From assembly GCF_010119975.1 (NCBI RefSeq), contig NZ_CP048222.1:7292501-7356500 (forward strand): a DNA stretch of 64,000 nt, given 5' to 3'. The notes beneath the pieces are model-generated. The model was not told where the DNA came from. It ran no database searches and was given only the letters and a program-made list of their open reading frames with translations. Position numbers and translations under genes: made by a program. This stretch comes from Rhodocytophaga rosea. Its GTDB lineage: Bacteria; Bacteroidota; Bacteroidia; Cytophagales; 172606-1. This document shows, in pieces, positions 1 through 64,000 of this stretch (positions are counted from its first letter, which is position 1; every line of letters begins with the position of its first letter).

Positions 1-923
1 CGTGCAAAAGCAGATTTATAGCCATGCGTAACATATACCCGCTGGGCGCCTGTAGCTTCTATAGCAGCGTTAAGTCCATTCCAGTCAGCATGATCAGATA
101 ATACAAATCCACGGTCCAGTGCTTTCCGGCGTTTGGCACCTCTTAAGGTCATCCAGCCAGAGGCAGAAGCAGTGGCATAGGGAGCAAATTTCCTGATCCA
201 GGGAGTAGCCATTGCTGAGGGTGGCGCCAGTACCAATCCACCTCTGTAAGTTTGATTTGGAATTTCCTTGCTCACTCTTATTACTTCCGGAAGCAAAATC
301 CCATCCTGACGCAGCGCTTCATTGGTATGCCAGATGGCTCCATGCACAAATATCTTTCCCAGACTGGTATCCAGATTCTGCAAAATGCGCTGTGCTTTTC
401 CCAGGGAATATCCAAACACGATACTTACTTTATCTGCATTCTGGTTGTCTTTCCACCACTGGTTGATTTCATCGAAAATTTCGGATTGAGGTTTCCACTG
501 ATATACTGGCAAGCCAAAAGTAGATTCGGATATAAAAGTATGGCAACGGACAGGTTCAAAGGACTGGCTTAACAAATCAGGTTCAGTTTTATAATCTCCG
601 GAAGCAACCCAGATTTCTCCCTGGTATTCAAGCCGGATTTGTGAAGATCCAACAATATGCCCTGCCGGATGAAAAGAAATTTTTACGCCATTGATGTGAA
701 TAGGCACGTTATACTCAATGGTTTGTAAGTTAATATGTTCGCCTAGCCGGAGCCGGAGTACATGTTCTGAAGTAACATGAGCCAGATAATATTTATTTCC
801 CCTGCGGGCATGGTCGCCATGGGCATGGGTAATGATCGCTTTGTCTACAGGTTGCCATGGATCAATGTACATACCGGCTTGCGGACAATACATGCCCTGG
901 GGTGTAAACTCAATTAGGCTCAT
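1..923 (-). CDS. Ligase-associated DNA exonuclease (metallo-beta-lactamase/beta-CASP fold), 3' end cut by window edge
   Basis: Reading the minus strand from the ATG at 921-923 gives an open frame to the window edge, about 307 residues with no stop, so the C-terminus is missing. The start of the protein carries the metallo-beta-lactamase zinc motif THAHGDHARRG (HxHxDH). Further on are GHIVGSSQIRLE and VASGDYKTEPDLL, and near the window edge SDHADWNGL and YVTHGYKS. These match the family of putative exonucleases encoded beside an ATP-dependent DNA ligase in many bacteria, related to the mRNA 3'-end processing nucleases. The ligase would be expected downstream, outside the window. The family and domain are clear; the nuclease role is inferred from family annotation. 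Confidence 0.85.
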   Translation of the reverse strand, partial: MSLIEFTPQGMYCPQAGMYIDPWQPVDKAIITHAHGDHARRGNKYYLAHVTSEHVLRLRLGEHINLQTIEYNVPIHINGVKISFHPAGHIVGSSQIRLEYQGEIWVASGDYKTEPDLLSQSFEPVRCHTFISESTFGLPVYQWKPQSEIFDEINQWWKDNQNADKVSIVFGYSLGKAQRILQNLDTSLGKIFVHGAIWHTNEALRQDGILLPEVIRVSKEIPNQTYRGGLVLAPPSAMATPWIRKFAPYATASASGWMTLRGAKRRKALDRGFVLSDHADWNGLNAAIEATGAQRVYVTHGYKSAFA

Positions 924-1070
924 AATAGAATTTTAGCGGTTGTTTCCCTTTTAAATTATCAGAAAGAAGCCGAAAAGCGTATTTAATAACACATACTCAA
1001 TCTGTCATGCTTCTTCTGATTCTTTCATACGCAATTTATGCTGTGTAGTTTATTTTTAAGGATTAGGCAA

Positions 1071-1096
1071 ACAAAAACCTCCCAAAAAAGGAGGTT
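1071..1096 (-). terminator. Intrinsic terminator after the 146-aa protein gene
   Basis: A 7-bp stem (1076-1082 with 1090-1096) encloses a short loop. On the minus strand it is followed by a T-rich tract (TTTTTGTTTG). It lies about 30 bp past the stop of the minus-strand gene ending at 1126. Confidence 0.7.
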
Positions 1097-1125
1097 CTCG
1101 TAATTCCTTTGAGTATGTAGAAATA

Positions 1126-1566
1126 TTATTTTTCAATAGCCTCTTCTATTGAATTGCAGTAGAGGATTTCAAATTTGTCAAAACTAAAATCAGGGTTTTC
1201 ACGGGCAATTTTTTTCCTGCCGGTAATTACACTTTGTTCAAATAATTTGTCGTTGGGTAATAGCTTTCTATGTTTCTTCAACCCTATTTTATACATGTCT
1301 TCTTTCCAAACCATATGATACCACTCCATGGATGGCTGATGAAAAGTAGTCAGCTTGCGCTTGTCAAAAATGAATTTAGTAATCTTTTCTTGTTTAATTA
1401 ATTCACTTGTTTTATTAAACAAGTTTTTAAAATCACTGATTGGGATATAAGGTACTTTTACTGTACAAACCGCAATCTCTATAGTAGGAATAAAGGTAAC
1501 ACTAGCATGTTTAGAAGTAAAAAATTCCTGAATGTCAGGATGGATTTTTATTATTTCTGTACTCAT
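1126..1566 (-). CDS. SpoIIAA/STAS-like hypothetical protein, paralog 1
   Basis: A 146-residue protein of unknown function. It is closely similar over its whole length to the product of 2037-2477, sharing KFxFDKRKLTxFHQPSMEWYH, then WKEDMYKxGLxxHRKLLP and GRxKIAREN, and the ending EEAIEK. Size and pattern (beta strand plus helix, a conserved FDKRKL segment, a C-terminal EEA helix) resemble SpoIIAA-like/STAS-type cytoplasmic proteins common in Bacteroidota; this assignment is an inference. No signal peptide or membrane segment is seen. It is followed by a terminator at 1071-1096. An ACGTATAAAT motif abuts the start codon at 1567-1576 and recurs upstream. Confidence 0.75.
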   Translation of the reverse strand: MSTEIIKIHPDIQEFFTSKHASVTFIPTIEIAVCTVKVPYIPISDFKNLFNKTSELIKQEKITKFIFDKRKLTTFHQPSMEWYHMVWKEDMYKIGLKKHRKLLPNDKLFEQSVITGRKKIARENPDFSFDKFEILYCNSIEEAIEK

Positions 1567-2036
1567 ACGTATAAATGATGATTAGATGTATGAGTAAAAT
1601 ACAAAATAATACTAACCATCTTGTTTTCCTCCTCCAGCAACTGACAATAGAATGTAATATATATTTATACGTTTAATAGAATATTTTTAATGTCAAATAG
1701 CATATTTGCTGAGAGGAGATGTTTACAGAATTTTTAATTCTAATAAACAAAGGTATGTACGTATAAATTGTTTCTAATGGAGGTTTATACGTAATGTAGG
1801 ATATATTATAAGATTATAAATTCAGATGCATTCAAAAAATGGGCTAATACTATAAGTTTAGACTTTCAAAAGGTTATAGAAAAAGTCTAATTGAGTATTT
1901 AGATTGTACACGAATCTCCCTTCCAAGGTTCACCCACACGCTTGTAATTAATAAGTAGCTATAAACTGGGTTTGTAAAGTGAACTGCCAGTTAATCAGAA
2001 ATATTTATAATACGGACTGATTTTTTGGTAGGGCAA
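1567..2036. promoter_or_regulatory. Intergenic region with four alternating copies of ACGTATAAAT/ATTTATACGT
   Basis: This 470-bp gap between the two paralogs contains no credible ORF. It holds ACGTATAAAT at 1567-1576, its inverse at 1663-1672, the direct form again at 1759-1768, and a nine-base inverse TTTATACGT at 1784-1792. The first three are spaced exactly 96 bp apart and alternate in orientation. They could be operator sites for a regulator of the downstream gene; no regulator is identified. Confidence 0.4.
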
Positions 2037-2477
2037 TCACTTTTCTATGGCTTCCTCGAGCGTCCTGCAATACAAAATGTCATATTTTTCAAAATCATAC
2101 CAGGGATTTTCACGGGCTATTCTCTTGCGGCCTTCTGCTACATTCCTTTGAAAAATTTTATCTTCTGGTAACAATTTACGGTGAGAACGCAATCCGGCTT
2201 TATACATGTCTTCTTTCCAAACCAGATGATACCATTCCATGGATGGCTGATGAAAAGCGGTGAGTTTGCGCTTGTCAAAAACGAATTTGGTAATACCTTC
2301 CTGTTGAATGAGTTCGCCGGCTGTACGCAATAGTTTTTCAAATTCAGCTTTGGGTATATAAGCGGCTGTTACTGTACAGATGGCAATAGGCATTGCCTCA
2401 ACAGTTGAAATAGTAGCATGTTTGCCAACTATATATTCACGGATGCTATCTTGCATTGAAATGGCTAAAGAGGACAT
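2037..2477 (-). CDS. SpoIIAA/STAS-like hypothetical protein, paralog 2
   Basis: This 146-residue paralog of the 1126-1566 product has identical length and orientation, with the same motifs (FDKRKLTAFHQPSMEWYH, KEDMYKAGL, HRKLLPEDK, GRKRIAREN, EEAIEK). It also appears to be a soluble cytoplasmic protein. The two copies are a tandem duplication now separated by 470 bp. The N-terminal half has diverged more than the central FHQPSMEWYH block, which suggests that the centre carries the function. The upstream region lacks the exact ACGTATAAAT motif, keeping only a related CCGTATACTTAAAT near 2517-2530, so the copies may be regulated differently. Function is unknown. Confidence 0.75.
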   Translation of the reverse strand: MSSLAISMQDSIREYIVGKHATISTVEAMPIAICTVTAAYIPKAEFEKLLRTAGELIQQEGITKFVFDKRKLTAFHQPSMEWYHLVWKEDMYKAGLRSHRKLLPEDKIFQRNVAEGRKRIARENPWYDFEKYDILYCRTLEEAIEK

Positions 2478-2743
2478 AATTTGTTGTTTAAGGATGAAAA
2501 ATCAGATGATTGTGTACCCGTATACTTAAATTTACCTGATAGTCTAAACTTTACACCCAGAAAACATTTGGATATCTCGCGTAGATACCAGCCCCTGTGC
2601 AAAAAAATCTTTGATAAAGCTTAAGAAAAATGCAGCCTATTCTTTGGAAAAGTTTGAATTACAACTTTTTATAGAAATTAAATATAGAAAGTTTCTGCTT
2701 TAATTCAAATATTAAAATTGAAAAAATTAAAATCAACTATTTG

Positions 2744-3463
2744 TCAGATTGTTTTCAGCGTAGACATGCCACCATCCATTCCAATCCACTGACCTGTTAT
2801 CCAGGAAGCCTGGTCAGAAAGCAGGTATACAGCCAGTGAGGCTATTTCTTCCGGGGTACCAATTCTACCCAATGGATGCCTTTTATCAGCATTTTCTTTT
2901 TTTTCTGGGGTGGAAAGCAGGTTTCCGGCTAAGGGTGTATGGGTGAGGGAGGGCGCAATACTATTAAAACGTATATGACTGGAGGCATATTCAGCTGCCA
3001 AAGATACGGCCAAACCATGTAAGGCACTTTTAGCTGTGGCAACTGAAGCATGAAAATTCATTCCGGTTCTGGCGGCAACCGTTCCAAAGAAAACCACACT
3101 GGCTCCGGAAGATTTCTTTAAATGTTTAATAGTTGCCTGTAATACACGTACAGCGCCAAATACATTTACCTGCATATCCTGCATAAAATCTTCTTCGGTC
3201 AATCTGGTAAAGGGCTTGAGGTTTATGGTGCCAGGACAATAAACCAATCCATGCAATACATCAGGCAAAGCCGAGAGCGCCTGTATATCTCCTGTTACAT
3301 CTATTTGCAGCTGCGTTACCCTTAACTCAGTAAGAACTTCTATTGTACGCCTGGAAGCTGTAATCACATATGCTCCTTGATCGATCAGTTGTTTAGTTAT
3401 GGCCAGACCAATGCCAGAACTTCCGCCTATGACCAGAATATTTTTTCCTTTCACAGTATTCAT
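2744..3463 (-). CDS. SDR-family oxidoreductase with atypical active site
   Basis: Short-chain dehydrogenase/reductase of about 239 residues, starting at the ATG at 3461-3463 (MNTVKGKNILVIGGSSGIG); an upstream in-frame start would add an unlikely N-terminus. The NAD(P)-binding motif GGSSGIG lies near residues 12-18, and the C-terminus has SDQASWITGQWIGMDGG, typical of 3-oxoacyl-ACP reductase-like SDRs. In the catalytic YxxxK segment the sequence is HASVATAK: the lysine is present, but the residue four before it is Val rather than Tyr. The fold is certain; substrate and even dehydrogenase activity are uncertain. It reads in the same direction as the envelope cluster upstream, from which it is separated by about 180 bp. 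Confidence 0.85.
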   Translation of the reverse strand: MNTVKGKNILVIGGSSGIGLAITKQLIDQGAYVITASRRTIEVLTELRVTQLQIDVTGDIQALSALPDVLHGLVYCPGTINLKPFTRLTEEDFMQDMQVNVFGAVRVLQATIKHLKKSSGASVVFFGTVAARTGMNFHASVATAKSALHGLAVSLAAEYASSHIRFNSIAPSLTHTPLAGNLLSTPEKKENADKRHPLGRIGTPEEIASLAVYLLSDQASWITGQWIGMDGGMSTLKTI

Positions 3464-3640
3464 ATTGCTACAACTGGTGCGTATGCTAAATGTTTGGAAG
3501 AAAGAAGGGATCAAAGAAATAATTCCGCCCATGAACTAATTCCCTACAGGCAGAGATTTCTAGAGGAAATGAAAAAGTGATGATAGAAATCCAGAATGTA
3601 AAGCTTCCGGGGTAACTGTATTTTTCAGGCCGCCGAAGAA

Positions 3641-4906
3641 TTAGCGCTGATTTAGCCAGGTTTGTGGATTTAGCTTTTTATCGTTCTGCCAGATCTGGAA
3701 TTGCAGTTCAGAAGTTCCGTTTTTATCAGTGTATACTTCGCCCAGCACCTGGTTGGCTTTTACAGTTTGGCCGGCAGCGACAGTAACTTTGGCAAGTTTG
3801 GCATATACGGTGGTATAATCGCCATGTTTGATAAATACAATCTTATTTTTACCAGGGATGGAAGCAACCGTAAGAACTTCACCCTCATATACGGCTCTCA
3901 CTTCTTCTCCTTTATTAGTCTGAATATTTACCCCATGATTATCAATCATGATGCCTTTTAGAACTGGATGGGGTTGTTCGCCGAATTTCCCGGAAATAAA
4001 ACCGGATTTTACCGGCCAGTTTAATTTGGATTTGCTTCCGGCAAAGGAAGTAGAAACAGAAGCTTCTGCCGCAGACAAAGCTACTGCTGTAGCATTATTT
4101 TCAGCTTTTCTGGCAGCGGCTCTCCGGGCTTCCTCTTCAATCAAATCTGTGATCAGTTTTTCCAGGCGATCGGCCGCTTGTTTGGCTTCGGCGAGTTCTA
4201 CCTGCAGCTCTTTTTCCCGGTCACTCAGCTGCCTTACAACTGTATTTTGTTTTTCTTTTAAGACAAGCAGATTATTGTTCTCCGTGATACGGGCCAGTAA
4301 CAGGCGGTTTTTTTCTTCTTTTTTCGAGTTCAGTTCATCCCGCTGAATAGTAAGAATGGCTTTGATCTTTTGAATCTGGTCTACCTGAATGGTACGGGCC
4401 TGGGAATATTGCTGTAGATATTTAATCCGCATCACCAGTTGAGTGAAGGTTTCTGAAGAAAATATATACACCAGTTTACTATAACCATTGCTTGCCTTTG
4501 AAGCTGCATAAATCATAGCAGCATATTCTTTCCGGAGCTTTTCCAGATCATTTTCCATAGAAACGGTAATCTGGCCGAGTTCGCCCATTTCCTGATCCAA
4601 TAGCTGAATCTCCCTGGTAATAAAGTTAATTAACTGCGACTGATTGGTGATCTGTTGATTGATGGCGCTGAGCTGACCAAGGGTAGCTTGTTTCTGATCA
4701 GCGGTTTCCCGAAGATTTTTATTGGTTTCCTCTCTCTTTTTTAGCAATTGTTTTTTCTCTTTCTCCAGCTGGGCTTTCGTTTTCTGAGCGTAGAGAGTTC
4801 CGGTGGCAGCAAGCCAGAAAAAGGCTAAAAGAAAAACTCCTTTTAGGATACCAGATATATATCCCTTAAAAAATACTTCACTTCCTGTCATATTTCTGCG
4901 GAACAT
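3641..4906 (-). CDS. EnvC-like murein hydrolase activator / M23 peptidase-domain protein
   Basis: This 421-residue protein has an N-terminal hydrophobic export segment (GVFLLAFFWLAATGTLYAQ), then about 230 residues of charged coiled coil rich in K, E and Q, then a C-terminal LytM/M23 domain (VKSGFISGKFGEQPHPVLKG, NHGVNIQTNKGEEVRAVYEG, FIKHGDYTTVYAKL). In the M23 domain the zinc-binding H and D look altered (NHGVNI rather than HxGxDI), as in degenerate EnvC activators that stimulate amidases rather than cut peptidoglycan. The expected role is periplasmic control of peptidoglycan hydrolysis in cell division. It overlaps the end of the upstream DUF4292 gene; an alternative ATG at 4889-4891 shortens the overlap. 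It is the last gene of the four-gene cluster starting at 8470. Confidence 0.88.
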   Translation of the reverse strand: MFRRNMTGSEVFFKGYISGILKGVFLLAFFWLAATGTLYAQKTKAQLEKEKKQLLKKREETNKNLRETADQKQATLGQLSAINQQITNQSQLINFITREIQLLDQEMGELGQITVSMENDLEKLRKEYAAMIYAASKASNGYSKLVYIFSSETFTQLVMRIKYLQQYSQARTIQVDQIQKIKAILTIQRDELNSKKEEKNRLLLARITENNNLLVLKEKQNTVVRQLSDREKELQVELAEAKQAADRLEKLITDLIEEEARRAAARKAENNATAVALSAAEASVSTSFAGSKSKLNWPVKSGFISGKFGEQPHPVLKGIMIDNHGVNIQTNKGEEVRAVYEGEVLTVASIPGKNKIVFIKHGDYTTVYAKLAKVTVAAGQTVKANQVLGEVYTDKNGTSELQFQIWQNDKKLNPQTWLNQR

Positions 4907-5638
4907 TGAAAGGAAATTTAAGTTCTTTATCAGAAATCTCGGCTTTCAGATGCTGTATGGTTACCAGGGTGCTATAATGCCCTTGTGATGATTGATATTG
5001 TAAAGAAATTAAGCTGCTGTAGGGAAACAAAAAGTTATTCAGCATGTTAAAATTCTCATAATCCAGCGTTAATGAATTATTTGTGGGCTGTTCTACCATC
5101 AATATCTTTTTCAGTTTCATATTATCTGCACTGATATAGTTATCAATAGTAACCTGCTGGTCATTCTGCCGGAGTAAATAAAAGTCTTTTTCCTTGATCA
5201 TTTTTACTTTTTCCTTTTGGGGGCTATAGGCAGATTTCCCAGAATAGCAGCCTGCATAAGATCAAAGGTGATATTAAAACCGAATTTTTCGCTCAGTGAT
5301 TTAAAATCGTAGGTTGTAAAATCATTTTTGAGCTTATCTACTACAAAAATAGAATCCTGTGTAATCAGGCTGCGGATACCTTCTACACCTACTTTGGAAA
5401 TAGACAGCCAGATGATACTGTCTTTTTTCATGCGGATGTTTACAGTTGCCGTCAGGTTATTTTCGGCATCTTTATAGGTGATTTTAGATTTGGAGTTGAA
5501 GTAAGCGAAATCAATTTCCTGAACTTTAAATTCTGTATTGTCGGTAGCTACGGTGGGAGTAGCTGTTATTTTTTGTCTTTTACAGGCGCTGGCAATAATA
5601 CCAAAACAACATAGTATAATAAGAATGTGTTTATTCAT
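4878..5638 (-). pseudogene. DUF4292-family lipoprotein, split by a single-base frameshift
   Basis: Two adjacent ORFs encode the halves of one DUF4292 protein. The first starts at the ATG at 5636-5638 (MNKHILIILCCFGIIASAC, a lipoprotein signal peptide) and runs to NLPIAPKRKK with a stop at 5204-5206. The second resumes at KMIKEKDFYLLRQ and ends at 4878. Adding one base in the C-run of the coding strand (G5 at 5219-5223 on the plus strand) fuses them without a stop (NLPIAPQKEKVKMIKEKDF). Nearby A-runs could also host the indel. The start overlaps the stop of the TPR gene by 8 bp, suggesting translational coupling, and the end overlaps the EnvC-like gene. DUF4292 proteins are outer-membrane-associated lipoproteins of unknown role in Bacteroidota. 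Confidence 0.8.
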
Positions 5639-7370
5639 AAAGTTTTTTCTGGGCAATTTTCTTGTCGATCTGGTCACTGCTTTCTCCAGCTTGCTTGGCT
5701 TTCATCCATTGTTGTAATGCCAGATCTGTTTCTCCCAGTTTATAGAGTACATCGCCGTAATGTTCCAGAATAGTGCCATTTGTGGAATTCTTCGCCGCTT
5801 TCTCCAGGTATTTTCTGGCCTGCTGGTAATCTTCCATCATATACAGAATCCAGGCATAGGTATCTAAATACGTCGGATTATCCGGATGCTTTTCTACCAG
5901 TTTGCCAGCCATCTGTTTGGCTTTGTCTAATTTTTCTTTCCGGAGTGAAAGATAATAGCTGTAATTATTCAAAACGCTCGCATTCTCAGGATCATTGGCG
6001 AGCACGGCTTCATAGGCGGCATCAGAACGGATATGATCACTAAGGCCATTATAAGAATCACCCAGCATCATATTGATGTCATTGAGTAGCTGCTTGTTTT
6101 CTGAGGAAAGTTTTTTGCTCTCTTCCAGCGACTGTACAGCCTTGTCATAATCCTTTTTGGTAAGGTAAGCATATCCATTAAAAAACCAGAAAACTCCCTG
6201 ATTGGGGAAAAGCTCCAGTGCTTGCTCAGAGTGTTTGGTCAGGCTGTCTACTTCATTTAATTCCCAGTCCAGACGGATAATCTGGTGCCATATTTCAAAA
6301 CTGGAATTATCAAGGCTGCAGGCTTTAGAATAAGCCTCTCTGGCCTTTTGCTTTTCTTTAGACATTTCAAGCAGATTGCCATATATCGCATACGCTTTGG
6401 CTTCACCGGGATGTGCCTTAATAATCAAATCAGCCAGTTTAAGCGCATTTTTTTTGGAAGCATCGTCTTTCAGGTTTTTGGAATAGCTGATCAGAATCTG
6501 TACTTTGGTATCAGGCTCCAGATCAGGGCTGCTGAAAGCAAGCAATAATTCCTGGTCTGCTTTATCAGTCTGCCCATTGGTGCGGTAAATGTCCGATAAT
6601 ACCAACCTGGCTTGAGCCTGATCAGCGCCTTGTTCGATAATGTTTTGTAGCAGGGGGATTGCTTCTTTCTGGCGTCCGTTAGAAATATAGATTTCAGCCA
6701 GCAGTATGGCATATTTGATTTCTTCAGGAAAGGTTTCTACCAGCTTTTTGCCTTCAACAATGGCTTCGTTGGGTTTATTTAATTTAAGATAGATCTGCTG
6801 TTTCTGCCGTACTACATCTTCATTAATTCCTATGGTTTTTTCTACTTTATCATACAATTTGATGGCATCTTCGAACTTTTCCTGAAATAAATATATATTG
6901 GCCAGGTTAAAATAGCTTTCCAGGTCTTCCGGCATTTTCTTCATCTGATCCTGATAGACCTTTATTGCCTGTGCAAATTTTTTATCCTTTTCATATAATC
7001 CGGCCAGCAACTGGTAAAAATATTTATTGGTGTCGTCCAGTTTCAGGGCTTTTTCGGCATAGGCAATGGCTTCCGGCTGGTTTCCAATGCGGGAATAGGC
7101 ATCAGCAATGGCATAGTGCGTACCTCCGTTATCAGGGTCCATTTCCAGAGATTTTCCAAACTGGTCTATGGCTTTCTGATAATTTTCGAGCACAAAGAAT
7201 TTCATGCCTTCCGAAAAATAATATTCACCTAACCCTGAATTTTTATTGCGCTGCTGTGGAACGCTTTCCTTTTCTTTTTTTTTGGAACGCTGTGCCCATG
7301 CAGTGTTTGGGTCCCACAACAGGAGCAGAAGAGAAAAAATGGCCAGATACCTATACTTGCAATGATTCAT
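5631..7370 (-). CDS. Tetratricopeptide repeat protein, exported
   Basis: A 579-residue protein with an N-terminal signal peptide (YLAIFSLLLLLWDPNTAWAQ), a basic linker (RSKKKEKESVPQQR), then serial TPR units through most of its length, for example YYFSEGMKFFVLENYQKAI, GGTHYAIADAYSRIGNQPEA and YFNLANIYLFQEKFEDAI. The final repeats (ILEHYGDVLYKLGETDLAL) resemble the end of Bacteroidota TPR proteins paired with DUF4292 and M23/EnvC genes. It is probably a periplasmic or inner-membrane-facing scaffold in envelope assembly; the exact partner is not known from sequence. It lies about 95 bp downstream of the nucleotidyltransferase gene and overlaps the DUF4292 start by 8 bp. Confidence 0.88.
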   Translation of the reverse strand: MNHCKYRYLAIFSLLLLLWDPNTAWAQRSKKKEKESVPQQRNKNSGLGEYYFSEGMKFFVLENYQKAIDQFGKSLEMDPDNGGTHYAIADAYSRIGNQPEAIAYAEKALKLDDTNKYFYQLLAGLYEKDKKFAQAIKVYQDQMKKMPEDLESYFNLANIYLFQEKFEDAIKLYDKVEKTIGINEDVVRQKQQIYLKLNKPNEAIVEGKKLVETFPEEIKYAILLAEIYISNGRQKEAIPLLQNIIEQGADQAQARLVLSDIYRTNGQTDKADQELLLAFSSPDLEPDTKVQILISYSKNLKDDASKKNALKLADLIIKAHPGEAKAYAIYGNLLEMSKEKQKAREAYSKACSLDNSSFEIWHQIIRLDWELNEVDSLTKHSEQALELFPNQGVFWFFNGYAYLTKKDYDKAVQSLEESKKLSSENKQLLNDINMMLGDSYNGLSDHIRSDAAYEAVLANDPENASVLNNYSYYLSLRKEKLDKAKQMAGKLVEKHPDNPTYLDTYAWILYMMEDYQQARKYLEKAAKNSTNGTILEHYGDVLYKLGETDLALQQWMKAKQAGESSDQIDKKIAQKKLYE

Positions 7371-7465
7371 TGGAAAAGAAAGGTTGATAAAGGTAACGGA
7401 AGATAAAACCTGTACAGATCAAACAAGGTAGCGGCAAGTGCCTTATGCACTTGCCTGTTAAAGCC

Positions 7466-8470
7466 CTATCCCAAAATTACATTATAATCTCCCACACTCA
7501 AATCACTCGATTTACCTTCAAATTTAACAAAATTCCCTAACATTGAGTTTGAAATGTTGGCATTTATCACAGATGTATTTTTTTGAATAATTGAATTCTT
7601 TACCACAGAATCCTGAATGCTGCTGCCATCACCTACCGAAACATACGGGCCTACCACTGAATTCTGGATTTTAACATTCTTTCCAATGTATACCGGCGGA
7701 ATTACCACTGAATTATTTGTTTGGGCGGAGCCATCTACCAGTTGTGTATCTTTAATATACTCCAGATAACGCTGGTTGGTGTATACGGTTGCATCCTTAT
7801 TGCCACAATCGAGCCATTCCGTTACCTGGCCAGGCATAAATTTAATGCCTTTTTGTTTCATGTTTTCCAGGGCATTGGTCAGCTGGAATTCGCCTTTGTC
7901 TTTGATGTTGTTATCTATCAGATACTGAAGTTCTTTGCGTAGGTTTGCCCCATCTTTCACGTAATAAATACCGATAATTGCCAGATCTGATACGAAAGTT
8001 TCAGGTTTTTCTACAAACTCGGTAATTTCGTTCTGCGCATTCAGTTTAACTACCCCAAACGGACGAGGATCTTCTACCTTTTGTACCCAGATAATTCCTT
8101 CTTTTGTAACATCTAACGTAAAATCTGCCTTAAATAGTGTGTCGGCAAAGGCAATTACCACATTGCCTTCCAAAGCTTCCTTGGCACATAAAATAGCGTG
8201 AGCCGTGCCCAGTGGTTCATCCTGATAATGTATGGTCCCTTTGGCACCCACCGATTCGGCAATGCTGAGGAGTTGTTTTTCTACTTCTTTACCAAAATCT
8301 CCGATAATAAAAGCAACCTGATCCACTGGCTGATTACAAACTTTAGCAATATCTTCTACCAAACGTTGTACAATGGGTTTTCCGGCAATCGGAATTAAAG
8401 GTTTAGGAATCGTGAGTGTATGCGGGCGCATTCTTTTGCCCATACCAGCCATCGGGATGATTATTTTCAT
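7466..8470 (-). CDS. Sugar-phosphate nucleotidyltransferase
   Basis: A 334-residue enzyme of the NTP-transferase family (glucose-1-phosphate thymidylyltransferase/UTP-sugar pyrophosphorylase type). The N-terminus MKIIIPMAGMGKRMRPHTL contains the nucleotide-binding signature GxGxRxxPxT, followed by KPLIPIAGKPIV. The metal-binding region is VVIAFADTLF, and VEKPETF is the sugar-phosphate region. The last 90 residues show hexapeptide-like repeats (VVIPPVYIGKNVKIQNSVVG, PYVSVGDGSSIQDSVV), forming a left-handed beta helix. It would make an NDP-sugar in the cytoplasm for surface polysaccharide or cell-wall precursors; the sugar is not determinable. It is the first gene of the cluster leading into the TPR, DUF4292 and EnvC-like genes. 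Confidence 0.9.
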   Translation of the reverse strand: MKIIIPMAGMGKRMRPHTLTIPKPLIPIAGKPIVQRLVEDIAKVCNQPVDQVAFIIGDFGKEVEKQLLSIAESVGAKGTIHYQDEPLGTAHAILCAKEALEGNVVIAFADTLFKADFTLDVTKEGIIWVQKVEDPRPFGVVKLNAQNEITEFVEKPETFVSDLAIIGIYYVKDGANLRKELQYLIDNNIKDKGEFQLTNALENMKQKGIKFMPGQVTEWLDCGNKDATVYTNQRYLEYIKDTQLVDGSAQTNNSVVIPPVYIGKNVKIQNSVVGPYVSVGDGSSIQDSVVKNSIIQKNTSVINANISNSMLGNFVKFEGKSSDLSVGDYNVILG

Positions 8471-8550
8471 AAGGGGTATATAGGTTTTTTGTTAAAATAA
8501 TTGGTAAAGAAAGAAAATTAATGAAAATCTGGAAAGGAATGGGAAAAGAT

Positions 8551-8592
8551 AATTACGAATTACGAATTACGAATTACGAATTACGAATTACC
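8551..8592. repeat. Tandem heptamer repeat (AATTACG x6)
   Basis: Five perfect AATTACG units are followed by AATTACC, within the spacer between the nucleotidyltransferase start and the dtd stop. The same heptamer appears twice at 20333-20346 and once at 22751-22757, so it is a dispersed simple-sequence motif of this genome. Confidence 0.9.
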
Positions 8593-8732
8593 TTTTCTTA
8601 GAAGCCTGTTTCCAGCAATAAGTGATAGAGTAAACGAATGCTATACATTGGCCTGACCAATTAAACATGTTGTGTGTATCCATTTGATAGAATGCGGTAA
8701 ATCTTTTCATCCACTTAATCCAGGTTCCAGCC

Positions 8733-9185
8733 TTAAACCTTATTCTTAGAATCGAGTAAAATAGTTACCGGACCATCATTAATCAGGCTCACTTTCATAT
8801 CGGCTCCGAATTTTCCGGTGCGGATGGGTTGATTGAGTTCTTTGCTGAGTAAATCGATCATTTGTTCATACAAAGGAATCGCTTGTTCTGGCCTTGCCGC
8901 TTCAATGAAAGAAGGACGGTTGCCTTTTTTTGTACTGGCATGCAGTGTGAACTGGCTGATGAGCAAAACCTCCCCCTTTACTTCTTGTAGAGATAAATTC
9001 ATCTTGCCTTCTGCATCGCTGAAAATACGCATACCTGCAATTTTCTTGGAAAGCCATTGAGCATCTTCTATTGTATCGGTATGGGTAATTCCCAATAATA
9101 TTAAAAAACCAGTTTGAATAGAAGCATGGAGCTGGGCATCAATGTGTACGGCTGCCTGGGAAACCCGTTGTATGACTGTAATCAT
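8733..9185 (-). CDS. dtd: D-aminoacyl-tRNA deacylase
   Basis: A 150-residue protein of the usual Dtd length. It starts MITVIQRVSQAAVHID and has the catalytic motifs LISQFTLHAST (SQxxL) and LINDGPVTILL (NxGPVT), which form the cross-subunit Gly-cisPro site that removes D-amino acids from mischarged tRNAs. Cytoplasmic proofreading enzyme. It is a single gene, divergent from the alpha/beta hydrolase gene to its right. A D-threonine-aldolase-like enzyme and a dipeptidase lie within 4 kb. Confidence 0.95.
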   Translation of the reverse strand: MITVIQRVSQAAVHIDAQLHASIQTGFLILLGITHTDTIEDAQWLSKKIAGMRIFSDAEGKMNLSLQEVKGEVLLISQFTLHASTKKGNRPSFIEAARPEQAIPLYEQMIDLLSKELNQPIRTGKFGADMKVSLINDGPVTILLDSKNKV

Positions 9186-9338
9186 GTATTGGAATTGATA
9201 ATGTATGATGAAATGTTTCTGGCAAAGGTATTAGAAATTACCTATACAGCAGGAATAATAGCGGTGTATGCCTGTATAATAGTTTGATATATATTGTTGC
9301 CTGAAAACAAATCAACGGAGTTTAGAGTATTTTCTCGC

Positions 9339-10202
9339 ATGAAAGCATATAGCCGTACATACCAGGTAAATGGGATTGACCTGCATGTCATAGAAAAAGG
9401 ACATAAAGGGCAACCGGTTATCATTTTTCTGCATGGATTTCCGGAATTCTGGTATGGCTGGCAGAAGCAAATGGAATATTTTGCAGAAAAAGGTTTTCAT
9501 GTAATCGTGCCAGACCAAAGAGGATATAACATGAGCAGCAAACCCCAAAGTATATCTTCGTATCGGATCACTACGCTGGCAGAAGATATACTACAACTCA
9601 TCCATTACACCGGCCGGGAGAAAGTGTACCTCGTGGGGCATGACTGGGGAGGGGCAGTGGCCTGGACTCTGGCGTATTTACATCCGGAATTACTGAATAA
9701 AGTCATTATCCTGAATATGCCTCATCCACGGGTATTTATAAAAACCGTCCGGACAGATATGATTCAGATGATTAAGAGCTGGTATATTGGCTTTTTTCAG
9801 TTGCCTGTTGCAGAGAAATTTTTATCCATGAATCAATACCGGATGATACAAAATAGCTTGCTTCATACCTCACTGCCGGGAACATTTTCGAAAGCCGATC
9901 TGCAACAATACCGGCAAGCCTGGCAACAGCCAGAAGCGTTACATAGCATGATTAATTGGTACAGGGCAGCTATGCATTACAAAAATCCATTTTCTTCGGG
10001 AAACCAACAGGTAAAAGTACCCTTATTGCTGATCTGGGGCGAAAAAGACAAATTTCTGCAACCAAAAATGGCACAGAAAAGCCTACGCTACTGCCAGAAC
10101 GGACGGCTCCACTTAATTAAAGACGCTACGCACTGGCTACACCACGAGAAAAGCAGCGAAGTAAATAAGTTGATCTATCAATTTATTCAGGATCAAAATT
10201 AA
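9339..10202 (+). CDS. Alpha/beta hydrolase, epoxide-hydrolase-like
   Basis: A 287-residue protein from the ATG at 9339; a TTG 45 bp upstream is possible but adds no conserved sequence. The oxyanion motif HGFPEFWYGW, the segment VPDQRGYNMSSKP and the nucleophile elbow GHDWGGAVAW place it in the epoxide hydrolase/haloalkane dehalogenase branch, with Asp of GHDWGG as nucleophile. Late motifs LLLIWGEKDKFL (acid Asp) and DATHWLHHE (catalytic His) complete the triad. There is no signal peptide, so it should be cytoplasmic. Substrate cannot be assigned. It is followed by the PLP enzyme gene after 143 bp on the same strand. Confidence 0.88.
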   Translation: MKAYSRTYQVNGIDLHVIEKGHKGQPVIIFLHGFPEFWYGWQKQMEYFAEKGFHVIVPDQRGYNMSSKPQSISSYRITTLAEDILQLIHYTGREKVYLVGHDWGGAVAWTLAYLHPELLNKVIILNMPHPRVFIKTVRTDMIQMIKSWYIGFFQLPVAEKFLSMNQYRMIQNSLLHTSLPGTFSKADLQQYRQAWQQPEALHSMINWYRAAMHYKNPFSSGNQQVKVPLLLIWGEKDKFLQPKMAQKSLRYCQNGRLHLIKDATHWLHHEKSSEVNKLIYQFIQDQN

Positions 10203-10345
10203 TAGGAGAAAATAGCTATTTCTTGTTTGAGCAATTCAAACTTATTACCTTCCCGCTTCACTTATTGAATTGAAAATTATGTATACGCTCAGCTAAAACG
10301 GCTGGAAACATAAGCTGAAGCATTCAATAGAAAAATTGATTAACG

Positions 10346-11461
10346 ATGCATTCCTCTAACGAATGGTATACCATTCTTAATACTGACACCATTGATTCTC
10401 CGGCACTGGTTGTGTATCCGGACCGGATCAGGGAAAATATTCGCCTGTTAAAATCCATGAGTAAAGGGCTGGATTGGCTTCGTCCGCATGTAAAAACGCA
10501 TAAAATGGCAGAAGTGGCTGCTATGATGCTGGAAGAAGGAATATATAAATTTAAATGCGCTACCATTGCCGAAGCCGAAATGCTTGCATTAGCAGGAGCA
10601 ACAGATGTATTACTTGCCTATCAGCCTGTTGGACCTAAAATCAACCGGTTGCTGCAGTTAGTGCTTACCTATCCCACTACACAATTTAGTTGCCTGGTAG
10701 ACAATCTCATAACTGCCCAGGCGATCTCAGAAATTTTCTCTATAAAAGGTAAAACCATCCGTGTATTTCTGGATTTAAATATAGGAATGAATCGTACCGG
10801 AATTCTTCCCGGAGAAGAGGCTTTTCAACTGTATACAGCTTGCAGTAGCATGCCCGGTGTGGAAGCGGTAGGTTTACATGCCTATGATGGTCATTTGCGG
10901 GAAACAGATCTAACTATTAGAAAGCAAAAATGTGATCAGGGTTTTGCAGAAGTGGAAGCATTGGCTCGGAAAATTGCAGAAGCGGGAATGCCATCACCCA
11001 TTCTGGTAGCCGGTGGTTCGCCAAGTTATCCGATACATGCCCAAAGGGAAGGGGTAGAATGTAGTCCGGGAACGTTTATTTTCTGGGATTATGGTTACAA
11101 AAACACATTACCCGAACAGAATTTCCAGTACGCAGCCTTGGTGATGACCAGAGTGATTTCTATTATAGATGATCAAACGATCTGCCTTGACCTTGGACAT
11201 AAAGCTGTTGCGGCTGAAAATCCTTTGCCAAGAGTTCATTTTCTGAATGCCCCTGACATCAAACCTATTTCACAAAGTGAAGAACATATGGTTGCAACTG
11301 TAGTTGATTCCAGCGATTACCAGCTAGGAGATGTATTATACGGCGTGCCAGTACATATTTGTCCCACCTGTGCCTTATACGATCAGGCGCAAGTGATTGA
11401 GAATCATAGAGCAGTAAATATCTGGAAAGTGGTGGCTAGAAATCGGGTTATCTCTGTGTAG
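10346..11461 (+). CDS. D-threonine aldolase-like PLP-dependent enzyme (alanine racemase N-terminal fold)
   Basis: A 371-residue protein of the D-threonine aldolase/D-serine dehydratase-like family. Near the N-terminus is IDSPALVVYPDRIREN, followed by WLRPHVKTHKMAEVA, in which the first Lys after RPHVKTHK is the PLP-binding lysine. Further motifs are FLDLNIGMNRTGI, GLHAYDGHLR and VAGGSPSYPIHAQ. The C-terminal part has VPVHICPTCALYDQAQVIE, in which the His and Cys are the metal ligands typical of DSD1/D-TA enzymes. It would act on D-beta-hydroxy amino acids in the cytoplasm. It lies near dtd and the M19 dipeptidase gene, suggesting D-amino-acid handling; that link is inference. Confidence 0.88.
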   Translation: MHSSNEWYTILNTDTIDSPALVVYPDRIRENIRLLKSMSKGLDWLRPHVKTHKMAEVAAMMLEEGIYKFKCATIAEAEMLALAGATDVLLAYQPVGPKINRLLQLVLTYPTTQFSCLVDNLITAQAISEIFSIKGKTIRVFLDLNIGMNRTGILPGEEAFQLYTACSSMPGVEAVGLHAYDGHLRETDLTIRKQKCDQGFAEVEALARKIAEAGMPSPILVAGGSPSYPIHAQREGVECSPGTFIFWDYGYKNTLPEQNFQYAALVMTRVISIIDDQTICLDLGHKAVAAENPLPRVHFLNAPDIKPISQSEEHMVATVVDSSDYQLGDVLYGVPVHICPTCALYDQAQVIENHRAVNIWKVVARNRVISV

Positions 11462-11530
11462 TGACTGTTTGAGATAAATAATTTCTTAATTAAGTTTTAT
11501 GAATACTGCTTGAACAGCAATAGAGCTGGA

Positions 11531-12187
11531 ATGAAAATTATATATAATTTATTGGAAAAAATTAAGGAAAGGCCTTCTATGTATCTGGGGGAGAAGAGAA
11601 TCTCTTCGTTAAGGACTTTTATAGACGGTTATACCTTTGGGCTTTGGGAATATAATATTCAGACAGAAGAAGAAACACCTCCTTTTGTACTGTTGCATAA
11701 ATGGGTGGCTAAAAAATTTGGTTGGGGACAAACATCGGCTGGATGGAATACAATTCTGCTAAATGAAAACCTTGGCGATGAAGAGAAAGCTTTGGATCAG
11801 TTTTTTGAAATACTGCCTGAATTTATGAACGTAATCCCTACCAGGATTAGCCGGGTAAAAATAAATGAAGTAAACAAGTCACATTATCTCATTGAGGGTA
11901 GAAAATATACAGGGTTTTCCAGGACCCAGGAAATCACGACAAATGAAATAAACTCAATTCCTGATTTTATTTATGTAGTGAAATTTTCTCAAGATACCGG
12001 GTATGTCAATTATTATATTAAAGAAGAGAAAATCCTTAAAGATCAGTGGCACTATGAAAATCGTACTGAAGCCATTAAAAGAATCGAACTTGAGGTTGGT
12101 AAGAAGATATTAATTGAAGAAATACCACAAACAGATATATCAAATTGGTTTAAAAAGTTAAGAAATTACAACATGTATATTTATTAA
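11531..12187 (+). CDS. Hypothetical protein with RPxMYLG N-terminal motif
   Basis: A 218-residue protein from the ATG at 11531; the longer frame would begin at a TTG at 11510. The N-terminus has LLEKIKERPSMYLGEKRISS followed by LRTFIDGY, a pattern recurring in uncharacterised proteins of many bacteria. The rest is soluble, charged and without membrane segments or recognisable catalytic motif. It lies between the PLP enzyme and dipeptidase genes on the same strand, but spacers of 70-95 bp and a more AT-rich codon use than its neighbours suggest an independent or acquired gene. No function is proposed. Confidence 0.65.
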   Translation: MKIIYNLLEKIKERPSMYLGEKRISSLRTFIDGYTFGLWEYNIQTEEETPPFVLLHKWVAKKFGWGQTSAGWNTILLNENLGDEEKALDQFFEILPEFMNVIPTRISRVKINEVNKSHYLIEGRKYTGFSRTQEITTNEINSIPDFIYVVKFSQDTGYVNYYIKEEKILKDQWHYENRTEAIKRIELEVGKKILIEEIPQTDISNWFKKLRNYNMYIY

Positions 12188-12281
12188 AATTTATAAGTAG
12201 GCTGTAAATGATTAAGATGCTTATATTCCAATCTTAAAATCATCCAAAACTCAGAATTTCTAATACAAAATTAAACAAACT

Positions 12282-13373
12282 ATGTTCACAATTGATGCCC
12301 ACCTGGACCTGAGTATGAATGCCATGGAATGGAACCGGGATTTACGTAAATCAGTGGCAGAAATACGCAAACGGGAGGAAGGAAAAACCGATAAACCAGA
12401 CCGGGGCAAAGGAACTGTTGCTTTTCCGGAACTCCGCAAAGGGAATATTGGGTTAGTGGTAGCTACCCAGATCGCCAGATATGTGGCTCCGGATAATCCT
12501 CTTCCTGGCTGGCATTCTCCGGAACAAGCCTGGGCGCAAACACAAGGGCAACTGGCCTGGTACAAAAGTATGGAAGAAGCCGGTGAACTGGTGCAAATCA
12601 CTGATTTGCCTTCTCTGGAAAAACACATTGCGCTCTGGCTCGAAGAACTTCCTTTTAATAATAAACCTATTGGCTATATTTTGAGCCTGGAAGGGGCGGA
12701 TTCTATTGTTACACTCAAACATTTGGAACGTGCCTATGAGTATGGCTTACGGGCACTAGGTCCGGGGCATTATGGACCAGGTAGATATGCCCAGGGAACC
12801 AATGCCACTGGCGGAATTGGCCAGCCCGGAAGAGACTTACTGAAAGAAATGGAAAGGCTTAATATCATTCTGGATGCCACCCATCTGTGTGATGATAGTT
12901 TCTGGGAAGCGATGGATCATTTCCATGGACCAGTTTGGGCCAGCCATAATAATTGCCGGGCTCTGGTAAACCACAACCGGCAGTTCGACGACCGGCAGAT
13001 TCTGGAACTCATCAGCAGGGGAGCGGTAATTGGAGGAGTTTTGGATACCTGGATGATGGTTCCAGGGTGGGTGAGGGGCACTTCTACCCCTGAAAGTACC
13101 GGGTGTAACCTCGATAAAATGATAGACCACCTGGATCATATTTGCCAGCTGGCCGGAAATGCGTTACACATTGGCATTGGATCTGACCTGGACGGGGCTT
13201 TTGGAAAGGAACAAAGCCCGTATGATCTGGAAACCATTGCCGATTTGCAGAAAATTCCGGATTTGCTCAGGCGCAGGGGCTATTCTTCAACTGATATTGA
13301 AAATGTAATGCATGGCAACTGGCTCCGGTTTTTGAGAAAAGCCTGGGCTTCGTCTGTTACTTCAGAATCATAA
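12282..13373 (+). CDS. Membrane dipeptidase-family (M19) metallopeptidase
   Basis: A 363-residue amidohydrolase-fold protein. It starts MFTIDAHLDLSMNAMEW, where HxD supplies zinc ligands, followed by LSLEGADSIVTLKHLE with the bridging Glu, then ILDATHLCDDSFWEAM and VWASHNNCRALVNHNRQ with the two further His ligands. Near the end is IGIGSDLDGAFGKEQ, the conserved Asp region. The organisation matches renal-dipeptidase-like M19 enzymes, which hydrolyse dipeptides, some with a D-residue at the C-terminus. It lacks a signal peptide and is probably cytoplasmic. A D-amino-acid-linked role beside the D-threonine-aldolase-like gene is plausible but unproven. Confidence 0.88.
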   Translation: MFTIDAHLDLSMNAMEWNRDLRKSVAEIRKREEGKTDKPDRGKGTVAFPELRKGNIGLVVATQIARYVAPDNPLPGWHSPEQAWAQTQGQLAWYKSMEEAGELVQITDLPSLEKHIALWLEELPFNNKPIGYILSLEGADSIVTLKHLERAYEYGLRALGPGHYGPGRYAQGTNATGGIGQPGRDLLKEMERLNIILDATHLCDDSFWEAMDHFHGPVWASHNNCRALVNHNRQFDDRQILELISRGAVIGGVLDTWMMVPGWVRGTSTPESTGCNLDKMIDHLDHICQLAGNALHIGIGSDLDGAFGKEQSPYDLETIADLQKIPDLLRRRGYSSTDIENVMHGNWLRFLRKAWASSVTSES

Positions 13374-13787
13374 TCCTGTAATGAAGTAGCCTGTTTGCTC
13401 GACGAATGCTCTAAAGTTTTAAGCCATAATTCAGTATTCAATTAACCAATATATTTTCTAATCCTATAGTCTTGCTTTTAAATATTTCCTATATCCTTTT
13501 CTGAGTTGCTGCTGAAAGTTTTGTGCTTTATGGAGGAGCTCGGATGTTTTATATTAAAACGTTACAATGAAAAAGCGTATAAGCATTATATGATTGGATA
13601 TTATTTAACGTATTAATTCACTGCCTATATTATAATTTTCATATGTTTTTAGAAAATTAGTAAGCATACAGTTTTAAAACTTGTTCTTGTTAGATATCAG
13701 AGCTTCTACTGCAATTTTTCAATATTAACGGGAAGGTTTAATCAATAAGTTTTAGGAGTTTCAGCCCGAGAAAAAGAAGACATTGAT
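13374..13787. other. Intergenic region, nothing recognised
   Basis: About 410 AT-rich bases between two convergent genes. No ORF, tRNA, clear intrinsic terminator or repeat could be recognised. Confidence 0.5.
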
Positions 13788-14447
13788 TTATATGTGGCTG
13801 AAAATCTTACCATCTTTCATTTCAATTTTGCGGTCGGCCATTTCTGCGAGTTGCTCATTGTGTGTAACAATAACGAACGTCTGTTCCAGATCGTCCCGTA
13901 ATTTGAAGAACAGGTGGTGAAGCTCTTCAGCGGTATGAGAGTCGAGGTTTCCACTGGGCTCATCGGCAAAAATAATGTCAGGTGAATTGATCAATGCCCT
14001 GGCTACGGCGGTACGTTGTTGCTCCCCTCCGGACATTCTGGCCGGATGATGATCGAAGCGGTCTTTGAGGCCAAGTAAGCTAAGCAGTTCTTTGGCTCTG
14101 GCTTCTACTTTTTTTTGGTCATTTTTACCTAAATATCCCGGAATACATACATTTTCTAATGCTGTAAACTCTGGCAGCAGGTTATGAAACTGGAAGATAA
14201 AACCGATATGCCGGTTGCGGAAGTTAGCCAGGTTATCGCCTTGCAGGTTTACAATATTCTGCCCATTGATATGCACATGGCCAGTATCGGGTTTATCCAG
14301 TGTGCCAATAATATGAAGTAATGTACTTTTTCCGGCACCGGAAGCACCTACAATAGAGACAATTTCTTTTTTATTTATCTGAACATCAATTCCTTTGAGA
14401 ACCTGTAAACTGCCGTACGATTTGGTGATGTTTGTTGCTTCCAGCAT
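13788..14447 (-). CDS. ABC transporter ATP-binding protein, LolD-type
   Basis: A 219-residue ATPase of the MacB/LolD family. Walker A is GASGAGKST at residues 34-42, a Q-loop lies in [18 protein letters not shown], the signature is [15 protein letters not shown], Walker B is [14 protein letters not shown], and the switch His is in IVTHNEQLA. It would energise an inner-membrane permease extracting lipoproteins or another envelope substrate. No permease gene is adjacent, so the partner must be encoded elsewhere. It is a single gene in convergent position to the dipeptidase gene. Confidence 0.85.
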
Positions 14448-14673
14448 GAAATGTGTGGTGCGTTTTTAGATAAAAATGATAAAGTTTACTGCCCAGAAAG
14501 ATACTAGTTTTGCTGGTATTTTATGTAGTTTGACAGAAAATTGTGATATCTGTTTATTTTATTTAAAAGTATGCCAGAATAAAGCAGAATACTTGTTCTC
14601 CATCGCAGGCTTTCAAATATAGTAATGTAAGAACACTATGTTGGTTGATGAGAAGTATTTTTAACCGGAAAGA

Positions 14674-14913
14674 TTATGCATGCTCCAGTTCATCCATTTG
14701 ATCAAACCGAATTTGCCTTTCTATTTTTTCTTTTTCCAGTTTAAACTTGTAGTCTGCATTGATATAAGTATAAATCCGGATGCCTAAAAAAGACACCGTT
14801 TTATACAAAAGTCTTGGAGCCGAATTTATTTGTCCTCCTGAATATACAGCCTCAACTTTGATCACAAGGGTAGAAAAATTATGTCTATCAATATACAAAA
14901 CTTCTTTAACCAT
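14674..14913 (-). CDS. Small hypothetical protein
   Basis: A 79-residue frame from the ATG at 14911-14913 (MVKEVLYIDRHNF) to DQMDELEHA. It has a beta-rich first half and a charged C-terminal helix (KFKLEKEKIERQIRFDQMDE). No family is recognised. It sits in an otherwise gene-poor stretch, so it may be real or fortuitous. Confidence 0.4.
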   Translation of the reverse strand: MVKEVLYIDRHNFSTLVIKVEAVYSGGQINSAPRLLYKTVSFLGIRIYTYINADYKFKLEKEKIERQIRFDQMDELEHA

Positions 14914-15741
14914 AATAAGCAATCACCTATACATGGGTAGTAAGTTAATATTGCATTTTGTATGATTATCAAAATTTATGTAATTATTAGTGTGGAAATT
15001 ACATAAGCTACTCAACTGAATTTATTGCTAGGTGATATAGGAAAAGGGACAAAATCAGACTGATTTTATGTATAAAATAATCACCTGGGCTGGCAAAATT
15101 CATTTCCCGCAACCCATGAATAGATTCATGTATAAGAATAAGTTGTAAGACATACATAATTGCAGTTATGTATGGGCATAATTTACTGAAATACCCAGAA
15201 GCAGGTATTGTAAATGCATCACACTTTTGAGATATTGGTATACAAATTAAATCTTTTGTTTTTACTTGAATGGAGTGGTATGACGCTAAAAAAATGCAGT
15301 CATCTTTTTCAGGGAAGCCAGGCAGCATAGTGTAATCAATACCTACACTATCATTTTCTGTAAAACGGCTTCTCTGTCAGGTTACCTATTTATTTTAGGA
15401 TTAAAATAAGTCCTTCATTTTCAATATGTATGAGAATAAAAGTAAACTTCTTTACACTTGAATGCTCTTACTGTTACAGGAAATCTCTCATAATGCGATA
15501 TGCCAAACAGTAGGATAGTTTATTTACCCTGATGTTGGCCGGGGAAAGCCATAGGACTTCAAAAATAATCGGCGTTAATTAATAAAGAAATCGCTGAAGA
15601 TTTAAAATTACTGCAGAACACTTGCGTTTGCTGAGTAAGGAACAGGTAAAATAACTAGTGTGGCTTACCGACCTGAAAGATGCACTTAATTATGCATTAG
15701 GCACTAATGTAGAGATCAATGTTCCAGTATCGTAAATAACT
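14914..15741. other. Gene-poor stretch with a possible decayed coding remnant before the LytTR regulator
   Basis: More than 800 bp without a convincing gene. A 106-codon minus-strand frame at 15008-15328 is not supported. On the plus strand at about 15577-15735, short fragments in shifting frames look protein-like: INKEIAEDL, then KITAEHLRLLSKEQVK, then WLTDLKDALNYALGTNVEIN ending VPVS before a stop at 15733-15735. They are interrupted by a frameshift and a stop, consistent with a degraded gene. GTNVEINVPVS resembles the last strand of histidine kinase ATPase domains, but this is weak evidence. Confidence 0.35.
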
Positions 15742-16491
15742 ATGATACACACCCTCATAATCGACGATGAAGCTGATGGCCGCAATGCCCTGCGGATCGC
15801 TATTGAAAAATATTTTCCGGAGGTATCTATTAAAGGTATCTATGAAACACCGGAACAAGGACTGGAAGCTATCCGCACAACTACACCAGACCTGGTTTTT
15901 CTGGATGTACAAATGCCGCATATGTCTGGTTTCGATTTGCTTAAACATGTTTCTCCTTTCAATTTTGAGGTTATATTTGTAACTGCCCACGACCAGTATG
16001 CCATTAAAGCCATTCGTTTTAGTGCCCTGGATTATCTGCTCAAGCCAGTGGATATAGATGATTTACGGGTTGCCCTGGAGAAAGTAAAAGAGCGCTTACA
16101 CCATAAAAATGCCCAGCATCAGTATCAGTCTGTGTTGCATAATATACAGCACAAAGCCGGTAAGATTGAACGGCTGGCCGTACCTACCCAGGAAGGTATA
16201 GAGTTTTTTAATACGGCTGATATCATTTTCTGTGAGGCAGAGGGAAGTTATACACAACTTATTCTTACCCAAAAACGCAAGCAACTGGTTTCCCGCAATC
16301 TCAAGGATTTTGAGAGTTTACTCGCTGATTCCGGCTTTTGCCGGGTGCACCATACCTACCTTATTAATTTGCGGCATGTGCATAAATATATCAGGGGAGA
16401 GGGTGGCTACGTCATTATGACCGACAATCACCATGTGGATATTTCCCGCCGGAAAAAAGAGGAATTTCTCCAGTTACTTGATAAACTCTGA
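15742..16491 (+). CDS. LytTR-family response regulator, orphan
   Basis: A 249-residue regulator. The receiver domain (residues 1-120) has the acidic pocket IIDDEAD, the phospho-acceptor Asp in VFLDVQMPHMSGFDLL, the Thr in IFVTAHDQYAIKAI and the Lys in DYLLKPVDI. A linker leads to a C-terminal LytTR DNA-binding domain from about residue 150 (FCEAEGSYTQLIL, RVHHTYLINLRHVHKYIRGE, VDISRRKKEEFLQLL). It is a cytoplasmic transcription factor binding direct repeats. No kinase gene is adjacent; the upstream 800 bp hold only possible remnants. A second, complete LytS/LytTR pair occurs at 29.2-31.2 kb. Confidence 0.93.
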   Translation: MIHTLIIDDEADGRNALRIAIEKYFPEVSIKGIYETPEQGLEAIRTTTPDLVFLDVQMPHMSGFDLLKHVSPFNFEVIFVTAHDQYAIKAIRFSALDYLLKPVDIDDLRVALEKVKERLHHKNAQHQYQSVLHNIQHKAGKIERLAVPTQEGIEFFNTADIIFCEAEGSYTQLILTQKRKQLVSRNLKDFESLLADSGFCRVHHTYLINLRHVHKYIRGEGGYVIMTDNHHVDISRRKKEEFLQLLDKL

Positions 16492-16644
16492 TTGAGTATA
16501 TATCTTATTTTTTAATCAAACTAACAAGTATTCAAAGCTGTAGAGTAGCTTATTCCACTTGCAACTATAGATTTCCAGTTGTTAATTGACTTCTGCCAGT
16601 TGCAAAATAGGTGTGTGAATAGCGGGTTAAGTATATTAATTTAG

Positions 16645-16682
16645 ATGCAGGCTCCAGATTAATACTGGGTCTGCATTTTTTA
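16645..16682 (+). terminator. Intrinsic terminator after the LytTR regulator
   Basis: The nested stem ATGCAG...CTGCAT (16645-16650 with 16671-16676) with an inner CCAG/CTGG pair is followed by T6. It lies about 150 bp past the regulator stop and reaches the end of the convergent gene. Confidence 0.75.
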
Positions 16683-18098
16683 TTTCTTCTCTTTCTCTTC
16701 CAGAGATTTGATTTTCTTTATATAAAATTCTCCTTCCTGCGCTTCCACAGATTTGATTTCCGGTTGATTTATTCCTCCTTTAGTATTGATGCTGCAAGCA
16801 ATATAGTTTGTTTTCTTAAAGCTGGGAACAAATGTAAAACAAGCTTCTTGCTGATTTTTAACACATATTTTAATCTCGGATGCCTGCGTTTCCCAATCAA
16901 ACACTAGCTGATATTTAGGCACAATAGTACGTACCAAACTATCATTTACATATACCTCTAATGCCTGATCTTTTGATGTTCCCGACCACCAGTAAATATT
17001 GATTGATGCCGGGTATTCCGGTGTAATTGCCGGAGTATCTTCTATCGATGCCTTATCTTTCATGGTGACATGGCCAGTAATCATATCCAGGATATACTCA
17101 GCCTGTGTAGATTTCTGGGTAGCGGCTCCAATAGCTACTGCCCCTACAAGTCCACCCATTACCGCTCCGGCTGTTATAGCTGTATAATTAGTTTGTGTAG
17201 GCCCGAATGCATAAAAAGCATACGTGCCCCCACTTCTGTCCATCAAGAAATAATCTTTATCATGATAAATGTATAGATTCTCTCCATCCGAAAAGCCCCA
17301 TACATTTTTAAGCGATTTTCTGTTTCCTTTCTCATCCAGCAGATAAGGTTTTACTTCATAAATATGCTGTAAATGTTTGGCTTCCCGGCTCACTTGTTCC
17401 ATTACCAGGTTAGGTGCAGTTACCGGGCTGTTATTTCTGAAATCTGAAAAGCGCTGGTAAATTCCTTTTTTCAAAACAGAATCTGTGAGGATAGGGTACT
17501 GATGCGTTTCTAAAGTGGCTATAAAGTCTTTGGATATTTCCTCCCAATTAGAAACACTTGCTCTTTCCAGGTAGTGTTCTATATCTTCATTCACAAATTG
17601 TGTCAAGCACTGTACTAAAGCTGATCTGATATTGTCGGCATGCATCAGGGTTACATCCAGATTCCCACTTTTTGTAACTCCAATACCCCGGAACAAATTA
17701 TAATAGTTATCCTCCTGCTTATATATAAAATCAATTACAATTTCTGCTTTGGCAGATTCGGTCGCCGCCCCGTTATGTTCTGTGATCTGGAATTTGAGCA
17801 CCTTTACTATTACCGGTTGCAGATTGGTGTACGGAGGTAAGTTTCTGTTAAAAAAATCCATTAACTCAGGTTTAAACCTTTTCTTTAGATCTGCTTCCAT
17901 TTTGGTGTTTGTAAGGCCTTTTCGTACCCATCCGATGTTATTTTTATCGATCCGTGCATCAATAATATCTGAGATGTAAAATTTTCTGCCCGGCAATACA
18001 AAAGTTTGTTTACTTAAACTAACCCCATGTACTTGTGCTGATGCTGAAAAATGACAGAAAAATACAAAAAGACTTAAAATGGTAAGACGGGGATACAT
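16680..18098 (-). CDS. Exported protein of unknown function
   Basis: A 472-residue protein from the ATG at 18096-18098 (MYPRLTILSLFVFFCHFSAS), with a signal peptide ending near SAQ. A glycine/alanine-rich hydrophobic segment AITAGAVMGGLVGAVAIGAA lies around residues 310-330 and could insert into or contact a membrane; the C-terminal region is beta-rich with a charged tail ending SLEEKEKK. It is likely periplasmic or outer-membrane associated. No family is recognised with confidence. It is transcribed alone, convergent with the LytTR regulator gene and divergent from the M42 peptidase gene. Confidence 0.75.
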   Translation of the reverse strand: MYPRLTILSLFVFFCHFSASAQVHGVSLSKQTFVLPGRKFYISDIIDARIDKNNIGWVRKGLTNTKMEADLKKRFKPELMDFFNRNLPPYTNLQPVIVKVLKFQITEHNGAATESAKAEIVIDFIYKQEDNYYNLFRGIGVTKSGNLDVTLMHADNIRSALVQCLTQFVNEDIEHYLERASVSNWEEISKDFIATLETHQYPILTDSVLKKGIYQRFSDFRNNSPVTAPNLVMEQVSREAKHLQHIYEVKPYLLDEKGNRKSLKNVWGFSDGENLYIYHDKDYFLMDRSGGTYAFYAFGPTQTNYTAITAGAVMGGLVGAVAIGAATQKSTQAEYILDMITGHVTMKDKASIEDTPAITPEYPASINIYWWSGTSKDQALEVYVNDSLVRTIVPKYQLVFDWETQASEIKICVKNQQEACFTFVPSFKKTNYIACSINTKGGINQPEIKSVEAQEGEFYIKKIKSLEEKEKK

Positions 18099-18317
18099 AA
18101 TCAATGCTATTAGCTAAATCTAATTGTACTCAAGTTAATAGAATGTACCTTAAGCAGCTTGTAAGAGTTATGTGTCAGAGAATTTATTATGTAAGGTTTG
18201 TACTTGAACAAATAAAAACTTGTGTTTGCAGGAATCTGTTAAAATGATTGAAAATAGTGGCTGCGAATAGTCTTGCGTTTATCAACGAATAATAATATGT
18301 TTTTACACATAATTATA

Positions 18318-18325
18318 TAATTTTG
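18318..18325 (+). promoter_or_regulatory. Bacteroidota -7 element upstream of M42 peptidase
   Basis: TAATTTTG matches TAnnTTTG and lies 62 bp before the start codon at 18388. No good -33 TTTG is seen at 19 bp, so the call rests on the -7 box. Confidence 0.4.
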
Positions 18326-18387
18326 TTTGTTGCGAATTTAAAATAATAAGGCAAATCCAACTTTTGCCTTCATAAAATTTTGATTGG

Positions 18388-19452
18388 ATGGACAAGCAAG
18401 CGTTTTTAGCGAACTATTTGAATAATGCCTCACCCACAGGGTTTGAAACAGCCGGGCAAAAAATATGGCTGGAATATGTTAAACCTTATATCGATGAATA
18501 TATTGTAGACACGTATGGATCTGTAGCAGGAATTATTAATCCTGGTGCCCCTTATAAAGTTGTAATAGAGGCACATGCCGACGAGATCTCCTGGTTTGTG
18601 AATTATATTACCGACGACGGATATATTTATGTGCGGCGCAATGGAGGCTCCGATGCCCTGATTGCTCCTTCCATGCGGGTGAATATCCATACCAGGAAAG
18701 GAATTGTGAAAGGAATTTTCGGATGGCCGGCCATTCATGTTCGCAATGTAGAAAAAGATGAAGTCCCTACACTTAAAAATATTTTTATTGATTGTGGCTG
18801 CAAAAACAAAGAAGAAGTTCTTAACAAGGGCGTTCATGTAGGTTCTGTAGTTACCTTTGATAATGATTTTACGACCCTCAATGACCGGTTTTATGTGGGC
18901 CGGGCCTTAGATAACCGCATTGGAGGTTATATGATCGCACAGGTAGCCAGATTACTAAAAGAAAATAATAACCAGCTGGATTATAGTTTATACATCGTAA
19001 ATGCGGTGCAGGAGGAAATTGGATTGAGAGGCGCTGAAATGATTGCCCGCCGCATTAACCCTGATGTGGCTATTATTACCGATGTATGCCATGATACGCA
19101 CTCACCCATGTATAAAAAAGTTGAACAGGGCGATCAGGCATGTGGAAAAGGCCCGGTTTTAACGTATGGCCCGGCTGTGCAGAATAATGTGCTGAATATG
19201 CTGATAGATGTAGCCGAACAAAAAGAAATTCCTTTCCAACGTGCTTCTGCTTCCAGGTCAACCGGTACAGATACAGATGCTTTTGCCTATTCAAACGCCG
19301 GGGTAGCTTCCGCTCTGGTTTCGCTCCCGCTCAAATATATGCATACTACGGTAGAAACCGTGCATCAGGATGATGTAGAAAATGTAATCCGGCTGATTTA
19401 TGAATTTCTGGTACAGCTCAAAGGGGGACATGATTTCAGGTATTTTACCTAA
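18388..19452 (+). CDS. M42-family metallo-aminopeptidase
   Basis: A 354-residue enzyme of the M42 (glutamyl aminopeptidase/tetrahedral aminopeptidase) family. The motif VVIEAHADEISWFVN gives the first zinc His, GRALDNRIGGYM the bridging Asp, NAVQEEIGLRGAEM the catalytic Glu pair, IITDVCHDTHS a further ligand, and MHTTVETVHQDDVENVI the last His. Cytoplasmic, probably a large self-assembled complex degrading short peptides. It is followed by panB after 60 bp on the same strand; a functional link is not evident. Confidence 0.93.
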   Translation: MDKQAFLANYLNNASPTGFETAGQKIWLEYVKPYIDEYIVDTYGSVAGIINPGAPYKVVIEAHADEISWFVNYITDDGYIYVRRNGGSDALIAPSMRVNIHTRKGIVKGIFGWPAIHVRNVEKDEVPTLKNIFIDCGCKNKEEVLNKGVHVGSVVTFDNDFTTLNDRFYVGRALDNRIGGYMIAQVARLLKENNNQLDYSLYIVNAVQEEIGLRGAEMIARRINPDVAIITDVCHDTHSPMYKKVEQGDQACGKGPVLTYGPAVQNNVLNMLIDVAEQKEIPFQRASASRSTGTDTDAFAYSNAGVASALVSLPLKYMHTTVETVHQDDVENVIRLIYEFLVQLKGGHDFRYFT

Positions 19453-19511
19453 ATTATATCAATAGTCATTCGTAATTAGTCATTTGTAATTGGTAATTAT
19501 ATTTTAATCCC

Positions 19512-20330
19512 ATGTCTGTACACCGCACAGAAGTCAAAAGAATTACTACGCATATTTTACAGGAAATGAAAGTAAGAGGCGAGAAGATCAGTATGCTCAC
19601 CGCTTATGATTATTCAATGGCGCGGATTGTAGATGGCGCAGGGATGGATATTATTCTGGTAGGAGATTCAGCTTCAAACGTGATGGCCGGGCATGAAACC
19701 ACCTTACCTATTACCCTCGATCAGATGATTTATCATGCAGCAGCCGTAGTAAGAGGTGTAAGCCGGGCATTGGTGGTAGTAGATTTGCCTTTTGGTTCCT
19801 ACCAGGGGAATTCTTCCGAAGCGCTTCGTTCTACGATCCGGATTATGAAAGAATCGGGAGCCCATGCCATAAAAATAGAAGGGGGTGTAGAAATCAAAGA
19901 ATCTGCCATGCGTATCCTGAGTGCAGGCGTGCCAGTAATGGGACATCTGGGATTAACCCCACAATCTATTTATAAATTTGGTACCTACGCCGTTCGGGCA
20001 AGGGAAGAAGCAGAAGCCGCCAAATTATTAAGCGATGCAAAAGTTCTGGAGGAATGCGGTTGTTTTGCTATCGTCCTGGAAAAAATACCGGCTTCCCTGG
20101 CCAAACAGGTAGCTGAAGAGGTACGTATTCCTATCATTGGTATTGGTGCCGGCCCGTATGTAGATGGACAAGTGCTTGTTTTACATGATCTGGTTGGGAT
20201 TACAAAAGATTTTAACCCCAAGTTCCTGCGGCGGTATGCTGATGTGCATTCTGTCATTACGGATGCTGTAAACCGATACATAGCGGATGTAAAAAGTAAA
20301 GAATTTCCCAATGAGAAGGAAGGATATTAA
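19512..20330 (+). CDS. panB: 3-methyl-2-oxobutanoate hydroxymethyltransferase (pantothenate synthesis)
   Basis: A 272-residue enzyme of standard PanB length. It shows [37 protein letters not shown] with the metal-binding Asp, [10 protein letters not shown] with the second Asp, [12 protein letters not shown], and [20 protein letters not shown]. It transfers a hydroxymethyl group from methylene-tetrahydrofolate to 2-oxoisovalerate, the first committed step of pantothenate and CoA synthesis. The spacer before it contains AATTACG-like sequence. An RluA-type gene follows after 54 bp. Confidence 0.97.
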
Positions 20331-20384
20331 ATAATTACGAATTACGTTTCTTTAATTACTCAATCACTCATTCGCTCAATTACT

Positions 20385-21068
20385 TTGCCTGCTCCTTATA
20401 CTATCGTTTACGAAGATAATCATTTACTAATTGTTAATAAGAAGAGTGGTGTATTGGTACAGGGAGATAAAACAGGAGACAAGCCGCTGCTGGATATATT
20501 AAAAGAGTATATCCGGGAAAAGTACCAGAAACCAGGAGAAGTTTTTCTGGGAACAGTGCACCGCCTCGACAGGCCTGTAAGCGGATTAGTAGTGTTTGCC
20601 CGTACTTCTAAAGCCCTGGAACGTATGAATGAAATGTTCCGCACGAAAGCCATTCAAAAAACATACTGGGCAATTACACATAAAAAACCTGCAGAAGAAC
20701 AAGGCACTCTGGTGCACTGGCTGGTGAAAGATGAAGCTAAAAATTTCACAACCGCTTATAAAAAGGAAGTCAACGGAAGTTTACGTGCAGAATTGAGTTA
20801 CCGCTTAGTATGCATTTCAGAGGGAATGTATTTGCTGGAGGTGTTGCCTGTTACCGGCCGTCCACACCAGATTCGGGTGCAGCTGGCGCAGATAGGATGT
20901 GCAATTAAAGGAGATATCAAATATGGGTTTCCCAAACCTAATCCGGATAATAGTATATGCTTGCATGCCAGGCAACTGGATTTTATTCATCCGGTTAAAA
21001 AAGAACCAATTCAATGTATTGCAGAACTGCCTGAACACAGTTACTGGTTTCCATTTAACAAAGTCTGA
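20385..21068 (+). CDS. RluA-family RNA pseudouridine synthase
   Basis: A 227-residue catalytic core. It has YEDNHLLIVNKKSGVLVQGD, the catalytic motif VHRLDRPVSGLVVFARTSKA (HRLD with the nucleophilic Asp), TTAYKKEV and VTGRPHQIRVQLA. It lacks an N-terminal S4 domain, as in the shorter RluA/RluC-like members; the RNA target (23S rRNA or tRNA) cannot be assigned. The only good start is TTG at 20385-20387, since no ATG precedes the conserved N-terminus. The upstream spacer includes two AATTACG units. Confidence 0.92.
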   Translation: MPAPYTIVYEDNHLLIVNKKSGVLVQGDKTGDKPLLDILKEYIREKYQKPGEVFLGTVHRLDRPVSGLVVFARTSKALERMNEMFRTKAIQKTYWAITHKKPAEEQGTLVHWLVKDEAKNFTTAYKKEVNGSLRAELSYRLVCISEGMYLLEVLPVTGRPHQIRVQLAQIGCAIKGDIKYGFPKPNPDNSICLHARQLDFIHPVKKEPIQCIAELPEHSYWFPFNKV

Positions 21069-21144
21069 TTATGGGTGATAAGTATTAAAATATTTTTGCA
21101 GATTTGTGAAGAGAGCACCAGCGCTGGTTAAATCAGAGTAAAAT

Positions 21145-21459
21145 ATGGCTACAGAGAATTTCCTACACCGTTTGCAGAGAAGATGGGGCGTTTCTACCAT
21201 CTGGCAGGTAATTGTTATTCTAATTGTATTTGCCCTCACTGGCTTCTCTGCTATGTACATTAAAAGACCTATTTTTGCTTTGTTAGGTATAGATGCTGAC
21301 ACTCCTTTCTATATCCGGGCTATTGTCTGGACATTAACTGTACTCCCTGCCTATCAGGTATTGTTATTGATGTATGGATTTTTGCTGGGTCAGTTCACCT
21401 TTTTCTGGAATTTTGAGAAAAGAATGTTTAGCGGCATAAAAAAATTATTCAACCGCTAA
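21145..21459 (+). CDS. Small membrane protein, DUF6787-like
   Basis: A 104-residue protein with a short basic N-terminus (FLHRLQRRWGV) and two or three hydrophobic helices (WQVIVILIVFALTGFSAMY; AIVWTLTVLPAYQVLLLMYG) ending in a basic tail (KRMFSGIKKLFNR). The RRWGVSTIWQ start and the FTFFWNFEKRMF region resemble Bacteroidota membrane proteins of the DUF6787 group, from memory and not confirmed. It would lie in the inner membrane. It is on the same strand as the RluA-type gene, 76 bp downstream. Confidence 0.75.
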   Translation: MATENFLHRLQRRWGVSTIWQVIVILIVFALTGFSAMYIKRPIFALLGIDADTPFYIRAIVWTLTVLPAYQVLLLMYGFLLGQFTFFWNFEKRMFSGIKKLFNR

Positions 21460-21776
21460 AACTTTATTTTCACCGATGCAGTATCAATCCATAGAAAAAT
21501 CAGAAAAAAAGTAGTATTATTATCTTAAATTCGTTAATAACTACTACCTCATTCAGTTAATGCAATAATACCATTGTTGTGCAGCCTGATTGAAAAATAA
21601 ATTTCAGGTATTTGTTAACTTTGGATTCCGGTGTAGTATTAATTTAAAGTGTTGAGACAGGTGCAAAATGACTGAATTGTTGCTTGATTGCTTTGGTTTA
21701 ACGTAAGGTTTTTATAAACCTTATTATGTTATGCCAATGGCTTTTTTCAATGTTAGACCATTTGTCATTTATTGCT

Positions 21777-22310
21777 ATGTCAACAGAAGAATCTTACCGG
21801 ATCTTACAGATCCCTCCAGGTGCAAGCCATCAGGACATTAAGCGGGCTTACCGCACACAAGCAAAGCTTTTTCATCCGGATGTTAACCGTTCATTGGACG
21901 CACAAAAGCAGTTTGTTCTTGTTAATCAGGCCTACGAGAAACTACTTCCCTCTAAACCGGAAACGATTCCATCCAGAGTATATGATATGTACCGGGGGTA
22001 TGATCCGTTCAGGGGTGAAACACGCCAGGAGAGAGCCGCCAGATTTGCCCGGATGCAGTATGAGGAATTCAAGCGGAATAATGAAAAATTCAGAAACTCT
22101 ATTTGGTATATTCCGATTAAAATCTTTGCCTATTTTGTATGGCTAATGGGCGGTTTTGTAGCAGTTGGTTTTATGGTTGGTCCGTTTTTGATGATGTTTG
22201 TCAACTGGATGACTGGTGTTTCGATGCTGCCCATCATTTTTATGGGTATTGCCGTAATGACTGGCGTTTTCCGGTTAAAGAATGATATGAATCAGTATCT
22301 AAATAAATGA
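21777..22310 (+). CDS. J-domain (DnaJ-like) membrane protein
   Basis: A 177-residue protein starting at the ATG at 21777 (MSTEESYRILQIPPGASHQD); an upstream in-frame start would add an unlikely hydrophobic N-terminus. The J domain covers about residues 1-65 with the signature HPDVNR, which contacts Hsp70 and stimulates its ATPase. A charged linker (YRGYDPFRGETRQERAARF) leads to two C-terminal hydrophobic helices (IFAYFVWLMGGFVAVGFMVG and a following one), so the J domain is probably tethered to the inner membrane facing the cytoplasm. It is not a full DnaJ: the G/F and zinc-finger regions are absent. Confidence 0.88.
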   Translation: MSTEESYRILQIPPGASHQDIKRAYRTQAKLFHPDVNRSLDAQKQFVLVNQAYEKLLPSKPETIPSRVYDMYRGYDPFRGETRQERAARFARMQYEEFKRNNEKFRNSIWYIPIKIFAYFVWLMGGFVAVGFMVGPFLMMFVNWMTGVSMLPIIFMGIAVMTGVFRLKNDMNQYLNK

Positions 22311-22385
22311 ATTACTGTTGTATTAACTATAGCTATTAAAAATCGAAAGCCTATTGATAAACTCTTACTCTTTAACATAAAATAA

Positions 22386-22432
22386 CACAAACAAAAAACC
22401 GCATTCATATACGAACGTGGTTTTTTGTGTTG
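22386..22432. terminator. Bidirectional intrinsic terminator between J-domain gene and atpC
   Basis: The stem ACAAAAAACC (22391-22400) pairs with GGTTTTTTGT (22419-22428), giving T-runs on both strands. It lies between convergent genes and can serve both. Confidence 0.8.
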
Positions 22433-22452
22433 ATAATATTGTAAAAAGCTAC

Positions 22453-22698
22453 TTATGCCAGTACAGATTCGGCAAGCACGATAATCTTATTATTCAATAC
22501 TTCTACCATGCCGCCGTCTACTACAATTGATTGTTCGCCTTGTGTAGTACGGATGGTGATTTTGCCTTTTTCTAATAAACTGATCAGCGGCGCATGATTA
22601 TTTAATACCTGAAATGAACCTTTAGCCCCAGGAAAAGTGGCGGAAACAACTTCACCTGCAAATACTTTCTGGTCAGGGGTGATAATTTCTAAATGCAT
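22453..22698 (-). CDS. atpC: ATP synthase F1 epsilon subunit
   Basis: An 81-residue protein from the ATG at 22696-22698 (MHLEIITPDQKVFAGEVVSA). Conserved features are FPGAKGSFQVLNNHAPLISL and IVVDGGMVEVLNN. It is the short epsilon form with the beta-sandwich domain only and no C-terminal helical hairpin, as is common in Bacteroidota. It sits in the central stalk of F1 and couples gamma rotation to catalysis. The longer frame would extend into the inverted repeat at 22710-22783, which argues for the chosen start. It is encoded directly downstream of atpD. Confidence 0.92.
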   Translation of the reverse strand: MHLEIITPDQKVFAGEVVSATFPGAKGSFQVLNNHAPLISLLEKGKITIRTTQGEQSIVVDGGMVEVLNNKIIVLAESVLA

Positions 22699-22709
22699 AT
22701 TTTTTTTAA

Positions 22710-22783
22710 TTGTTGGTTGTTCGTTGCTGGTTGTTCGATAAATAGTACTCAATTACGAATAACTAACAACGAACAACTAACAA
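22710..22783. repeat. 28-bp inverted repeat between atpD and atpC
   Basis: Left arm 22710-22737 and right arm 22756-22783 are complementary over 28 positions, with three G-U pairs and one mismatch, around an 18-nt loop. The arms are built of GTTGTTCGTTG/CAACGAACAAC units. A related inverted repeat lies at 30273-30362. In the atpD-atpC transcript this would form a strong hairpin just before atpC. Confidence 0.9.
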
Positions 22784-22788
22784 CTACT

Positions 22789-24356
<1,568 letters not shown>

Positions 24357-24394
24357 TGTGTATGATTTTTGAGATAGGCTTAATTTTCAAGACG

Positions 24395-24425
24395 CAAAAG
24401 TAAGGGAATATTTAGTGAATACAAA
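24395..24425 (-). promoter_or_regulatory. Bacteroidota promoter of atpD-atpC
   Basis: On the minus strand TTTG (24425-24422), exactly 19 bp, then TACTTTTG (24402-24395) match the TTTG-N19-TAnnTTTG consensus completely. Transcription would start some 30-35 bp before the atpD ATG at 24356. Confidence 0.8.
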
Positions 24426-24582
24426 GCTATAACACAGTAGTTTTCTGCAAATGAAGCCGCTATATAGAGTGCAAACAGTAGGAATGAATATACTATTTAG
24501 TAGCCCAGACATTCAATCAAATAACAATTCAACCATCAGGCAATATTTTCAACTCGTAAACATTCTACTCATTCACGCCTTA

Positions 24583-25770
24583 TTATTCTGCATTCAGTAC
24601 AATCCGGAAAGTGGTTCCTTTGTTGATTTCAGATTGTTTAATGAAAATCTTGCCGGAATGATAATTTTCTATGATACGTTTGGCTAAAGTTAAACCAAGT
24701 CCCCAGCCCCGTTTTTTGGTACTGAATCCTGGCTCGAATACGCGGGTGATATTGGATTTGGATATTCCTTTTCCATTGTCGGTGATGTCAATCAATATTT
24801 TATTAGTGTTAAGCAGCTTCAGATTGATAGTAATTTCACCAGATCCGCTCATGGCATCTACCGCATTTTTACAGATATTTTCGATTACCCATTCAAACAG
24901 ATGTTTGTTTATATTGACAAAAGGCAGGTTTTTATCGCCTTTTATGTGAATCTTGATCTTGCTTGAAATCCTGCGCTGCAGATAGGCAGTAATATGTTCT
25001 AGTATATCATATAAGTTTTCGGGCTTTAGTGTAGGCATAGACCCGATATTGGAGAACCTGGCCGTAATCATTTCAAGCCTTTCCACATCTTTTTCCAGTT
25101 CCGGAATCACTTCGTCATCGGCAAATTTAGGGTCAGTTTTAAAATATTCTATCCATGCCATCAGCGACGATAGGGGCGTACCCAGCTGATGTGCCGTTTC
25201 TTTTGCCAATCCTACCCATACCTGGTTTTGCTCAGCGGTGCGGGAATAACTAAATGCCAGATACGCCAGAAAAGCAAAAACCGCAATAACAGTTAGTTGA
25301 ACATAGGGATAATACTGGAGCTGGGAGAGTAAATAGGAGTTCCGGTAGTAAATATATTGTGATTGTCCGGGACCCATATCTATTTTAATAGGCGAATGTT
25401 CCTCTTTCATAATTTCCAGCTCATCCTTCAGAAAGCTTTGCTTCCGCTCATCTGTAATGGGCAGTTCTTCTACGCTCGCAGGCATTTTTACATTACGGTA
25501 GTTGATAATGGTATCATTCCCGGAAGTGAGAATTACCGGAAAAATGTCGATGGCCCTTATTACTTCCTGGAATACAAAATCGATCGACTCATTGTTTTCT
25601 GGCCCCACAATAAACCGGTAGGCATTGGCATATAATTGTATCTGTTCACGTTCCCGCTGGGCAAGCCTGGTAACCAGATAATTGGTGTAATATACTGAGC
25701 TACTTCCAATTAACAGCGCTACCAGAACAATGATAATTTTATACTTAGACCTGTCGGCGTATATATTCAT
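24583..25770 (-). CDS. Sensor histidine kinase
   Basis: A 395-residue membrane kinase. A first transmembrane helix (IIIVLVALLIGSSSVYYTNY) is followed by a roughly 120-residue extracytoplasmic region, a second helix (VQLTVIAVFAFLAYLAFSY), then the catalytic core. The H-box is GLAKETAHQLGTPLSSLMAW with the phosphorylated His, the N-box VIENICKNAVDAM, G1 ITDNGKGIS, and the glycine-rich lid GWGLGLTLAKRIIENY. No response regulator gene is adjacent, so the partner is encoded elsewhere. It is divergent from hemA across about 110 bp. Confidence 0.92.
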   Translation of the reverse strand: MNIYADRSKYKIIIVLVALLIGSSSVYYTNYLVTRLAQREREQIQLYANAYRFIVGPENNESIDFVFQEVIRAIDIFPVILTSGNDTIINYRNVKMPASVEELPITDERKQSFLKDELEIMKEEHSPIKIDMGPGQSQYIYYRNSYLLSQLQYYPYVQLTVIAVFAFLAYLAFSYSRTAEQNQVWVGLAKETAHQLGTPLSSLMAWIEYFKTDPKFADDEVIPELEKDVERLEMITARFSNIGSMPTLKPENLYDILEHITAYLQRRISSKIKIHIKGDKNLPFVNINKHLFEWVIENICKNAVDAMSGSGEITINLKLLNTNKILIDITDNGKGISKSNITRVFEPGFSTKKRGWGLGLTLAKRIIENYHSGKIFIKQSEINKGTTFRIVLNAE

Positions 25771-25828
25771 ACATTAAAAATGCAATTATTTAAAATTAAT
25801 ACAAATTGACGGTTTACTAATTTTAAGC

Positions 25829-25859
25829 TTTACTATTAAGCAAATAAGTAGTAATTTTG
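25829..25859 (+). promoter_or_regulatory. Promoter candidate for hemA
   Basis: TTTA (25829-25832), 19 bp, then TAATTTTG (25852-25859) is one base off the TTTG-N19-TAnnTTTG consensus. It ends 20 bp before the hemA start codon. Confidence 0.65.
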
Positions 25860-25879
25860 CACCATAATACAATTACCGT

Positions 25880-27151
25880 ATGCATCAGCATTTCAAAGCA
25901 ATCAGCCTTTCCTACAAAACTGCTCCCCTGCACATTCGGGAGATGGTAGCATTGGAGGAAAGCAGCTGCAAGCAACTATTAGTTAAATTAAAAGAAGTTC
26001 TAGATATATCTGAAGCAATCGCTGTTTCGACCTGCAACAGAACTGAAGTGTATTATACTTCCACTACTGATCAGAGCACTGATATTATTAAATTGCTTTG
26101 TGTGGTAAAAGGGGTAAGCACCAATGAGAATATTCATCCGTATTTTAAAGTGATCAATCAGCACAACGAAGCGGTTAATTATTTATTTGAAGTAGCCATC
26201 GGTATTCATTCTCTGGTGATCGGCGACACTCAGATTTCCAACCAGGTGAAACAAGCCTATCAATGGTCGGCAGATACGCAGATGGCAGGCCCGTTTTTAC
26301 ACCGCCTGCTTCATACCATTTTCTTTACCAACAAAAAAGTAGTACAGGAAACCAGTTTCCGGGATGGTGCTGCTTCTGTATCGTATGCTGCTGCTGAACT
26401 GGTAGAAGACCTTACGGCCGAAATTAGTAATCCAAAAATACTGGTGTTAGGTTTAGGCGAGATCGGGGCAGATGTGTGTAAGAACCTGGCCAGTAAAAAT
26501 CTGGACATTACCATTGCCAACCGGACCCTTACCAAAGCACAGCAAATTGCCGCTGAATACCAAGTAAAATTAACTTCGTTTGAAAATGTATGGCAATCTA
26601 TTGCCGAAGCAGACGTGATCATCAGCTCAATTGCCAAAGCTGAACCCTTTATCACCCGAAGCTTAGTAGAAAAGCTGAATAGTCTTTCCTTCAAATACTT
26701 CATAGACCTTTCTGTTCCCCGTAGTGTAGAAAATAGTGTAGAAGAGTTACCGGGTGCGGTAGTGTATAATATTGATGACATTCAGAATAAAGCCTCCGAA
26801 GCCCTGCAGCGGAGAATTAATGCTATTCCAAAGGTAAAACAGATTATTGCCGGTGCCGTTTCTGAATTCCACGAGTGGACCAATGAAACCGCTGTTTCGC
26901 CTACAATAAATAAATTCAAGAATGCCCTGGAGCAGATCCGTCAGGAGGAAATTGGCCGGTATATGAAGCAAATGTCGGCTGAGGAAGCAGATAAAATTGA
27001 CCGCATTACCAAAGGCATGATGCAGAAGATTATAAAACTGCCGGTATTACAACTCAAAGCTGCCTGTAAACGGGGAGAGGCCGAAACGTTAATAGATGTA
27101 TTGAACGACCTGTTCAACCTGGAAAACAAACCCGAAAAGTCAAATCTGTAA
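25880..27151 (+). CDS. hemA: Glutamyl-tRNA reductase (heme synthesis)
   Basis: A 423-residue enzyme. The catalytic Cys lies in AVSTCNRTEVYY, the substrate-binding region is GIHSLVIGDTQISNQVKQAY, the NADPH-binding motif is ILVLGLGEIGADVCKNLA, and a C-terminal dimerisation helix region (ITKGMMQKIIKLPVLQLKAA) follows. It reduces glutamyl-tRNA(Glu) to glutamate-1-semialdehyde, the first step of the C5 route to heme. It is cytoplasmic, monocistronic, with its own promoter and a strong terminator immediately after. Confidence 0.96.
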   Translation: MHQHFKAISLSYKTAPLHIREMVALEESSCKQLLVKLKEVLDISEAIAVSTCNRTEVYYTSTTDQSTDIIKLLCVVKGVSTNENIHPYFKVINQHNEAVNYLFEVAIGIHSLVIGDTQISNQVKQAYQWSADTQMAGPFLHRLLHTIFFTNKKVVQETSFRDGAASVSYAAAELVEDLTAEISNPKILVLGLGEIGADVCKNLASKNLDITIANRTLTKAQQIAAEYQVKLTSFENVWQSIAEADVIISSIAKAEPFITRSLVEKLNSLSFKYFIDLSVPRSVENSVEELPGAVVYNIDDIQNKASEALQRRINAIPKVKQIIAGAVSEFHEWTNETAVSPTINKFKNALEQIRQEEIGRYMKQMSAEEADKIDRITKGMMQKIIKLPVLQLKAACKRGEAETLIDVLNDLFNLENKPEKSNL

Positions 27152-27176
27152 TTCAAGCCAACTCAAGATATCAATT

Positions 27177-27205
27177 AGCCTGCACTTCATTGTGTGGGCT
27201 TTTTT
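27177..27205 (+). terminator. Intrinsic terminator of hemA
   Basis: A 9-bp stem (27177-27185 with 27192-27200, two wobble pairs) and six-base loop are followed by a T tract to 27205. It lies 25 bp past the hemA stop and next to the end of the convergent gene. Confidence 0.85.
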
Positions 27206-27206
27206 G

Positions 27207-28538
27207 TTATAAATCCTCCTTCAAATACAGTAATTCATCTTCGCTTATTTCTATCATACGTTTGGGGTAAAAGGTATATACCTGTTTTGCTTCATTTTCA
27301 GTTAAAGTATTATATGGTTTATGGAAATGTAGTAATGCATACTCATCCCTCAATTCATATAGTGCATTACTTAAGATGCTTTGCATTTGTATATAAGTAT
27401 CATAGTCAGTTTGTCCATCATATTGGAGGCTTACTAAATAGTTTTTGCGATTATCCAGAATAAAATTTTCTACCAATGTTGTCAACTTTTGGCCAGCTAC
27501 ATTTTTCCATTCAAAGTTATCTTTCAGAAACGTTTGTTTATATTCTTGGCTAGCGTCAAATTTTTGAAAATAGAAATTATTTAATGAATCGATCTGAATA
27601 GCAAATATTTTATGCGGTAGATAATTAGGAATCAGATTATTAAGTATTGCTTCATTGCTGCAATAGGTAGATTTTGAAATACCATCCGATAGATATCCGA
27701 AGCTTATATCTGGATCAGGCAAAGGCTGTCGATAGTATTTCGCTTTATGCTGGCAAGAAGGAGGCAATAGCATGCCAATGCCTTGGTAAAAGTTAAGCTG
27801 AAACGAATCTTTTATACTCATGAAATGCACTACACTAAATTTTGAACCTGAGCGTGCGATTTCATACTTGACACGATCTACTATATACATAGGGGTATTT
27901 TTATCAATATATAGAGCAGGTGTGAGTCTTGGACTGTGTATATGATTATTTTCTTCTAAGAAATCTGGAATGATACCATAATCTATAAAAACATCATTTA
28001 CCTGAATACATATACTGTCACCAGACTTATTATCTGGAAATGACTTTCGTTTGCCAATAAAAATATTGGCTAAATTATATCTATCTCTATCTATATCTCC
28101 AGTTTGGGAAGAAGAAGGTAGATCTATATTTAATTGTATGTCCAGATAGGATGAATGAAAGAAATGCTCTTTGGGTGTGCAGTTGTATCTTTTTACCAGA
28201 TATGTTTTATAATCTACTGAGTCTCTTTGCAGAATTAATGTATCGTGTATAGAGGTATATGCAAATTTTATGTCATCCTCAACTTCACCCCAAAATAGTT
28301 TTCCATTATTCATAGAATATGAAGTGGTATCAGCAAAAGGTGAGTCCGCTTCATTCATTACTATAGTGCTATCTGTTATATCCCAGGTATGGTATATTTT
28401 TTCTTTATCCTCTGGATTTACTTCATGCCAATGTCCCTTTATTCTATCATGATCCGACTGGCAGGCTTGGATCCATGCGATGAAAGTAATAATGAATAGG
28501 GCAGTAGTAACTTTATACAAATAGGAAAAGGAATACAT
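27207..28538 (-). CDS. Lipoprotein of unknown function
   Basis: A 443-residue protein with a lipoprotein signal (TALFIITFIAWIQACQSDHD, lipid-modified Cys near residue 26). The following region (GHWHEVNPEDKEKIYHTWDI) resembles the start of lipocalin-like or stress-related Bacteroidota lipoproteins measuring a WEV-type beta barrel, but the similarity is weak. The C-terminal 300 residues are beta-rich with no recognised catalytic motif. It is anchored in the envelope. Codon use is more AT-rich than neighbouring genes, possibly a recently acquired gene. Function unknown. Confidence 0.7.
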   Translation of the reverse strand: MYSFSYLYKVTTALFIITFIAWIQACQSDHDRIKGHWHEVNPEDKEKIYHTWDITDSTIVMNEADSPFADTTSYSMNNGKLFWGEVEDDIKFAYTSIHDTLILQRDSVDYKTYLVKRYNCTPKEHFFHSSYLDIQLNIDLPSSSQTGDIDRDRYNLANIFIGKRKSFPDNKSGDSICIQVNDVFIDYGIIPDFLEENNHIHSPRLTPALYIDKNTPMYIVDRVKYEIARSGSKFSVVHFMSIKDSFQLNFYQGIGMLLPPSCQHKAKYYRQPLPDPDISFGYLSDGISKSTYCSNEAILNNLIPNYLPHKIFAIQIDSLNNFYFQKFDASQEYKQTFLKDNFEWKNVAGQKLTTLVENFILDNRKNYLVSLQYDGQTDYDTYIQMQSILSNALYELRDEYALLHFHKPYNTLTENEAKQVYTFYPKRMIEISEDELLYLKEDL

Positions 28539-28742
28539 CGAATATGGCTGAGTTTTTTTAATAGATGCCTTGATCCAATCATTTCCATAAACCTGGTCTA
28601 AATATCACTTCACTTCACATTCTTGCTTCTGTAGTTCACCCTAACCAAAATGAAGCTCACCGCTTGTCTATTCCGCCAGGGGAATAGGCGCTATATCTTT
28701 GGGTATATAATTAATCACACAGACATCAAACACATCCATAGC

Positions 28743-29147
28743 ATGAAAACGATACTCAACTCCGTAAAAACCCTCGCCTTTGCTTCTATATTCACTCTAT
28801 TTGGCGCTTCAGCATTTGCTCAGGAAGTAGCCCTGAACAAACCAGATCATAACACCATTGCTGAGTCCGAAGTAATTGTTCCCAGGCCAGCCTATTACCG
28901 TTCGTTCCAGGCAGTTGTGTTTCCCCGTCTGGATGGAAGTGTAGCAGTTAATATCGAAAAAGCCCCTCATGAAAGCATTCTGGTTAGGGTGTTCAATAAT
29001 AAAGGGCAGGTAATACACGAAAAGAAAATGGGCAAAAAAGAATTGCTTACCCGTAATTACCAACTGAATGGTATGCCTAAAGGTACGTATACCTTTGAAG
29101 TGGCCAGCCAGAACAAAGTGTATAGAAAAGAAGTAACGCTTGATTGA
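28743..29147 (+). CDS. Small exported protein with C-terminal sorting-domain-like fold
   Basis: A 134-residue protein starting at the ATG at 28743 (MKTILNSVKTLAFASIFTLF), signal peptide ending at AFAQ; the longer upstream frame has no signal. The C-terminal 70 residues (ILVRVFNNKGQVIHEKKMG, then GMPKGTYTFEVASQNKVYRK) resemble the beta-sandwich of type IX secretion C-terminal domains and of DUF3244-type proteins. It may be secreted or surface-attached, or simply a periplasmic beta protein. It lies directly before the LytS kinase gene on the same strand, 83 bp away. Confidence 0.75.
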   Translation: MKTILNSVKTLAFASIFTLFGASAFAQEVALNKPDHNTIAESEVIVPRPAYYRSFQAVVFPRLDGSVAVNIEKAPHESILVRVFNNKGQVIHEKKMGKKELLTRNYQLNGMPKGTYTFEVASQNKVYRKEVTLD

Positions 29148-29230
29148 AACTAGTTTTCTTTGAAAGGTTCTTGCCCGGAAATAGCAGGAACCTTTTACTT
29201 CTTCGTTTCTTATCCATAATTTCATGGTTT

Positions 29231-30271
29231 ATGGCTAAGTTATACCAGCAGACGATTTGGTGGCGGGCAGGCAGTATTGTCTTTCTGGGATTTTTTATCA
29301 ATTTGCTGCTCGACCTGATATTTAAGTTACTCTACCGAAATTATACCATTGAATGGCTAAAGTACCCGGGAGCAATTCTTCTGGGTGCTTGTATGATAGA
29401 AAGTATCCGGTTTGCCAACCGGAAATTAGATGCAGAAACTCCCTGGCTGCAGCAACCACAACGGAGATTTGTGGTGCAGTTTCTGGTTATAAGTGGTATT
29501 ATATTGTTTGTAAATGTAGGCTTACGAACCTACCTCTACCGGCTCCTGCTGCTAGATGAAGAATTTATCCGGTTTTCCGACGAAGTAATTGTAAATGCAG
29601 TGCTTATTTTTTCCGGACTGGTTTCGGTTTTGATCGACCTGGGTGTTTTTTTAATGACCAAATGGAGAAACTCACTGGCTGAACTGGAACGGTTTAAGAA
29701 AGAGAACATTGAATTTCATTTTGAAATGCTCAAAAACCAGGTAAATCCCCATTTTCTGTTCAATAGCCTCAATACACTTTCGTCCCTGATCTATGCCGAC
29801 CAGGATACAGCGGCTAAATTTGTGCGTCAGCTGGCCAGAGTGTACCGCTATGTGCTCGAAAACCGTGATAAGGAAGTTATAAGTCTGAAAGAAGAACTTA
29901 CTTTTCTGCAATCGTATGTGTACCTGGTAAACCTGCGTTTTAGCGAAAACCTGAAGGTGGAGATTGATATTCCCGAAACTATGCAACAGAAATTCATTGC
30001 GCCCATGACCTTGCAAATGCTGATAGAAAATGCCATTAAACACAATGTAGTGTCGCAGAAGAAACCGCTTACCATTCAGGTATATGCCGACATGTTTGAT
30101 CATATTACGGTAAGCAATAATTTGCAGAAGAAAACAGTACGGGAATATTCTTCTAATATAGGTTTAAAAAACATCAGCAGCCGCTATGGATTTATTACCG
30201 ACCGGAAGGTGATTATTGAAGAAAATCCGGATTATTTTAAAGTGCGTATTCCGTTGCTGGAGAAAGTTTAG
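29231..30271 (+). CDS. LytS-family sensor histidine kinase
   Basis: A 346-residue kinase from the ATG at 29231; a TTG at 29144 would overlap the previous gene. Four hydrophobic helices (AGSIVFLGFFINLLLDLIFK; YPGAILLGACMI; FLVISGIILFVNVGL; VLIFSGLVSVLIDLGVFLM) form the membrane sensor. The cytoplasmic core has the LytS-type phospho-acceptor region LKNQVNPHFLFNSLNTLSSL, then MTLQMLIENAIKHNVV in the ATPase domain and GLKNISSRYGF near the end. It partners with the LytTR regulator gene immediately downstream; the signal is unknown. Confidence 0.93.
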   Translation: MAKLYQQTIWWRAGSIVFLGFFINLLLDLIFKLLYRNYTIEWLKYPGAILLGACMIESIRFANRKLDAETPWLQQPQRRFVVQFLVISGIILFVNVGLRTYLYRLLLLDEEFIRFSDEVIVNAVLIFSGLVSVLIDLGVFLMTKWRNSLAELERFKKENIEFHFEMLKNQVNPHFLFNSLNTLSSLIYADQDTAAKFVRQLARVYRYVLENRDKEVISLKEELTFLQSYVYLVNLRFSENLKVEIDIPETMQQKFIAPMTLQMLIENAIKHNVVSQKKPLTIQVYADMFDHITVSNNLQKKTVREYSSNIGLKNISSRYGFITDRKVIIEENPDYFKVRIPLLEKV

Positions 30272-30272
30272 T

Positions 30273-30362
30273 GGTTGTTAGTTGTTCGTATATCTGTGTA
30301 AACCAGAAACCTATCAGATCACTTCAATAATAAATTTTACCAACAACGAACAACTAATAACC
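30273..30362. repeat. Inverted repeat of the GTTGTTCG family between kinase and regulator genes
   Basis: Arms 30273-30289 and 30346-30362 match at 16 of 17 positions, the remaining one being a G-U pair. It has the same building blocks as the repeat at 22710-22783. Single arms of the family recur near 32234-32262 and 47967-47985. Confidence 0.8.
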
Positions 30363-30376
30363 AACAATCAAATGAG

Positions 30377-31153
30377 ATGAAAGTATTGATTATCGAAGAT
30401 GAACCCTATGCACAGGAAGAACTCAAACGTCTTCTGGCCTTATGCGATCCATCTATTCAGGTGTGGGAATGTATAGACTCTGTGGAAGACAGCATTATCT
30501 GGCTGGAAGAACCTAATGAGCCTGATCTGATCTTTATGGATATTCAGCTTTCCGACGGGTTGAGTTTTGATATTTTTAAACATACAGAAGTAAAAGCACC
30601 GGTTATTTTTACCACCGCCTACGATGAATATGCCATTCGTGCCTTTAAAGTCAATAGCATTGATTATCTGCTCAAACCAGTAGAAGAAGAGGCGCTAAAA
30701 TCTGCCCTCAGGAAATATGCAGCCATCCGCAGGCAATATACTCCACCTGCCCAGGCACAAAACTATTTCAACCCGGCACAGATCGAGCAATTGCTTCAGC
30801 TCAACAAACGGGACTACAAATCCAGGTTTGTAACTACAATTGGCGACCGGATCAAACAAATTGGGGTAGAGCAGGTGGCGTACTTTTTTGCCGATGACAA
30901 TACGGTGTATCTGGTAACGGCTGATAAAAAGAAATACATTATTAACTATACTTTAGATCAGCTGGAAGAACTGCTCGATCCCAGGCATTTTTTCCGCATC
31001 AACCGGAAATACATCACCAAAATTACCGCCATTGGCGATATCAATAAGTATTTCAACAGCCGGCTGAAAGTAAGCCTAGTGCCGCCCGTAGAAGATGAAA
31101 TTTTGATCAGCCGGGTGAAAGTGCCTGATTTTCTCGACTGGATGGATAAGTAA
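30377..31153 (+). CDS. LytTR-family response regulator
   Basis: A 258-residue regulator. The receiver has IIEDEPYAQEELKRLL, the phospho-acceptor Asp in LIFMDIQLSDGLSFDIF, Thr in IFTTAYDEYAIRAF and Lys in DYLLKPVEEEAL. The C-terminal LytTR domain from about residue 150 includes FVTTIGDRIKQIGVEQVAYF, DDNTVYLVTADKKKYIINYT and FFRINRKYITKI. It acts with the LytS-type kinase encoded 105 bp upstream. An inverted repeat lies in the spacer. Targets are unknown; the following lipoprotein gene is a candidate only by position. Confidence 0.94.
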   Translation: MKVLIIEDEPYAQEELKRLLALCDPSIQVWECIDSVEDSIIWLEEPNEPDLIFMDIQLSDGLSFDIFKHTEVKAPVIFTTAYDEYAIRAFKVNSIDYLLKPVEEEALKSALRKYAAIRRQYTPPAQAQNYFNPAQIEQLLQLNKRDYKSRFVTTIGDRIKQIGVEQVAYFFADDNTVYLVTADKKKYIINYTLDQLEELLDPRHFFRINRKYITKITAIGDINKYFNSRLKVSLVPPVEDEILISRVKVPDFLDWMDK

Positions 31154-31203
31154 AATGTGCTTGTATGCGAGTTTATAAAGATTGTATCTACACTTATCAG
31201 ACG

Positions 31204-32223
31204 ATGCGCTCCCTACTTTTAGCCAGGAGATATTTATACCTGTTCTTGATGCTGATGGGCATTCTGGTAAGCTCCTGCCAGAAAGTAACCATTGTGGTAG
31301 AGGGAATCCCTTCCAATACCCCCCGAGGCGCTGCTCTATTTGTTTCAGGGAATTTTAACGTTTGGGACCCCGGTGACCAGAGCTATATGCTGAACCGGAA
31401 TAAGGATAGTACCTACTCCATTACTTTGCCCAGAGGAACAGGAAAGATCCAGTATAAATTTACCCGGGGCGACTGGAAAACGGTTGAAACCGATGGATGC
31501 GGACATGAACTGGAGAACCGGATTACGCAGTTAGGAGAGGAGGATACGATTTACACGCATATTATGAGCTGGGAAGACCTGGGACCTATTAACTGCGACC
31601 TGGTTACTTTTGCGGTGGACGTTCCCGCATATACGCCCGAAGACCAAGGAGTGTATTTAGCGGGTAGTTTTAATAACTGGAACCCAGGTAATCCCAAATA
31701 CCGGTTGGCTAAAGGTGAAAAAGGAATATATTATATTCAGGTACCTAGGCAATCTGGCACCATTGAATACAAATTTACCAGAGGGGATTGGAGCCGGGAG
31801 GAAGTAAATGAAATAGGCGAGCCCATACCCAACAGGCAATTTACCTACGGCAAAGAAGATACCGTATATGTGAAAATTCCAGCCTGGATAGACATTGAAC
31901 CTGAATTTCGTCCGGAAGTTACCTTTATCGTGAATGCTCCCAGAGAAACGCCTCCAAATGCTGGAATTTATATCGCCGGAACATTTAATGGATGGTTTAC
32001 TAAAGATGAAAAGTACCGCCTGAAAAAAACAGGACCAAGCCAGTATGCCATTACATTATCTGCGCTGGATCGCTACATTGAATTTAAGTTTACCCGTGGA
32101 AGCTGGGCAACGGAAGAACTGGATGAAAATGGCTGGAAAATTTCTAACCGCCAGTTTGTTTTCGGACGTGCAGACACAGTAGTAATAAATATTCCTCACT
32201 GGAATGATATAGGTTCATACTAA
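31204..32223 (+). CDS. Lipoprotein with three CBM20/48-like starch-binding repeats
   Basis: A 339-residue protein from the ATG at 31204 (MRSLLLARRYLYLFLMLMGI), with a lipobox LVSSCQ. The mature part is almost entirely three repeats of about 100 residues, each with a TP segment, then a glycogen-binding-like core (LFVSGNFNVWDPG; VYLAGSFNNWNPG; IYIAGTFNGWFTK) and a conserved exit (YKFTRGDWKTVE; YKFTRGDWSREE; FKFTRGSWATEE). This is the G(N/S)FNxW signature of CBM20/CBM48 and AMPK-beta glycogen-binding domains. No catalytic domain is present, so it is likely a surface or periplasmic glucan-binding protein. It follows the LytTR regulator by 50 bp and may be cotranscribed. Confidence 0.83.
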   Translation: MRSLLLARRYLYLFLMLMGILVSSCQKVTIVVEGIPSNTPRGAALFVSGNFNVWDPGDQSYMLNRNKDSTYSITLPRGTGKIQYKFTRGDWKTVETDGCGHELENRITQLGEEDTIYTHIMSWEDLGPINCDLVTFAVDVPAYTPEDQGVYLAGSFNNWNPGNPKYRLAKGEKGIYYIQVPRQSGTIEYKFTRGDWSREEVNEIGEPIPNRQFTYGKEDTVYVKIPAWIDIEPEFRPEVTFIVNAPRETPPNAGIYIAGTFNGWFTKDEKYRLKKTGPSQYAITLSALDRYIEFKFTRGSWATEELDENGWKISNRQFVFGRADTVVINIPHWNDIGSY

Positions 32224-32277
32224 CCCTATTATCGTTGTTAACTGAGCGTTATTAGTTGTTAGCATAAATCTTTATTA

Positions 32278-33141
32278 CTACAGCAATTGTGTTAGATTTC
32301 CTGAGGCATTACGCTCTGGTATGGAGCCATCCGGCAATTTCCATTCCCGCTGTGGCCGGAAAGGCAAGATGAGTAAAAACCTGACATTTTCTTCAGCCGT
32401 GCTTCTATAGGCGGGAACTCCAATCACAATTTCCTGTTGCGGTACATTCAGGCGAACCGTACCGTGCAACCGGTCCCAGGCAGAGAATATGACAGAATAA
32501 TTACTGTTGGTTTCCCGCAGCACTATAGAGTGGTGTATACCATGCATTCTGGGGGTAACCATCAGTTTGTTCAATACTTTTTCAATGGCAAAAGGCAGTT
32601 TCCAGTTGCTATGGTGAAAAGCTGTAGCGCCTTCATATAAAATTTCGTAGGTAATCACCTGCCTGGGTGAAGCCCCAATCAGCACAATCATCCCACCGCG
32701 GAAAAATATAGATAATAAGACTTCTCCTGCATGGAAACGCCAGGCGGTAGAAATATCTAAATCCAAATCAGTATGGTGTACATTATGGAATCGCCACAAG
32801 AATGGACACTGGTGATTGAGCCGGTGCCACAAATAATTGGAGTAATCCAGCAACACAAAAGCTAATACACCTTGCAGCCACCTGGGTAAAGGCAAACGCT
32901 GTAACAATCCAAACCGTTTCTGTACCGTCCAGGCGCTGCCTGAAAGCATGGCTGGAAGCAAAGCCCCCCTTAAACCAGCCAGCCCAACAGTAGCTATACT
33001 GCTATTCGTTTTCAGCCGTTGCCATCTGTCCTGCTTACGTTTGCGTAAGTCATGAATGGTTTCCATCACAAAAAAAGCAGTAGCCAGGCCGGTTAAAAGG
33101 GGTGCGCCAACTCTGTCAAAAATACGTAAAGCGGATTTCAT
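32278..33141 (-). CDS. Fatty acid hydroxylase/sterol desaturase-family membrane protein
   Basis: A 287-residue integral membrane protein. The three histidine clusters of the di-iron family are present: LWHRLNHQC (HxxxH), FLWRFHNVHHTDLD (HxxHH) and RMHGIHHSIV (HxxHH). Hydrophobic helices occur at the N-terminus (VGAPLLTGLATAFFVMETIH) and around WLQGVLAFVLLDYSNYLW. It would carry out O2-dependent hydroxylation or desaturation of a lipid in the inner membrane; substrate unknown. A terminator-like hairpin lies upstream at 33193-33224. Confidence 0.87.
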   Translation of the reverse strand: MKSALRIFDRVGAPLLTGLATAFFVMETIHDLRKRKQDRWQRLKTNSSIATVGLAGLRGALLPAMLSGSAWTVQKRFGLLQRLPLPRWLQGVLAFVLLDYSNYLWHRLNHQCPFLWRFHNVHHTDLDLDISTAWRFHAGEVLLSIFFRGGMIVLIGASPRQVITYEILYEGATAFHHSNWKLPFAIEKVLNKLMVTPRMHGIHHSIVLRETNSNYSVIFSAWDRLHGTVRLNVPQQEIVIGVPAYRSTAEENVRFLLILPFRPQREWKLPDGSIPERNASGNLTQLL

Positions 33142-33192
33142 AGATGGAGGTGTATACTAAAAATGAAAAGATGAATTGAGTATAAAATAAAA

Positions 33193-33224
33193 AACCTGTA
33201 TAAGACATGATTCTCATACAGGTT
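33193..33224 (-). terminator. Terminator-like hairpin upstream of the sterol-desaturase-family gene
   Basis: The stem AACCTGTAT (33193-33201) pairs with ATACAGGTT (33216-33224). On the minus strand a T-rich tract (TTTTTTATTTTAT) follows. It sits before, not after, the minus-strand gene starting at 33141. The rest of the 33142-33611 gap has no recognised gene other than a 40-codon frame crossing the hairpin. Confidence 0.55.
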
Positions 33225-33611
33225 ATTCAAAGCTACCTTCAACAATCTTATCAACTGCATCTGTAACCTTTATGAAGTGTTTAACGGACCTTGGCTTATG
33301 AGGGTTACAATAACTTTAATTTTTTAAACAAATAGATAAGTTTCCAGTCATGTAAATGATGATTCTTTGGGCAAAGTCATATAATTTTATTCCAATTACA
33401 ATAGGTATTTGACAAAGTAAAAATGAATGAATTCGCCTTCCCAGATGTATATTCATTATATTTCTGCTTTTAAATTATATATGTTGGATAAATGCAGCCA
33501 GTACTAGGTATATAAAAGCATTGCGGAATAGATAAGTATATTATCGAAGTCAATATCTGCCAATGCTATGACTGGGCATTTACTTACAGCTATTTACGTA
33601 TAACTCAACCT

Positions 33612-34484
33612 ATGAAATATCTCAAATTCCTCATATTATTTACTTTACTTTCTTTTACGGCTGACAAACCCGCTTATCAGGTGTTTACCCAGAAAGGCAA
33701 AGCGGTTAGCTATACACATGCTTTAAAAGATATTCAGCAGGCAGATATTATCCTGTTTGGTGAACTGCACAACAACCCGATTGCCCACTGGCTGGAATTA
33801 CAAATCACCAAAGATTTATACGCCGTTAAAAAGGATCAGCTTGTGCTGGGCGCCGAAATGTTTGAAGCCGATAACCAGTTGATTGTAAATGAATATATAG
33901 CTGGAAAAATTGCTGCCAGGCATCTGGAAAGTGAGGCCAAACTCTGGGATAATTATGACACGGATTATAAACCATTGATAGATTTTGCGCTGGCGAATCA
34001 CTTGCCGTTTGCAGCAACTAATATACCCAGGCGCTATGCCAGTCTGGTAGCCAGATCTGGTTTATCTGCCCTGGATAGCTTATCAGCAGAGGCCAGAAAC
34101 TGGATGGCACCCTTGCCTGTTCAGGTAGATTTGAATTTGCCGGGCTATAAACAGATGATGGGAATGGGAGGAGGCAGCGCAGGCCATGGTTCAGAAATGA
34201 ATGCGTCGAATATTGCCAGGGCACAAGCGGTGAAAGATGCGACTATGGCACATTTTATTCTGCAACACTGGCAGCCGGGAAAAACATTCCTGCATTTTAA
34301 TGGCAGTTATCACTCCGACCGATTCGAAGGCATTGTATGGTACCTAAACCATTATAAACCGGGTTTGAAAATTGTAACTCTTTCCTCTGTGGAACAGCCG
34401 GAAATAGATAAGCTCCAGGATAAATCTGCTGATCTGGCAAACTTTATCATCGCTATACCCTCAGATATGACAAAAACTTATTAA
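33612..34484 (+). CDS. ChaN-family (haem-binding lipoprotein-like) exported protein
   Basis: A 290-residue protein with an N-terminal hydrophobic export signal (YLKFLILFTLLSFTA). The core motifs DIILFGELHNNPIAHWLELQ, LGAEMFEADNQ and FLHFNGSYHSDRFEG match the ChaN/DUF399 family of haem-binding or iron-regulated proteins (erythromycin-esterase-like fold). There is no clear lipobox Cys at the signal end. It is probably periplasmic. A cargo of haem is inferred from the family only. Confidence 0.83.
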   Translation: MKYLKFLILFTLLSFTADKPAYQVFTQKGKAVSYTHALKDIQQADIILFGELHNNPIAHWLELQITKDLYAVKKDQLVLGAEMFEADNQLIVNEYIAGKIAARHLESEAKLWDNYDTDYKPLIDFALANHLPFAATNIPRRYASLVARSGLSALDSLSAEARNWMAPLPVQVDLNLPGYKQMMGMGGGSAGHGSEMNASNIARAQAVKDATMAHFILQHWQPGKTFLHFNGSYHSDRFEGIVWYLNHYKPGLKIVTLSSVEQPEIDKLQDKSADLANFIIAIPSDMTKTY

Positions 34485-34645
34485 ATGAGATTACAGCCTA
34501 TGCTAAGTTAAGTCAGTGAAATCACTTAAGAAATAAGGAATACAGTGAACCTTTCTGGCATTTTAAAAGCTTACTTAGGTGTTGTCGTTTATAATAAAAA
34601 CAGGTTCTTATTTTTTGTAAATAGCAGTTTTCAAAGATTCAATAT

Positions 34646-36277
34646 ATGTCAATAGGATTTTATAATGTGCCTGCTCCGGTAAACGAACCAGTACGGAATT
34701 ATGCCCCCGGTTCGCCTGAGAAGCTGGCCCTCAAAAAAGAGTTAAGCCATGCCAGGTCTGTGGAATTGGATATACCCATGTTTATTGGAGGAGAGGAAGT
34801 ACGTACCGGAACCAAACTCCGGCTTTCTCCTCCACATGACCATAAGCATACATTGGGCTATTTTCATGAAGGCGATGCCACGCATGTAGAACAGGCCATA
34901 CAAGCAGCATTGCATGCCAAAGATGCCTGGGAAAATTTAAGTTGGGAACACCGGGCTGCTATATTCTTAAAAGCGGCCGACCTGATTGCCGGGCCATACC
35001 GTGCCAGAATAAATGCGGCAACCATGCTGGGGCAGTCTAAAAGTGCGTATCAGGCCGAAATAGATTCTGCGTGCGAGATCATCGATTTCCTGCGGTTCAA
35101 TGTGAACTATATGGTTGAAATTTATAAGCAGCAGCCCAATTCTAGTCCAGGTTTTTGGAACCGGGTAGAACAGCGGCCACTGGAAGGGTTTGTATTTGCA
35201 TTAACTCCCTTCAACTTTACAGCGATTGCCGGAAACCTACCCACAGCTCCTGCGCTCATGGGGAATACCGTGATCTGGAAACCAGCGTATTCTCAGATAT
35301 ATTCTGCTTATGTACTGATGCAGGTGTTCCGGGAAGCTGGCGTACCAGATGGCGTGATTAATTTGATTTATGTAGATGGCCCGGTAACCGGGGACGTCAT
35401 TTTTAAACACCGGGATTTTGCAGGAATTCATTTTACCGGCAGTACCAGTGTGTTTCAGCAGATATGGAAAACAATCGGACAGAATATTTCTCTCTATAAA
35501 TCATATCCACGGATCGTGGGCGAAACCGGAGGAAAAGACTTTGTTCTGGCACATCCATCAGCACATCCCAAAGTCCTGGCCACAGCGCTGATCCGGGGTG
35601 CTTTCGAATACCAGGGACAAAAATGTTCAGCCGCTTCCAGGGCGTATATTCCGTCTAATATATGGGATGAAGTAAAAGGATATATGTTAGAAGACCTAAA
35701 GCAAATTAAAATGGGAAGCCCGGAGGATTTTACTAACTTTTTTAATGCCGTTATTGACGAAAGGGCTTTCGATAAAATCAGCACATATATTTCTAATGCC
35801 AAAAAAGACCCTGCGATTGAAGTTGTTGCCGGAGGGAATTATGATAAATCCAAAGGTTATTTTATTGAACCTACCATTCTGCTGTCGGCTAATCCTTCCT
35901 CAGTACCGATGTGTGAAGAGATATTTGGGCCGGTGCTGACCGTGTATGTATACCAGGAGCAGAATTTTGAACAAACCATAGAACTGGTAAACCAGACCTC
36001 TCCCTATGCGCTCACTGGTTCTATTTTCGCCCAGGACCGTTATGCGATTGAACTGGCTACCCAGAAATTAAGGCATGCCGCTGGTAATTTCTATATCAAC
36101 GACAAGCCTACCGGTGCGGTAGTAGGGCAGCAGCCTTTTGGTGGAAGCCGCGCCTCCGGAACCAATGATAAAGCCGGTTCTATGATCAATCTGCTCCGGT
36201 GGGTATCGCCCAGAGTAATCAAAGAAACCTTTGTGCCGCCTACAGATTTCCGGTATCCATTTTTGCAGGAAGAGTAA
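34646..36277 (+). CDS. pruA: 1-pyrroline-5-carboxylate (glutamate semialdehyde) dehydrogenase
   Basis: A 543-residue aldehyde dehydrogenase of the single-domain P5C dehydrogenase type. VPAPVNEPVRNYAPGSPEK is the characteristic N-terminus. The cofactor region has FALTPFNFTAIAGNLPTAPA and HFTGSTSVFQQIWKTI, the general-base Glu is in VGETGGKDFVLAH, and the catalytic Cys in EYQGQKCSAASRAY. GPVLTVYVY and PFGGSRASGTNDKAG complete it. It oxidises glutamate semialdehyde from proline to glutamate with NAD+. It stands alone here; the proline dehydrogenase gene is not in the window. The insertion sequence begins about 100 bp downstream. Confidence 0.97.
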   Translation: MSIGFYNVPAPVNEPVRNYAPGSPEKLALKKELSHARSVELDIPMFIGGEEVRTGTKLRLSPPHDHKHTLGYFHEGDATHVEQAIQAALHAKDAWENLSWEHRAAIFLKAADLIAGPYRARINAATMLGQSKSAYQAEIDSACEIIDFLRFNVNYMVEIYKQQPNSSPGFWNRVEQRPLEGFVFALTPFNFTAIAGNLPTAPALMGNTVIWKPAYSQIYSAYVLMQVFREAGVPDGVINLIYVDGPVTGDVIFKHRDFAGIHFTGSTSVFQQIWKTIGQNISLYKSYPRIVGETGGKDFVLAHPSAHPKVLATALIRGAFEYQGQKCSAASRAYIPSNIWDEVKGYMLEDLKQIKMGSPEDFTNFFNAVIDERAFDKISTYISNAKKDPAIEVVAGGNYDKSKGYFIEPTILLSANPSSVPMCEEIFGPVLTVYVYQEQNFEQTIELVNQTSPYALTGSIFAQDRYAIELATQKLRHAAGNFYINDKPTGAVVGQQPFGGSRASGTNDKAGSMINLLRWVSPRVIKETFVPPTDFRYPFLQEE

Positions 36278-36395
36278 GTCTGGAACCTGGAATTGGGCGG
36301 ATTATGGGATGGACAGGAATAGAAAAAGTAAATATATTCTCAAATTTGTATATAATGATAAACTCATATGTATGCTAGGGTTTCCGCACTAAATA

Positions 36396-37487
36396 TTAAG
36401 TTTTAAGAATAGCTAACAGGAAATTAGTGTCTCTGTTAGCTTTTTTTCTTTTCCGTTTGACACTCACGCAAGAAGGCTCTTTTTTGAGCAGATGCAAAGA
36501 CCACTTTCTAATCAGATGCAGATTGATGGGTCCTTTATCTTTCCTGACTTTAGCCTCATCTTCCCTAAAGGTAACATCTAGTTGCCAATGCAAGCCATTC
36601 TCTATCGCCCAATGGCCTCTTATGTAGCGGCTGTACAAGGCAGGGTCTGTATCTGTTAAACTGCTTATATAGAACAGGGTTTGTTCTTGCTTTTTGCCTG
36701 CTATAATGCGTTTTCTTTCTACCATGACTAAAGTATGTAAGTCCTGCCATTTTTCCTTTTCCTCTACCAAATCAATGCATTGAGCAATATATACCCTACG
36801 TTCTTCTCCTCTGCCATGGGCTTTATCTAGTTGCTGATTAAAAGCGAGAGCAGACTTATTGATTTGCATAAAATGGGCTACCTGCTCATAGAGTACACCT
36901 TGATTAGCCTTTAGGGCAATCACATAATGGGCTTGCTTATCCCTGATCTTTTCTACAATTGCCTGCTGACAAGCAATAGCATCTATAGTAATGATACTAC
37001 CTTTGCAATCAAGGGTATCTAATAAAGCAGGAATAGTTGTAATCTCATTACTCTTGGCTTCTACGGCTACTTGTCCAAAGCTTAAGCTATGTTCCTCTAC
37101 CCATACATTGACCATACGAACCAAAGCATGCTTTTTGCCTGCAGGTATAGTACCTCTCAATTCTTTGCCATCTATACATACCTGCTTGCCTGCTAAGGAG
37201 AAGCCAGCTACACACGCTTTGAAGCATTGCTCCAAACTATGGCTATCCAGGTGTCTGATCACCCGATTTAAAGTGTCAGCAGAAGGTATACCATTAACAA
37301 AACTTAATCCTAGTTCTTGCTGCAGAAACGCTGTATTATCTTTGCCATAATCTGCTATCTCGTCAAAGTCATCACAATCGGCTATTACCCCACATAAAAC
37401 TAAGCCTAAAATATCTGCTAATAGATGTAAGCAGCGGCCTTGCACCCGAAAATCAGCTACTTTGTTTAGTATCTTTTTAAGTTCCAT
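36396..37487 (-). CDS. ISAs1-family transposase
   Basis: About 363 residues from the ATG at 37485-37487 (MELKKILNKVADFRVQGRC). DDE-type features: DILGLVLCGVIADCDDFDEI near the N-terminus, first catalytic Asp in QVCIDGKELRGT, second Asp in SIITIDAIACQ, and the Glu region RGHWAIENGLHWQLDVTFRE. These match ISAs1 (DUF4338/H-repeat) transposases such as the E. coli H-repeat-associated proteins. It is full length with no frameshift. Its 3' end overlaps a plus-strand terminator hairpin inside the left end of the element. Confidence 0.95.
   Translation of the reverse strand: MELKKILNKVADFRVQGRCLHLLADILGLVLCGVIADCDDFDEIADYGKDNTAFLQQELGLSFVNGIPSADTLNRVIRHLDSHSLEQCFKACVAGFSLAGKQVCIDGKELRGTIPAGKKHALVRMVNVWVEEHSLSFGQVAVEAKSNEITTIPALLDTLDCKGSIITIDAIACQQAIVEKIRDKQAHYVIALKANQGVLYEQVAHFMQINKSALAFNQQLDKAHGRGEERRVYIAQCIDLVEEKEKWQDLHTLVMVERKRIIAGKKQEQTLFYISSLTDTDPALYSRYIRGHWAIENGLHWQLDVTFREDEAKVRKDKGPINLHLIRKWSLHLLKKEPSCVSVKRKRKKANRDTNFLLAILKT
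36411..36447 (+). terminator. Plus-strand terminator inside the IS left end
   Basis: AGCTAACAG (36411-36419) pairs with CTGTTAGCT (36433-36441), followed by six more T (36442-36447). It would stop transcription entering the IS from pruA and lies within the transposase 3' end. Confidence 0.75.
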
Positions 37488-37495
37488 GCACAAAG

Positions 37496-37526
37496 TTAGC
37501 CCCTCTTTCCTTTTTCTCTATCTTTG
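37496..37526 (+). promoter_or_regulatory. Outward promoter candidate at IS right end
   Basis: TTAG (37496-37499), 19 bp, then TATCTTTG (37519-37526) fits TTTG-N19-TAnnTTTG with one mismatch in the -33 box. It points out of the element, and the -7 box overlaps the right inverted repeat, 15 bp before the ATG at 37542. Confidence 0.45.
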
Positions 37527-37541
37527 GTGCGGAAACCCTAT

Positions 37542-38024
37542 ATGTATGCAGAGGAACTAATATCTGATTGGAATGTTAACAGACAATTCTCAGATAAACA
37601 ATTGTCTTCCATTTTTGAAAATAGTATTCTAAAGATTGAAGTGATTGACTATTTGAAAGTGAATCCGAACAGGGAATTTGCTCAGAATTTTTTGGAAAGA
37701 GTGCTTTCTAAAAGAAGGGAAGGAAGTGATATTGGAACAGGTGATAATATTATGTTTGCGAGTTATTTACTGGGCTTACATGGAAATGTAGAAGACTCTT
37801 TGCTTATTTGGCGTGCTAAAAACGTTGATTTTGATGCTTTTTGTTATGTAGATATTCAGTTAGTAGTTTTTGCAGGCGTAGAGGAAACTATCGGCTTTTT
37901 TATATTACTGAACACGGAAGAATCTACAAAAGCAGCAGAATATTTAAAACAGTGTAAAGATGCAGGTAATTTTGGAGATATTAACGAGTATTATTCAGCA
38001 GAACAGCTTCCGTGGTGGATATAG
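37542..38024 (+). CDS. Hypothetical protein abutting the insertion sequence
   Basis: A 160-residue protein whose ATG lies inside the right copy of the target duplication (TATGTATGC, ATG at 37542). It begins MYAEELISDWNVNRQFSDKQ and ends EYYSAEQLPWWI; it is acidic and soluble with no signal or recognised family. The IS carries the original upstream region away, 1.17 kb to the left, but the coding frame is undamaged because the duplication recreated the start codon. Expression now depends on the IS end or read-through. The gene immediately upstream before insertion was pruA. Confidence 0.65.
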   Translation: MYAEELISDWNVNRQFSDKQLSSIFENSILKIEVIDYLKVNPNREFAQNFLERVLSKRREGSDIGTGDNIMFASYLLGLHGNVEDSLLIWRAKNVDFDAFCYVDIQLVVFAGVEETIGFFILLNTEESTKAAEYLKQCKDAGNFGDINEYYSAEQLPWWI

Positions 38025-38213
38025 TTATATCGAATCTATTATCTGGCTATTATAAAAATAAATACTACTTGTTTCAGATTATTCAGGCTTATATCCATCT
38101 GACCCTGTATTCGCATGCATTCCTGCAAATCCATTCACCTGCTAAATCCAGGTTCCAGACCATCATAATCCCAGGTAATTCCGTTCAACTCCTATTCAGA
38201 TACAAACAATAGT

Positions 38214-39056
38214 ATGGCGAAAACAGTAAGTATATTGGGCTGTGGATGGTTAGGATTCCCATTGGCAGAACTATTAATTAGCAAAGGTTTTACCGTAAAA
38301 GGTTCTACTACCCATCCTGAAAAAAGGGATCAATTACGCCAGGCAGGTCTCGAACCCTTTGTATTGGGCTTTACGCCACACCCGCAGAAAGAGCAATTAG
38401 ATGACCTGCCGAATTTCCTGAAAGCAGATGTATTGGTAGTAGCCATTCCTCCACAGGCAGGCAGGCAGGGAGATGATTTTCATCCCCTCCAGATTATGCA
38501 CCTGAGCGAACACCTGAAACTTTCCACCATAGATAAGATCATCTATATCAGTTCTACTTCCATCTATGCAGATGAAAACCGTGAAATTACGGAAGAAGAA
38601 CCTATTATTCAGGGAGAGGCTAATGCTGCACTCAGACGGGCAGAAGAAATACTATCTGGCTTACATCGAAAGTTTATCATTTTGCGTTGTGGTGGCCTGA
38701 TGGGTTACGACCGGATTCCAGGCAAGTATTTTATCGGAAAAAAAGAGATCAATACAGGCAGTGTACCGGTTAACTTCGTTCATCGGGATGATGTGATTGG
38801 GATTATATACGAGGTAATCCGGCAGGAAAAATGGAATGAGGTATTTAATGTAGTAGCTCCCGAACATCCTGTCCGTAAAGATATTTACCTGAAAAATGCG
38901 GGTGAATTTGGTTGGGAAGCTCCTTCTTTCAAAGAAGGAGAGATGCCGCCTTACAAAGTGGTAAACAGCAATAAAGTAATTAAAGCGCTACAATATAGCT
39001 TTCAGTATCCTGATCCTTTACAATTTCAATATGAGCTGCCACAAGTGCGTAATTAG
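38214..39056 (+). CDS. NAD(P)-dependent epimerase-like (YeeZ-type) protein
   Basis: A 280-residue Rossmann protein beginning AKTVSILGCGWLGFPLAELL, with the GxGWxG dinucleotide motif, followed by VLVVAIPPQAGRQGD, KIIYISSTSIYADENREITE and FVHRDDVIGIIYEVI. These resemble extended SDR epimerases of the YeeZ/GDP-fucose type that lack a canonical Tyr-x3-Lys (the sequence there is SIYADEN). Cytoplasmic. The substrate is unknown. Its stop overlaps the stop of the convergent MerC-like gene by 4 bp. Confidence 0.85.
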   Translation: MAKTVSILGCGWLGFPLAELLISKGFTVKGSTTHPEKRDQLRQAGLEPFVLGFTPHPQKEQLDDLPNFLKADVLVVAIPPQAGRQGDDFHPLQIMHLSEHLKLSTIDKIIYISSTSIYADENREITEEEPIIQGEANAALRRAEEILSGLHRKFIILRCGGLMGYDRIPGKYFIGKKEINTGSVPVNFVHRDDVIGIIYEVIRQEKWNEVFNVVAPEHPVRKDIYLKNAGEFGWEAPSFKEGEMPPYKVVNSNKVIKALQYSFQYPDPLQFQYELPQVRN

Positions 39057-39457
39057 CATTTGTTATGTACATGGTGGGTAGAACGCAGCCGCCAGTTGGC
39101 CACATAAGCAAGCAATATGAACGCAGCTCCGGAAGTAATTATTACCGGCTCATAAGTTTGTTGAAAAACAAAAATGGCAAGAAATTTAGCAAGCACGCCT
39201 GCCAAGAGCAAGAGAAGAGGTAGTGTATTTCTATGTGTATGCCGGTAGTCTCTTATCAGTATCACACCCGCAATCAACACCGTAATGCCAATCAGCGATA
39301 ACTCCAGTGCCGGATTGTGTAAGAGTTCAGATCCCATCATCGGCAATAGCGCAATAAGTAAAGGAGTAGAGGCACAATGAATGGCACATAGGAAAGAAAG
39401 GGAAACGCCTACTTTATTCCATTTGTTGGTTGCCGGACTTACCTTATGTTTAGGCAT
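39053..39457 (-). CDS. MerC-domain membrane protein
   Basis: A 134-residue protein from the ATG at 39455-39457 (MPKHKVSPATNKWNKVGVSL). The segment SFLCAIHCASTPLLIALLP carries the metal-binding C-x2-H-C cluster of MerC-type proteins inside the first transmembrane helix. Further helices are LELSLIGITVLIAGVILI, LLLLLAGVLAKFLAIFVF and IITSGAAFILLAYVANW. It would sit in the inner membrane and may handle mercury or another soft metal; there is no mer operon around it, so a general metal role is as likely. Confidence 0.85.
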   Translation of the reverse strand: MPKHKVSPATNKWNKVGVSLSFLCAIHCASTPLLIALLPMMGSELLHNPALELSLIGITVLIAGVILIRDYRHTHRNTLPLLLLLAGVLAKFLAIFVFQQTYEPVIITSGAAFILLAYVANWRLRSTHHVHNKC

Positions 39458-39708
39458 AGCTTGTTTGTGTGTGAATGAGTGCAAAGTTAATATACTTGCA
39501 ACACTATTGCAAATAGCTGCTCGATAATTTCTTCTTTACGGGCAAACCCTCAAAACGTTTATAAAAATTTCAATAATCTTTTCGTGTAATGTGCAAAGAA
39601 GGCTGGATAAGCTGGATATGATCGAATTGCAACCCTATCTATTGTTAAGACGTACCCAAGGTATCAATAACAATCATTATAAGTTTAACCACTAAACCAC
39701 TTACTGCT

Positions 39709-40116
39709 ATGCAATCCCTGTCCTCATATGTATTCGCAACCATGTCTGGAAAAATATCATTTATAACGCAGAATATGTCCCAATTAAATGGCTCGTTCCT
39801 CGCTCTACACGATAGCGACATTCTATTTGCTAATGGTAGCAGTCCTAAAAATACCAATGAAAGCAAAGAGATCAGGGATGAATCGGGTTTGGGAAGCGGT
39901 GCTGGTATTACCCCTGAAGATCAGGCCAGATTTAATCGCCAGTCTGCCAGGCCAGACAATAATTCACTATCAGACGATGACGGAACTACTGGTCCGGGCA
40001 GCGATCATACAGGCGATAAGATGCCTGGAGAAGAGGGCGTTACAGATGTGACAGATGGCATAGCCAGATTTATAGATGATTTGGAAAATGATGATTCTGA
40101 AAAGGGGAGAAGTTAA
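39709..40116 (+). CDS. Hypothetical acidic, low-complexity protein
   Basis: A 135-residue frame starting MQSLSSYVFATMSGK. The C-terminal two thirds are rich in D, E, G, S and N (ESGLGSGAGITPEDQARFNR, PDNNSLSDDDGTTGPGSD) and probably disordered. No signal or family is recognised. The codon pattern and absence of a competing frame support a real but poorly conserved gene; confidence is moderate. Confidence 0.5.
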   Translation: MQSLSSYVFATMSGKISFITQNMSQLNGSFLALHDSDILFANGSSPKNTNESKEIRDESGLGSGAGITPEDQARFNRQSARPDNNSLSDDDGTTGPGSDHTGDKMPGEEGVTDVTDGIARFIDDLENDDSEKGRS

Positions 40117-40208
40117 ATAACATTGGCTCCCGGTGAGTTTTTATTTTAGCAGGGTTTACAAAATAGGTGTAATTATATTGGGAGAAAGCTTGTTCTTAAT
40201 CTGAATAC

Positions 40209-40406
40209 ATGCCCTTTTATATAATGGACTTAAGTAAAGAAGAATTTGATTTCAGATTTAAAGAAACCTTAGAATTGATAATAACACAAATGGCTGAAAA
40301 TCCGGATGTACAGGTAGACAAATTTTACCATATGACGTATTTTCTGGAGAACCTTGCCTTTTTTAGCCCTGTTATTTTTGATCTGCTACAGAAAACAAAA
40401 CCCTAA
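40209..40406 (+). CDS. Small hypothetical protein
   Basis: A 65-residue frame beginning MPFYIMDLSKEEFDFRFKET. It has two likely amphipathic helices (EETLELIITQMAENP-like and MTYFLENLAFFSPVIFDLL) and no recognised family. It might start at the second Met (MDLSKEEF). Codon use looks coding-like; function unknown. Confidence 0.5.
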   Translation: MPFYIMDLSKEEFDFRFKETLELIITQMAENPDVQVDKFYHMTYFLENLAFFSPVIFDLLQKTKP

Positions 40407-40494
40407 TGGCTCACTAAGATGATAATAGTATAATGCTGATTGATTATGGGACGGTAAATACATTCTATCAGAATTGTCGTAATCTTAAAACAAA

Positions 40495-40520
40495 GAGCTG
40501 AAAGAATTAACTCTCAGCTC
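40495..40520 (-). terminator. Intrinsic terminator after rplT
   Basis: The stem GAGCTGA (40495-40501) pairs with TCAGCTC (40514-40520); on the minus strand TTTGTTTT follows. It lies about 30 bp past the rplT stop, closing the infC-rpmI-rplT operon. Confidence 0.75.
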
Positions 40521-40548
40521 GTTAAGTAAAAAGTATATACAATTAAAT

Positions 40549-40893
40549 TTAAGCAACTTTGTCCAGAATGGCTTTAAAAGCAGCCGGATGGTTCATGGCT
40601 AAATCAGCAAGAACTTTGCGGTTGAGGTCGATATTGGCTTTGCTAAGCTTGCCCATAAACTGAGAGTAAGAAATGCCATGTTCTCTGGTGGCAGCATTTA
40701 TTCTTTGAATCCACAGTGCCCTGAAATCTCTTTTCTTTACTTTGCGGTCACGTGTGGAGTATACCATTGCCTTTTCTACAGCATTTTTGGCAACGGTCCA
40801 TACATTTTTTCTTCTGCCGAAGAAACCTTTGGCAGCTTTAAGGATTTTTTTTCTGCGTGCCCTGGCGGCAACAACGTTTACTGATCTTGGCAT
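40549..40893 (-). CDS. rplT: 50S ribosomal protein L20
   Basis: A 114-residue protein of normal L20 length. It starts [20 protein letters not shown], with the conserved [20 protein letters not shown], then [20 protein letters not shown] and a basic globular end. It binds 23S rRNA early in 50S assembly and in many bacteria represses its own operon. It is the last gene of the infC-rpmI-rplT set and is followed by a terminator. Confidence 0.98.
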
Positions 40894-40983
40894 AGTTTTA
40901 ATTTTTTGGCTACTGGCGATTCTTCCGAATACTTAAGGCCAGGTGCCTGGTGAATAATGAATTAATAAACCTTTTAAACCTGC

Positions 40984-41178
40984 TTATAGGTTCAGCATGG
41001 CTTTCACTCTGTTTTCATCTGAAGGATGAACCAGGGTAGCATGAGTCAGGTTTCTTTTTTGTTTAGTTGTTTTTTTAGTCAGGATGTGGCTTTTAAACGC
41101 ATGTTTGCGCTTAATTTTGCCTGTACCGGTAAGCTTAAAACGCTTTTTGGCTCCTGAATTGGTTTTTACCTTTGGCAT
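40984..41178 (-). CDS. rpmI: 50S ribosomal protein L35
   Basis: A 64-residue protein of standard length: [20 protein letters not shown], then [20 protein letters not shown] and a basic end ([14 protein letters not shown]). A structural protein of the 50S subunit. It lies between infC and rplT with short spacers of 30 and 90 bp, all on the minus strand. Confidence 0.98.
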
Positions 41179-41208
41179 CGTTGTGTATAATTAAAATATG
41201 AAAACAAA

Positions 41209-41766
41209 TTATTTTTTACTGCTAGGCTTGGGAGAAAGCATTAAAATCATCCGCTTGCCTTCCAGTTTGGGAAGTTCATCTACCTTGGCCACTTCTTCCA
41301 ACGCCTGGGCAAACTTCAGCAGCAAAATTTCTCCCCGCTCTTTAAACACAATTGTTCTACCCACAAAATGTACATAGGCTCTTACTTTAGCGCCTTCTTT
41401 CAAAAAATTGATGGCGTGTTTGAGCTTAAAATCAAAATCATGATCGTCGGTATTCGGACCAAAACGAATTTCTTTGACAACTACTTTCTGGGCTTTGGCT
41501 TTAAGTTCTTTCTGCTTTTTCTTCTGCTCGTATTTGAATTTGGAATAATCCGTAATCTTACAAACAGGCGGATCGGCATTTGGTGAAATTTCTACCAGAT
41601 CCAGATTAAGCGCAACTGCCATAGAAATAGCTTGCCTGGTCTCATACACCCCTTGTTCTACATTTTCTCCTACCACCCTCACTTTAGGTGCTCTGATTCT
41701 GTCATTTACTTTGTACGGTTCCTCGGCTCTCCCTCGAGGACCCATGGGTCTTTGTGGTCTATTGAT
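41209..41766 (-). CDS. infC: Translation initiation factor IF-3, with probable AUC start
   Basis: IF-3 with the N-terminal domain ([60 protein letters not shown]) and C-terminal domain ([20 protein letters not shown], ending [10 protein letters not shown]). The ATG at 41743-41745 (MGPRG) has no ribosome binding site at a sensible distance. Seven codons upstream, an in-frame ATC (41764-41766) lies five bases after GGAGG, giving (M)[11 protein letters not shown]. Non-AUG initiation of infC is known to support IF-3 autoregulation in other bacteria, which favours this start. The protein would be 185 residues. It is followed by rpmI and rplT. Confidence 0.95.
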
Positions 41767-41770
41767 GTGT

Positions 41771-41778
41771 ACCTCCTT
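41771..41778 (-). promoter_or_regulatory. Strong Shine-Dalgarno sequence of infC
   Basis: On the minus strand AAGGAGGT is a perfect Shine-Dalgarno sequence, unusual in Bacteroidota. Its GGAGG is five bases before ATC (41766-41764) and 26 bases before the first ATG, so it selects the ATC. Confidence 0.7.
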
Positions 41779-41856
41779 ATTTTAATTTTTAGCTTGCAAA
41801 TATCTGATTTATTTTGAAATATATAAAATGCCAAATCGGGTTTTTTTGCGATTTTA

Positions 41857-43815
41857 TCAGGAAACCATATTCTGGTTTACCTCTTTTGTGAAGAAGTCGG
41901 AAAATTCTTCCAGCGAAAGGCTTCCCAGATCACCCTGTCCATGTTTCCGTACGGATACTTTACCTTCTTCCTGTTCTTTTTCACCTACAATCAGCATAAA
42001 TGGAACCTTGCTTACTTCGGCATCCCGTATTTTGCGGCCAATTTTTTCATCCCGGTTATCAATAAATCCCCGGATGTCTTTTTCTTCCAGACTTGTATAC
42101 ACTTTCTGGGCATAGTCGGCATATTTTTCTGAAATGGGCAGCACCGCAATCTGTTCCGGAGAAAGCCACAAAGGGAAATTTCCGGCACAATGTTCGATCA
42201 AAACGGCCACAAAACGTTCCAGTGAGCCAAAAGGCGCTCTGTGGATCATTACCGGGCGGTGTTTCTGGTTATCAGCACCGGTGTATTCCAGTTCAAAACG
42301 GTTGGGCAACTGATAGTCTACCTGAATGGTACCTAACTGCCATTTCCGGCCTAAGGCATCTTTTACCATAAAATCCAGCTTCGGACCATAAAAAGCAGCT
42401 TCTCCGTATTCAATTACAGTTTTCAGGTCTCTCTGGCCAGCCGCTTCTATAATGTCTTTTTCTGCCTGTTCCCATTGGGCTTCGTCGCCAATGTATTTGC
42501 TCCGCTCCGTCTGATGGCGAAGTGAAATCTGGGTCGTATAATTATCAAACCCAAGGGCTTTGAACACATACAATACCAGGTCAATCACCTTGATAAATTC
42601 TTCTTTCACCTGGTCCGGACGGCAGAAAATATGGGCATCATCCTGGGTAAAACCTCTTACCCTGGTTAACCCATGTAATTCGCCACTTTGCTCATAGCGG
42701 TAAACGGTTCCAAATTCAGCTAAACGGAGAGGTAAATCTTTATATGAACGGGGTTTGGTTTTATATATCTCGCAGTGATGCGGACAATTCATCGGTTTAA
42801 GCAAAAATTCCTCATCCACATCCGGCGTATGGATCGGCTGAAATGAATCTTTCCCATATTTTTCCCAGTGCCCGGAAGTTACATAGAGTTGTTTACTTCC
42901 GATGTGTGGAGTTACTACCGGAGAATACCCGGCTTTAACCTGGGCTTTACGCAGGAATTGCTCCAATCTTTCCCGAAGCATAGTTCCTTTAGGCAACCAC
43001 AATGGCAAGCCGGCCCCCACTTTTTCAGAGAAAGCGAATAACTCTAATTCTTTACCCAGTTTCCGGTGATCGCGTTTTTTAGCTTCTTCCAGCAGGGTGA
43101 GGTAATCGGTTAAATCCTTTTGCTTAGGAAAAGTAATGCCATAGATACGTGTGAGTTGTTTACTGTTGACATCTCCCAGCCAGTAGGCTCCTGCTACATT
43201 CATTAATTTTACTGCTTTGATAAAACCGGTATTAGGTATATGAGGTCCCCGGCAAAGGTCTACAAAATTTCCCTGGCTATAGAAAGTAATATTGCCGTCT
43301 GGAAGTTTTTTCAATAGATCTAATTTATAATTATCGCCTTTGTCCTCGAAATACGCAATGGCATCCGATTTACTCACAGGTTTGCGGACATACTCATTCT
43401 TTTGCCTGGCCAGTTCCAGCATTTTATCTTCAATCGCCTTAAAGTCTTCCTGCGAAAAAGTACGGTCGCCAAAATCTACATCATAGTAATAGCCGTTTTC
43501 AATCGCAGGACCAATGCCAAACTTAATGCCGGGGTATAAAGCTTCTAGGGCTTCGGCCATCAGGTGAGCAGAGGAATGCCAGAATGTACCTTTCCCTTCC
43601 GCATCATTCCAGGTGAGCAGTTGTACGGTGGCATCTTGTGTAATTGGCCGGGTGGCATCCCAAATTTCTCCATTTACCTTTGCTGCCAGTACATTTCTAG
43701 CCAGTCCTTCACTGATCTGCATGGCCAGGTCAAGGCCGGTACTTCCTTTGGGCAATTCACGTTTGCTTCCATCGGGAAGGGTAATTTTGATTTTTTCCTG
43801 TTCGCTCGTAATCAT
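41857..43815 (-). CDS. thrS: Threonyl-tRNA synthetase
   Basis: A 652-residue enzyme. An N-terminal TGS domain ([20 protein letters not shown]) is followed by the editing domain with [20 protein letters not shown], then class II motifs in [40 protein letters not shown] and motif 3 [20 protein letters not shown], then the anticodon-binding domain. It charges tRNA(Thr) and edits Ser-tRNA(Thr). Its start overlaps the stop of the TPR lipoprotein gene by 4 bp (ATGA), and infC follows after about 90 bp. Confidence 0.98.
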
Positions 43816-44993
43816 TGTGGTTGTTCCTGATTTGGTTTTATAGTGGGAGTAATCTGAGGTAATGGTTCCAGCCGTTCAATAACTAATGGCTTATGCACCG
43901 GTACCGGATTTTCCATGGTCCATTTTATACTCTTATATTGTTTTAATGCTTTTGTATTGCTGCTATCTGCCTGTAATGCCAGGGCATATTGCGCCATTGC
44001 TTCCTGCTTATTGCCTTGTCTCTCATAACAAATGCCGATTAAGTAAGAAAGGTTCTTTAGTTTATCTTCATACGGACGTAGTTTTTCAAAAATACTGATT
44101 GCCTGCTGGTAATTTCTTTCTTCCAGATAAATTGCTCCCAGCTGATAAGAAGCCAAATATAAAGAAGGATTTAATTGAATGGCTTTCTGGTAATAAAATT
44201 TTGCACTGTCGGCCCGATGGGTAAACCGGTATATATTCCCTGCTTTGTAATGCAGACTGGCAAATGCAGGATCTATCTGTAAGCCTTGTAGTACATAGTG
44301 TTTGGCAGTTAAGGTATCCCTGCGGTTATAGTAAATAGTAGCAAGCTGGTCATAGGTATCCGCTTTGCCAGGCAGATACTGGGCAGAAGCTTTAAAGAAA
44401 CGCAAAGCATTGGTGGTGTCGCCAGTACCAGCAGCCACAGCCCCTTTCCAGTAAAATGTTTCACCGTTATAAGGATGTTTTTCCAGAGATTTATTTAATG
44501 CAGCGGTTGCTTTATCGTATTGCTGGCGGATGGTATACATTTCGCCCAGCAATGTATAAAACTCCGGCGTTTGCACCTGAAGTTTTTCTGCTTTTTCTAC
44601 ATCAGCATAAGCTAACTGTGCTTGCTGCAATTGTTGATACAATCTGGCTCTGAGTAAAAAATATTTACCATTGCTGGCATCCAGAGAAATAGCTTCATTC
44701 ATATCTTCCAGAGCTAGTTTCCATTGCTTATTGCCTACATATAAATAAGCCCGTTTGTAATAAAAATCTGCTGTATTTGGATAATCATCAATAGCATCTG
44801 TTAGGGCCTGCAAATGAACCTGATAAGTATTTGCATTGGACTGCGGCAGGGGAGGGATAGGTGCTGTTTTCCGCTCCTTGGGTTTACAGCCAGGCATCGT
44901 ACTTGTAATGGCTACATACAAACAAAGCTGTATACAAACAATGCTATATTTCAACGCCTGCTTCACTGAAAAAATATTAAATGAATGGTACAT
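43812..44993 (-). CDS. TPR lipoprotein
   Basis: A 393-residue protein with a hydrophobic N-terminal segment ([20 protein letters not shown]) and a lipobox-like Cys in [10 protein letters not shown]. Serial TPR repeats follow ([56 protein letters not shown]). The C-terminus is proline-rich ([14 protein letters not shown]). It is probably anchored in the periplasm. Its stop overlaps the thrS start by 4 bp, implying co-transcription and translational coupling. Function is unknown beyond scaffolding. Confidence 0.85.
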
Positions 44994-45241
44994 GATAAAC
45001 TGCCGGAAAACAGCTAATACTTTAGCTGACCTGTAAAGTTATGCATTTTAGGGGGAAGCGGTTGGTGTAATCCTTCAATATTTATCACATGGCTGGTTAC
45101 TTATTATCTGTGGATAGAACAGGCTTAACTTTGATTATCTACTTGCACAATGGACACAAACCGGATTATACAGGGCGGCTATCATGTGTTATAAATTTTC
45201 TACAAAGCAAAATTTTTAACCTTTTCCTTTAAAAAATACAT

Positions 45242-45249
45242 TATTTTTG
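45242..45249 (+). promoter_or_regulatory. Bacteroidota -7 element upstream of DUF5916-type gene
   Basis: TATTTTTG matches TAnnTTTG 57 bp before the start at 45307. No good -33 box is seen. The remaining divergent region (44994-45306) shows nothing else. Confidence 0.35.
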
Positions 45250-45306
45250 TCAGCATACCGGAATATTTTCTTTAAAAGACAATTCATTTTTTAACGATTT
45301 TTACAA

Positions 45307-47481
45307 TTGAGAATAATCTTACTTTCCTTTATTTTTTGCTTGAGTAGCCTGTTTCTGTTTGCCCAGAAAAAAAATGATGCATATAAGCTTGCCATTCGCA
45401 AAGCAAGCGCTCCCATCGAAATAGATGGGAGCATTGATGATGCCGGCTGGCAGGATACCGACGTAGCTACTAATTTTTTTATGGTGCTCCCCATGGATAC
45501 CAGCTTTGCCAAAGTGCGGACGGATGTACACATGACCTATGATGATAAAAATTTGTATCTGATTGCCGTGTGTTACCATGCCTTGCCAGGACCTTATTAT
45601 GTAGAGTCGCTCCGGCGGGATTTTGCTTTTGGGAAGAATGACAATTTCCTGCTGTTTATGGACCCTTTCGACGACCAGACCAATGGTTTTTCATTTGGCA
45701 GCAACGCGGCCGGAGCACAGTGGGATGGAACCATGTATGAAGGAGGAAAAGTAGACCTGAGCTGGGATAATAAATGGACATCGGTGGTGAGAAATTATGA
45801 GGATAAATGGATTTTTGAAGCGGCCATTCCTTTTAAATCGATCCGTTACAAAAAGGGTATTACACAATGGGGTATCAATTTCAGCCGGCTTGATTTAAAA
45901 ACAACAGAAAAATCCAGCTGGGCACCAGTACCCAGGCAATTTCCTACCGCTTCTCTGGCCTATACCGGTATTCTGGACTGGGACCAGCCTCCACCCGAAG
46001 CTGGAGCCAATATTTCTGTGATTCCCTATGTGCTGGGAGGCGTTTCTAAAGATTATGCTACAGATGCACCCAACGAATACCGGAGGGATGCCGGGGTAGA
46101 TGCTAAAATCGCTGTTACTTCCTCCCTTAACCTGGACCTTACTGTAAACCCTGATTTTTCGCAGGTAGATGTAGACAGGCAGGTAACTAACCTCGACCGT
46201 TTTGAATTGTTTTTCCCGGAACGAAGGCAGTTTTTTCTGGAGAACGGCGATCTGTTTACCAATTTTGGCTATGCCTCTATCCGTCCATTCTTCTCCAGGC
46301 GTATTGGTTTGGGCGTACCTATTCATTTTGGTGCCCGCCTGAGTGGCAAGCTGAATAAGGACTGGCGTTTGGGGGTTATGGATATGCAGACTGGCAAAGT
46401 AGGTGACATCGGTTTGCCTGCACAAAATTTTGCTGTAGTGGCCCTGCAACGTAGGGTATTTGCCCGCTCTAATATTGGTATTTTAATGGTAAATAAAGAA
46501 TCGCTGAACTATACCTCCCGAACTGATTCCACCAAGCCAAATTATACCAGTTACAACCGCAATATTGGGTTAGAATATAATCTGGCTTCTTCTAATAACT
46601 TATGGACTGGCAAAGCGTTGTTACTTAAGTCATTCAGTCCTGGCATTGATGGCAACGATTTTGTGCATGCGGCTAATCTGCAATATTCCAGCCGTAAATG
46701 GCTCATCAACTGGCAGCACGAATATGTGGGCCGTAATTACAATGCGGAAGTGGGATATGTTCCCAGGCAAGGCTATATAAAAGTAAATCCACAGATAAGC
46801 TATTTATTCTTCCCAAAAAGCAAACATATTCTGAGCCATGGGCCGCAACTGATGGCTTTCCAGATATATAATGAATCTTTCAAGAAAACAGATTTTCAGG
46901 CGTATCTGGCCTATATTTTTACATTCCGGAGCCAGAGCAAACTTACCGGATGGGTTGCCAATGATTATCAGAAACTGCTCGTACCCTTTGATCCAACCAG
47001 GTTCACAGGCGATACCCTGGCACGGGGTACTCAACACCGGTGGAAATCCTTTGGAGTGGATTATATATCCAAACCACAAAGTGTATTCACCTATGCTTTT
47101 TCAAGCCGGTATGGAGGGTATTATGCAAATGGCAGCCGCTTGAATATTACCAGCGAACTCGGCTACCGGTTCCAGCCTTATGTAAGCATTACCCTCAGTT
47201 CAAGTTATAATTATATCAGTTTGCCGGAGCCATGGAAACAGACTACGTTCTGGCTACTGGGTCCACGCCTGGATGTAACGATGACCAATACTTTATTTTT
47301 TACAGCCTTTGTACAATATAATGAGCAGCTTAAAAATGTGAACCTCAATACCCGGTTACAATGGCGGTATAAACCGGCCTCCGACTTGTTCATTGTGTAT
47401 ACCGATAATTACCTGCCTGCTCCGCTATCTGTGAAGAATAGGGCACTGGTGATTAAACTTACCTACTGGTGGAATATATAA
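45307..47481 (+). CDS. CBM9-like domain/DUF5916 outer-membrane protein
   Basis: A 724-residue exported protein with a TTG start (45307-45309) preceding a good signal peptide (MRIILLSFIFCLSSLFLFAQ); no upstream ATG exists. Residues 25-200 resemble the carbohydrate-binding family 9-like domain (SAPIEIDGSIDDAGWQDTDV, DVHMTYDDKNLYLIAVCYHA, WIFEAAIPFKSIRYK). The remaining 500 residues match the DUF5916 beta-barrel (DLTVNPDFSQVDVDRQVTNL, LFFPERRQFFLENGDLFTNF) with many aromatic beta strands and a terminal WW/NI. It is likely an outer-membrane protein linked to polysaccharide or xenobiotic uptake; substrate unknown. Confidence 0.87.
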   Translation: MRIILLSFIFCLSSLFLFAQKKNDAYKLAIRKASAPIEIDGSIDDAGWQDTDVATNFFMVLPMDTSFAKVRTDVHMTYDDKNLYLIAVCYHALPGPYYVESLRRDFAFGKNDNFLLFMDPFDDQTNGFSFGSNAAGAQWDGTMYEGGKVDLSWDNKWTSVVRNYEDKWIFEAAIPFKSIRYKKGITQWGINFSRLDLKTTEKSSWAPVPRQFPTASLAYTGILDWDQPPPEAGANISVIPYVLGGVSKDYATDAPNEYRRDAGVDAKIAVTSSLNLDLTVNPDFSQVDVDRQVTNLDRFELFFPERRQFFLENGDLFTNFGYASIRPFFSRRIGLGVPIHFGARLSGKLNKDWRLGVMDMQTGKVGDIGLPAQNFAVVALQRRVFARSNIGILMVNKESLNYTSRTDSTKPNYTSYNRNIGLEYNLASSNNLWTGKALLLKSFSPGIDGNDFVHAANLQYSSRKWLINWQHEYVGRNYNAEVGYVPRQGYIKVNPQISYLFFPKSKHILSHGPQLMAFQIYNESFKKTDFQAYLAYIFTFRSQSKLTGWVANDYQKLLVPFDPTRFTGDTLARGTQHRWKSFGVDYISKPQSVFTYAFSSRYGGYYANGSRLNITSELGYRFQPYVSITLSSSYNYISLPEPWKQTTFWLLGPRLDVTMTNTLFFTAFVQYNEQLKNVNLNTRLQWRYKPASDLFIVYTDNYLPAPLSVKNRALVIKLTYWWNI

Positions 47482-47607
47482 TCCTGCTCTATTAACTCTG
47501 ATTGCTGCTTTTCGTTCAAGTAAGAAAGGCCGGAAGTAAAGTTGAAGCCATACACAAAGTCCTTAACTTCCTTCTACCTTACCATTTAAATTTTAAAGAA
47601 TACAACT

Positions 47608-47796
47608 ATGAAAAAAGGCGATAAAGAAAAAAAATCTACTTCTGCCGGAGAAAAGGCAGACAATGCAAGTGTACACAGCCAGCCTACAGTTCAGCAAAAG
47701 ACAGAACAAGGTGAAGCCGAGACCTATGATGGTGGACATGAGGGCCATAACCAGATTCCCCCCAAAAACCAGGCGAGAAGACTACTACTGGCGTAG
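47608..47796 (+). CDS. Small hydrophilic protein, C-terminus possibly frameshifted
   Basis: A 62-residue frame: MKKGDKEKKSTSAGEKADNA, then HSQPTVQQKTEQGEAETYDG, and an end NQIPPKNQARRLLLA that breaks the pattern. Adding one C to the C6 run at 47758-47763 would give NQIPPQKPGEKTTTGVDKV with a stop at 47805-47807, in keeping with the rest of the protein. It is rich in K, E, T and Q and probably disordered. It precedes a strong terminator. Function unknown. Confidence 0.55.
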   Translation: MKKGDKEKKSTSAGEKADNASVHSQPTVQQKTEQGEAETYDGGHEGHNQIPPKNQARRLLLA

Positions 47797-47860
47797 ATAA
47801 AGTATAAGGCTTAGAAATATACAAAATGATAGACTACTGAGGATCGATTATTCTGTCATA

Positions 47861-47896
47861 CAAAAGCCCGGTGTTACTTGTAATACCGGGCTTTTG
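47861..47896. terminator. Bidirectional terminator between the small protein gene and GH2 gene
   Basis: A long stem (47861-47876 with 47881-47896) with a GC-rich core GCCCGGT/ACCGGGC and A/T-rich base, T-run on both strands, lies between convergent genes. Confidence 0.85.
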
Positions 47897-47991
47897 TATA
47901 TGTGTTTTTTGCTATTCTAAAATGAGTATTGAGTAATGTATGTATGTTGTATAAGTATATTCCTAACAGCCATCAACTAACAACGAGTTTA

Positions 47992-49866
47992 TCAGGACGG
48001 TTGTATATTTTCAGCAGGACCAGATTCGCCATACTGGGTAGATAAAATACCGGCTGGCACGGAAAGTTCGCCAGTTTGTGGATCAATGAGTCCATTACGT
48101 TCATCTTCGATATTAGTGGCTTGTGTATATACATCCCCGGCAATAGGATGATTGCGGAGTTCCTTTTTGAATTGCCTGATCCGTTCTGCCCGGTCTTCCA
48201 GATCTGCCGGACCGCCATAATCTGCAAATCCGAAACCTCCCCATTCGCTTACAACCAAGGGCACTTGTTTACGGTAGAAAAATGGATCACCTACCACCAG
48301 CGGCAATACCGCTACGCCATCCATGTGTCCTTCAGAAAGCCGGTTAAGCAATTCACGCCATCTGTCCAGGTCCGGGGTATATAAATGAGCGGTTAGTAAA
48401 TCTGATTTTAAACGGCCCTCCAGCGAAATGTGCTGCCATCCATCGTTGTCTACGACCAGAAATTGTGGGTGATAGATCTGCAGGTAATGGTAGGTATCGA
48501 TAATGTATTGACGGGTATCCGGACTTGTCGCAATATCCTGTATGCCCCAGTCTTCATTATACAAACTCCAGATTACCACTGATGGATGTGATTCTATCAG
48601 GGCTAACATGCGGTGCAGTTCATCCCAATGGTTTTTGCGGCTGATTTTGCTTGAGCTATGCGGACTGGGAACTTCCACCCAGAGTAATACACCAATTTCA
48701 TCTGCCAGATTATAGATACGAGGGTCAACACCGGCTATGTGTACTCTAACCAGATTACAGCCTAGTTCTTTCATGGCATAGAAGTGCTTCTTCATTTCTT
48801 CAAAGGTAGCTGCACCTGGCTGGTATAATATGCCATCTATGTACGTTTGCTTGTTATTCAGATACACATACCGTCCGCGGGCTTCAATTTTCCGGAGGCC
48901 AAAGTGAGCTTCGATTTGCGAAACATATTCATTGGTATCTATTAACTGGGCAACTACACGATACAGATTAGGTGTTTCTGGTGACCAGAGTTTTGCCTTA
49001 GGTACTTCCATTACTACCCGTTGATTCTTTTGTCCGGCTTCCAGCCGTAGCGGAAATTCAGAAGTGGCAAGGGGTTGCTCTCCGACAGATTTACTTTTTT
49101 CATAAATGTTAAGCCTTAGTTTATAACATCCCGGATCATGTATTCTGGTGGTGAGGTTAAAGCGCACCAGTTGATCTTCTACCACACTCACTACCCCAAA
49201 ACGTGACCGTAACCTGTTTCGCTCGACGGTTTCCAGCCATACGCTCCGCACGGCGCCAGAATAGGTCTGATACCAGATACCCCCCCGTTTGTACACATGA
49301 GATTCCTGTTTTCCTCTGGGGATTTCTGCATCCATCGTATCGGCAATCCGTACAGTGAGTTTGTTTATTGGACGCAGGTGTACCTCCTGTAGTTCATAGG
49401 AAAAGGAAGTATATTCCCCATAGTGTACTTCCTCTCCTTCAATGGTGTGCAGGGGATGCCCATTAAGCCATACCCTGGTTTCATAGCCGCATGCCCCAAA
49501 AGTAAGCTGAAACATAGAATTTGCCATAGACCCGTTCCGTTCCGGTAAAGTAAACTCGCGTTCATACCAGATGGTGACTTTATCATGCCAGGTTGGTGCA
49601 GTTGGATTTTGTTGAATTTTAGCTTCTATCAGATGTGCCTCTACTGAACCCGGCCAGTGAGCCTTATGCTCAAAGTCATGACTCAGATACCAGCCCTCTT
49701 GTAGGCCATGGTCTTCACTGTCTAATGAAAATTTCCATTCTCCATCCAGTAGTAAAAAGTTGTTTGGCCGTAATACCGCCCTTGGTAAGGGACCTGTCAG
49801 GTATTGGTAATTACGTACATCGTCTGTGGTTTCAGAAAAGTCGGAATTGGTGGGCTCTATGTTCAT
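47992..49866 (-). CDS. Glycoside hydrolase family 2 protein
   Basis: A 624-residue enzyme with the three-domain GH2 layout. The N-terminal sugar-binding jelly roll (NFLLLDGEWKFSLDSEDHGL, ITIWYEREF-like, HPLHTIEGEEVHYGEY) includes KRGGIWYQTYSGAVRSVWLE. An immunoglobulin-like linker follows, then the TIM barrel with the acid/base Glu in VIWSLYNEDWGIQD and the nucleophile Glu in VVSEWGGFGFADYG. No signal peptide is evident. It would cleave beta-linked sugars (galactose, glucuronate or mannose types cannot be separated). It is convergent with the small protein gene and divergent from the GH13 gene. Confidence 0.88.
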   Translation of the reverse strand: MNIEPTNSDFSETTDDVRNYQYLTGPLPRAVLRPNNFLLLDGEWKFSLDSEDHGLQEGWYLSHDFEHKAHWPGSVEAHLIEAKIQQNPTAPTWHDKVTIWYEREFTLPERNGSMANSMFQLTFGACGYETRVWLNGHPLHTIEGEEVHYGEYTSFSYELQEVHLRPINKLTVRIADTMDAEIPRGKQESHVYKRGGIWYQTYSGAVRSVWLETVERNRLRSRFGVVSVVEDQLVRFNLTTRIHDPGCYKLRLNIYEKSKSVGEQPLATSEFPLRLEAGQKNQRVVMEVPKAKLWSPETPNLYRVVAQLIDTNEYVSQIEAHFGLRKIEARGRYVYLNNKQTYIDGILYQPGAATFEEMKKHFYAMKELGCNLVRVHIAGVDPRIYNLADEIGVLLWVEVPSPHSSSKISRKNHWDELHRMLALIESHPSVVIWSLYNEDWGIQDIATSPDTRQYIIDTYHYLQIYHPQFLVVDNDGWQHISLEGRLKSDLLTAHLYTPDLDRWRELLNRLSEGHMDGVAVLPLVVGDPFFYRKQVPLVVSEWGGFGFADYGGPADLEDRAERIRQFKKELRNHPIAGDVYTQATNIEDERNGLIDPQTGELSVPAGILSTQYGESGPAENIQPS

Positions 49867-50178
49867 GTGTGAAGTATGGATTATATGTGTTTAACTCAGG
49901 CAAAATGAATGGTGGTGGAATTACCCAACGATATTTTACGGGTTTACGGAAGAAAAGTGACACCTATCTTTTGAGCAGCTTTTGAAATAAAATGCTCAAC
50001 TTATACAAGCATACCAGAAATTCAATAGCCCAAATAGTAGAAATAGTAGGTGAGCTGAAAATATTACTCCATTTTATTTCTATCCGTTAATGCTCAAATA
50101 ATGGTGGCTAAACATATCTATTCATATGGAAAGAGCTGTAAAAGAATCCATATCCGTTGCTATGCGTATAGGTGAACT
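49867..50178. other. Divergent intergenic region, nothing specific recognised
   Basis: Some 310 bp separate the GH2 and GH13 genes. No ORF, repeat, or full promoter consensus could be identified, although both promoters must lie here. Confidence 0.4.
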
Positions 50179-51785
50179 ATGGCAAACAAACATGATAAAC
50201 CTCTGTGGTGGCAAAAAGGCATTATTTATGAAATTTATCTGCGCTCTTTTAAAGATAGCAATGGCGATGGGATAGGAGATTTAAAAGGTATTATCAGCGA
50301 GCTGGATTATTTAAAATGGCTTGGCATAGATGCCATCTGGATTACTCCTTTTAATCCTTCTCCTATGAAAGACTTTGGGTATGATATTTCTGACTACACA
50401 GGTGTGCATCCCTTGTTTGGGAATATGCAGGATTTTGAGCTTCTGCTGGAAGAAACCCATAAACGCGGACTCAAATTAATTATTGATATTGTTCCAAACC
50501 ATACCTCCAGCGAGCATCCCTGGTTTCTGGAATCAGCCTCTTCCCGCGACAATCCTAAAAGGGACTGGTATCTCTGGCATGATCCGGCAGCAGACGGGGG
50601 GCCTCCTAATAACTGGCTGGGTGTACTGGGGGCAGTGGCTGGGAATGGGATGAAAATACACAGCAGTATTACCACCATGCCTTTCTCAAAGAGCAGCCTG
50701 ATTTAAACTGGCGTAATCCTCAGTTGCAGCAGGCGATACTGGAGATGATGCGCTTCTGGCTGGATAAAGGGATAGATGGCTTCCGGGTAGATGTGATGTG
50801 GCATTTAATTAAAGATAAATACTGGCGAAACAATCCACCCAATCCTAATTTTAAAGAAGGTATGCCCACCTATGATAAATTTCTTCCTTTATATTCTACT
50901 GATCATCCGGAGGTACATACGGTGGTAGCTATGTTGCGGAAAGTAGTAGATCAATACAAAGAAAAAGTGCTGATCGGGGAGATGTACCTGCCAGTAGAAA
51001 ATGTAGTGGATTATTATGGACAGGATGGGTCTGGCGCACATTTACCAGGGAACTTTCAGCTTTTATTGCTGGATTGGAATGCCAGAAAGATTGCGTTAGA
51101 AATAGATAAATATGAATCTTCATTGCCGGAAGGAGCCTGGCCTAACTGGGTGTTGAGTAACCACGACAGACCCCGCTTAAGCACACGTATTGGTAAAGAA
51201 CAGATTCTGATTGCAGCTATGCTTCTGCTCACGTTAAGAGGAACGCCTACCTTATATTACGGCGATGAAATTGGTATGAGCAATGTAGAAATTCCAATGG
51301 AAGAAGTGCAAGACCCACAAGGTAAGCTTATGCCTGAACTGGGTTTAAGCCGTGATCCTCAACGTACACCAATGCAATGGAACAAAGAAGATAACGCCGG
51401 CTTTACTTCAGGCAAACCCTGGCTGAGAATTGCCCATGATTTTAAGCAGGTAAATGTTGAAACACTGAAAGAAAACAAGGAATCTATCCTCCATTTCTAT
51501 AGGAAGTTGATTGCACTGCGAAAAAAAGAACCTGCTTTGCACGAGGGAAGATATGCACCAGTATTAGCAGAAGGAGATATACTAGCCTATCTCCACCAGA
51601 CAGACTCAGTTCAATTTCTGATCGTACTTAATTTAGGTGGACAGACAGCTGATTTTATTCCTGCAGGTATCCCGATGAAAGGAAAAGTAGTAATATCTAC
51701 TCATCCGGAAAGGGAAGGAATGAAACTGACCGGCAATCCTATTAAATTGAAATCAAATGAGGGAGTAATTATTCAATTATCTTAG
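50179..51785 (+). pseudogene. GH13 alpha-amylase-family enzyme, interrupted by a single-base frameshift
   Basis: The frame beginning MANKHDKPLWWQKGIIYEIY matches oligo-1,6-glucosidase/trehalose-synthase-like GH13 proteins: IDAIWITPFNPSPMKDFGYD, LIIDIVPNHTSSEHPWFLES, RDWYLWHDPAADGGPPNNWL. It then turns to nonsense and stops at 50706. The correct frame resumes upstream of the 50724 start with DLNWRNPQLQQAILEMMRFW, nucleophile in GIDGFRVDVMWHL, acid/base Glu in VLIGEMYLP and transition-state Asp in LSNHDRPRL. One extra G in the G5 run at 50628-50632 restores LGGSGWEWDENTQQYY. Cytoplasmic, acting on alpha-glucosides. It is annotated as one disrupted gene; the indel is likely an assembly error. 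Confidence 0.9.
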
Positions 51786-52042
51786 CTGTGCAAGCTGTCA
51801 TTAACGCTTACAATATACGATGCTTTGCCTAAATCTGTGTGCAAGCCATTCGTAGAAGGAATATGTTAGGGAAAGGCTTCTTTATGTATACTAAGGCAAA
51901 GTACCGTAAAACCGCTGGTTCGCTTTTATTTTTTTGATTGCTGTGTAAGTTCTCTGGAAGAAAAAAATATATGAATTAGTAAAGAATCTGCTTATTCGCT
52001 ATTATTTTTAAATAATCTTCATCCAAAGTTCATCGAAGGGCA

Positions 52043-52837
52043 ATGAAACTATTTCTACTCCCATTACTTATTGTTCTCCTTACTGGTTGCGATCAAATAA
52101 ACAAAGTAGCGCAGGCAGTTACTAAAAAAATGGAAGCAGGCAATAGTAATACAAACAAGAAAGAAAAAAAGAAAAAACAGAGAAAAAGGGATGGCCTGGT
52201 AGTAAGTAAACGAAAAGATGGTTCTATTTTGTCGGAAATAAATTTAAAGGATGGTAAATACCATGGTCCCTCAAAAGATTATTATGAAGATGGCACCCTG
52301 CGTACAGAATATAACTATGTAGCAGGCGTACTGGAAAATGACTTGAAGGTATATCATAAAAATGGGAAGCTTTATAAACTTACTCCTTATGTGCATGGTA
52401 AAATCCACGGGACAGAAAAAATATATAGTACAGAAGGTAAATTAATTGCTGAACATCCTTATAAAAATGGTTTTCCTGGTATTGGTTTGAAAGCGTATTC
52501 AAATCAGGGAAAAGTTGTGCCATTCAAAGAATCCATAGTAGTAGAGGAGATAGACAATATTGCGTTGAAAGAGGAATATATTCTGAAAATATCTTTATCT
52601 GATAAAACCAGACAGGTGAAGTTTTATATTGGAGAACTCACCGAAGGTAAATATATGAATGATAAACTGAGAAACATTCTTACCAGGAATGGGGTAGGGG
52701 AGATCCGCTATGCAGTTCCTGCAGGGTTCTATGCGATGGAAAAGCTTAATATTATTGCCGTAAAATCTACCGGTGAAGGCGGAAAATATATTACGCAAAC
52801 CAGATTTAATCTAGCTATTGAAAATAAGGATTTATAG
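52043..52837 (+). CDS. MORN-repeat-like lipoprotein (YwqK-like)
   Basis: A 264-residue protein with a lipobox (LLPLLIVLLTGCDQINK) and a lysine-rich stretch KKEKKKKQRKRDG. Central repeats of the MORN/YwqK type follow: LKDGKYHGPSKDYYEDGTLR, YVAGVLENDLKVYHKNGKLY and YVHGKIHGTEKIYSTEGKLI. The C-terminal part is beta-rich and unassigned. It should be attached to an envelope membrane. Some homologues are annotated as antitoxins of the YwqK family, but no toxin gene is adjacent, so that label is not used here. Confidence 0.8.
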   Translation: MKLFLLPLLIVLLTGCDQINKVAQAVTKKMEAGNSNTNKKEKKKKQRKRDGLVVSKRKDGSILSEINLKDGKYHGPSKDYYEDGTLRTEYNYVAGVLENDLKVYHKNGKLYKLTPYVHGKIHGTEKIYSTEGKLIAEHPYKNGFPGIGLKAYSNQGKVVPFKESIVVEEIDNIALKEEYILKISLSDKTRQVKFYIGELTEGKYMNDKLRNILTRNGVGEIRYAVPAGFYAMEKLNIIAVKSTGEGGKYITQTRFNLAIENKDL

Positions 52838-52902
52838 GCCTAATATGCCTAACAAAAATGAAAAACATAGTTGGATGGCAGTATATGATTTGATCACTTT
52901 TT

Positions 52903-53511
52903 ATGCAAAAAACATTACTTATTCTCCTTTTTAGTCTCATTTATGTTCAAACGAAAGCTCAACAGTGGTCGGCCCAAAATGCTCTTTTTGTTGAGTTTGG
53001 TGATACTTATCAACTGAATTACTCAATAAATTACAGCCGGATTATACACACTTTTAATACAACAGCTGTAAGTGTTACTGCCGGCATATCACTCGAACCT
53101 GTAAGCAAAAGTAATTTTTTACAGGCCCTTTTTCCAGTAGAACTCACGCTTTTTAATGGAAAGCAAAATCACTATTTTGAAACAGGGCTTAGTTTTGTTC
53201 CCGGCATCTATTACGATTATTACTTATCTTCTCCATATCTTCCAGAAGAAAAACAAAAGAAGATTCTGACCAAGAAAGAATTTGGAACAACAGCTGGACT
53301 AAGGATTGGCTATCGCTATCAAAAGAAGCAAGGAGGTTTGTTTTTTAGAGCTGCTTTTACACCTACCTTCTATACAAGCTTTAGCCCTTTTGATAAAACA
53401 AGAGTGCGAATACTAAAGGATGATTGTCTAGTCTGTTTCACATCTATGCGTTCGTATTACGACTTTGTTTTAGAACCGGGAATAAATATTAGTTTAGGAA
53501 AAAGTTTTTAA
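52903..53511 (+). CDS. Putative outer-membrane beta-barrel protein
   Basis: A 202-residue exported protein (MQKTLLILLFSLIYVQTKAQ, signal end at KAQ). The remainder alternates polar and hydrophobic residues in strands (NYSINYSRIIHTFNTTAVSV, ETGLSFVPGIYYDYYL, GLRIGYRYQKKQGGLFFRAA) and ends LGKSF, with a terminal Phe, as in outer-membrane beta-barrels. No family is named. It is encoded 65 bp after the MORN-like lipoprotein gene on the same strand; both may sit in the outer envelope. Confidence 0.75.
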   Translation: MQKTLLILLFSLIYVQTKAQQWSAQNALFVEFGDTYQLNYSINYSRIIHTFNTTAVSVTAGISLEPVSKSNFLQALFPVELTLFNGKQNHYFETGLSFVPGIYYDYYLSSPYLPEEKQKKILTKKEFGTTAGLRIGYRYQKKQGGLFFRAAFTPTFYTSFSPFDKTRVRILKDDCLVCFTSMRSYYDFVLEPGINISLGKSF

Positions 53512-53616
53512 ACTTAACATGAATGACTAGGCATAACGCTTGGTTCAACAGATCAGCGGCACATTCCAAAGCACTACTCTAAGCACAAGGCCACGCTGCA
53601 GGGAAGTTTTGATTCG

Positions 53617-55203
53617 TTATTTCAGTATCTGCAATCTCCGCTGCATTTCATAATCGTGGGGGGCAAGCTCTAGGCCTTTGGTTAAAATTGCTTTCGCTTT
53701 TGCCTCATTCCCGGCCCGGAAATAATACATAGCGCCGGTAGAATAAACTCTGCCGATCAGATTGCTGTTTACTAAATCTTTTCCTCTGTCGGGAAATAAC
53801 TTTTCAAACCTGGCCCTTAACTTTTCTGCCTCAGCAATCTTTTTTAGTTCATACTGCTGTCCGCAAAAGATTAAGCACGCCTGAAGCAGATTGGTATAAA
53901 AAATATTATTATTGAGAAGTGCAGGAAATCTCTGTTCATACGTGCTCAACGTTTCCAGTACTCTGGCCCCATCACTTTGCGACTTTAATGAATTGCCCAA
54001 GGCTGAAACAAATAAGGTTTGCACATCTAAGTTTTCAGGTTTCAGCACATATGTTTTCTCTGCGAATGCAAGTGCTTTCTGATAGTTACCCTGGTTATAC
54101 AAAATCCTGCTCCGCTCATAGTGATAAATATACCCGATTTCCTGCGCCAGTTCTTTATCTGTAATAGCGGTGCTGATTTTCCCGTAAAACTGATCGTATA
54201 GATCCGGACGGTTATTTGTAATGAGATGAATTTGAGTCATTCTATGAAAATCAGCTAAAACCGTGTTTTTACTGATTCCAAACTCTTTGTACTTGCCAAG
54301 ATACCTGGAAAGCTTAATAAGATAATCGGCATCTTTGAGGGTGGCATAATTTTTTTTATCCAGAATGAGAACAGCCGTAGAGAGTAACAGATAAGCCGCT
54401 TTATGGCAAGGATAAAAAAGATACGCTTTTTCCAGTTGCACAAATGCTTCTTCTAGCTGGTTCTCCTGCAATTTATAGAGGGCATCGTTCATGTACTGGA
54501 TGCCCAGTAATTCTTTTATCGTGATATTTTCTTCAGAAAAATAATATTTATCGAACAATACATTGGTGCTTTCAGCTTTATATTCCTGTTCACTGATTAG
54601 CTTGCCAGATCTCAGATTCGATACAAAACTCGTTTTGAACTTGTCATCAAACACCATATACCCCTGACGTGGATCAGTAGTTTCTATCAGAATTTTTTGT
54701 GTTTGAGGGTAGGTGATCAGATATACGTGCGTAGGTGACTCCTTAATCGTATAGGGAATTTGCATATCATCGAACAAGAGTCCATACAGAGCGGTTGCGG
54801 ATACACAGTTATAATTTCCATTTTTAAATATCTCATGGAAGTGGTTCTTCATTTCATACTTACTCAGCAGGCGTTCATGTGTCTGACTATAGATCGCTTT
54901 AACCTTTTTTGCTTCATTTTTCTTTTGTAAATCAGCCGTATTTAGCTGCTTCAAATTTTCCTGATACGCCTGATTCGCCGCAGCAAACTCACTGCTGCCG
55001 GTTTCTTTACTTACAGCCATAAACAAAGCCAGGTAATTTTTTTTGTCCTGCATGAAATACTCCCCAAACGCCTGCTTTTCAAAGGGGGAGTTATAGGTAA
55101 TTTCTTCCATTCTCACCAGAGAATCTGTTGATAAGGCATATAAGGAAGAGGATTGAATCAAAAAAAATACAAAGAAAAGGGGAGCAAGTAAACGGTAATG
55201 CAT
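53617..55203 (-). CDS. Exported transglutaminase-like/TPR protein
   Basis: A 528-residue protein with a signal peptide (YRLLAPLFFVFFLIQSSSLY). Around residues 130-170 a transglutaminase-like (cysteine-protease fold) core appears: NYNCVSATALYGLLFDDMQI with the putative nucleophilic Cys, then SPTHVYLITYP with the His and IETTDPRQGY with the Asp. After about residue 220 the protein is built of TPR-like helical repeats (RSRILYNQGNYQKALAFAEK, GAMYYFRAGNEAKAKAILTK). It may process or cross-link an extracytoplasmic protein; activity is inferred from motif layout only. Single gene, convergent with the beta-barrel gene. Confidence 0.78.
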   Translation of the reverse strand: MHYRLLAPLFFVFFLIQSSSLYALSTDSLVRMEEITYNSPFEKQAFGEYFMQDKKNYLALFMAVSKETGSSEFAAANQAYQENLKQLNTADLQKKNEAKKVKAIYSQTHERLLSKYEMKNHFHEIFKNGNYNCVSATALYGLLFDDMQIPYTIKESPTHVYLITYPQTQKILIETTDPRQGYMVFDDKFKTSFVSNLRSGKLISEQEYKAESTNVLFDKYYFSEENITIKELLGIQYMNDALYKLQENQLEEAFVQLEKAYLFYPCHKAAYLLLSTAVLILDKKNYATLKDADYLIKLSRYLGKYKEFGISKNTVLADFHRMTQIHLITNNRPDLYDQFYGKISTAITDKELAQEIGYIYHYERSRILYNQGNYQKALAFAEKTYVLKPENLDVQTLFVSALGNSLKSQSDGARVLETLSTYEQRFPALLNNNIFYTNLLQACLIFCGQQYELKKIAEAEKLRARFEKLFPDRGKDLVNSNLIGRVYSTGAMYYFRAGNEAKAKAILTKGLELAPHDYEMQRRLQILK

Positions 55204-55410
55204 ATGGGCTAAATTGAATATTTGAGTATAAATTAGTTAATGTCTACTAATTGTAAATGGCTGCTTACATAAAAAATAGTTGAATAAATTTTACTTGATT
55301 CCAAAGAGCAGATATAAGATAAACAGCCTGATTAAATTATTCACTCAAGTATCTATTGAAAGGTAACAGTTCATGAATTAGCTATTACATTAATATAGTT
55401 TAACCGGCGA

Positions 55411-56484
55411 TTAAAATTCCAGGCTTAGCTGTGTACCGGTTTCCTGGTGCTTATCTTCCGGGTTAGAAATAGTAAGCCCCAGCAGCCTGATAGGTGAATT
55501 GGCCTCAATACTTTGGATAAGCTCTTTTGCCAGATGTATCATTAATTCATAGGTTCCGATAGGCTCAAGCAGCGTTTTGCTTCTGGTTACCTGCTCGAAA
55601 GTGGCATATTTTACTTTCAGGGTAAGGGTTTTGCCCTGCATGCCGCTTTTCTGCATTCTTTCTATCACTGCTTCAGCAATCGGCTCCAGGTGCATAAGAA
55701 TATTTACTGCGCCTGAAATATCCGCTTCAAAGGTGTTTTCTACCCCTACCGATTTGCGAATCCGGTTCGGGTTCACCGGACGGTTGTCTACGGCTCTGGC
55801 AATATGAAAATAAAAATGGCCTACTTTGCCAAACTGTTTGACTAACTCTTTTTCTGGTAATTTCTTCAGGTCTGCTCCCGTATGAATACCTAAGCTGTGC
55901 ATTTTTTCTGCCGTAACTTTTCCTACCCCAAAGAATTTATCTACTTCCAGATTTTCCACAAAAGATTCTGCCTCATGGGGAGCAATCAGCGTGAGTCCAT
56001 CCGGCTTCTGGTAATCGGAAGCGATTTTAGCCAGGAATTTATTAATAGAAATCCCGGCAGAAGCAGTCAGTCCGATTTCTGTTTTGATCTGTTGCTTGAT
56101 TGCTTTTGCCACCAGGGTGGCCGATGGGATCTGCTTTTTATTCTCGGTTACATCCAGAAAAGCTTCATCCAGGGAAAGGGGTTCTACCAGGTCTGTATAC
56201 TGGAAAAATATCTCCCTGATCTGCGAGGAAACTGCTTTATATACTTCAAACCGGGGTTTTACAAAAATGAGATCCGGACATCTCCGGTAAGCCATCCGGG
56301 AGGACATAGCAGAGCGTACCCCGAATTTTCTGGCTTCATAACTGGCAGCTGCCACAACCCCTCTTTCCCGGCTGCCTCCAACCGCCAGTGGTTTACCCTG
56401 GTACATAGGAAAATCACGCTGCTCAACAGAGGCATAAAAAGCATCCATATCTATATGAATGATCTTGCGTACAGATTCAGACAT
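55411..56484 (-). CDS. dinB: DNA polymerase IV (Y-family)
   Basis: A 357-residue Y-family polymerase. Motifs: IIHIDMDAFYASVEQRDFPM with the first metal Asp, YEARKFGVRSAMSSRMAYRR, the catalytic SLDEAFLDVTE, SAGISINKFLAKIASDYQKP, and a little-finger domain ending TQLSLEF with a QLSLEF clamp-binding peptide at the C-terminus. It copies damaged DNA with low fidelity when held by the beta clamp. Single gene; no LexA box is evident upstream. Confidence 0.97.
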   Translation of the reverse strand: MSESVRKIIHIDMDAFYASVEQRDFPMYQGKPLAVGGSRERGVVAAASYEARKFGVRSAMSSRMAYRRCPDLIFVKPRFEVYKAVSSQIREIFFQYTDLVEPLSLDEAFLDVTENKKQIPSATLVAKAIKQQIKTEIGLTASAGISINKFLAKIASDYQKPDGLTLIAPHEAESFVENLEVDKFFGVGKVTAEKMHSLGIHTGADLKKLPEKELVKQFGKVGHFYFHIARAVDNRPVNPNRIRKSVGVENTFEADISGAVNILMHLEPIAEAVIERMQKSGMQGKTLTLKVKYATFEQVTRSKTLLEPIGTYELMIHLAKELIQSIEANSPIRLLGLTISNPEDKHQETGTQLSLEF

Positions 56485-56693
56485 GGTAAACGGTAGCCTT
56501 TAGCAGGGAGAATTCTTACTATACCTATAATGAAGTAATCCCCTGATTATTGCGATAAGTTAAGATGTTTTTATGAAAATCAGTAGCCCTTGACAATAGA
56601 AACTAACATGATAAAATGGAAAATAAAGTAAATAAAAATTATGCGCCAGAATATCAAATTACGTATGCAGGTACTTAACCTATTATTTTAATT

Positions 56694-56963
56694 ATGATAC
56701 GAATAAAAGTCTTAATTCACCTGGGTGAACAAAAAATTGAGCATGCCACCGATACCATCGCGAATCTGGAACTCCTCGCCAACAATGGGATTATTTTACG
56801 CAAAGGAGACGTGATCAGCTTTTCTTCCCAGGACATTGAAGCCAACCTGGCCGATCCATTTCTCAAAGAGCTGCGCAAAATTGATACGGTAGTCTTCTTT
56901 TCTGCGGCACATACCAGTTATCAGCAGTATGATACAGTTGTCTCCTATTATCTGGTTCATTAA
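56694..56963 (+). CDS. Small hypothetical protein
   Basis: An 89-residue frame: MIRIKVLIHLGEQKIEHATD, then NNGIILRKGDVISFSSQDIE, ending HTSYQQYDTVVSYYLVH. It is compact, probably alpha/beta, with no signal or recognised family. It is followed 28 bp later by two tandem hairpins that would terminate its transcript, which supports it being a real gene. Confidence 0.6.
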   Translation: MIRIKVLIHLGEQKIEHATDTIANLELLANNGIILRKGDVISFSSQDIEANLADPFLKELRKIDTVVFFSAAHTSYQQYDTVVSYYLVH

Positions 56964-56990
56964 TATTGACCTTTCTCAAAATATGATTTT

Positions 56991-57064
56991 AACCTGAGCA
57001 GGTTGCTGCTCAGGTTATTAGTTCATGGCTTACCTTCCCGGGAATTAATAACGGAAGGTATTTT
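56991..57064 (+). terminator. Two tandem hairpins, second followed by a T tract
   Basis: The perfect 10-bp stem AACCTGAGCA (56991-57000) pairs with TGCTCAGGTT (57007-57016), followed by TACCTTCC (57031-57038) pairing with GGAAGGTA (57053-57060) and TTTTC. They terminate the 56694 gene. The rest of the 56964-57355 gap shows nothing else. Confidence 0.6.
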
Positions 57065-57355
57065 CTTGACTTTCCTGTTTGGTTACATGAAATAAAGACA
57101 AGTCTATTCTGCCACAATATTTTTTAGCCGGTATACTATCATGAGAACGTAAGCGTTTGATGGTAAACGCATTATTCATACATTTATAAGAAACCTTTGA
57201 ATACAGGCGAGTAAGTCCTTTCTATTATTTACTACTCATTCCAGTTGGTATAAATATCCAATCCAATGTTGCGGCCTGAAGATTTTTATGGCTTGTAAAC
57301 TTGGTTTATTTGTATATTAAAACGAATATATAACAGCTAAAATAATACTTGGTGC

Positions 57356-59518
57356 ATGGCACATAAACCGGATTATTCCAGGAGAACATTTCTGCGGCAG
57401 GCAGGATTGTCTGGCATTGCTTTAACGATTGGCTGTTCCTTTCCTTCTGCAGGGAAAAGTGCCGGAGAGATTATCCTTGCAGATGAGGCGAAAGTGGCTG
57501 CTACTGAATTGCTGACATGGATCGCAATAGAACCTACGGGCAAGGTGACCATTTTTACGCACCGCTCAGAAATGGGGCAAGGAACCTTTCAGGCGATTCC
57601 ACAAATTATTGCCGAAGAACTGGAGGTGAGCATGGATCAGGTGAGTGTACGGTTTGCACCAGCCAATCCTCAAAAATATGGCCCACAACCGCAGGAGGGA
57701 AGTTTTTCTATACGCGGCTGGTATCAGCAATTGTTGCGCACCGGTGCCGCTGCCAGGGAGATGCTTATTGAAGCAGCAGCCAAACAATGGCATGTTCAGG
57801 CCACTGAATGCTATGCGGAAAATGGACAGGTGATTCATCGGAGTACTGAAAAAAAACTCAGCTATGGTGCTCTGGTAAAAGAAGCTGCGCAACTAAAACC
57901 ACCAGGGCAGGTTAAATTAAAAGAACGCAAAGACTACAAGATAATAGGCAAATCCCTGCCCCGTCAGGATACGGCTGTTAAAATCAATGGCACTGCTGTT
58001 TTCGGGCTGGATAAAAAGCTGCCTGGTATGCTCTATGCAGTAGTGGAGCGCAATCCCCGGTTTAGAGGGAAAGTAAAAAGCTTCGATGATTCGGCTACAA
58101 AATCCGTGAGCGGCGTAAAGCATGTATTAACCGTACAAAGAGCCATTTTTGGAGTATTGTATGAAGGTGTAGCCGTTGTGGCAGATTCCTTGTGGGCAGC
58201 TACGCAGGGACGTAAATTGCTGAAAGTGGAATGGGATGATAACAGGTATGAGCTCCTGGATTCTGAAGGGCTTTTTAGGCGGATGCGGCAGGATCTGGAT
58301 AAGCCTTTGCCGTCTGAAAATTTCGAAACGGCTTTAAAAAATTCAACAGCGATAATAGAAGCTGTGTATGAAATGCCTTATCAATCGCATAGCTGTATGG
58401 AGCCCCTCAACTGTATTGCCGATGTAAAAGAGAACAGCATTGAAATATGGGGACCTATACAGGAAGCCAACTGGATACAGGCAGACCTGAGCGAAAGATT
58501 AAATATTCCCATCGAAAATGTTACTGTAAACATGACGTTTCTCGGCGGCGGCTTTGGAAGAAAGGGATTTCCGGATTATCCGTTGGAAGCAGCCCTGATT
58601 TCAAAAGGGATAAAAGCGCCGGTACAGGTGATGTGGACAAGAGAAGACGACATGACTATGGGTCCATTCCGTGCAGGGGCAATGTATAGGTGCAGGGGTG
58701 GTGTAGATACTCAACAGAAAATAGCTGCCTTTCAAGTTATCTCTGCTTCGCAAGGTATTGGCCCGGGTCACGATACTGATGCCAAGACACAACCGGTAAC
58801 AGAAAATGCCGGAAGGCTCGATGGTCTTTTAAATGACTATTATACATCTGTTCCACATTACAGTTTTGCAGGCGTGCCCACCAGGTCGCCTATTCCTACA
58901 ATGTGGTGGCGAGCCCCAGGTGCTAATGTGGATGCCTTTGCCGGTGAAAGCTTTATAGATGAACTGGCTCACCTGGCAAAGCAGGACCCACTTGAATTCA
59001 GAAAGTCGCATCTTACCTGGGATCGTTACCATGCACTCGTAGATAAGCTTGCAGCCATCAGCAACTGGAAATCGCGATCCAAAAATGAGGGTTGGGGAGT
59101 AGCCATCACAGATTGTTTTGGCGGTATCGTAGGCCAGGTTGTAAAAGTATCCCGGCAGCCGGATAAAAAAATCAAGATTGACAAAGTGTTTGCCTTAATT
59201 GACTGCGGCTGGTTTGTAAACCCTGATATTATCCATGCCCAGGTAGAAGGAAGCATCGTCATGGCCTTAGGGACTGCTGTACACCATGCTACGCATTTTA
59301 AAGAGGGAAAAGCTGTGGAAAGAAATTTCGACACTTACCCTATGCCACGCATACATGATACTCCCGAAATTGTAGTGCATATTATGGAAAATGATGCCAA
59401 GCCAGGTGGCGTGGGGGAGCCCGGCTTACCTGCCTTTGCACCGGCACTCTGCAATGCCATTTTTGATCTCACCGGCAAACGGATACGCAAATTGCCTTTC
59501 AAGCTGGAGGATGTATAA
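57356..59518 (+). CDS. Xanthine dehydrogenase-family molybdopterin-binding subunit (isoquinoline 1-oxidoreductase beta type)
   Basis: A 720-residue protein with a twin-arginine signal (SRRTFLRQAGLSGIALTIGC). Its molybdopterin-binding domains resemble the beta subunit of isoquinoline 1-oxidoreductase and related aldehyde oxidases: LLTWIAIEPTGKVTIFTHRS, EMGQGTFQAIPQIIAEELEV, MTFLGGGFGRKGFPDYPLEA, VMWTREDDMTMGPFRAGAMY, and the active-site Glu region GGVGEPGLPAFAPAL near the end. The enzyme would be periplasmic, folded before export by Tat. The iron-sulfur small subunit that normally partners it is not encoded in the neighbourhood seen here. Substrate unknown. Confidence 0.9.
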   Translation: MAHKPDYSRRTFLRQAGLSGIALTIGCSFPSAGKSAGEIILADEAKVAATELLTWIAIEPTGKVTIFTHRSEMGQGTFQAIPQIIAEELEVSMDQVSVRFAPANPQKYGPQPQEGSFSIRGWYQQLLRTGAAAREMLIEAAAKQWHVQATECYAENGQVIHRSTEKKLSYGALVKEAAQLKPPGQVKLKERKDYKIIGKSLPRQDTAVKINGTAVFGLDKKLPGMLYAVVERNPRFRGKVKSFDDSATKSVSGVKHVLTVQRAIFGVLYEGVAVVADSLWAATQGRKLLKVEWDDNRYELLDSEGLFRRMRQDLDKPLPSENFETALKNSTAIIEAVYEMPYQSHSCMEPLNCIADVKENSIEIWGPIQEANWIQADLSERLNIPIENVTVNMTFLGGGFGRKGFPDYPLEAALISKGIKAPVQVMWTREDDMTMGPFRAGAMYRCRGGVDTQQKIAAFQVISASQGIGPGHDTDAKTQPVTENAGRLDGLLNDYYTSVPHYSFAGVPTRSPIPTMWWRAPGANVDAFAGESFIDELAHLAKQDPLEFRKSHLTWDRYHALVDKLAAISNWKSRSKNEGWGVAITDCFGGIVGQVVKVSRQPDKKIKIDKVFALIDCGWFVNPDIIHAQVEGSIVMALGTAVHHATHFKEGKAVERNFDTYPMPRIHDTPEIVVHIMENDAKPGGVGEPGLPAFAPALCNAIFDLTGKRIRKLPFKLEDV

Positions 59519-59614
59519 GGTGTAGGGCAATCCAAACAATGATCGTGTCCGCAATCAATTTCTATCTAAATTTCGCATACTACTGATTAATATTAAGAAC
59601 ACACCCCAGGCTGT

Positions 59615-60277
59615 TCAGGGTGTATCGCTGGGGAATATCGTTTGTATTCCCTGTTCAAACGCTGAATATTTTTTCATCTGATACCGGTGGTGAATCACTA
59701 CACCCAGTAAGAAAAGGAGAATACCTGAAATCGTGAAGCCATATACTGGTAAGAGATTTACGAACCGAAGAACCATGCCGGAAAATACGCCTATCAGTAT
59801 ACTGTTGATCACTGCTATCATTCCTGCATTGGTCACCAGGTGTTGCCAGAATGAGTGGGTAGGCATAATGCCCATATCGCGTACAGCACTCGCTACATCA
59901 TCGTGAATAGAATGGATAAAATATGGTTTTAGCTTGGGAGCGAGCTCTACATAATAGTGGCGAATGCGGTTGATACCTCTGGAATGAACCATATTCTCAA
60001 TGGCAGTCTGTATAGCCCGCTCAAAAGTAATCATTCCCAGGAAAAGCAGGCAAGGAAATAGCACCAGTCCGAATACGAAAAAAGCTTGTCCCATATCAGA
60101 TACCTGGCCAATAAAAGCCAGGGCAACTACTGCACTGGAAACCGTACTCATAAACAGGGTTGCCCGCCCATTGGCTTCAGCGATGGTTGCAGCCTTAGCG
60201 GTTTGCAGTATAAAGTGTTCAGTGGTTAAAAACTGCAGGATTTGTTCCTGTGTAGCTTGATCAGGGAGAGTGGCCAT
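59615..60277 (-). CDS. Membrane protein of unknown function
   Basis: A 220-residue protein from the ATG at 60275-60277 (MATLPDQATQEQILQFLTTE); the longer frame begins with an unlikely extension. At least four hydrophobic helices are seen, for example LFMSTVSSAVVALAFIG, AFFVFGLVLFPCLLFLGMIT, AGMIAVINSILIGVFSGMVL and YGFTISGILLFLLGVVIHH. It is an inner-membrane protein with no recognised domain. It is transcribed away from the hairpin-rich non-coding segment. Confidence 0.78.
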   Translation of the reverse strand: MATLPDQATQEQILQFLTTEHFILQTAKAATIAEANGRATLFMSTVSSAVVALAFIGQVSDMGQAFFVFGLVLFPCLLFLGMITFERAIQTAIENMVHSRGINRIRHYYVELAPKLKPYFIHSIHDDVASAVRDMGIMPTHSFWQHLVTNAGMIAVINSILIGVFSGMVLRFVNLLPVYGFTISGILLFLLGVVIHHRYQMKKYSAFEQGIQTIFPSDTP

Positions 60278-60507
60278 AGCAGCAGGTTGAGGGTAAAATA
60301 AGAAGTTCCGGTTCCTGTTTTCAAAGATACACTTGCACATCTATAAAGCAAGCCACACTGGAGTAAGCTCTTTGCTAAATTAAGGGAAATCCTTTGCTTA
60401 TAGTGGGAAATGTTCAGCTTATCTAGATAGGCTGCCCTTGCATTACTACTAAATAGTTTTAGAGGTTGTGGTCAAGGTTTATTTCTGTAAAAGTAAAGAC
60501 TTGCTTT

Positions 60508-60760
60508 ATGTCTGGCCGTCTTTACTATTCTTTTGCTTGCGCAAAAGACGGCAAAAACGAGAGTTTTTGAGCGGGCCTTGTGCTTAGCCTGTGTGGTAAA
60601 GCGAGAGCTTTGAGCCAGCTTTGTGTGCTGGTAACAAAACACTTGTGAGGAGAGAGCCGAAGCAAGCCAACAGAACCGAGCACGAGAGTGCGAAGGTTGC
60701 CTGCGTAACAGTTCTGGCAAAAATTAAAAATGCTTCCTGGCTTTTGCCAAAATAGGCGAG
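60508..60760 (+). ncRNA. Candidate structured RNA or structured repeat (six or more hairpins, three GAGA tetraloops)
   Basis: This segment lies in a 600-bp gap between two minus-strand genes. Hairpins seen on the plus strand: GCCGTCTTT (60515-60523) with AAAGACGGC (60544-60552); AAAAAC-GAGA-GTTTTT (60553-60568); AAAGC-GAGA-GCTTT (60598-60611); CCAGC (60615-60619) with GCTGG (60627-60631); AACC...GCAC-GAGA-GTGC...GGTT (60674-60698), nested inside CAGAAC/GTTCTG (60671-60676 with 60711-60716); TGGCAAAA (60715-60722) with TTTTGCCA (60742-60749). The GAGA loops are GNRA-type on this strand only, so transcription would be plus. No known RNA family was recognised; it may instead be a multi-copy structured repeat. 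The ORFs across it are on the minus strand and not convincing. Confidence 0.45.
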
Positions 60761-60877
60761 CTTCGTTTTATTTATCCTCTCACGCAAGGGACGTTTGTTT
60801 TATTTTTAGTTGTGATTACTTGCTTCGATGCGTATTCAAAAATTCTTATCTATCCGAAATCTCTAGAACTAATTCAT

Positions 60878-62953
60878 TTAGATAGATTGAAAGTTCTTTT
60901 TAATACCGAGCTTTTTCATCCGTGCTTCCAGGGTAGTAGGCTTCAAACCCAGGCGCTGAGCAGCCCCAGACTTGCCCCGGATACGGCCACCGGTTTCTTG
61001 CAAAATATCCAGAATATGTTGCCGCTGATTCTCCAGAAAGGCATTTTCTATCTCATCCAAATTTACAGCTATTGGTTGAAAGTTAACAGGCGTATCATTA
61101 TCACTTTCCTTAGGCAAGGTTATAGGTGTGACAAAACTTGGTATTACATCTAATTGTGACCCTGTGGCTATAATCACAGATTGTTCTACGATGTGTTCTA
61201 ATTCACGGATATTGCCAGGCCAGGAGTGGTTCAGCAGATTTTGCATTACAGATGGGTGAATACTTTTAATAGTTTTACCCATTTTCCGGGCAAATTTGTC
61301 TGCAAAGCCATTCACCAGCAAAGGAATATCCTCCAGGCGTTCCCGCAATGGCGGAAGAAGCAATGGAAAAGTATTGAGCCTGTAATATAAATCTAATCGG
61401 AATTTACCCTGGGCTGCTTCCTGCCGCAGATTCCGGTTGGTAGCGGCAATTACCCGGATATCTAAATGAATGGTTTGTTTTCCGCCAATCCGTTCAATTT
61501 CATATTCCTGCAATACCCGCAATAACTTCGATTGAAGTTCAAGAGGCAGTTCGCCGATTTCATCCAGAAAAATAGTGCCGCCTTGTGCCAGTTCAAATTT
61601 TCCGATCCGCCGTTCGGTAGCCCCGGTAAATGACCCTTTTTCATGCCCGAATAATTCCGATTCGATAAGCTGGGAGGGCAGGGCAGCACAGTTTACTTTA
61701 ATCAAAGGCCGGTTTTTCCGTCCCGACAAGTTATGAATCGCTCTGGCCAGCAGTTCTTTTCCTGTACCGGTTTCCCCTTGAATAAGCACGGTAGAATCAG
61801 TAGGAGCCACTTTGTGTACATCTTCTAATACTCGTTTAATAGCTTGCGACTGCCCTACTATTTCTGCCAGGGTAGGATCATAATTCAATTCCTGGATCAA
61901 TAGCGAATTTTCCTGCCTCAGTTTTGTTTCCAGTACCTCTTTTTGCTCAAAAGCCAGCAACCTGCCGATCTGATGGGTGATCTGATTAGCGAGATCCGTT
62001 AAGATACGAAGGTCTTTGGCAGAAAATGCATGTTCGGTGCGGCTGCATACAATTAAGGTGGCATAGGCTTCATTGGGCAGACAAATGGGGATATACATGG
62101 CTTCTTTAATGCCCATCAGGTGCATAAACCGATTGGTGATCAGCCGCTTTTCGCTCAGCCGTACAAACTCCGCTCCGGCTACAATTCTGGGCGTCGTATA
62201 TAACGTAAGATCTGTCTGGGCTGATTCCCGGTAGGTCTGTAAATCTAATCCGATAAAGTCAAGCAGTTCTTCCCGGTTCATCAATACAAGCCCTTCCGGC
62301 TGCCGGATCGCATTGTAGCCGCTGAGCAAAAAACCTGTATTCGTAGAAAAAGCCGGAATGGATAAAAAATCACAGGGTACCATGGTATTGATAGCAGCAG
62401 CAATGGTGAGAAACATCTGGCTGTAATCTTTTTCAGAAGTGAGTGCATTCATCACCACCAGTTGCATGGATTTCTCCCGTACCTGTTTTTCCAATATCTC
62501 AACACGCCAGGTCTGCTCTACGGCCATGGCCAGGCTTGTACACCGGAACTCCAGCCAGGTAGAGACTGTAGGTAAATAGGATGCGTCAGTAAATTGCATA
62601 ACAACAGCACCCAGGAATTTACCTTTGTTGTGTAAGGGCATCGCAAGCCAGATGGCATGAGTCGCTGTTTCAAGAACTACTTTTCTCTTCTGGGTAAATA
62701 TTTTCTCCTCTATCAGGGTATTGTTTTGTAATAGTATTCTTTTCCCAGGTGCAGGTTTTTCTACCCTTACATGTTTGTTTTCTTCTTTATACAAAGCCAG
62801 ATGCAAAGTAGAAAATCCAAGCTCAGGTTGAAACGTATAAAGATAACTCACTATTTCCTGTAATTTCTGCATCCCAAGCAGCGATAGTAAAAAAGCAGGA
62901 TATTCCTGCTGTAAAGTAACGTCAGGAGTCGTTTCTAAAGATGCAGTTTTCAT
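60878..62953 (-). CDS. Sigma-54-interacting transcriptional activator (GAF, AAA+, HTH)
   Basis: A 691-residue bacterial enhancer-binding protein. The N-terminal 350 residues form a sensory region with a GAF-like end (DLRILTDLANQITHQIGRLL). The AAA+ domain begins LAEIVGQSQAIKRVLEDVHK, with Walker A GETGTGKELLARAIH, the sigma-54 contact loop GSFTGATERRIGKFEL (GSFTGA in place of GAFTGA), Walker B GGTIFLDEIGELPLELQ and an R-finger region. The C-terminus is a Fis-type HTH (GKSGAAQRLGLKPTTLEARM). It binds an enhancer and opens sigma-54 promoters. It is divergent from an SDR gene that has a -24/-12-like sequence. Confidence 0.94.
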   Translation of the reverse strand: MKTASLETTPDVTLQQEYPAFLLSLLGMQKLQEIVSYLYTFQPELGFSTLHLALYKEENKHVRVEKPAPGKRILLQNNTLIEEKIFTQKRKVVLETATHAIWLAMPLHNKGKFLGAVVMQFTDASYLPTVSTWLEFRCTSLAMAVEQTWRVEILEKQVREKSMQLVVMNALTSEKDYSQMFLTIAAAINTMVPCDFLSIPAFSTNTGFLLSGYNAIRQPEGLVLMNREELLDFIGLDLQTYRESAQTDLTLYTTPRIVAGAEFVRLSEKRLITNRFMHLMGIKEAMYIPICLPNEAYATLIVCSRTEHAFSAKDLRILTDLANQITHQIGRLLAFEQKEVLETKLRQENSLLIQELNYDPTLAEIVGQSQAIKRVLEDVHKVAPTDSTVLIQGETGTGKELLARAIHNLSGRKNRPLIKVNCAALPSQLIESELFGHEKGSFTGATERRIGKFELAQGGTIFLDEIGELPLELQSKLLRVLQEYEIERIGGKQTIHLDIRVIAATNRNLRQEAAQGKFRLDLYYRLNTFPLLLPPLRERLEDIPLLVNGFADKFARKMGKTIKSIHPSVMQNLLNHSWPGNIRELEHIVEQSVIIATGSQLDVIPSFVTPITLPKESDNDTPVNFQPIAVNLDEIENAFLENQRQHILDILQETGGRIRGKSGAAQRLGLKPTTLEARMKKLGIKKNFQSI

Positions 62954-63164
62954 AACCTGGAAATGTAAAAGAAGATGATTTCAGAAGCGAAACAAAGGTA
63001 TTTGTCGATTGTTCTCCAGCTAAATTACAATATTTTAGTATAACTCTACTTTTTTTGGATTTTTTCTCTAAAATTATTGGAGTTACTTCTGAAGTTTCTT
63101 TAAATATTCCTACTCAAACTCACAATCATTCTACTAACTCCTGCTTTTTCATCGGCGATAACCT

Positions 63165-63179
63165 TGGCATTAAGATGGT
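63165..63179 (+). promoter_or_regulatory. Possible sigma-54 (-24/-12) promoter of the SDR gene
   Basis: TGGCAT, 5 bp, TGGT resembles TGGCAC-N5-TTGC, with the -24 GG in place and a poor -12 element (GT rather than GC). It lies about 30 bp before the ATG at 63209 and opposite a sigma-54 activator gene. Confidence 0.35.
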
Positions 63180-63208
63180 ACAAAACCATGTATAGCATCG
63201 AGATAAAA

Positions 63209-64000
63209 ATGGAAATAACAGATATTACCCCAGGCCATCATTATAAATCCAAGGTATGGTTTATCACCGGTTGTCTGGCTGGAATGGGTAGGCATCTGGC
63301 AGAAGCAGTATTAGCGCGTGGTGATAAAGCAGTGATTACAGCCCGTGATATAACCAAATTTGCTTCATTACCGGAACGCTACCCGGAACAAACACTCGTG
63401 TTGCAGCTAGATGTAACCCACTCTCATAAAATTCCGGATATTGTTGCACAGGCGCTCATCCGTTTTGGACAGATAGATGTACTGGTGAATAATGCCGGGT
63501 ATGGATTGCAGGGAGCCTTGGAAGAAATTACTATGGAGCAACTCCGACGCCAGTTCGATACCAATTTCTTTGGGATGGTGGAAGTAACCAAAAATATTCT
63601 TCCTCATATGCGGGAGGCTGGGAAAGGACATATCATTAATATTTCCAGCATTGCCGGAGGCTTAGTAGCCACTCCTAAATTAGGAGCCTATCACGCGACC
63701 AAATTTGCGGTAGAAGGCTTGTCGGAAGCACTGGCACAGGAAGTGAGTCCGCTGGGAATAAAAGTAACTGTAGTAGAAATGGGTGCCCAGCATACCGACT
63801 GGTGGGGAAATTCACTGATCCGCACAGAAAATATTATTGAAGACTACATTCACACAAGTAATCAACACTTTTCCGATTCGGGTACTACCCGTTTACTCAG
63901 CGATCCTAAAGCAACCGCTGAAACGATTATGCAGATTGTGGATATACCATCTCCTCCATTGCATCTGGTATTAGGAAAAGATGCCTTGCTGAAAGTGAGG
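63209..64000 (+). CDS. SDR-family oxidoreductase, 3' end cut by window edge
   Basis: Begins at the ATG at 63209 (MEITDITPGHHYKSKVWFIT); an ATG at 63188 is also in frame. The reading frame is open to the window edge, about 264 residues. The cofactor motif is TGCLAGMGRHLAEAVLARGD (TGxxxGxGxx), NNAGYG is the second motif, Ser lies in INISSIAGG, and the catalytic YHATKFAVEGLSEALAQE has both Tyr and Lys. VVEMGAQHTDWWGNS follows. It is a classical SDR, substrate unknown. It is divergent from the sigma-54 activator gene, which may regulate it. Confidence 0.88.
   Translation, partial: MEITDITPGHHYKSKVWFITGCLAGMGRHLAEAVLARGDKAVITARDITKFASLPERYPEQTLVLQLDVTHSHKIPDIVAQALIRFGQIDVLVNNAGYGLQGALEEITMEQLRRQFDTNFFGMVEVTKNILPHMREAGKGHIINISSIAGGLVATPKLGAYHATKFAVEGLSEALAQEVSPLGIKVTVVEMGAQHTDWWGNSLIRTENIIEDYIHTSNQHFSDSGTTRLLSDPKATAETIMQIVDIPSPPLHLVLGKDALLKVR

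Follow-up and report, generated by a model that had tools for sequence, protein, structure and literature searches.

What kind of sequence occupies the hairpin-rich spacer at positions 60508-60760 of the 64,000-nucleotide stretch of Rhodocytophaga rosea DNA analysed here (the window) is the question raised by this locus, as the preliminary description considered an undescribed structured RNA, a part of one, or a mobile structured repeat. The segment lies, as had been described, between two minus-strand genes, one (59615-60340) encoding a 241-amino acid protein matched by neither Pfam nor NCBIfam at E 0.01, and the other (60878-62953) a 691-amino acid sigma-54-dependent activator. Its richness in hairpins was borne out on both strands: folding of positions 60490-60770 gave -97.6 kcal/mol for the plus strand, a value reached by none of 200 dinucleotide shuffles (z -3.09), and -84.0 kcal/mol for the minus strand, reached by one of 200 (z -3.11). 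The three GAGA-loop hairpins reported for the plus strand were located at 60552-60569 (CAAAAAC-GAGA-GTTTTTG), 60598-60611 (AAAGC-GAGA-GCTTT) and 60680-60691 (GCAC-GAGA-GTGC), together with a fourth, decayed one with a single mismatch at 60649-60658 (GGA-GAGA-GCC). A chance origin of these hairpins was rejected on the basis of the shuffles and of homologous copies elsewhere in the genome. Minus-strand open reading frames of 82 and 67 amino acids run across the segment, and other copies of the repeat described below are crossed by such frames on either strand or by none. Rfam 15 gave no match at gathering score in the 64-kb window (best sub-threshold E 2.8), and two terminator-like hits were obtained in the window spacer, with 0.5 expected, both inside the part designated module B below.

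The segment, when used as a query, returned at least 33 matches, falling over different parts of it, in the 8,983,451-bp genome of R. rosea, and three further family queries returned at least 52, at least 45 and at least 28; merged at 500 bp, and with solitary units included, these matches represent at least 67 distinct sites. The suggestion of a multi-copy, mobile structured repeat was therefore right, although the flanking duplications anticipated alongside the copies were not seen for those of types A, B and C that were read, occurring only at two full IS982-type elements. A single RNA gene found no support, the segment being one of the dispersed copies of a mosaic repeat. In copies aligned by eye the family mostly begins with (C)TTA(C/G) or similar and then GCCGTC, continues with a long hairpin, TTACTTTT.TTTTGC.TGCCCAAAA.AAAAGTAAC, and AAAA, and ends in a right module such as A (GCACCAAC...GTTGCTGCACC) or B (GGCAAAATGAAAA...CGCTTTTCATTT); in the sister type C the left hairpin is another one, TTACTTTCTTTGTCATTGCTACAAAGAAAGTAA. 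Each of the optional inserts has its own place: M1 and M2 interrupt the 3′ arm of the hairpin, M3 follows GTAACAAAACA and M4 sits within M3. The window copy comprises M1, M2, M3, M4 and a decayed B. Copies were present on both strands at 7 of the 67 merged sites, mostly as a tail-to-tail pairing of A and either C or B; such pairs, at 430531, 2116684, 5062060, 5591872, 7030837 and 8408764 of the R. rosea contig (G000:C1), are composites with hairpin ends facing outward on both sides. The flanks of copies L005 and L030 also contain another short repeat, of CAATGACCAATGACTATTGACC type. No description of the repeat, or of its left-hairpin or unit-core strings, was found in the literature searched. 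That the repeat carries a promoter directed toward the next gene was rejected, as TANNTTTG occurred five times in 29 leaders and six times on the other strand, with 4.3 expected.

Comparison of copies allowed the plus strand of the window copy to be divided into its parts. The left flank carries AGGTTGTGGTCAAGG at 60463-60477, a motif common to other B-type copies (L012 and L029) which may mark the end of another outer frame. The conserved left hairpin, GCCGTCTTTACTATTCTTTTGCTTGCGCAAAAG, extends over 60515-60547, with CGTC at 60517-60520, and takes the form of a 14-bp stem, TTACTTTTATTTTG/CAAAATAAAAGTAA, in insert-free copies. The pairing CTTTTGC/GCAAAAG (60530-60536/60541-60547), for which a conformational switch had been proposed, proved to be the apical part of this hairpin, and AGTAAAGAC at 60492-60500 lies within a flank that varies from copy to copy, which also argues against a switch. 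The left hairpin has its 3′ arm interrupted by two optional inserts, M1 (60550-60572), a hairpin reading GGC-AAAAAC-GAGA-GTTTTT-GAGC, and M2 (60596-60616), AAAGC-GAGA-GCTTT with a GA bulge, which elsewhere reads AAACAT-GCGA-ATGTTT or AAAAC-GAAA-GTTTT. As the loose anchors used to compare M1, M2 and M4 inserts also caught unrelated stretches, the rows used were those for AB, M1, M2 and two true M4 inserts. The double-hairpin unit M3 is represented by its hairpin 1 (60642-60666, CTTGT-GA-GGA-GAGA-GCC-GAA-GCAAG), of which the inner stem is decayed, and its hairpin-2 region contains a further such unit, M4 (60673-60699, GAACC-GA-GCAC-GAGA-GTGC-GAA-GGTTG). Leftover hairpin-2 parts of M4 and M3, CCTGCGTAACAGTTCTGGC, occupy 60700-60718; the unit scan recovered no hairpin 2 in the window copy, and in L005, which is less decayed, the corresponding part is TGC-GTA-GCA. 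The copy ends in a degenerate right module B, GGCAAAAATTAAAAATGCTTCC...CTTCGTTTTATTTATCCTCTCACGCAAGG, at 60716-60789.

M3 and M4 follow a common plan, consisting of a 5-bp outer stem, an internal loop with GA on the 5′ and GAA on the 3′ side, an inner stem of 3-4 bp and a GNRA loop, followed after 1-2 nucleotides by a mini-hairpin of 4 bp, whose triloop is mostly NNA (commonest GTA, in 20 of 51, and GCA, in 9 of 51). The whole unit measures approximately 36-42 nucleotides and has no coding capacity. GNRA and GNA loops are stable both in RNA and in single-stranded DNA. DNA and RNA folding alike gave both hairpins on the GNRA strand, and for one unit whose complement was folded too the complement was less stable; individual units folded modestly better than their shuffles (z -1.7 to -2.4). 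In a set of 21 units, obtained by a scan with a pairing filter, 97.8% of pair cells were paired, with a covariation score that none of 500 shuffles reached; double changes were seen at seven of nine pairs, a number also reached in 10 of the 500 shuffles, and the 14 further pair types did not exceed the shuffled value of 14.4. A second scan, in which the core was fixed, a GNNA loop imposed and the outer stem and hairpin 2 left free, yielded 61 units, whose outer stem had 5 bp in 55, 4 bp in four, 3 bp in one and 2 bp in one, as compared to 0-3 outer pairs in 30 of the 32 non-unit matches. The 25 distinct outer stems among them were 92.8% paired, versus 59.4% after shuffling (maximum of 72.8% over 2000 shuffles), thereby upholding the suspicion that the GNRA stems covary, and a hairpin 2 stem of at least 4 bp was present in 51 of 61 units, versus 12.8 after shuffling (maximum of 22 over 300 shuffles). 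Within the imposed GNNA the tetraloops were GNGA in 57 units, GNTA in three and GNAA in one, so that 58 of 61 are GNRA; one further unit, in L012, has the loop ACAA.

Filled and empty copies, compared side by side, showed that this unit takes the place of about 3-7 bases, mostly purines, in hosts unrelated to each other. The bases replaced are AAAGG in A and B, AAAA in C, where the unit displaces bases of a host stem, and about GGAGGTA where a unit lies inside A in the opposite direction. In a gene for an IS3-family transposase a single codon such as GAA, GAG, AAA or GAC is replaced; among 14 distinct copies of this gene aligned over the site the unit was present in two (L340 and L346) and absent from 12, one of which is an open 318-amino acid IS3 transposase and two of which (L342 and L345) carry at the site a short duplication unrelated to the unit. 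As the position is identical in both species, the filling of the IS3 gene may represent one event. Replacement of GGAAA and of GGATA was seen in the GCGTGAGGGATAG...GCCCGACCC repeat of another Cytophagales family, f15, in which the target is apparently a loop. This multi-copy repeat (L319-L333, in genomes G161, G178 and G202) reads GCGTGAGGGATAGAAGC[GGAAA]GCCC...GAGGACTTGNAGC[GGATA]GCCCGACCC...CACGCCC and thus has two slots, either of which the unit may fill. In genome G004 (L297 1473-1876, G004:C73) the unit lies within an insertion relative to the Rfam model RF02001, matched at 28.1 bits against a gathering score of 32, and the host is probably domain I of a group II intron; downstream of this match the contig continues for about 1 kb, with no open reading frame of at least 150 amino acids. 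A solitary unit, L014, sits inside a broken IS3-type gene, approximately 0.8 kb from a remnant of a Y1 transposase and amid IS remnants (L063 and L014, G000:C1:3020690-3021737).

The age of the repeat sites was approached by comparing the flanks of 47 R. rosea loci with sequence of the sister species R. aerolata (three contigs, sampled over 800 kb in one and about 0.4 Mb in each of the others), in which both flanks could be placed for six. The repeat is absent from R. aerolata at the sites of L012, L030, L034 and L044, and the L049 site is rearranged; at L027 R. aerolata has the same left hairpin joined to module A and R. rosea has the hairpin joined to B. Four of the five comparable intergenic sites are therefore empty and one carries a different right module, so that the repeat sites look young. 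Just three copies of the left hairpin, with five substitutions allowed, were present in 1.6 Mb of R. aerolata. Over a wider range the unit core pattern, which favours GNGA loops, occurred in 13 out of 241 genomes of Cytophagales, in several of them in multiple copies, as compared to two for the reversed control, and Rfam matches at loci from 20 relatives numbered seven, all below gathering score. An exact degenerate pattern of the left hairpin occurred in 31 genome-contig stretches from Cytophagales, Cyclobacteriaceae, Flavipsychrobacter, other Bacteroidetes and, in three stretches, Selenomonadaceae/Selenomonadales, and the parts to the right of the hairpin differ by lineage. In the Selenomonadaceae/Selenomonadales records (L101, L110 and L118) the left hairpin TTACTTTTCTTTTGCTTGCCCAAAAGAAAAGTAACAAAAGAAAA is likewise present and is followed by a different right part. 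With up to three mismatches the left hairpin was present in three of 395 genomes drawn evenly from the phylum, R. rosea with 36 matches included, and it had no match in viral contigs.

The repeat is strongly oriented with respect to its neighbours. At 41 R. rosea loci, counted with a simple ORF caller and with L010 and L023 representing one site, 30 copies lie between two genes opposite to the element, two between genes of the same direction, five between convergent and four between divergent genes; 30 of 32 antisense corresponds to a two-sided binomial probability near 2.5e-7, and the GNRA strand is thus usually the one that is not transcribed from the neighbours. Of the two sense exceptions, L004 carries IS982-type ends by end pattern and L007 appears by eye to do so, and removal of the framed copies L003, L004, L007 and L054, a split made after the fact, leaves a ratio of 28:0. 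Copies of type C gave 10:6, or 10:2 when four paired with an A copy are left out, and the few extra B copies 2:1, with an A copy paired to the one exception. Elsewhere, among the exact-pattern loci of other records, of which 18 of 31 were countable, the ratio was 8:3, for which reason the bias may be a property of the Rhodocytophagaceae. Selection against the other orientation and orientation-specific insertion would fit the bias alike. Replication strand was rejected as the main pattern, as the distribution of single-strand sites by contig half (13 plus and 15 minus in the first, 22 plus and 10 minus in the second) is far weaker than the bias relative to gene direction.

Among the ways in which such a family could have arisen, spread by an IS982-type (and another) transposase as ordinary IS-derived MITEs, with internal variety due solely to recombination between copies, is in our judgement unlikely. 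The IS982 end TTAACRTGAGNTCGGAGATA had 12 hits with up to three mismatches in the R. rosea genome, as compared to four for the reversed control, and two end pairs enclose 1015-bp elements (L150 and L149, G000:C1:36314-37328 and 4191967-4192981) with the 8-bp target duplications TAAAAATA and TTTTATTA and a 310-amino acid transposase scoring 197.4 against an IS982 cut-off of 130. These two elements, probably the parents of a set of MITE-like repeats, share their ends with several A′-type copies, and other IS982-type ends bound or abut repeats of that type. The framed set, chosen after the data had been seen, comprises L003, L004, L054, L011 and L040 by end pattern and L007 by eye, with partial end look-alikes in L028, L048 and L049 counted as unframed. 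An IS982-derived MITE has been described in Cardinium (PMC9769881), and the module swap at L027 is also as expected from recombination. IS982 ends are, however, found on some copies only, none of the 12 hits being near position 7,353,000, where the window copy lies, and the units in the IS3 gene, the f15 repeat and the probable group II intron share no flanks with the MITEs. A REP/BIME system moved on single-stranded DNA by a Y1 (RAYT-like) transposase we regard as very improbable. Hairpins with one-strand polarity, the tail-to-tail arrangement of A with C or B, the presence of Y1 genes and a left-end CGTC like that of CGTC-tagged REPs (PMC3733652) are features in its favour; yet the 600-bp flanks of the five Y1 transposase matches in the genome contain no repeat copy, the stem length, loop and tail are unlike those of the published CGTC families (PMC3733652), and orientation tracks gene direction far more than contig half.

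A family of functional structured RNAs, with a transcript of its own antisense to the neighbouring genes, variable peripheral helices, and GNRA and GA loops for tertiary contacts, accounts for the orientation against genes, for GNRA loops in 58 of 61 units (under a filter that already required GNNA) and for covarying stems, the covariation being weaker in module A, with double changes at 4 of 22 predicted pairs. We nevertheless consider it distinctly unlikely, as R. aerolata lacks the repeat at four of five comparable sites, module presence differs between copies, units in C replace bases of a host stem, units occur inside an IS3 transposase gene and the window is without an Rfam match. The segment instead probably belongs to a mobile, non-coding family of mosaic hairpin repeats, as a copy that was entered by smaller hairpin units, of which the double-hairpin unit inserts independently of its host. 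This reading has in its favour the dispersed copies, the empty and filled sites, the module swap, the unrelated hosts and the covarying stems described above. A resident interspersed element, comprising the left hairpin and a right module, here B, would have been invaded by smaller hairpin insertion units, and at least the double-hairpin unit would insert regardless of host sequence, replacing a few mostly purine bases as above; inside A, B and C, gene conversion between copies could explain the variation between filled and empty sites. The unit would move in a folded, single-stranded form, whether RNA or DNA, and from one strand only, and its structure would then be kept because movement needs folding, rather than for a function in the host.

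The family resembles BOX and BIME mosaics at its outer level and mitochondrial double-hairpin elements (DHEs) at its inner level, without being assigned to any of them. The BOX repeats of Streptococcus are composites with fixed ends and variable internal modules, with repeats inserted in each other (PMC3049150); the R. rosea family, compared with them by description, has one left hairpin with optional M1-M4 and several alternative right modules, shows no tandem boxB-like array and occupies a different host. With REP/BIME sequences and GTAG- or CGTC-tagged palindromes it shares dispersed extragenic hairpins, pairs in opposite orientation and CGTC near one end. CGTC-tagged REPs combine the tag with an 8-9 bp stem, a 4-5 nucleotide loop and a CCA-like tail (PMC3733652), in contrast to the 14-bp stem, 6-nucleotide loop and absence of a CCA tail here, and unlike REP/BIME the family forms longer multi-hairpin composites with optional nested units and no Y1 gene flanked by a repeat within 600 bp. 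As with the Cardinium IS982-family MITEs, some copies lie between IS982-type ends, and the window copy has no such end. The DHEs of Allomyces and Schizosaccharomyces mitochondria and the RHEs of sponges consist of two adjacent small hairpins in spacers and RNA genes for which mobility has been proposed, and those of Allomyces lack flanking duplications (PMC10085805, PMC2800124). Shared with DHEs are two closely spaced stem-loops per unit (outer stem of 4-5 bp in 59 of 61) and the fact that spacers, genes or introns may or may not contain a unit, as evident from the filled and empty pairs and from a group II host matched below gathering score. The likeness to these elements of mitochondrial DNA is drawn by description for a unit on bacterial chromosomes, whose own features are the GA/GAA internal loop, the GNRA tetraloop, the mostly NNA triloop and nesting in other repeats. 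Tentatively, and with more doubt than confidence, the unit may be viewed as a bacterial counterpart of the double-hairpin elements, which would invade short purine-rich stretches, possibly loops, and hop as a folded single strand among Cytophagales hosts as unrelated as different repeats, an insertion sequence and an intron, the larger host repeats entering the chromosome in an orientation set by transcription.

Independent movement, if real, would make the double-hairpin unit a mobile unit of very small size, and would connect the interspersed repeats of bacteria with mitochondrial DHEs. GNRA and NNA loops on one strand only, a purine-rich target and a strong antisense orientation each make the mechanism testable, and the presence of the unit in several species, combined with empty sites, provides a ready comparative system in soil bacteria.
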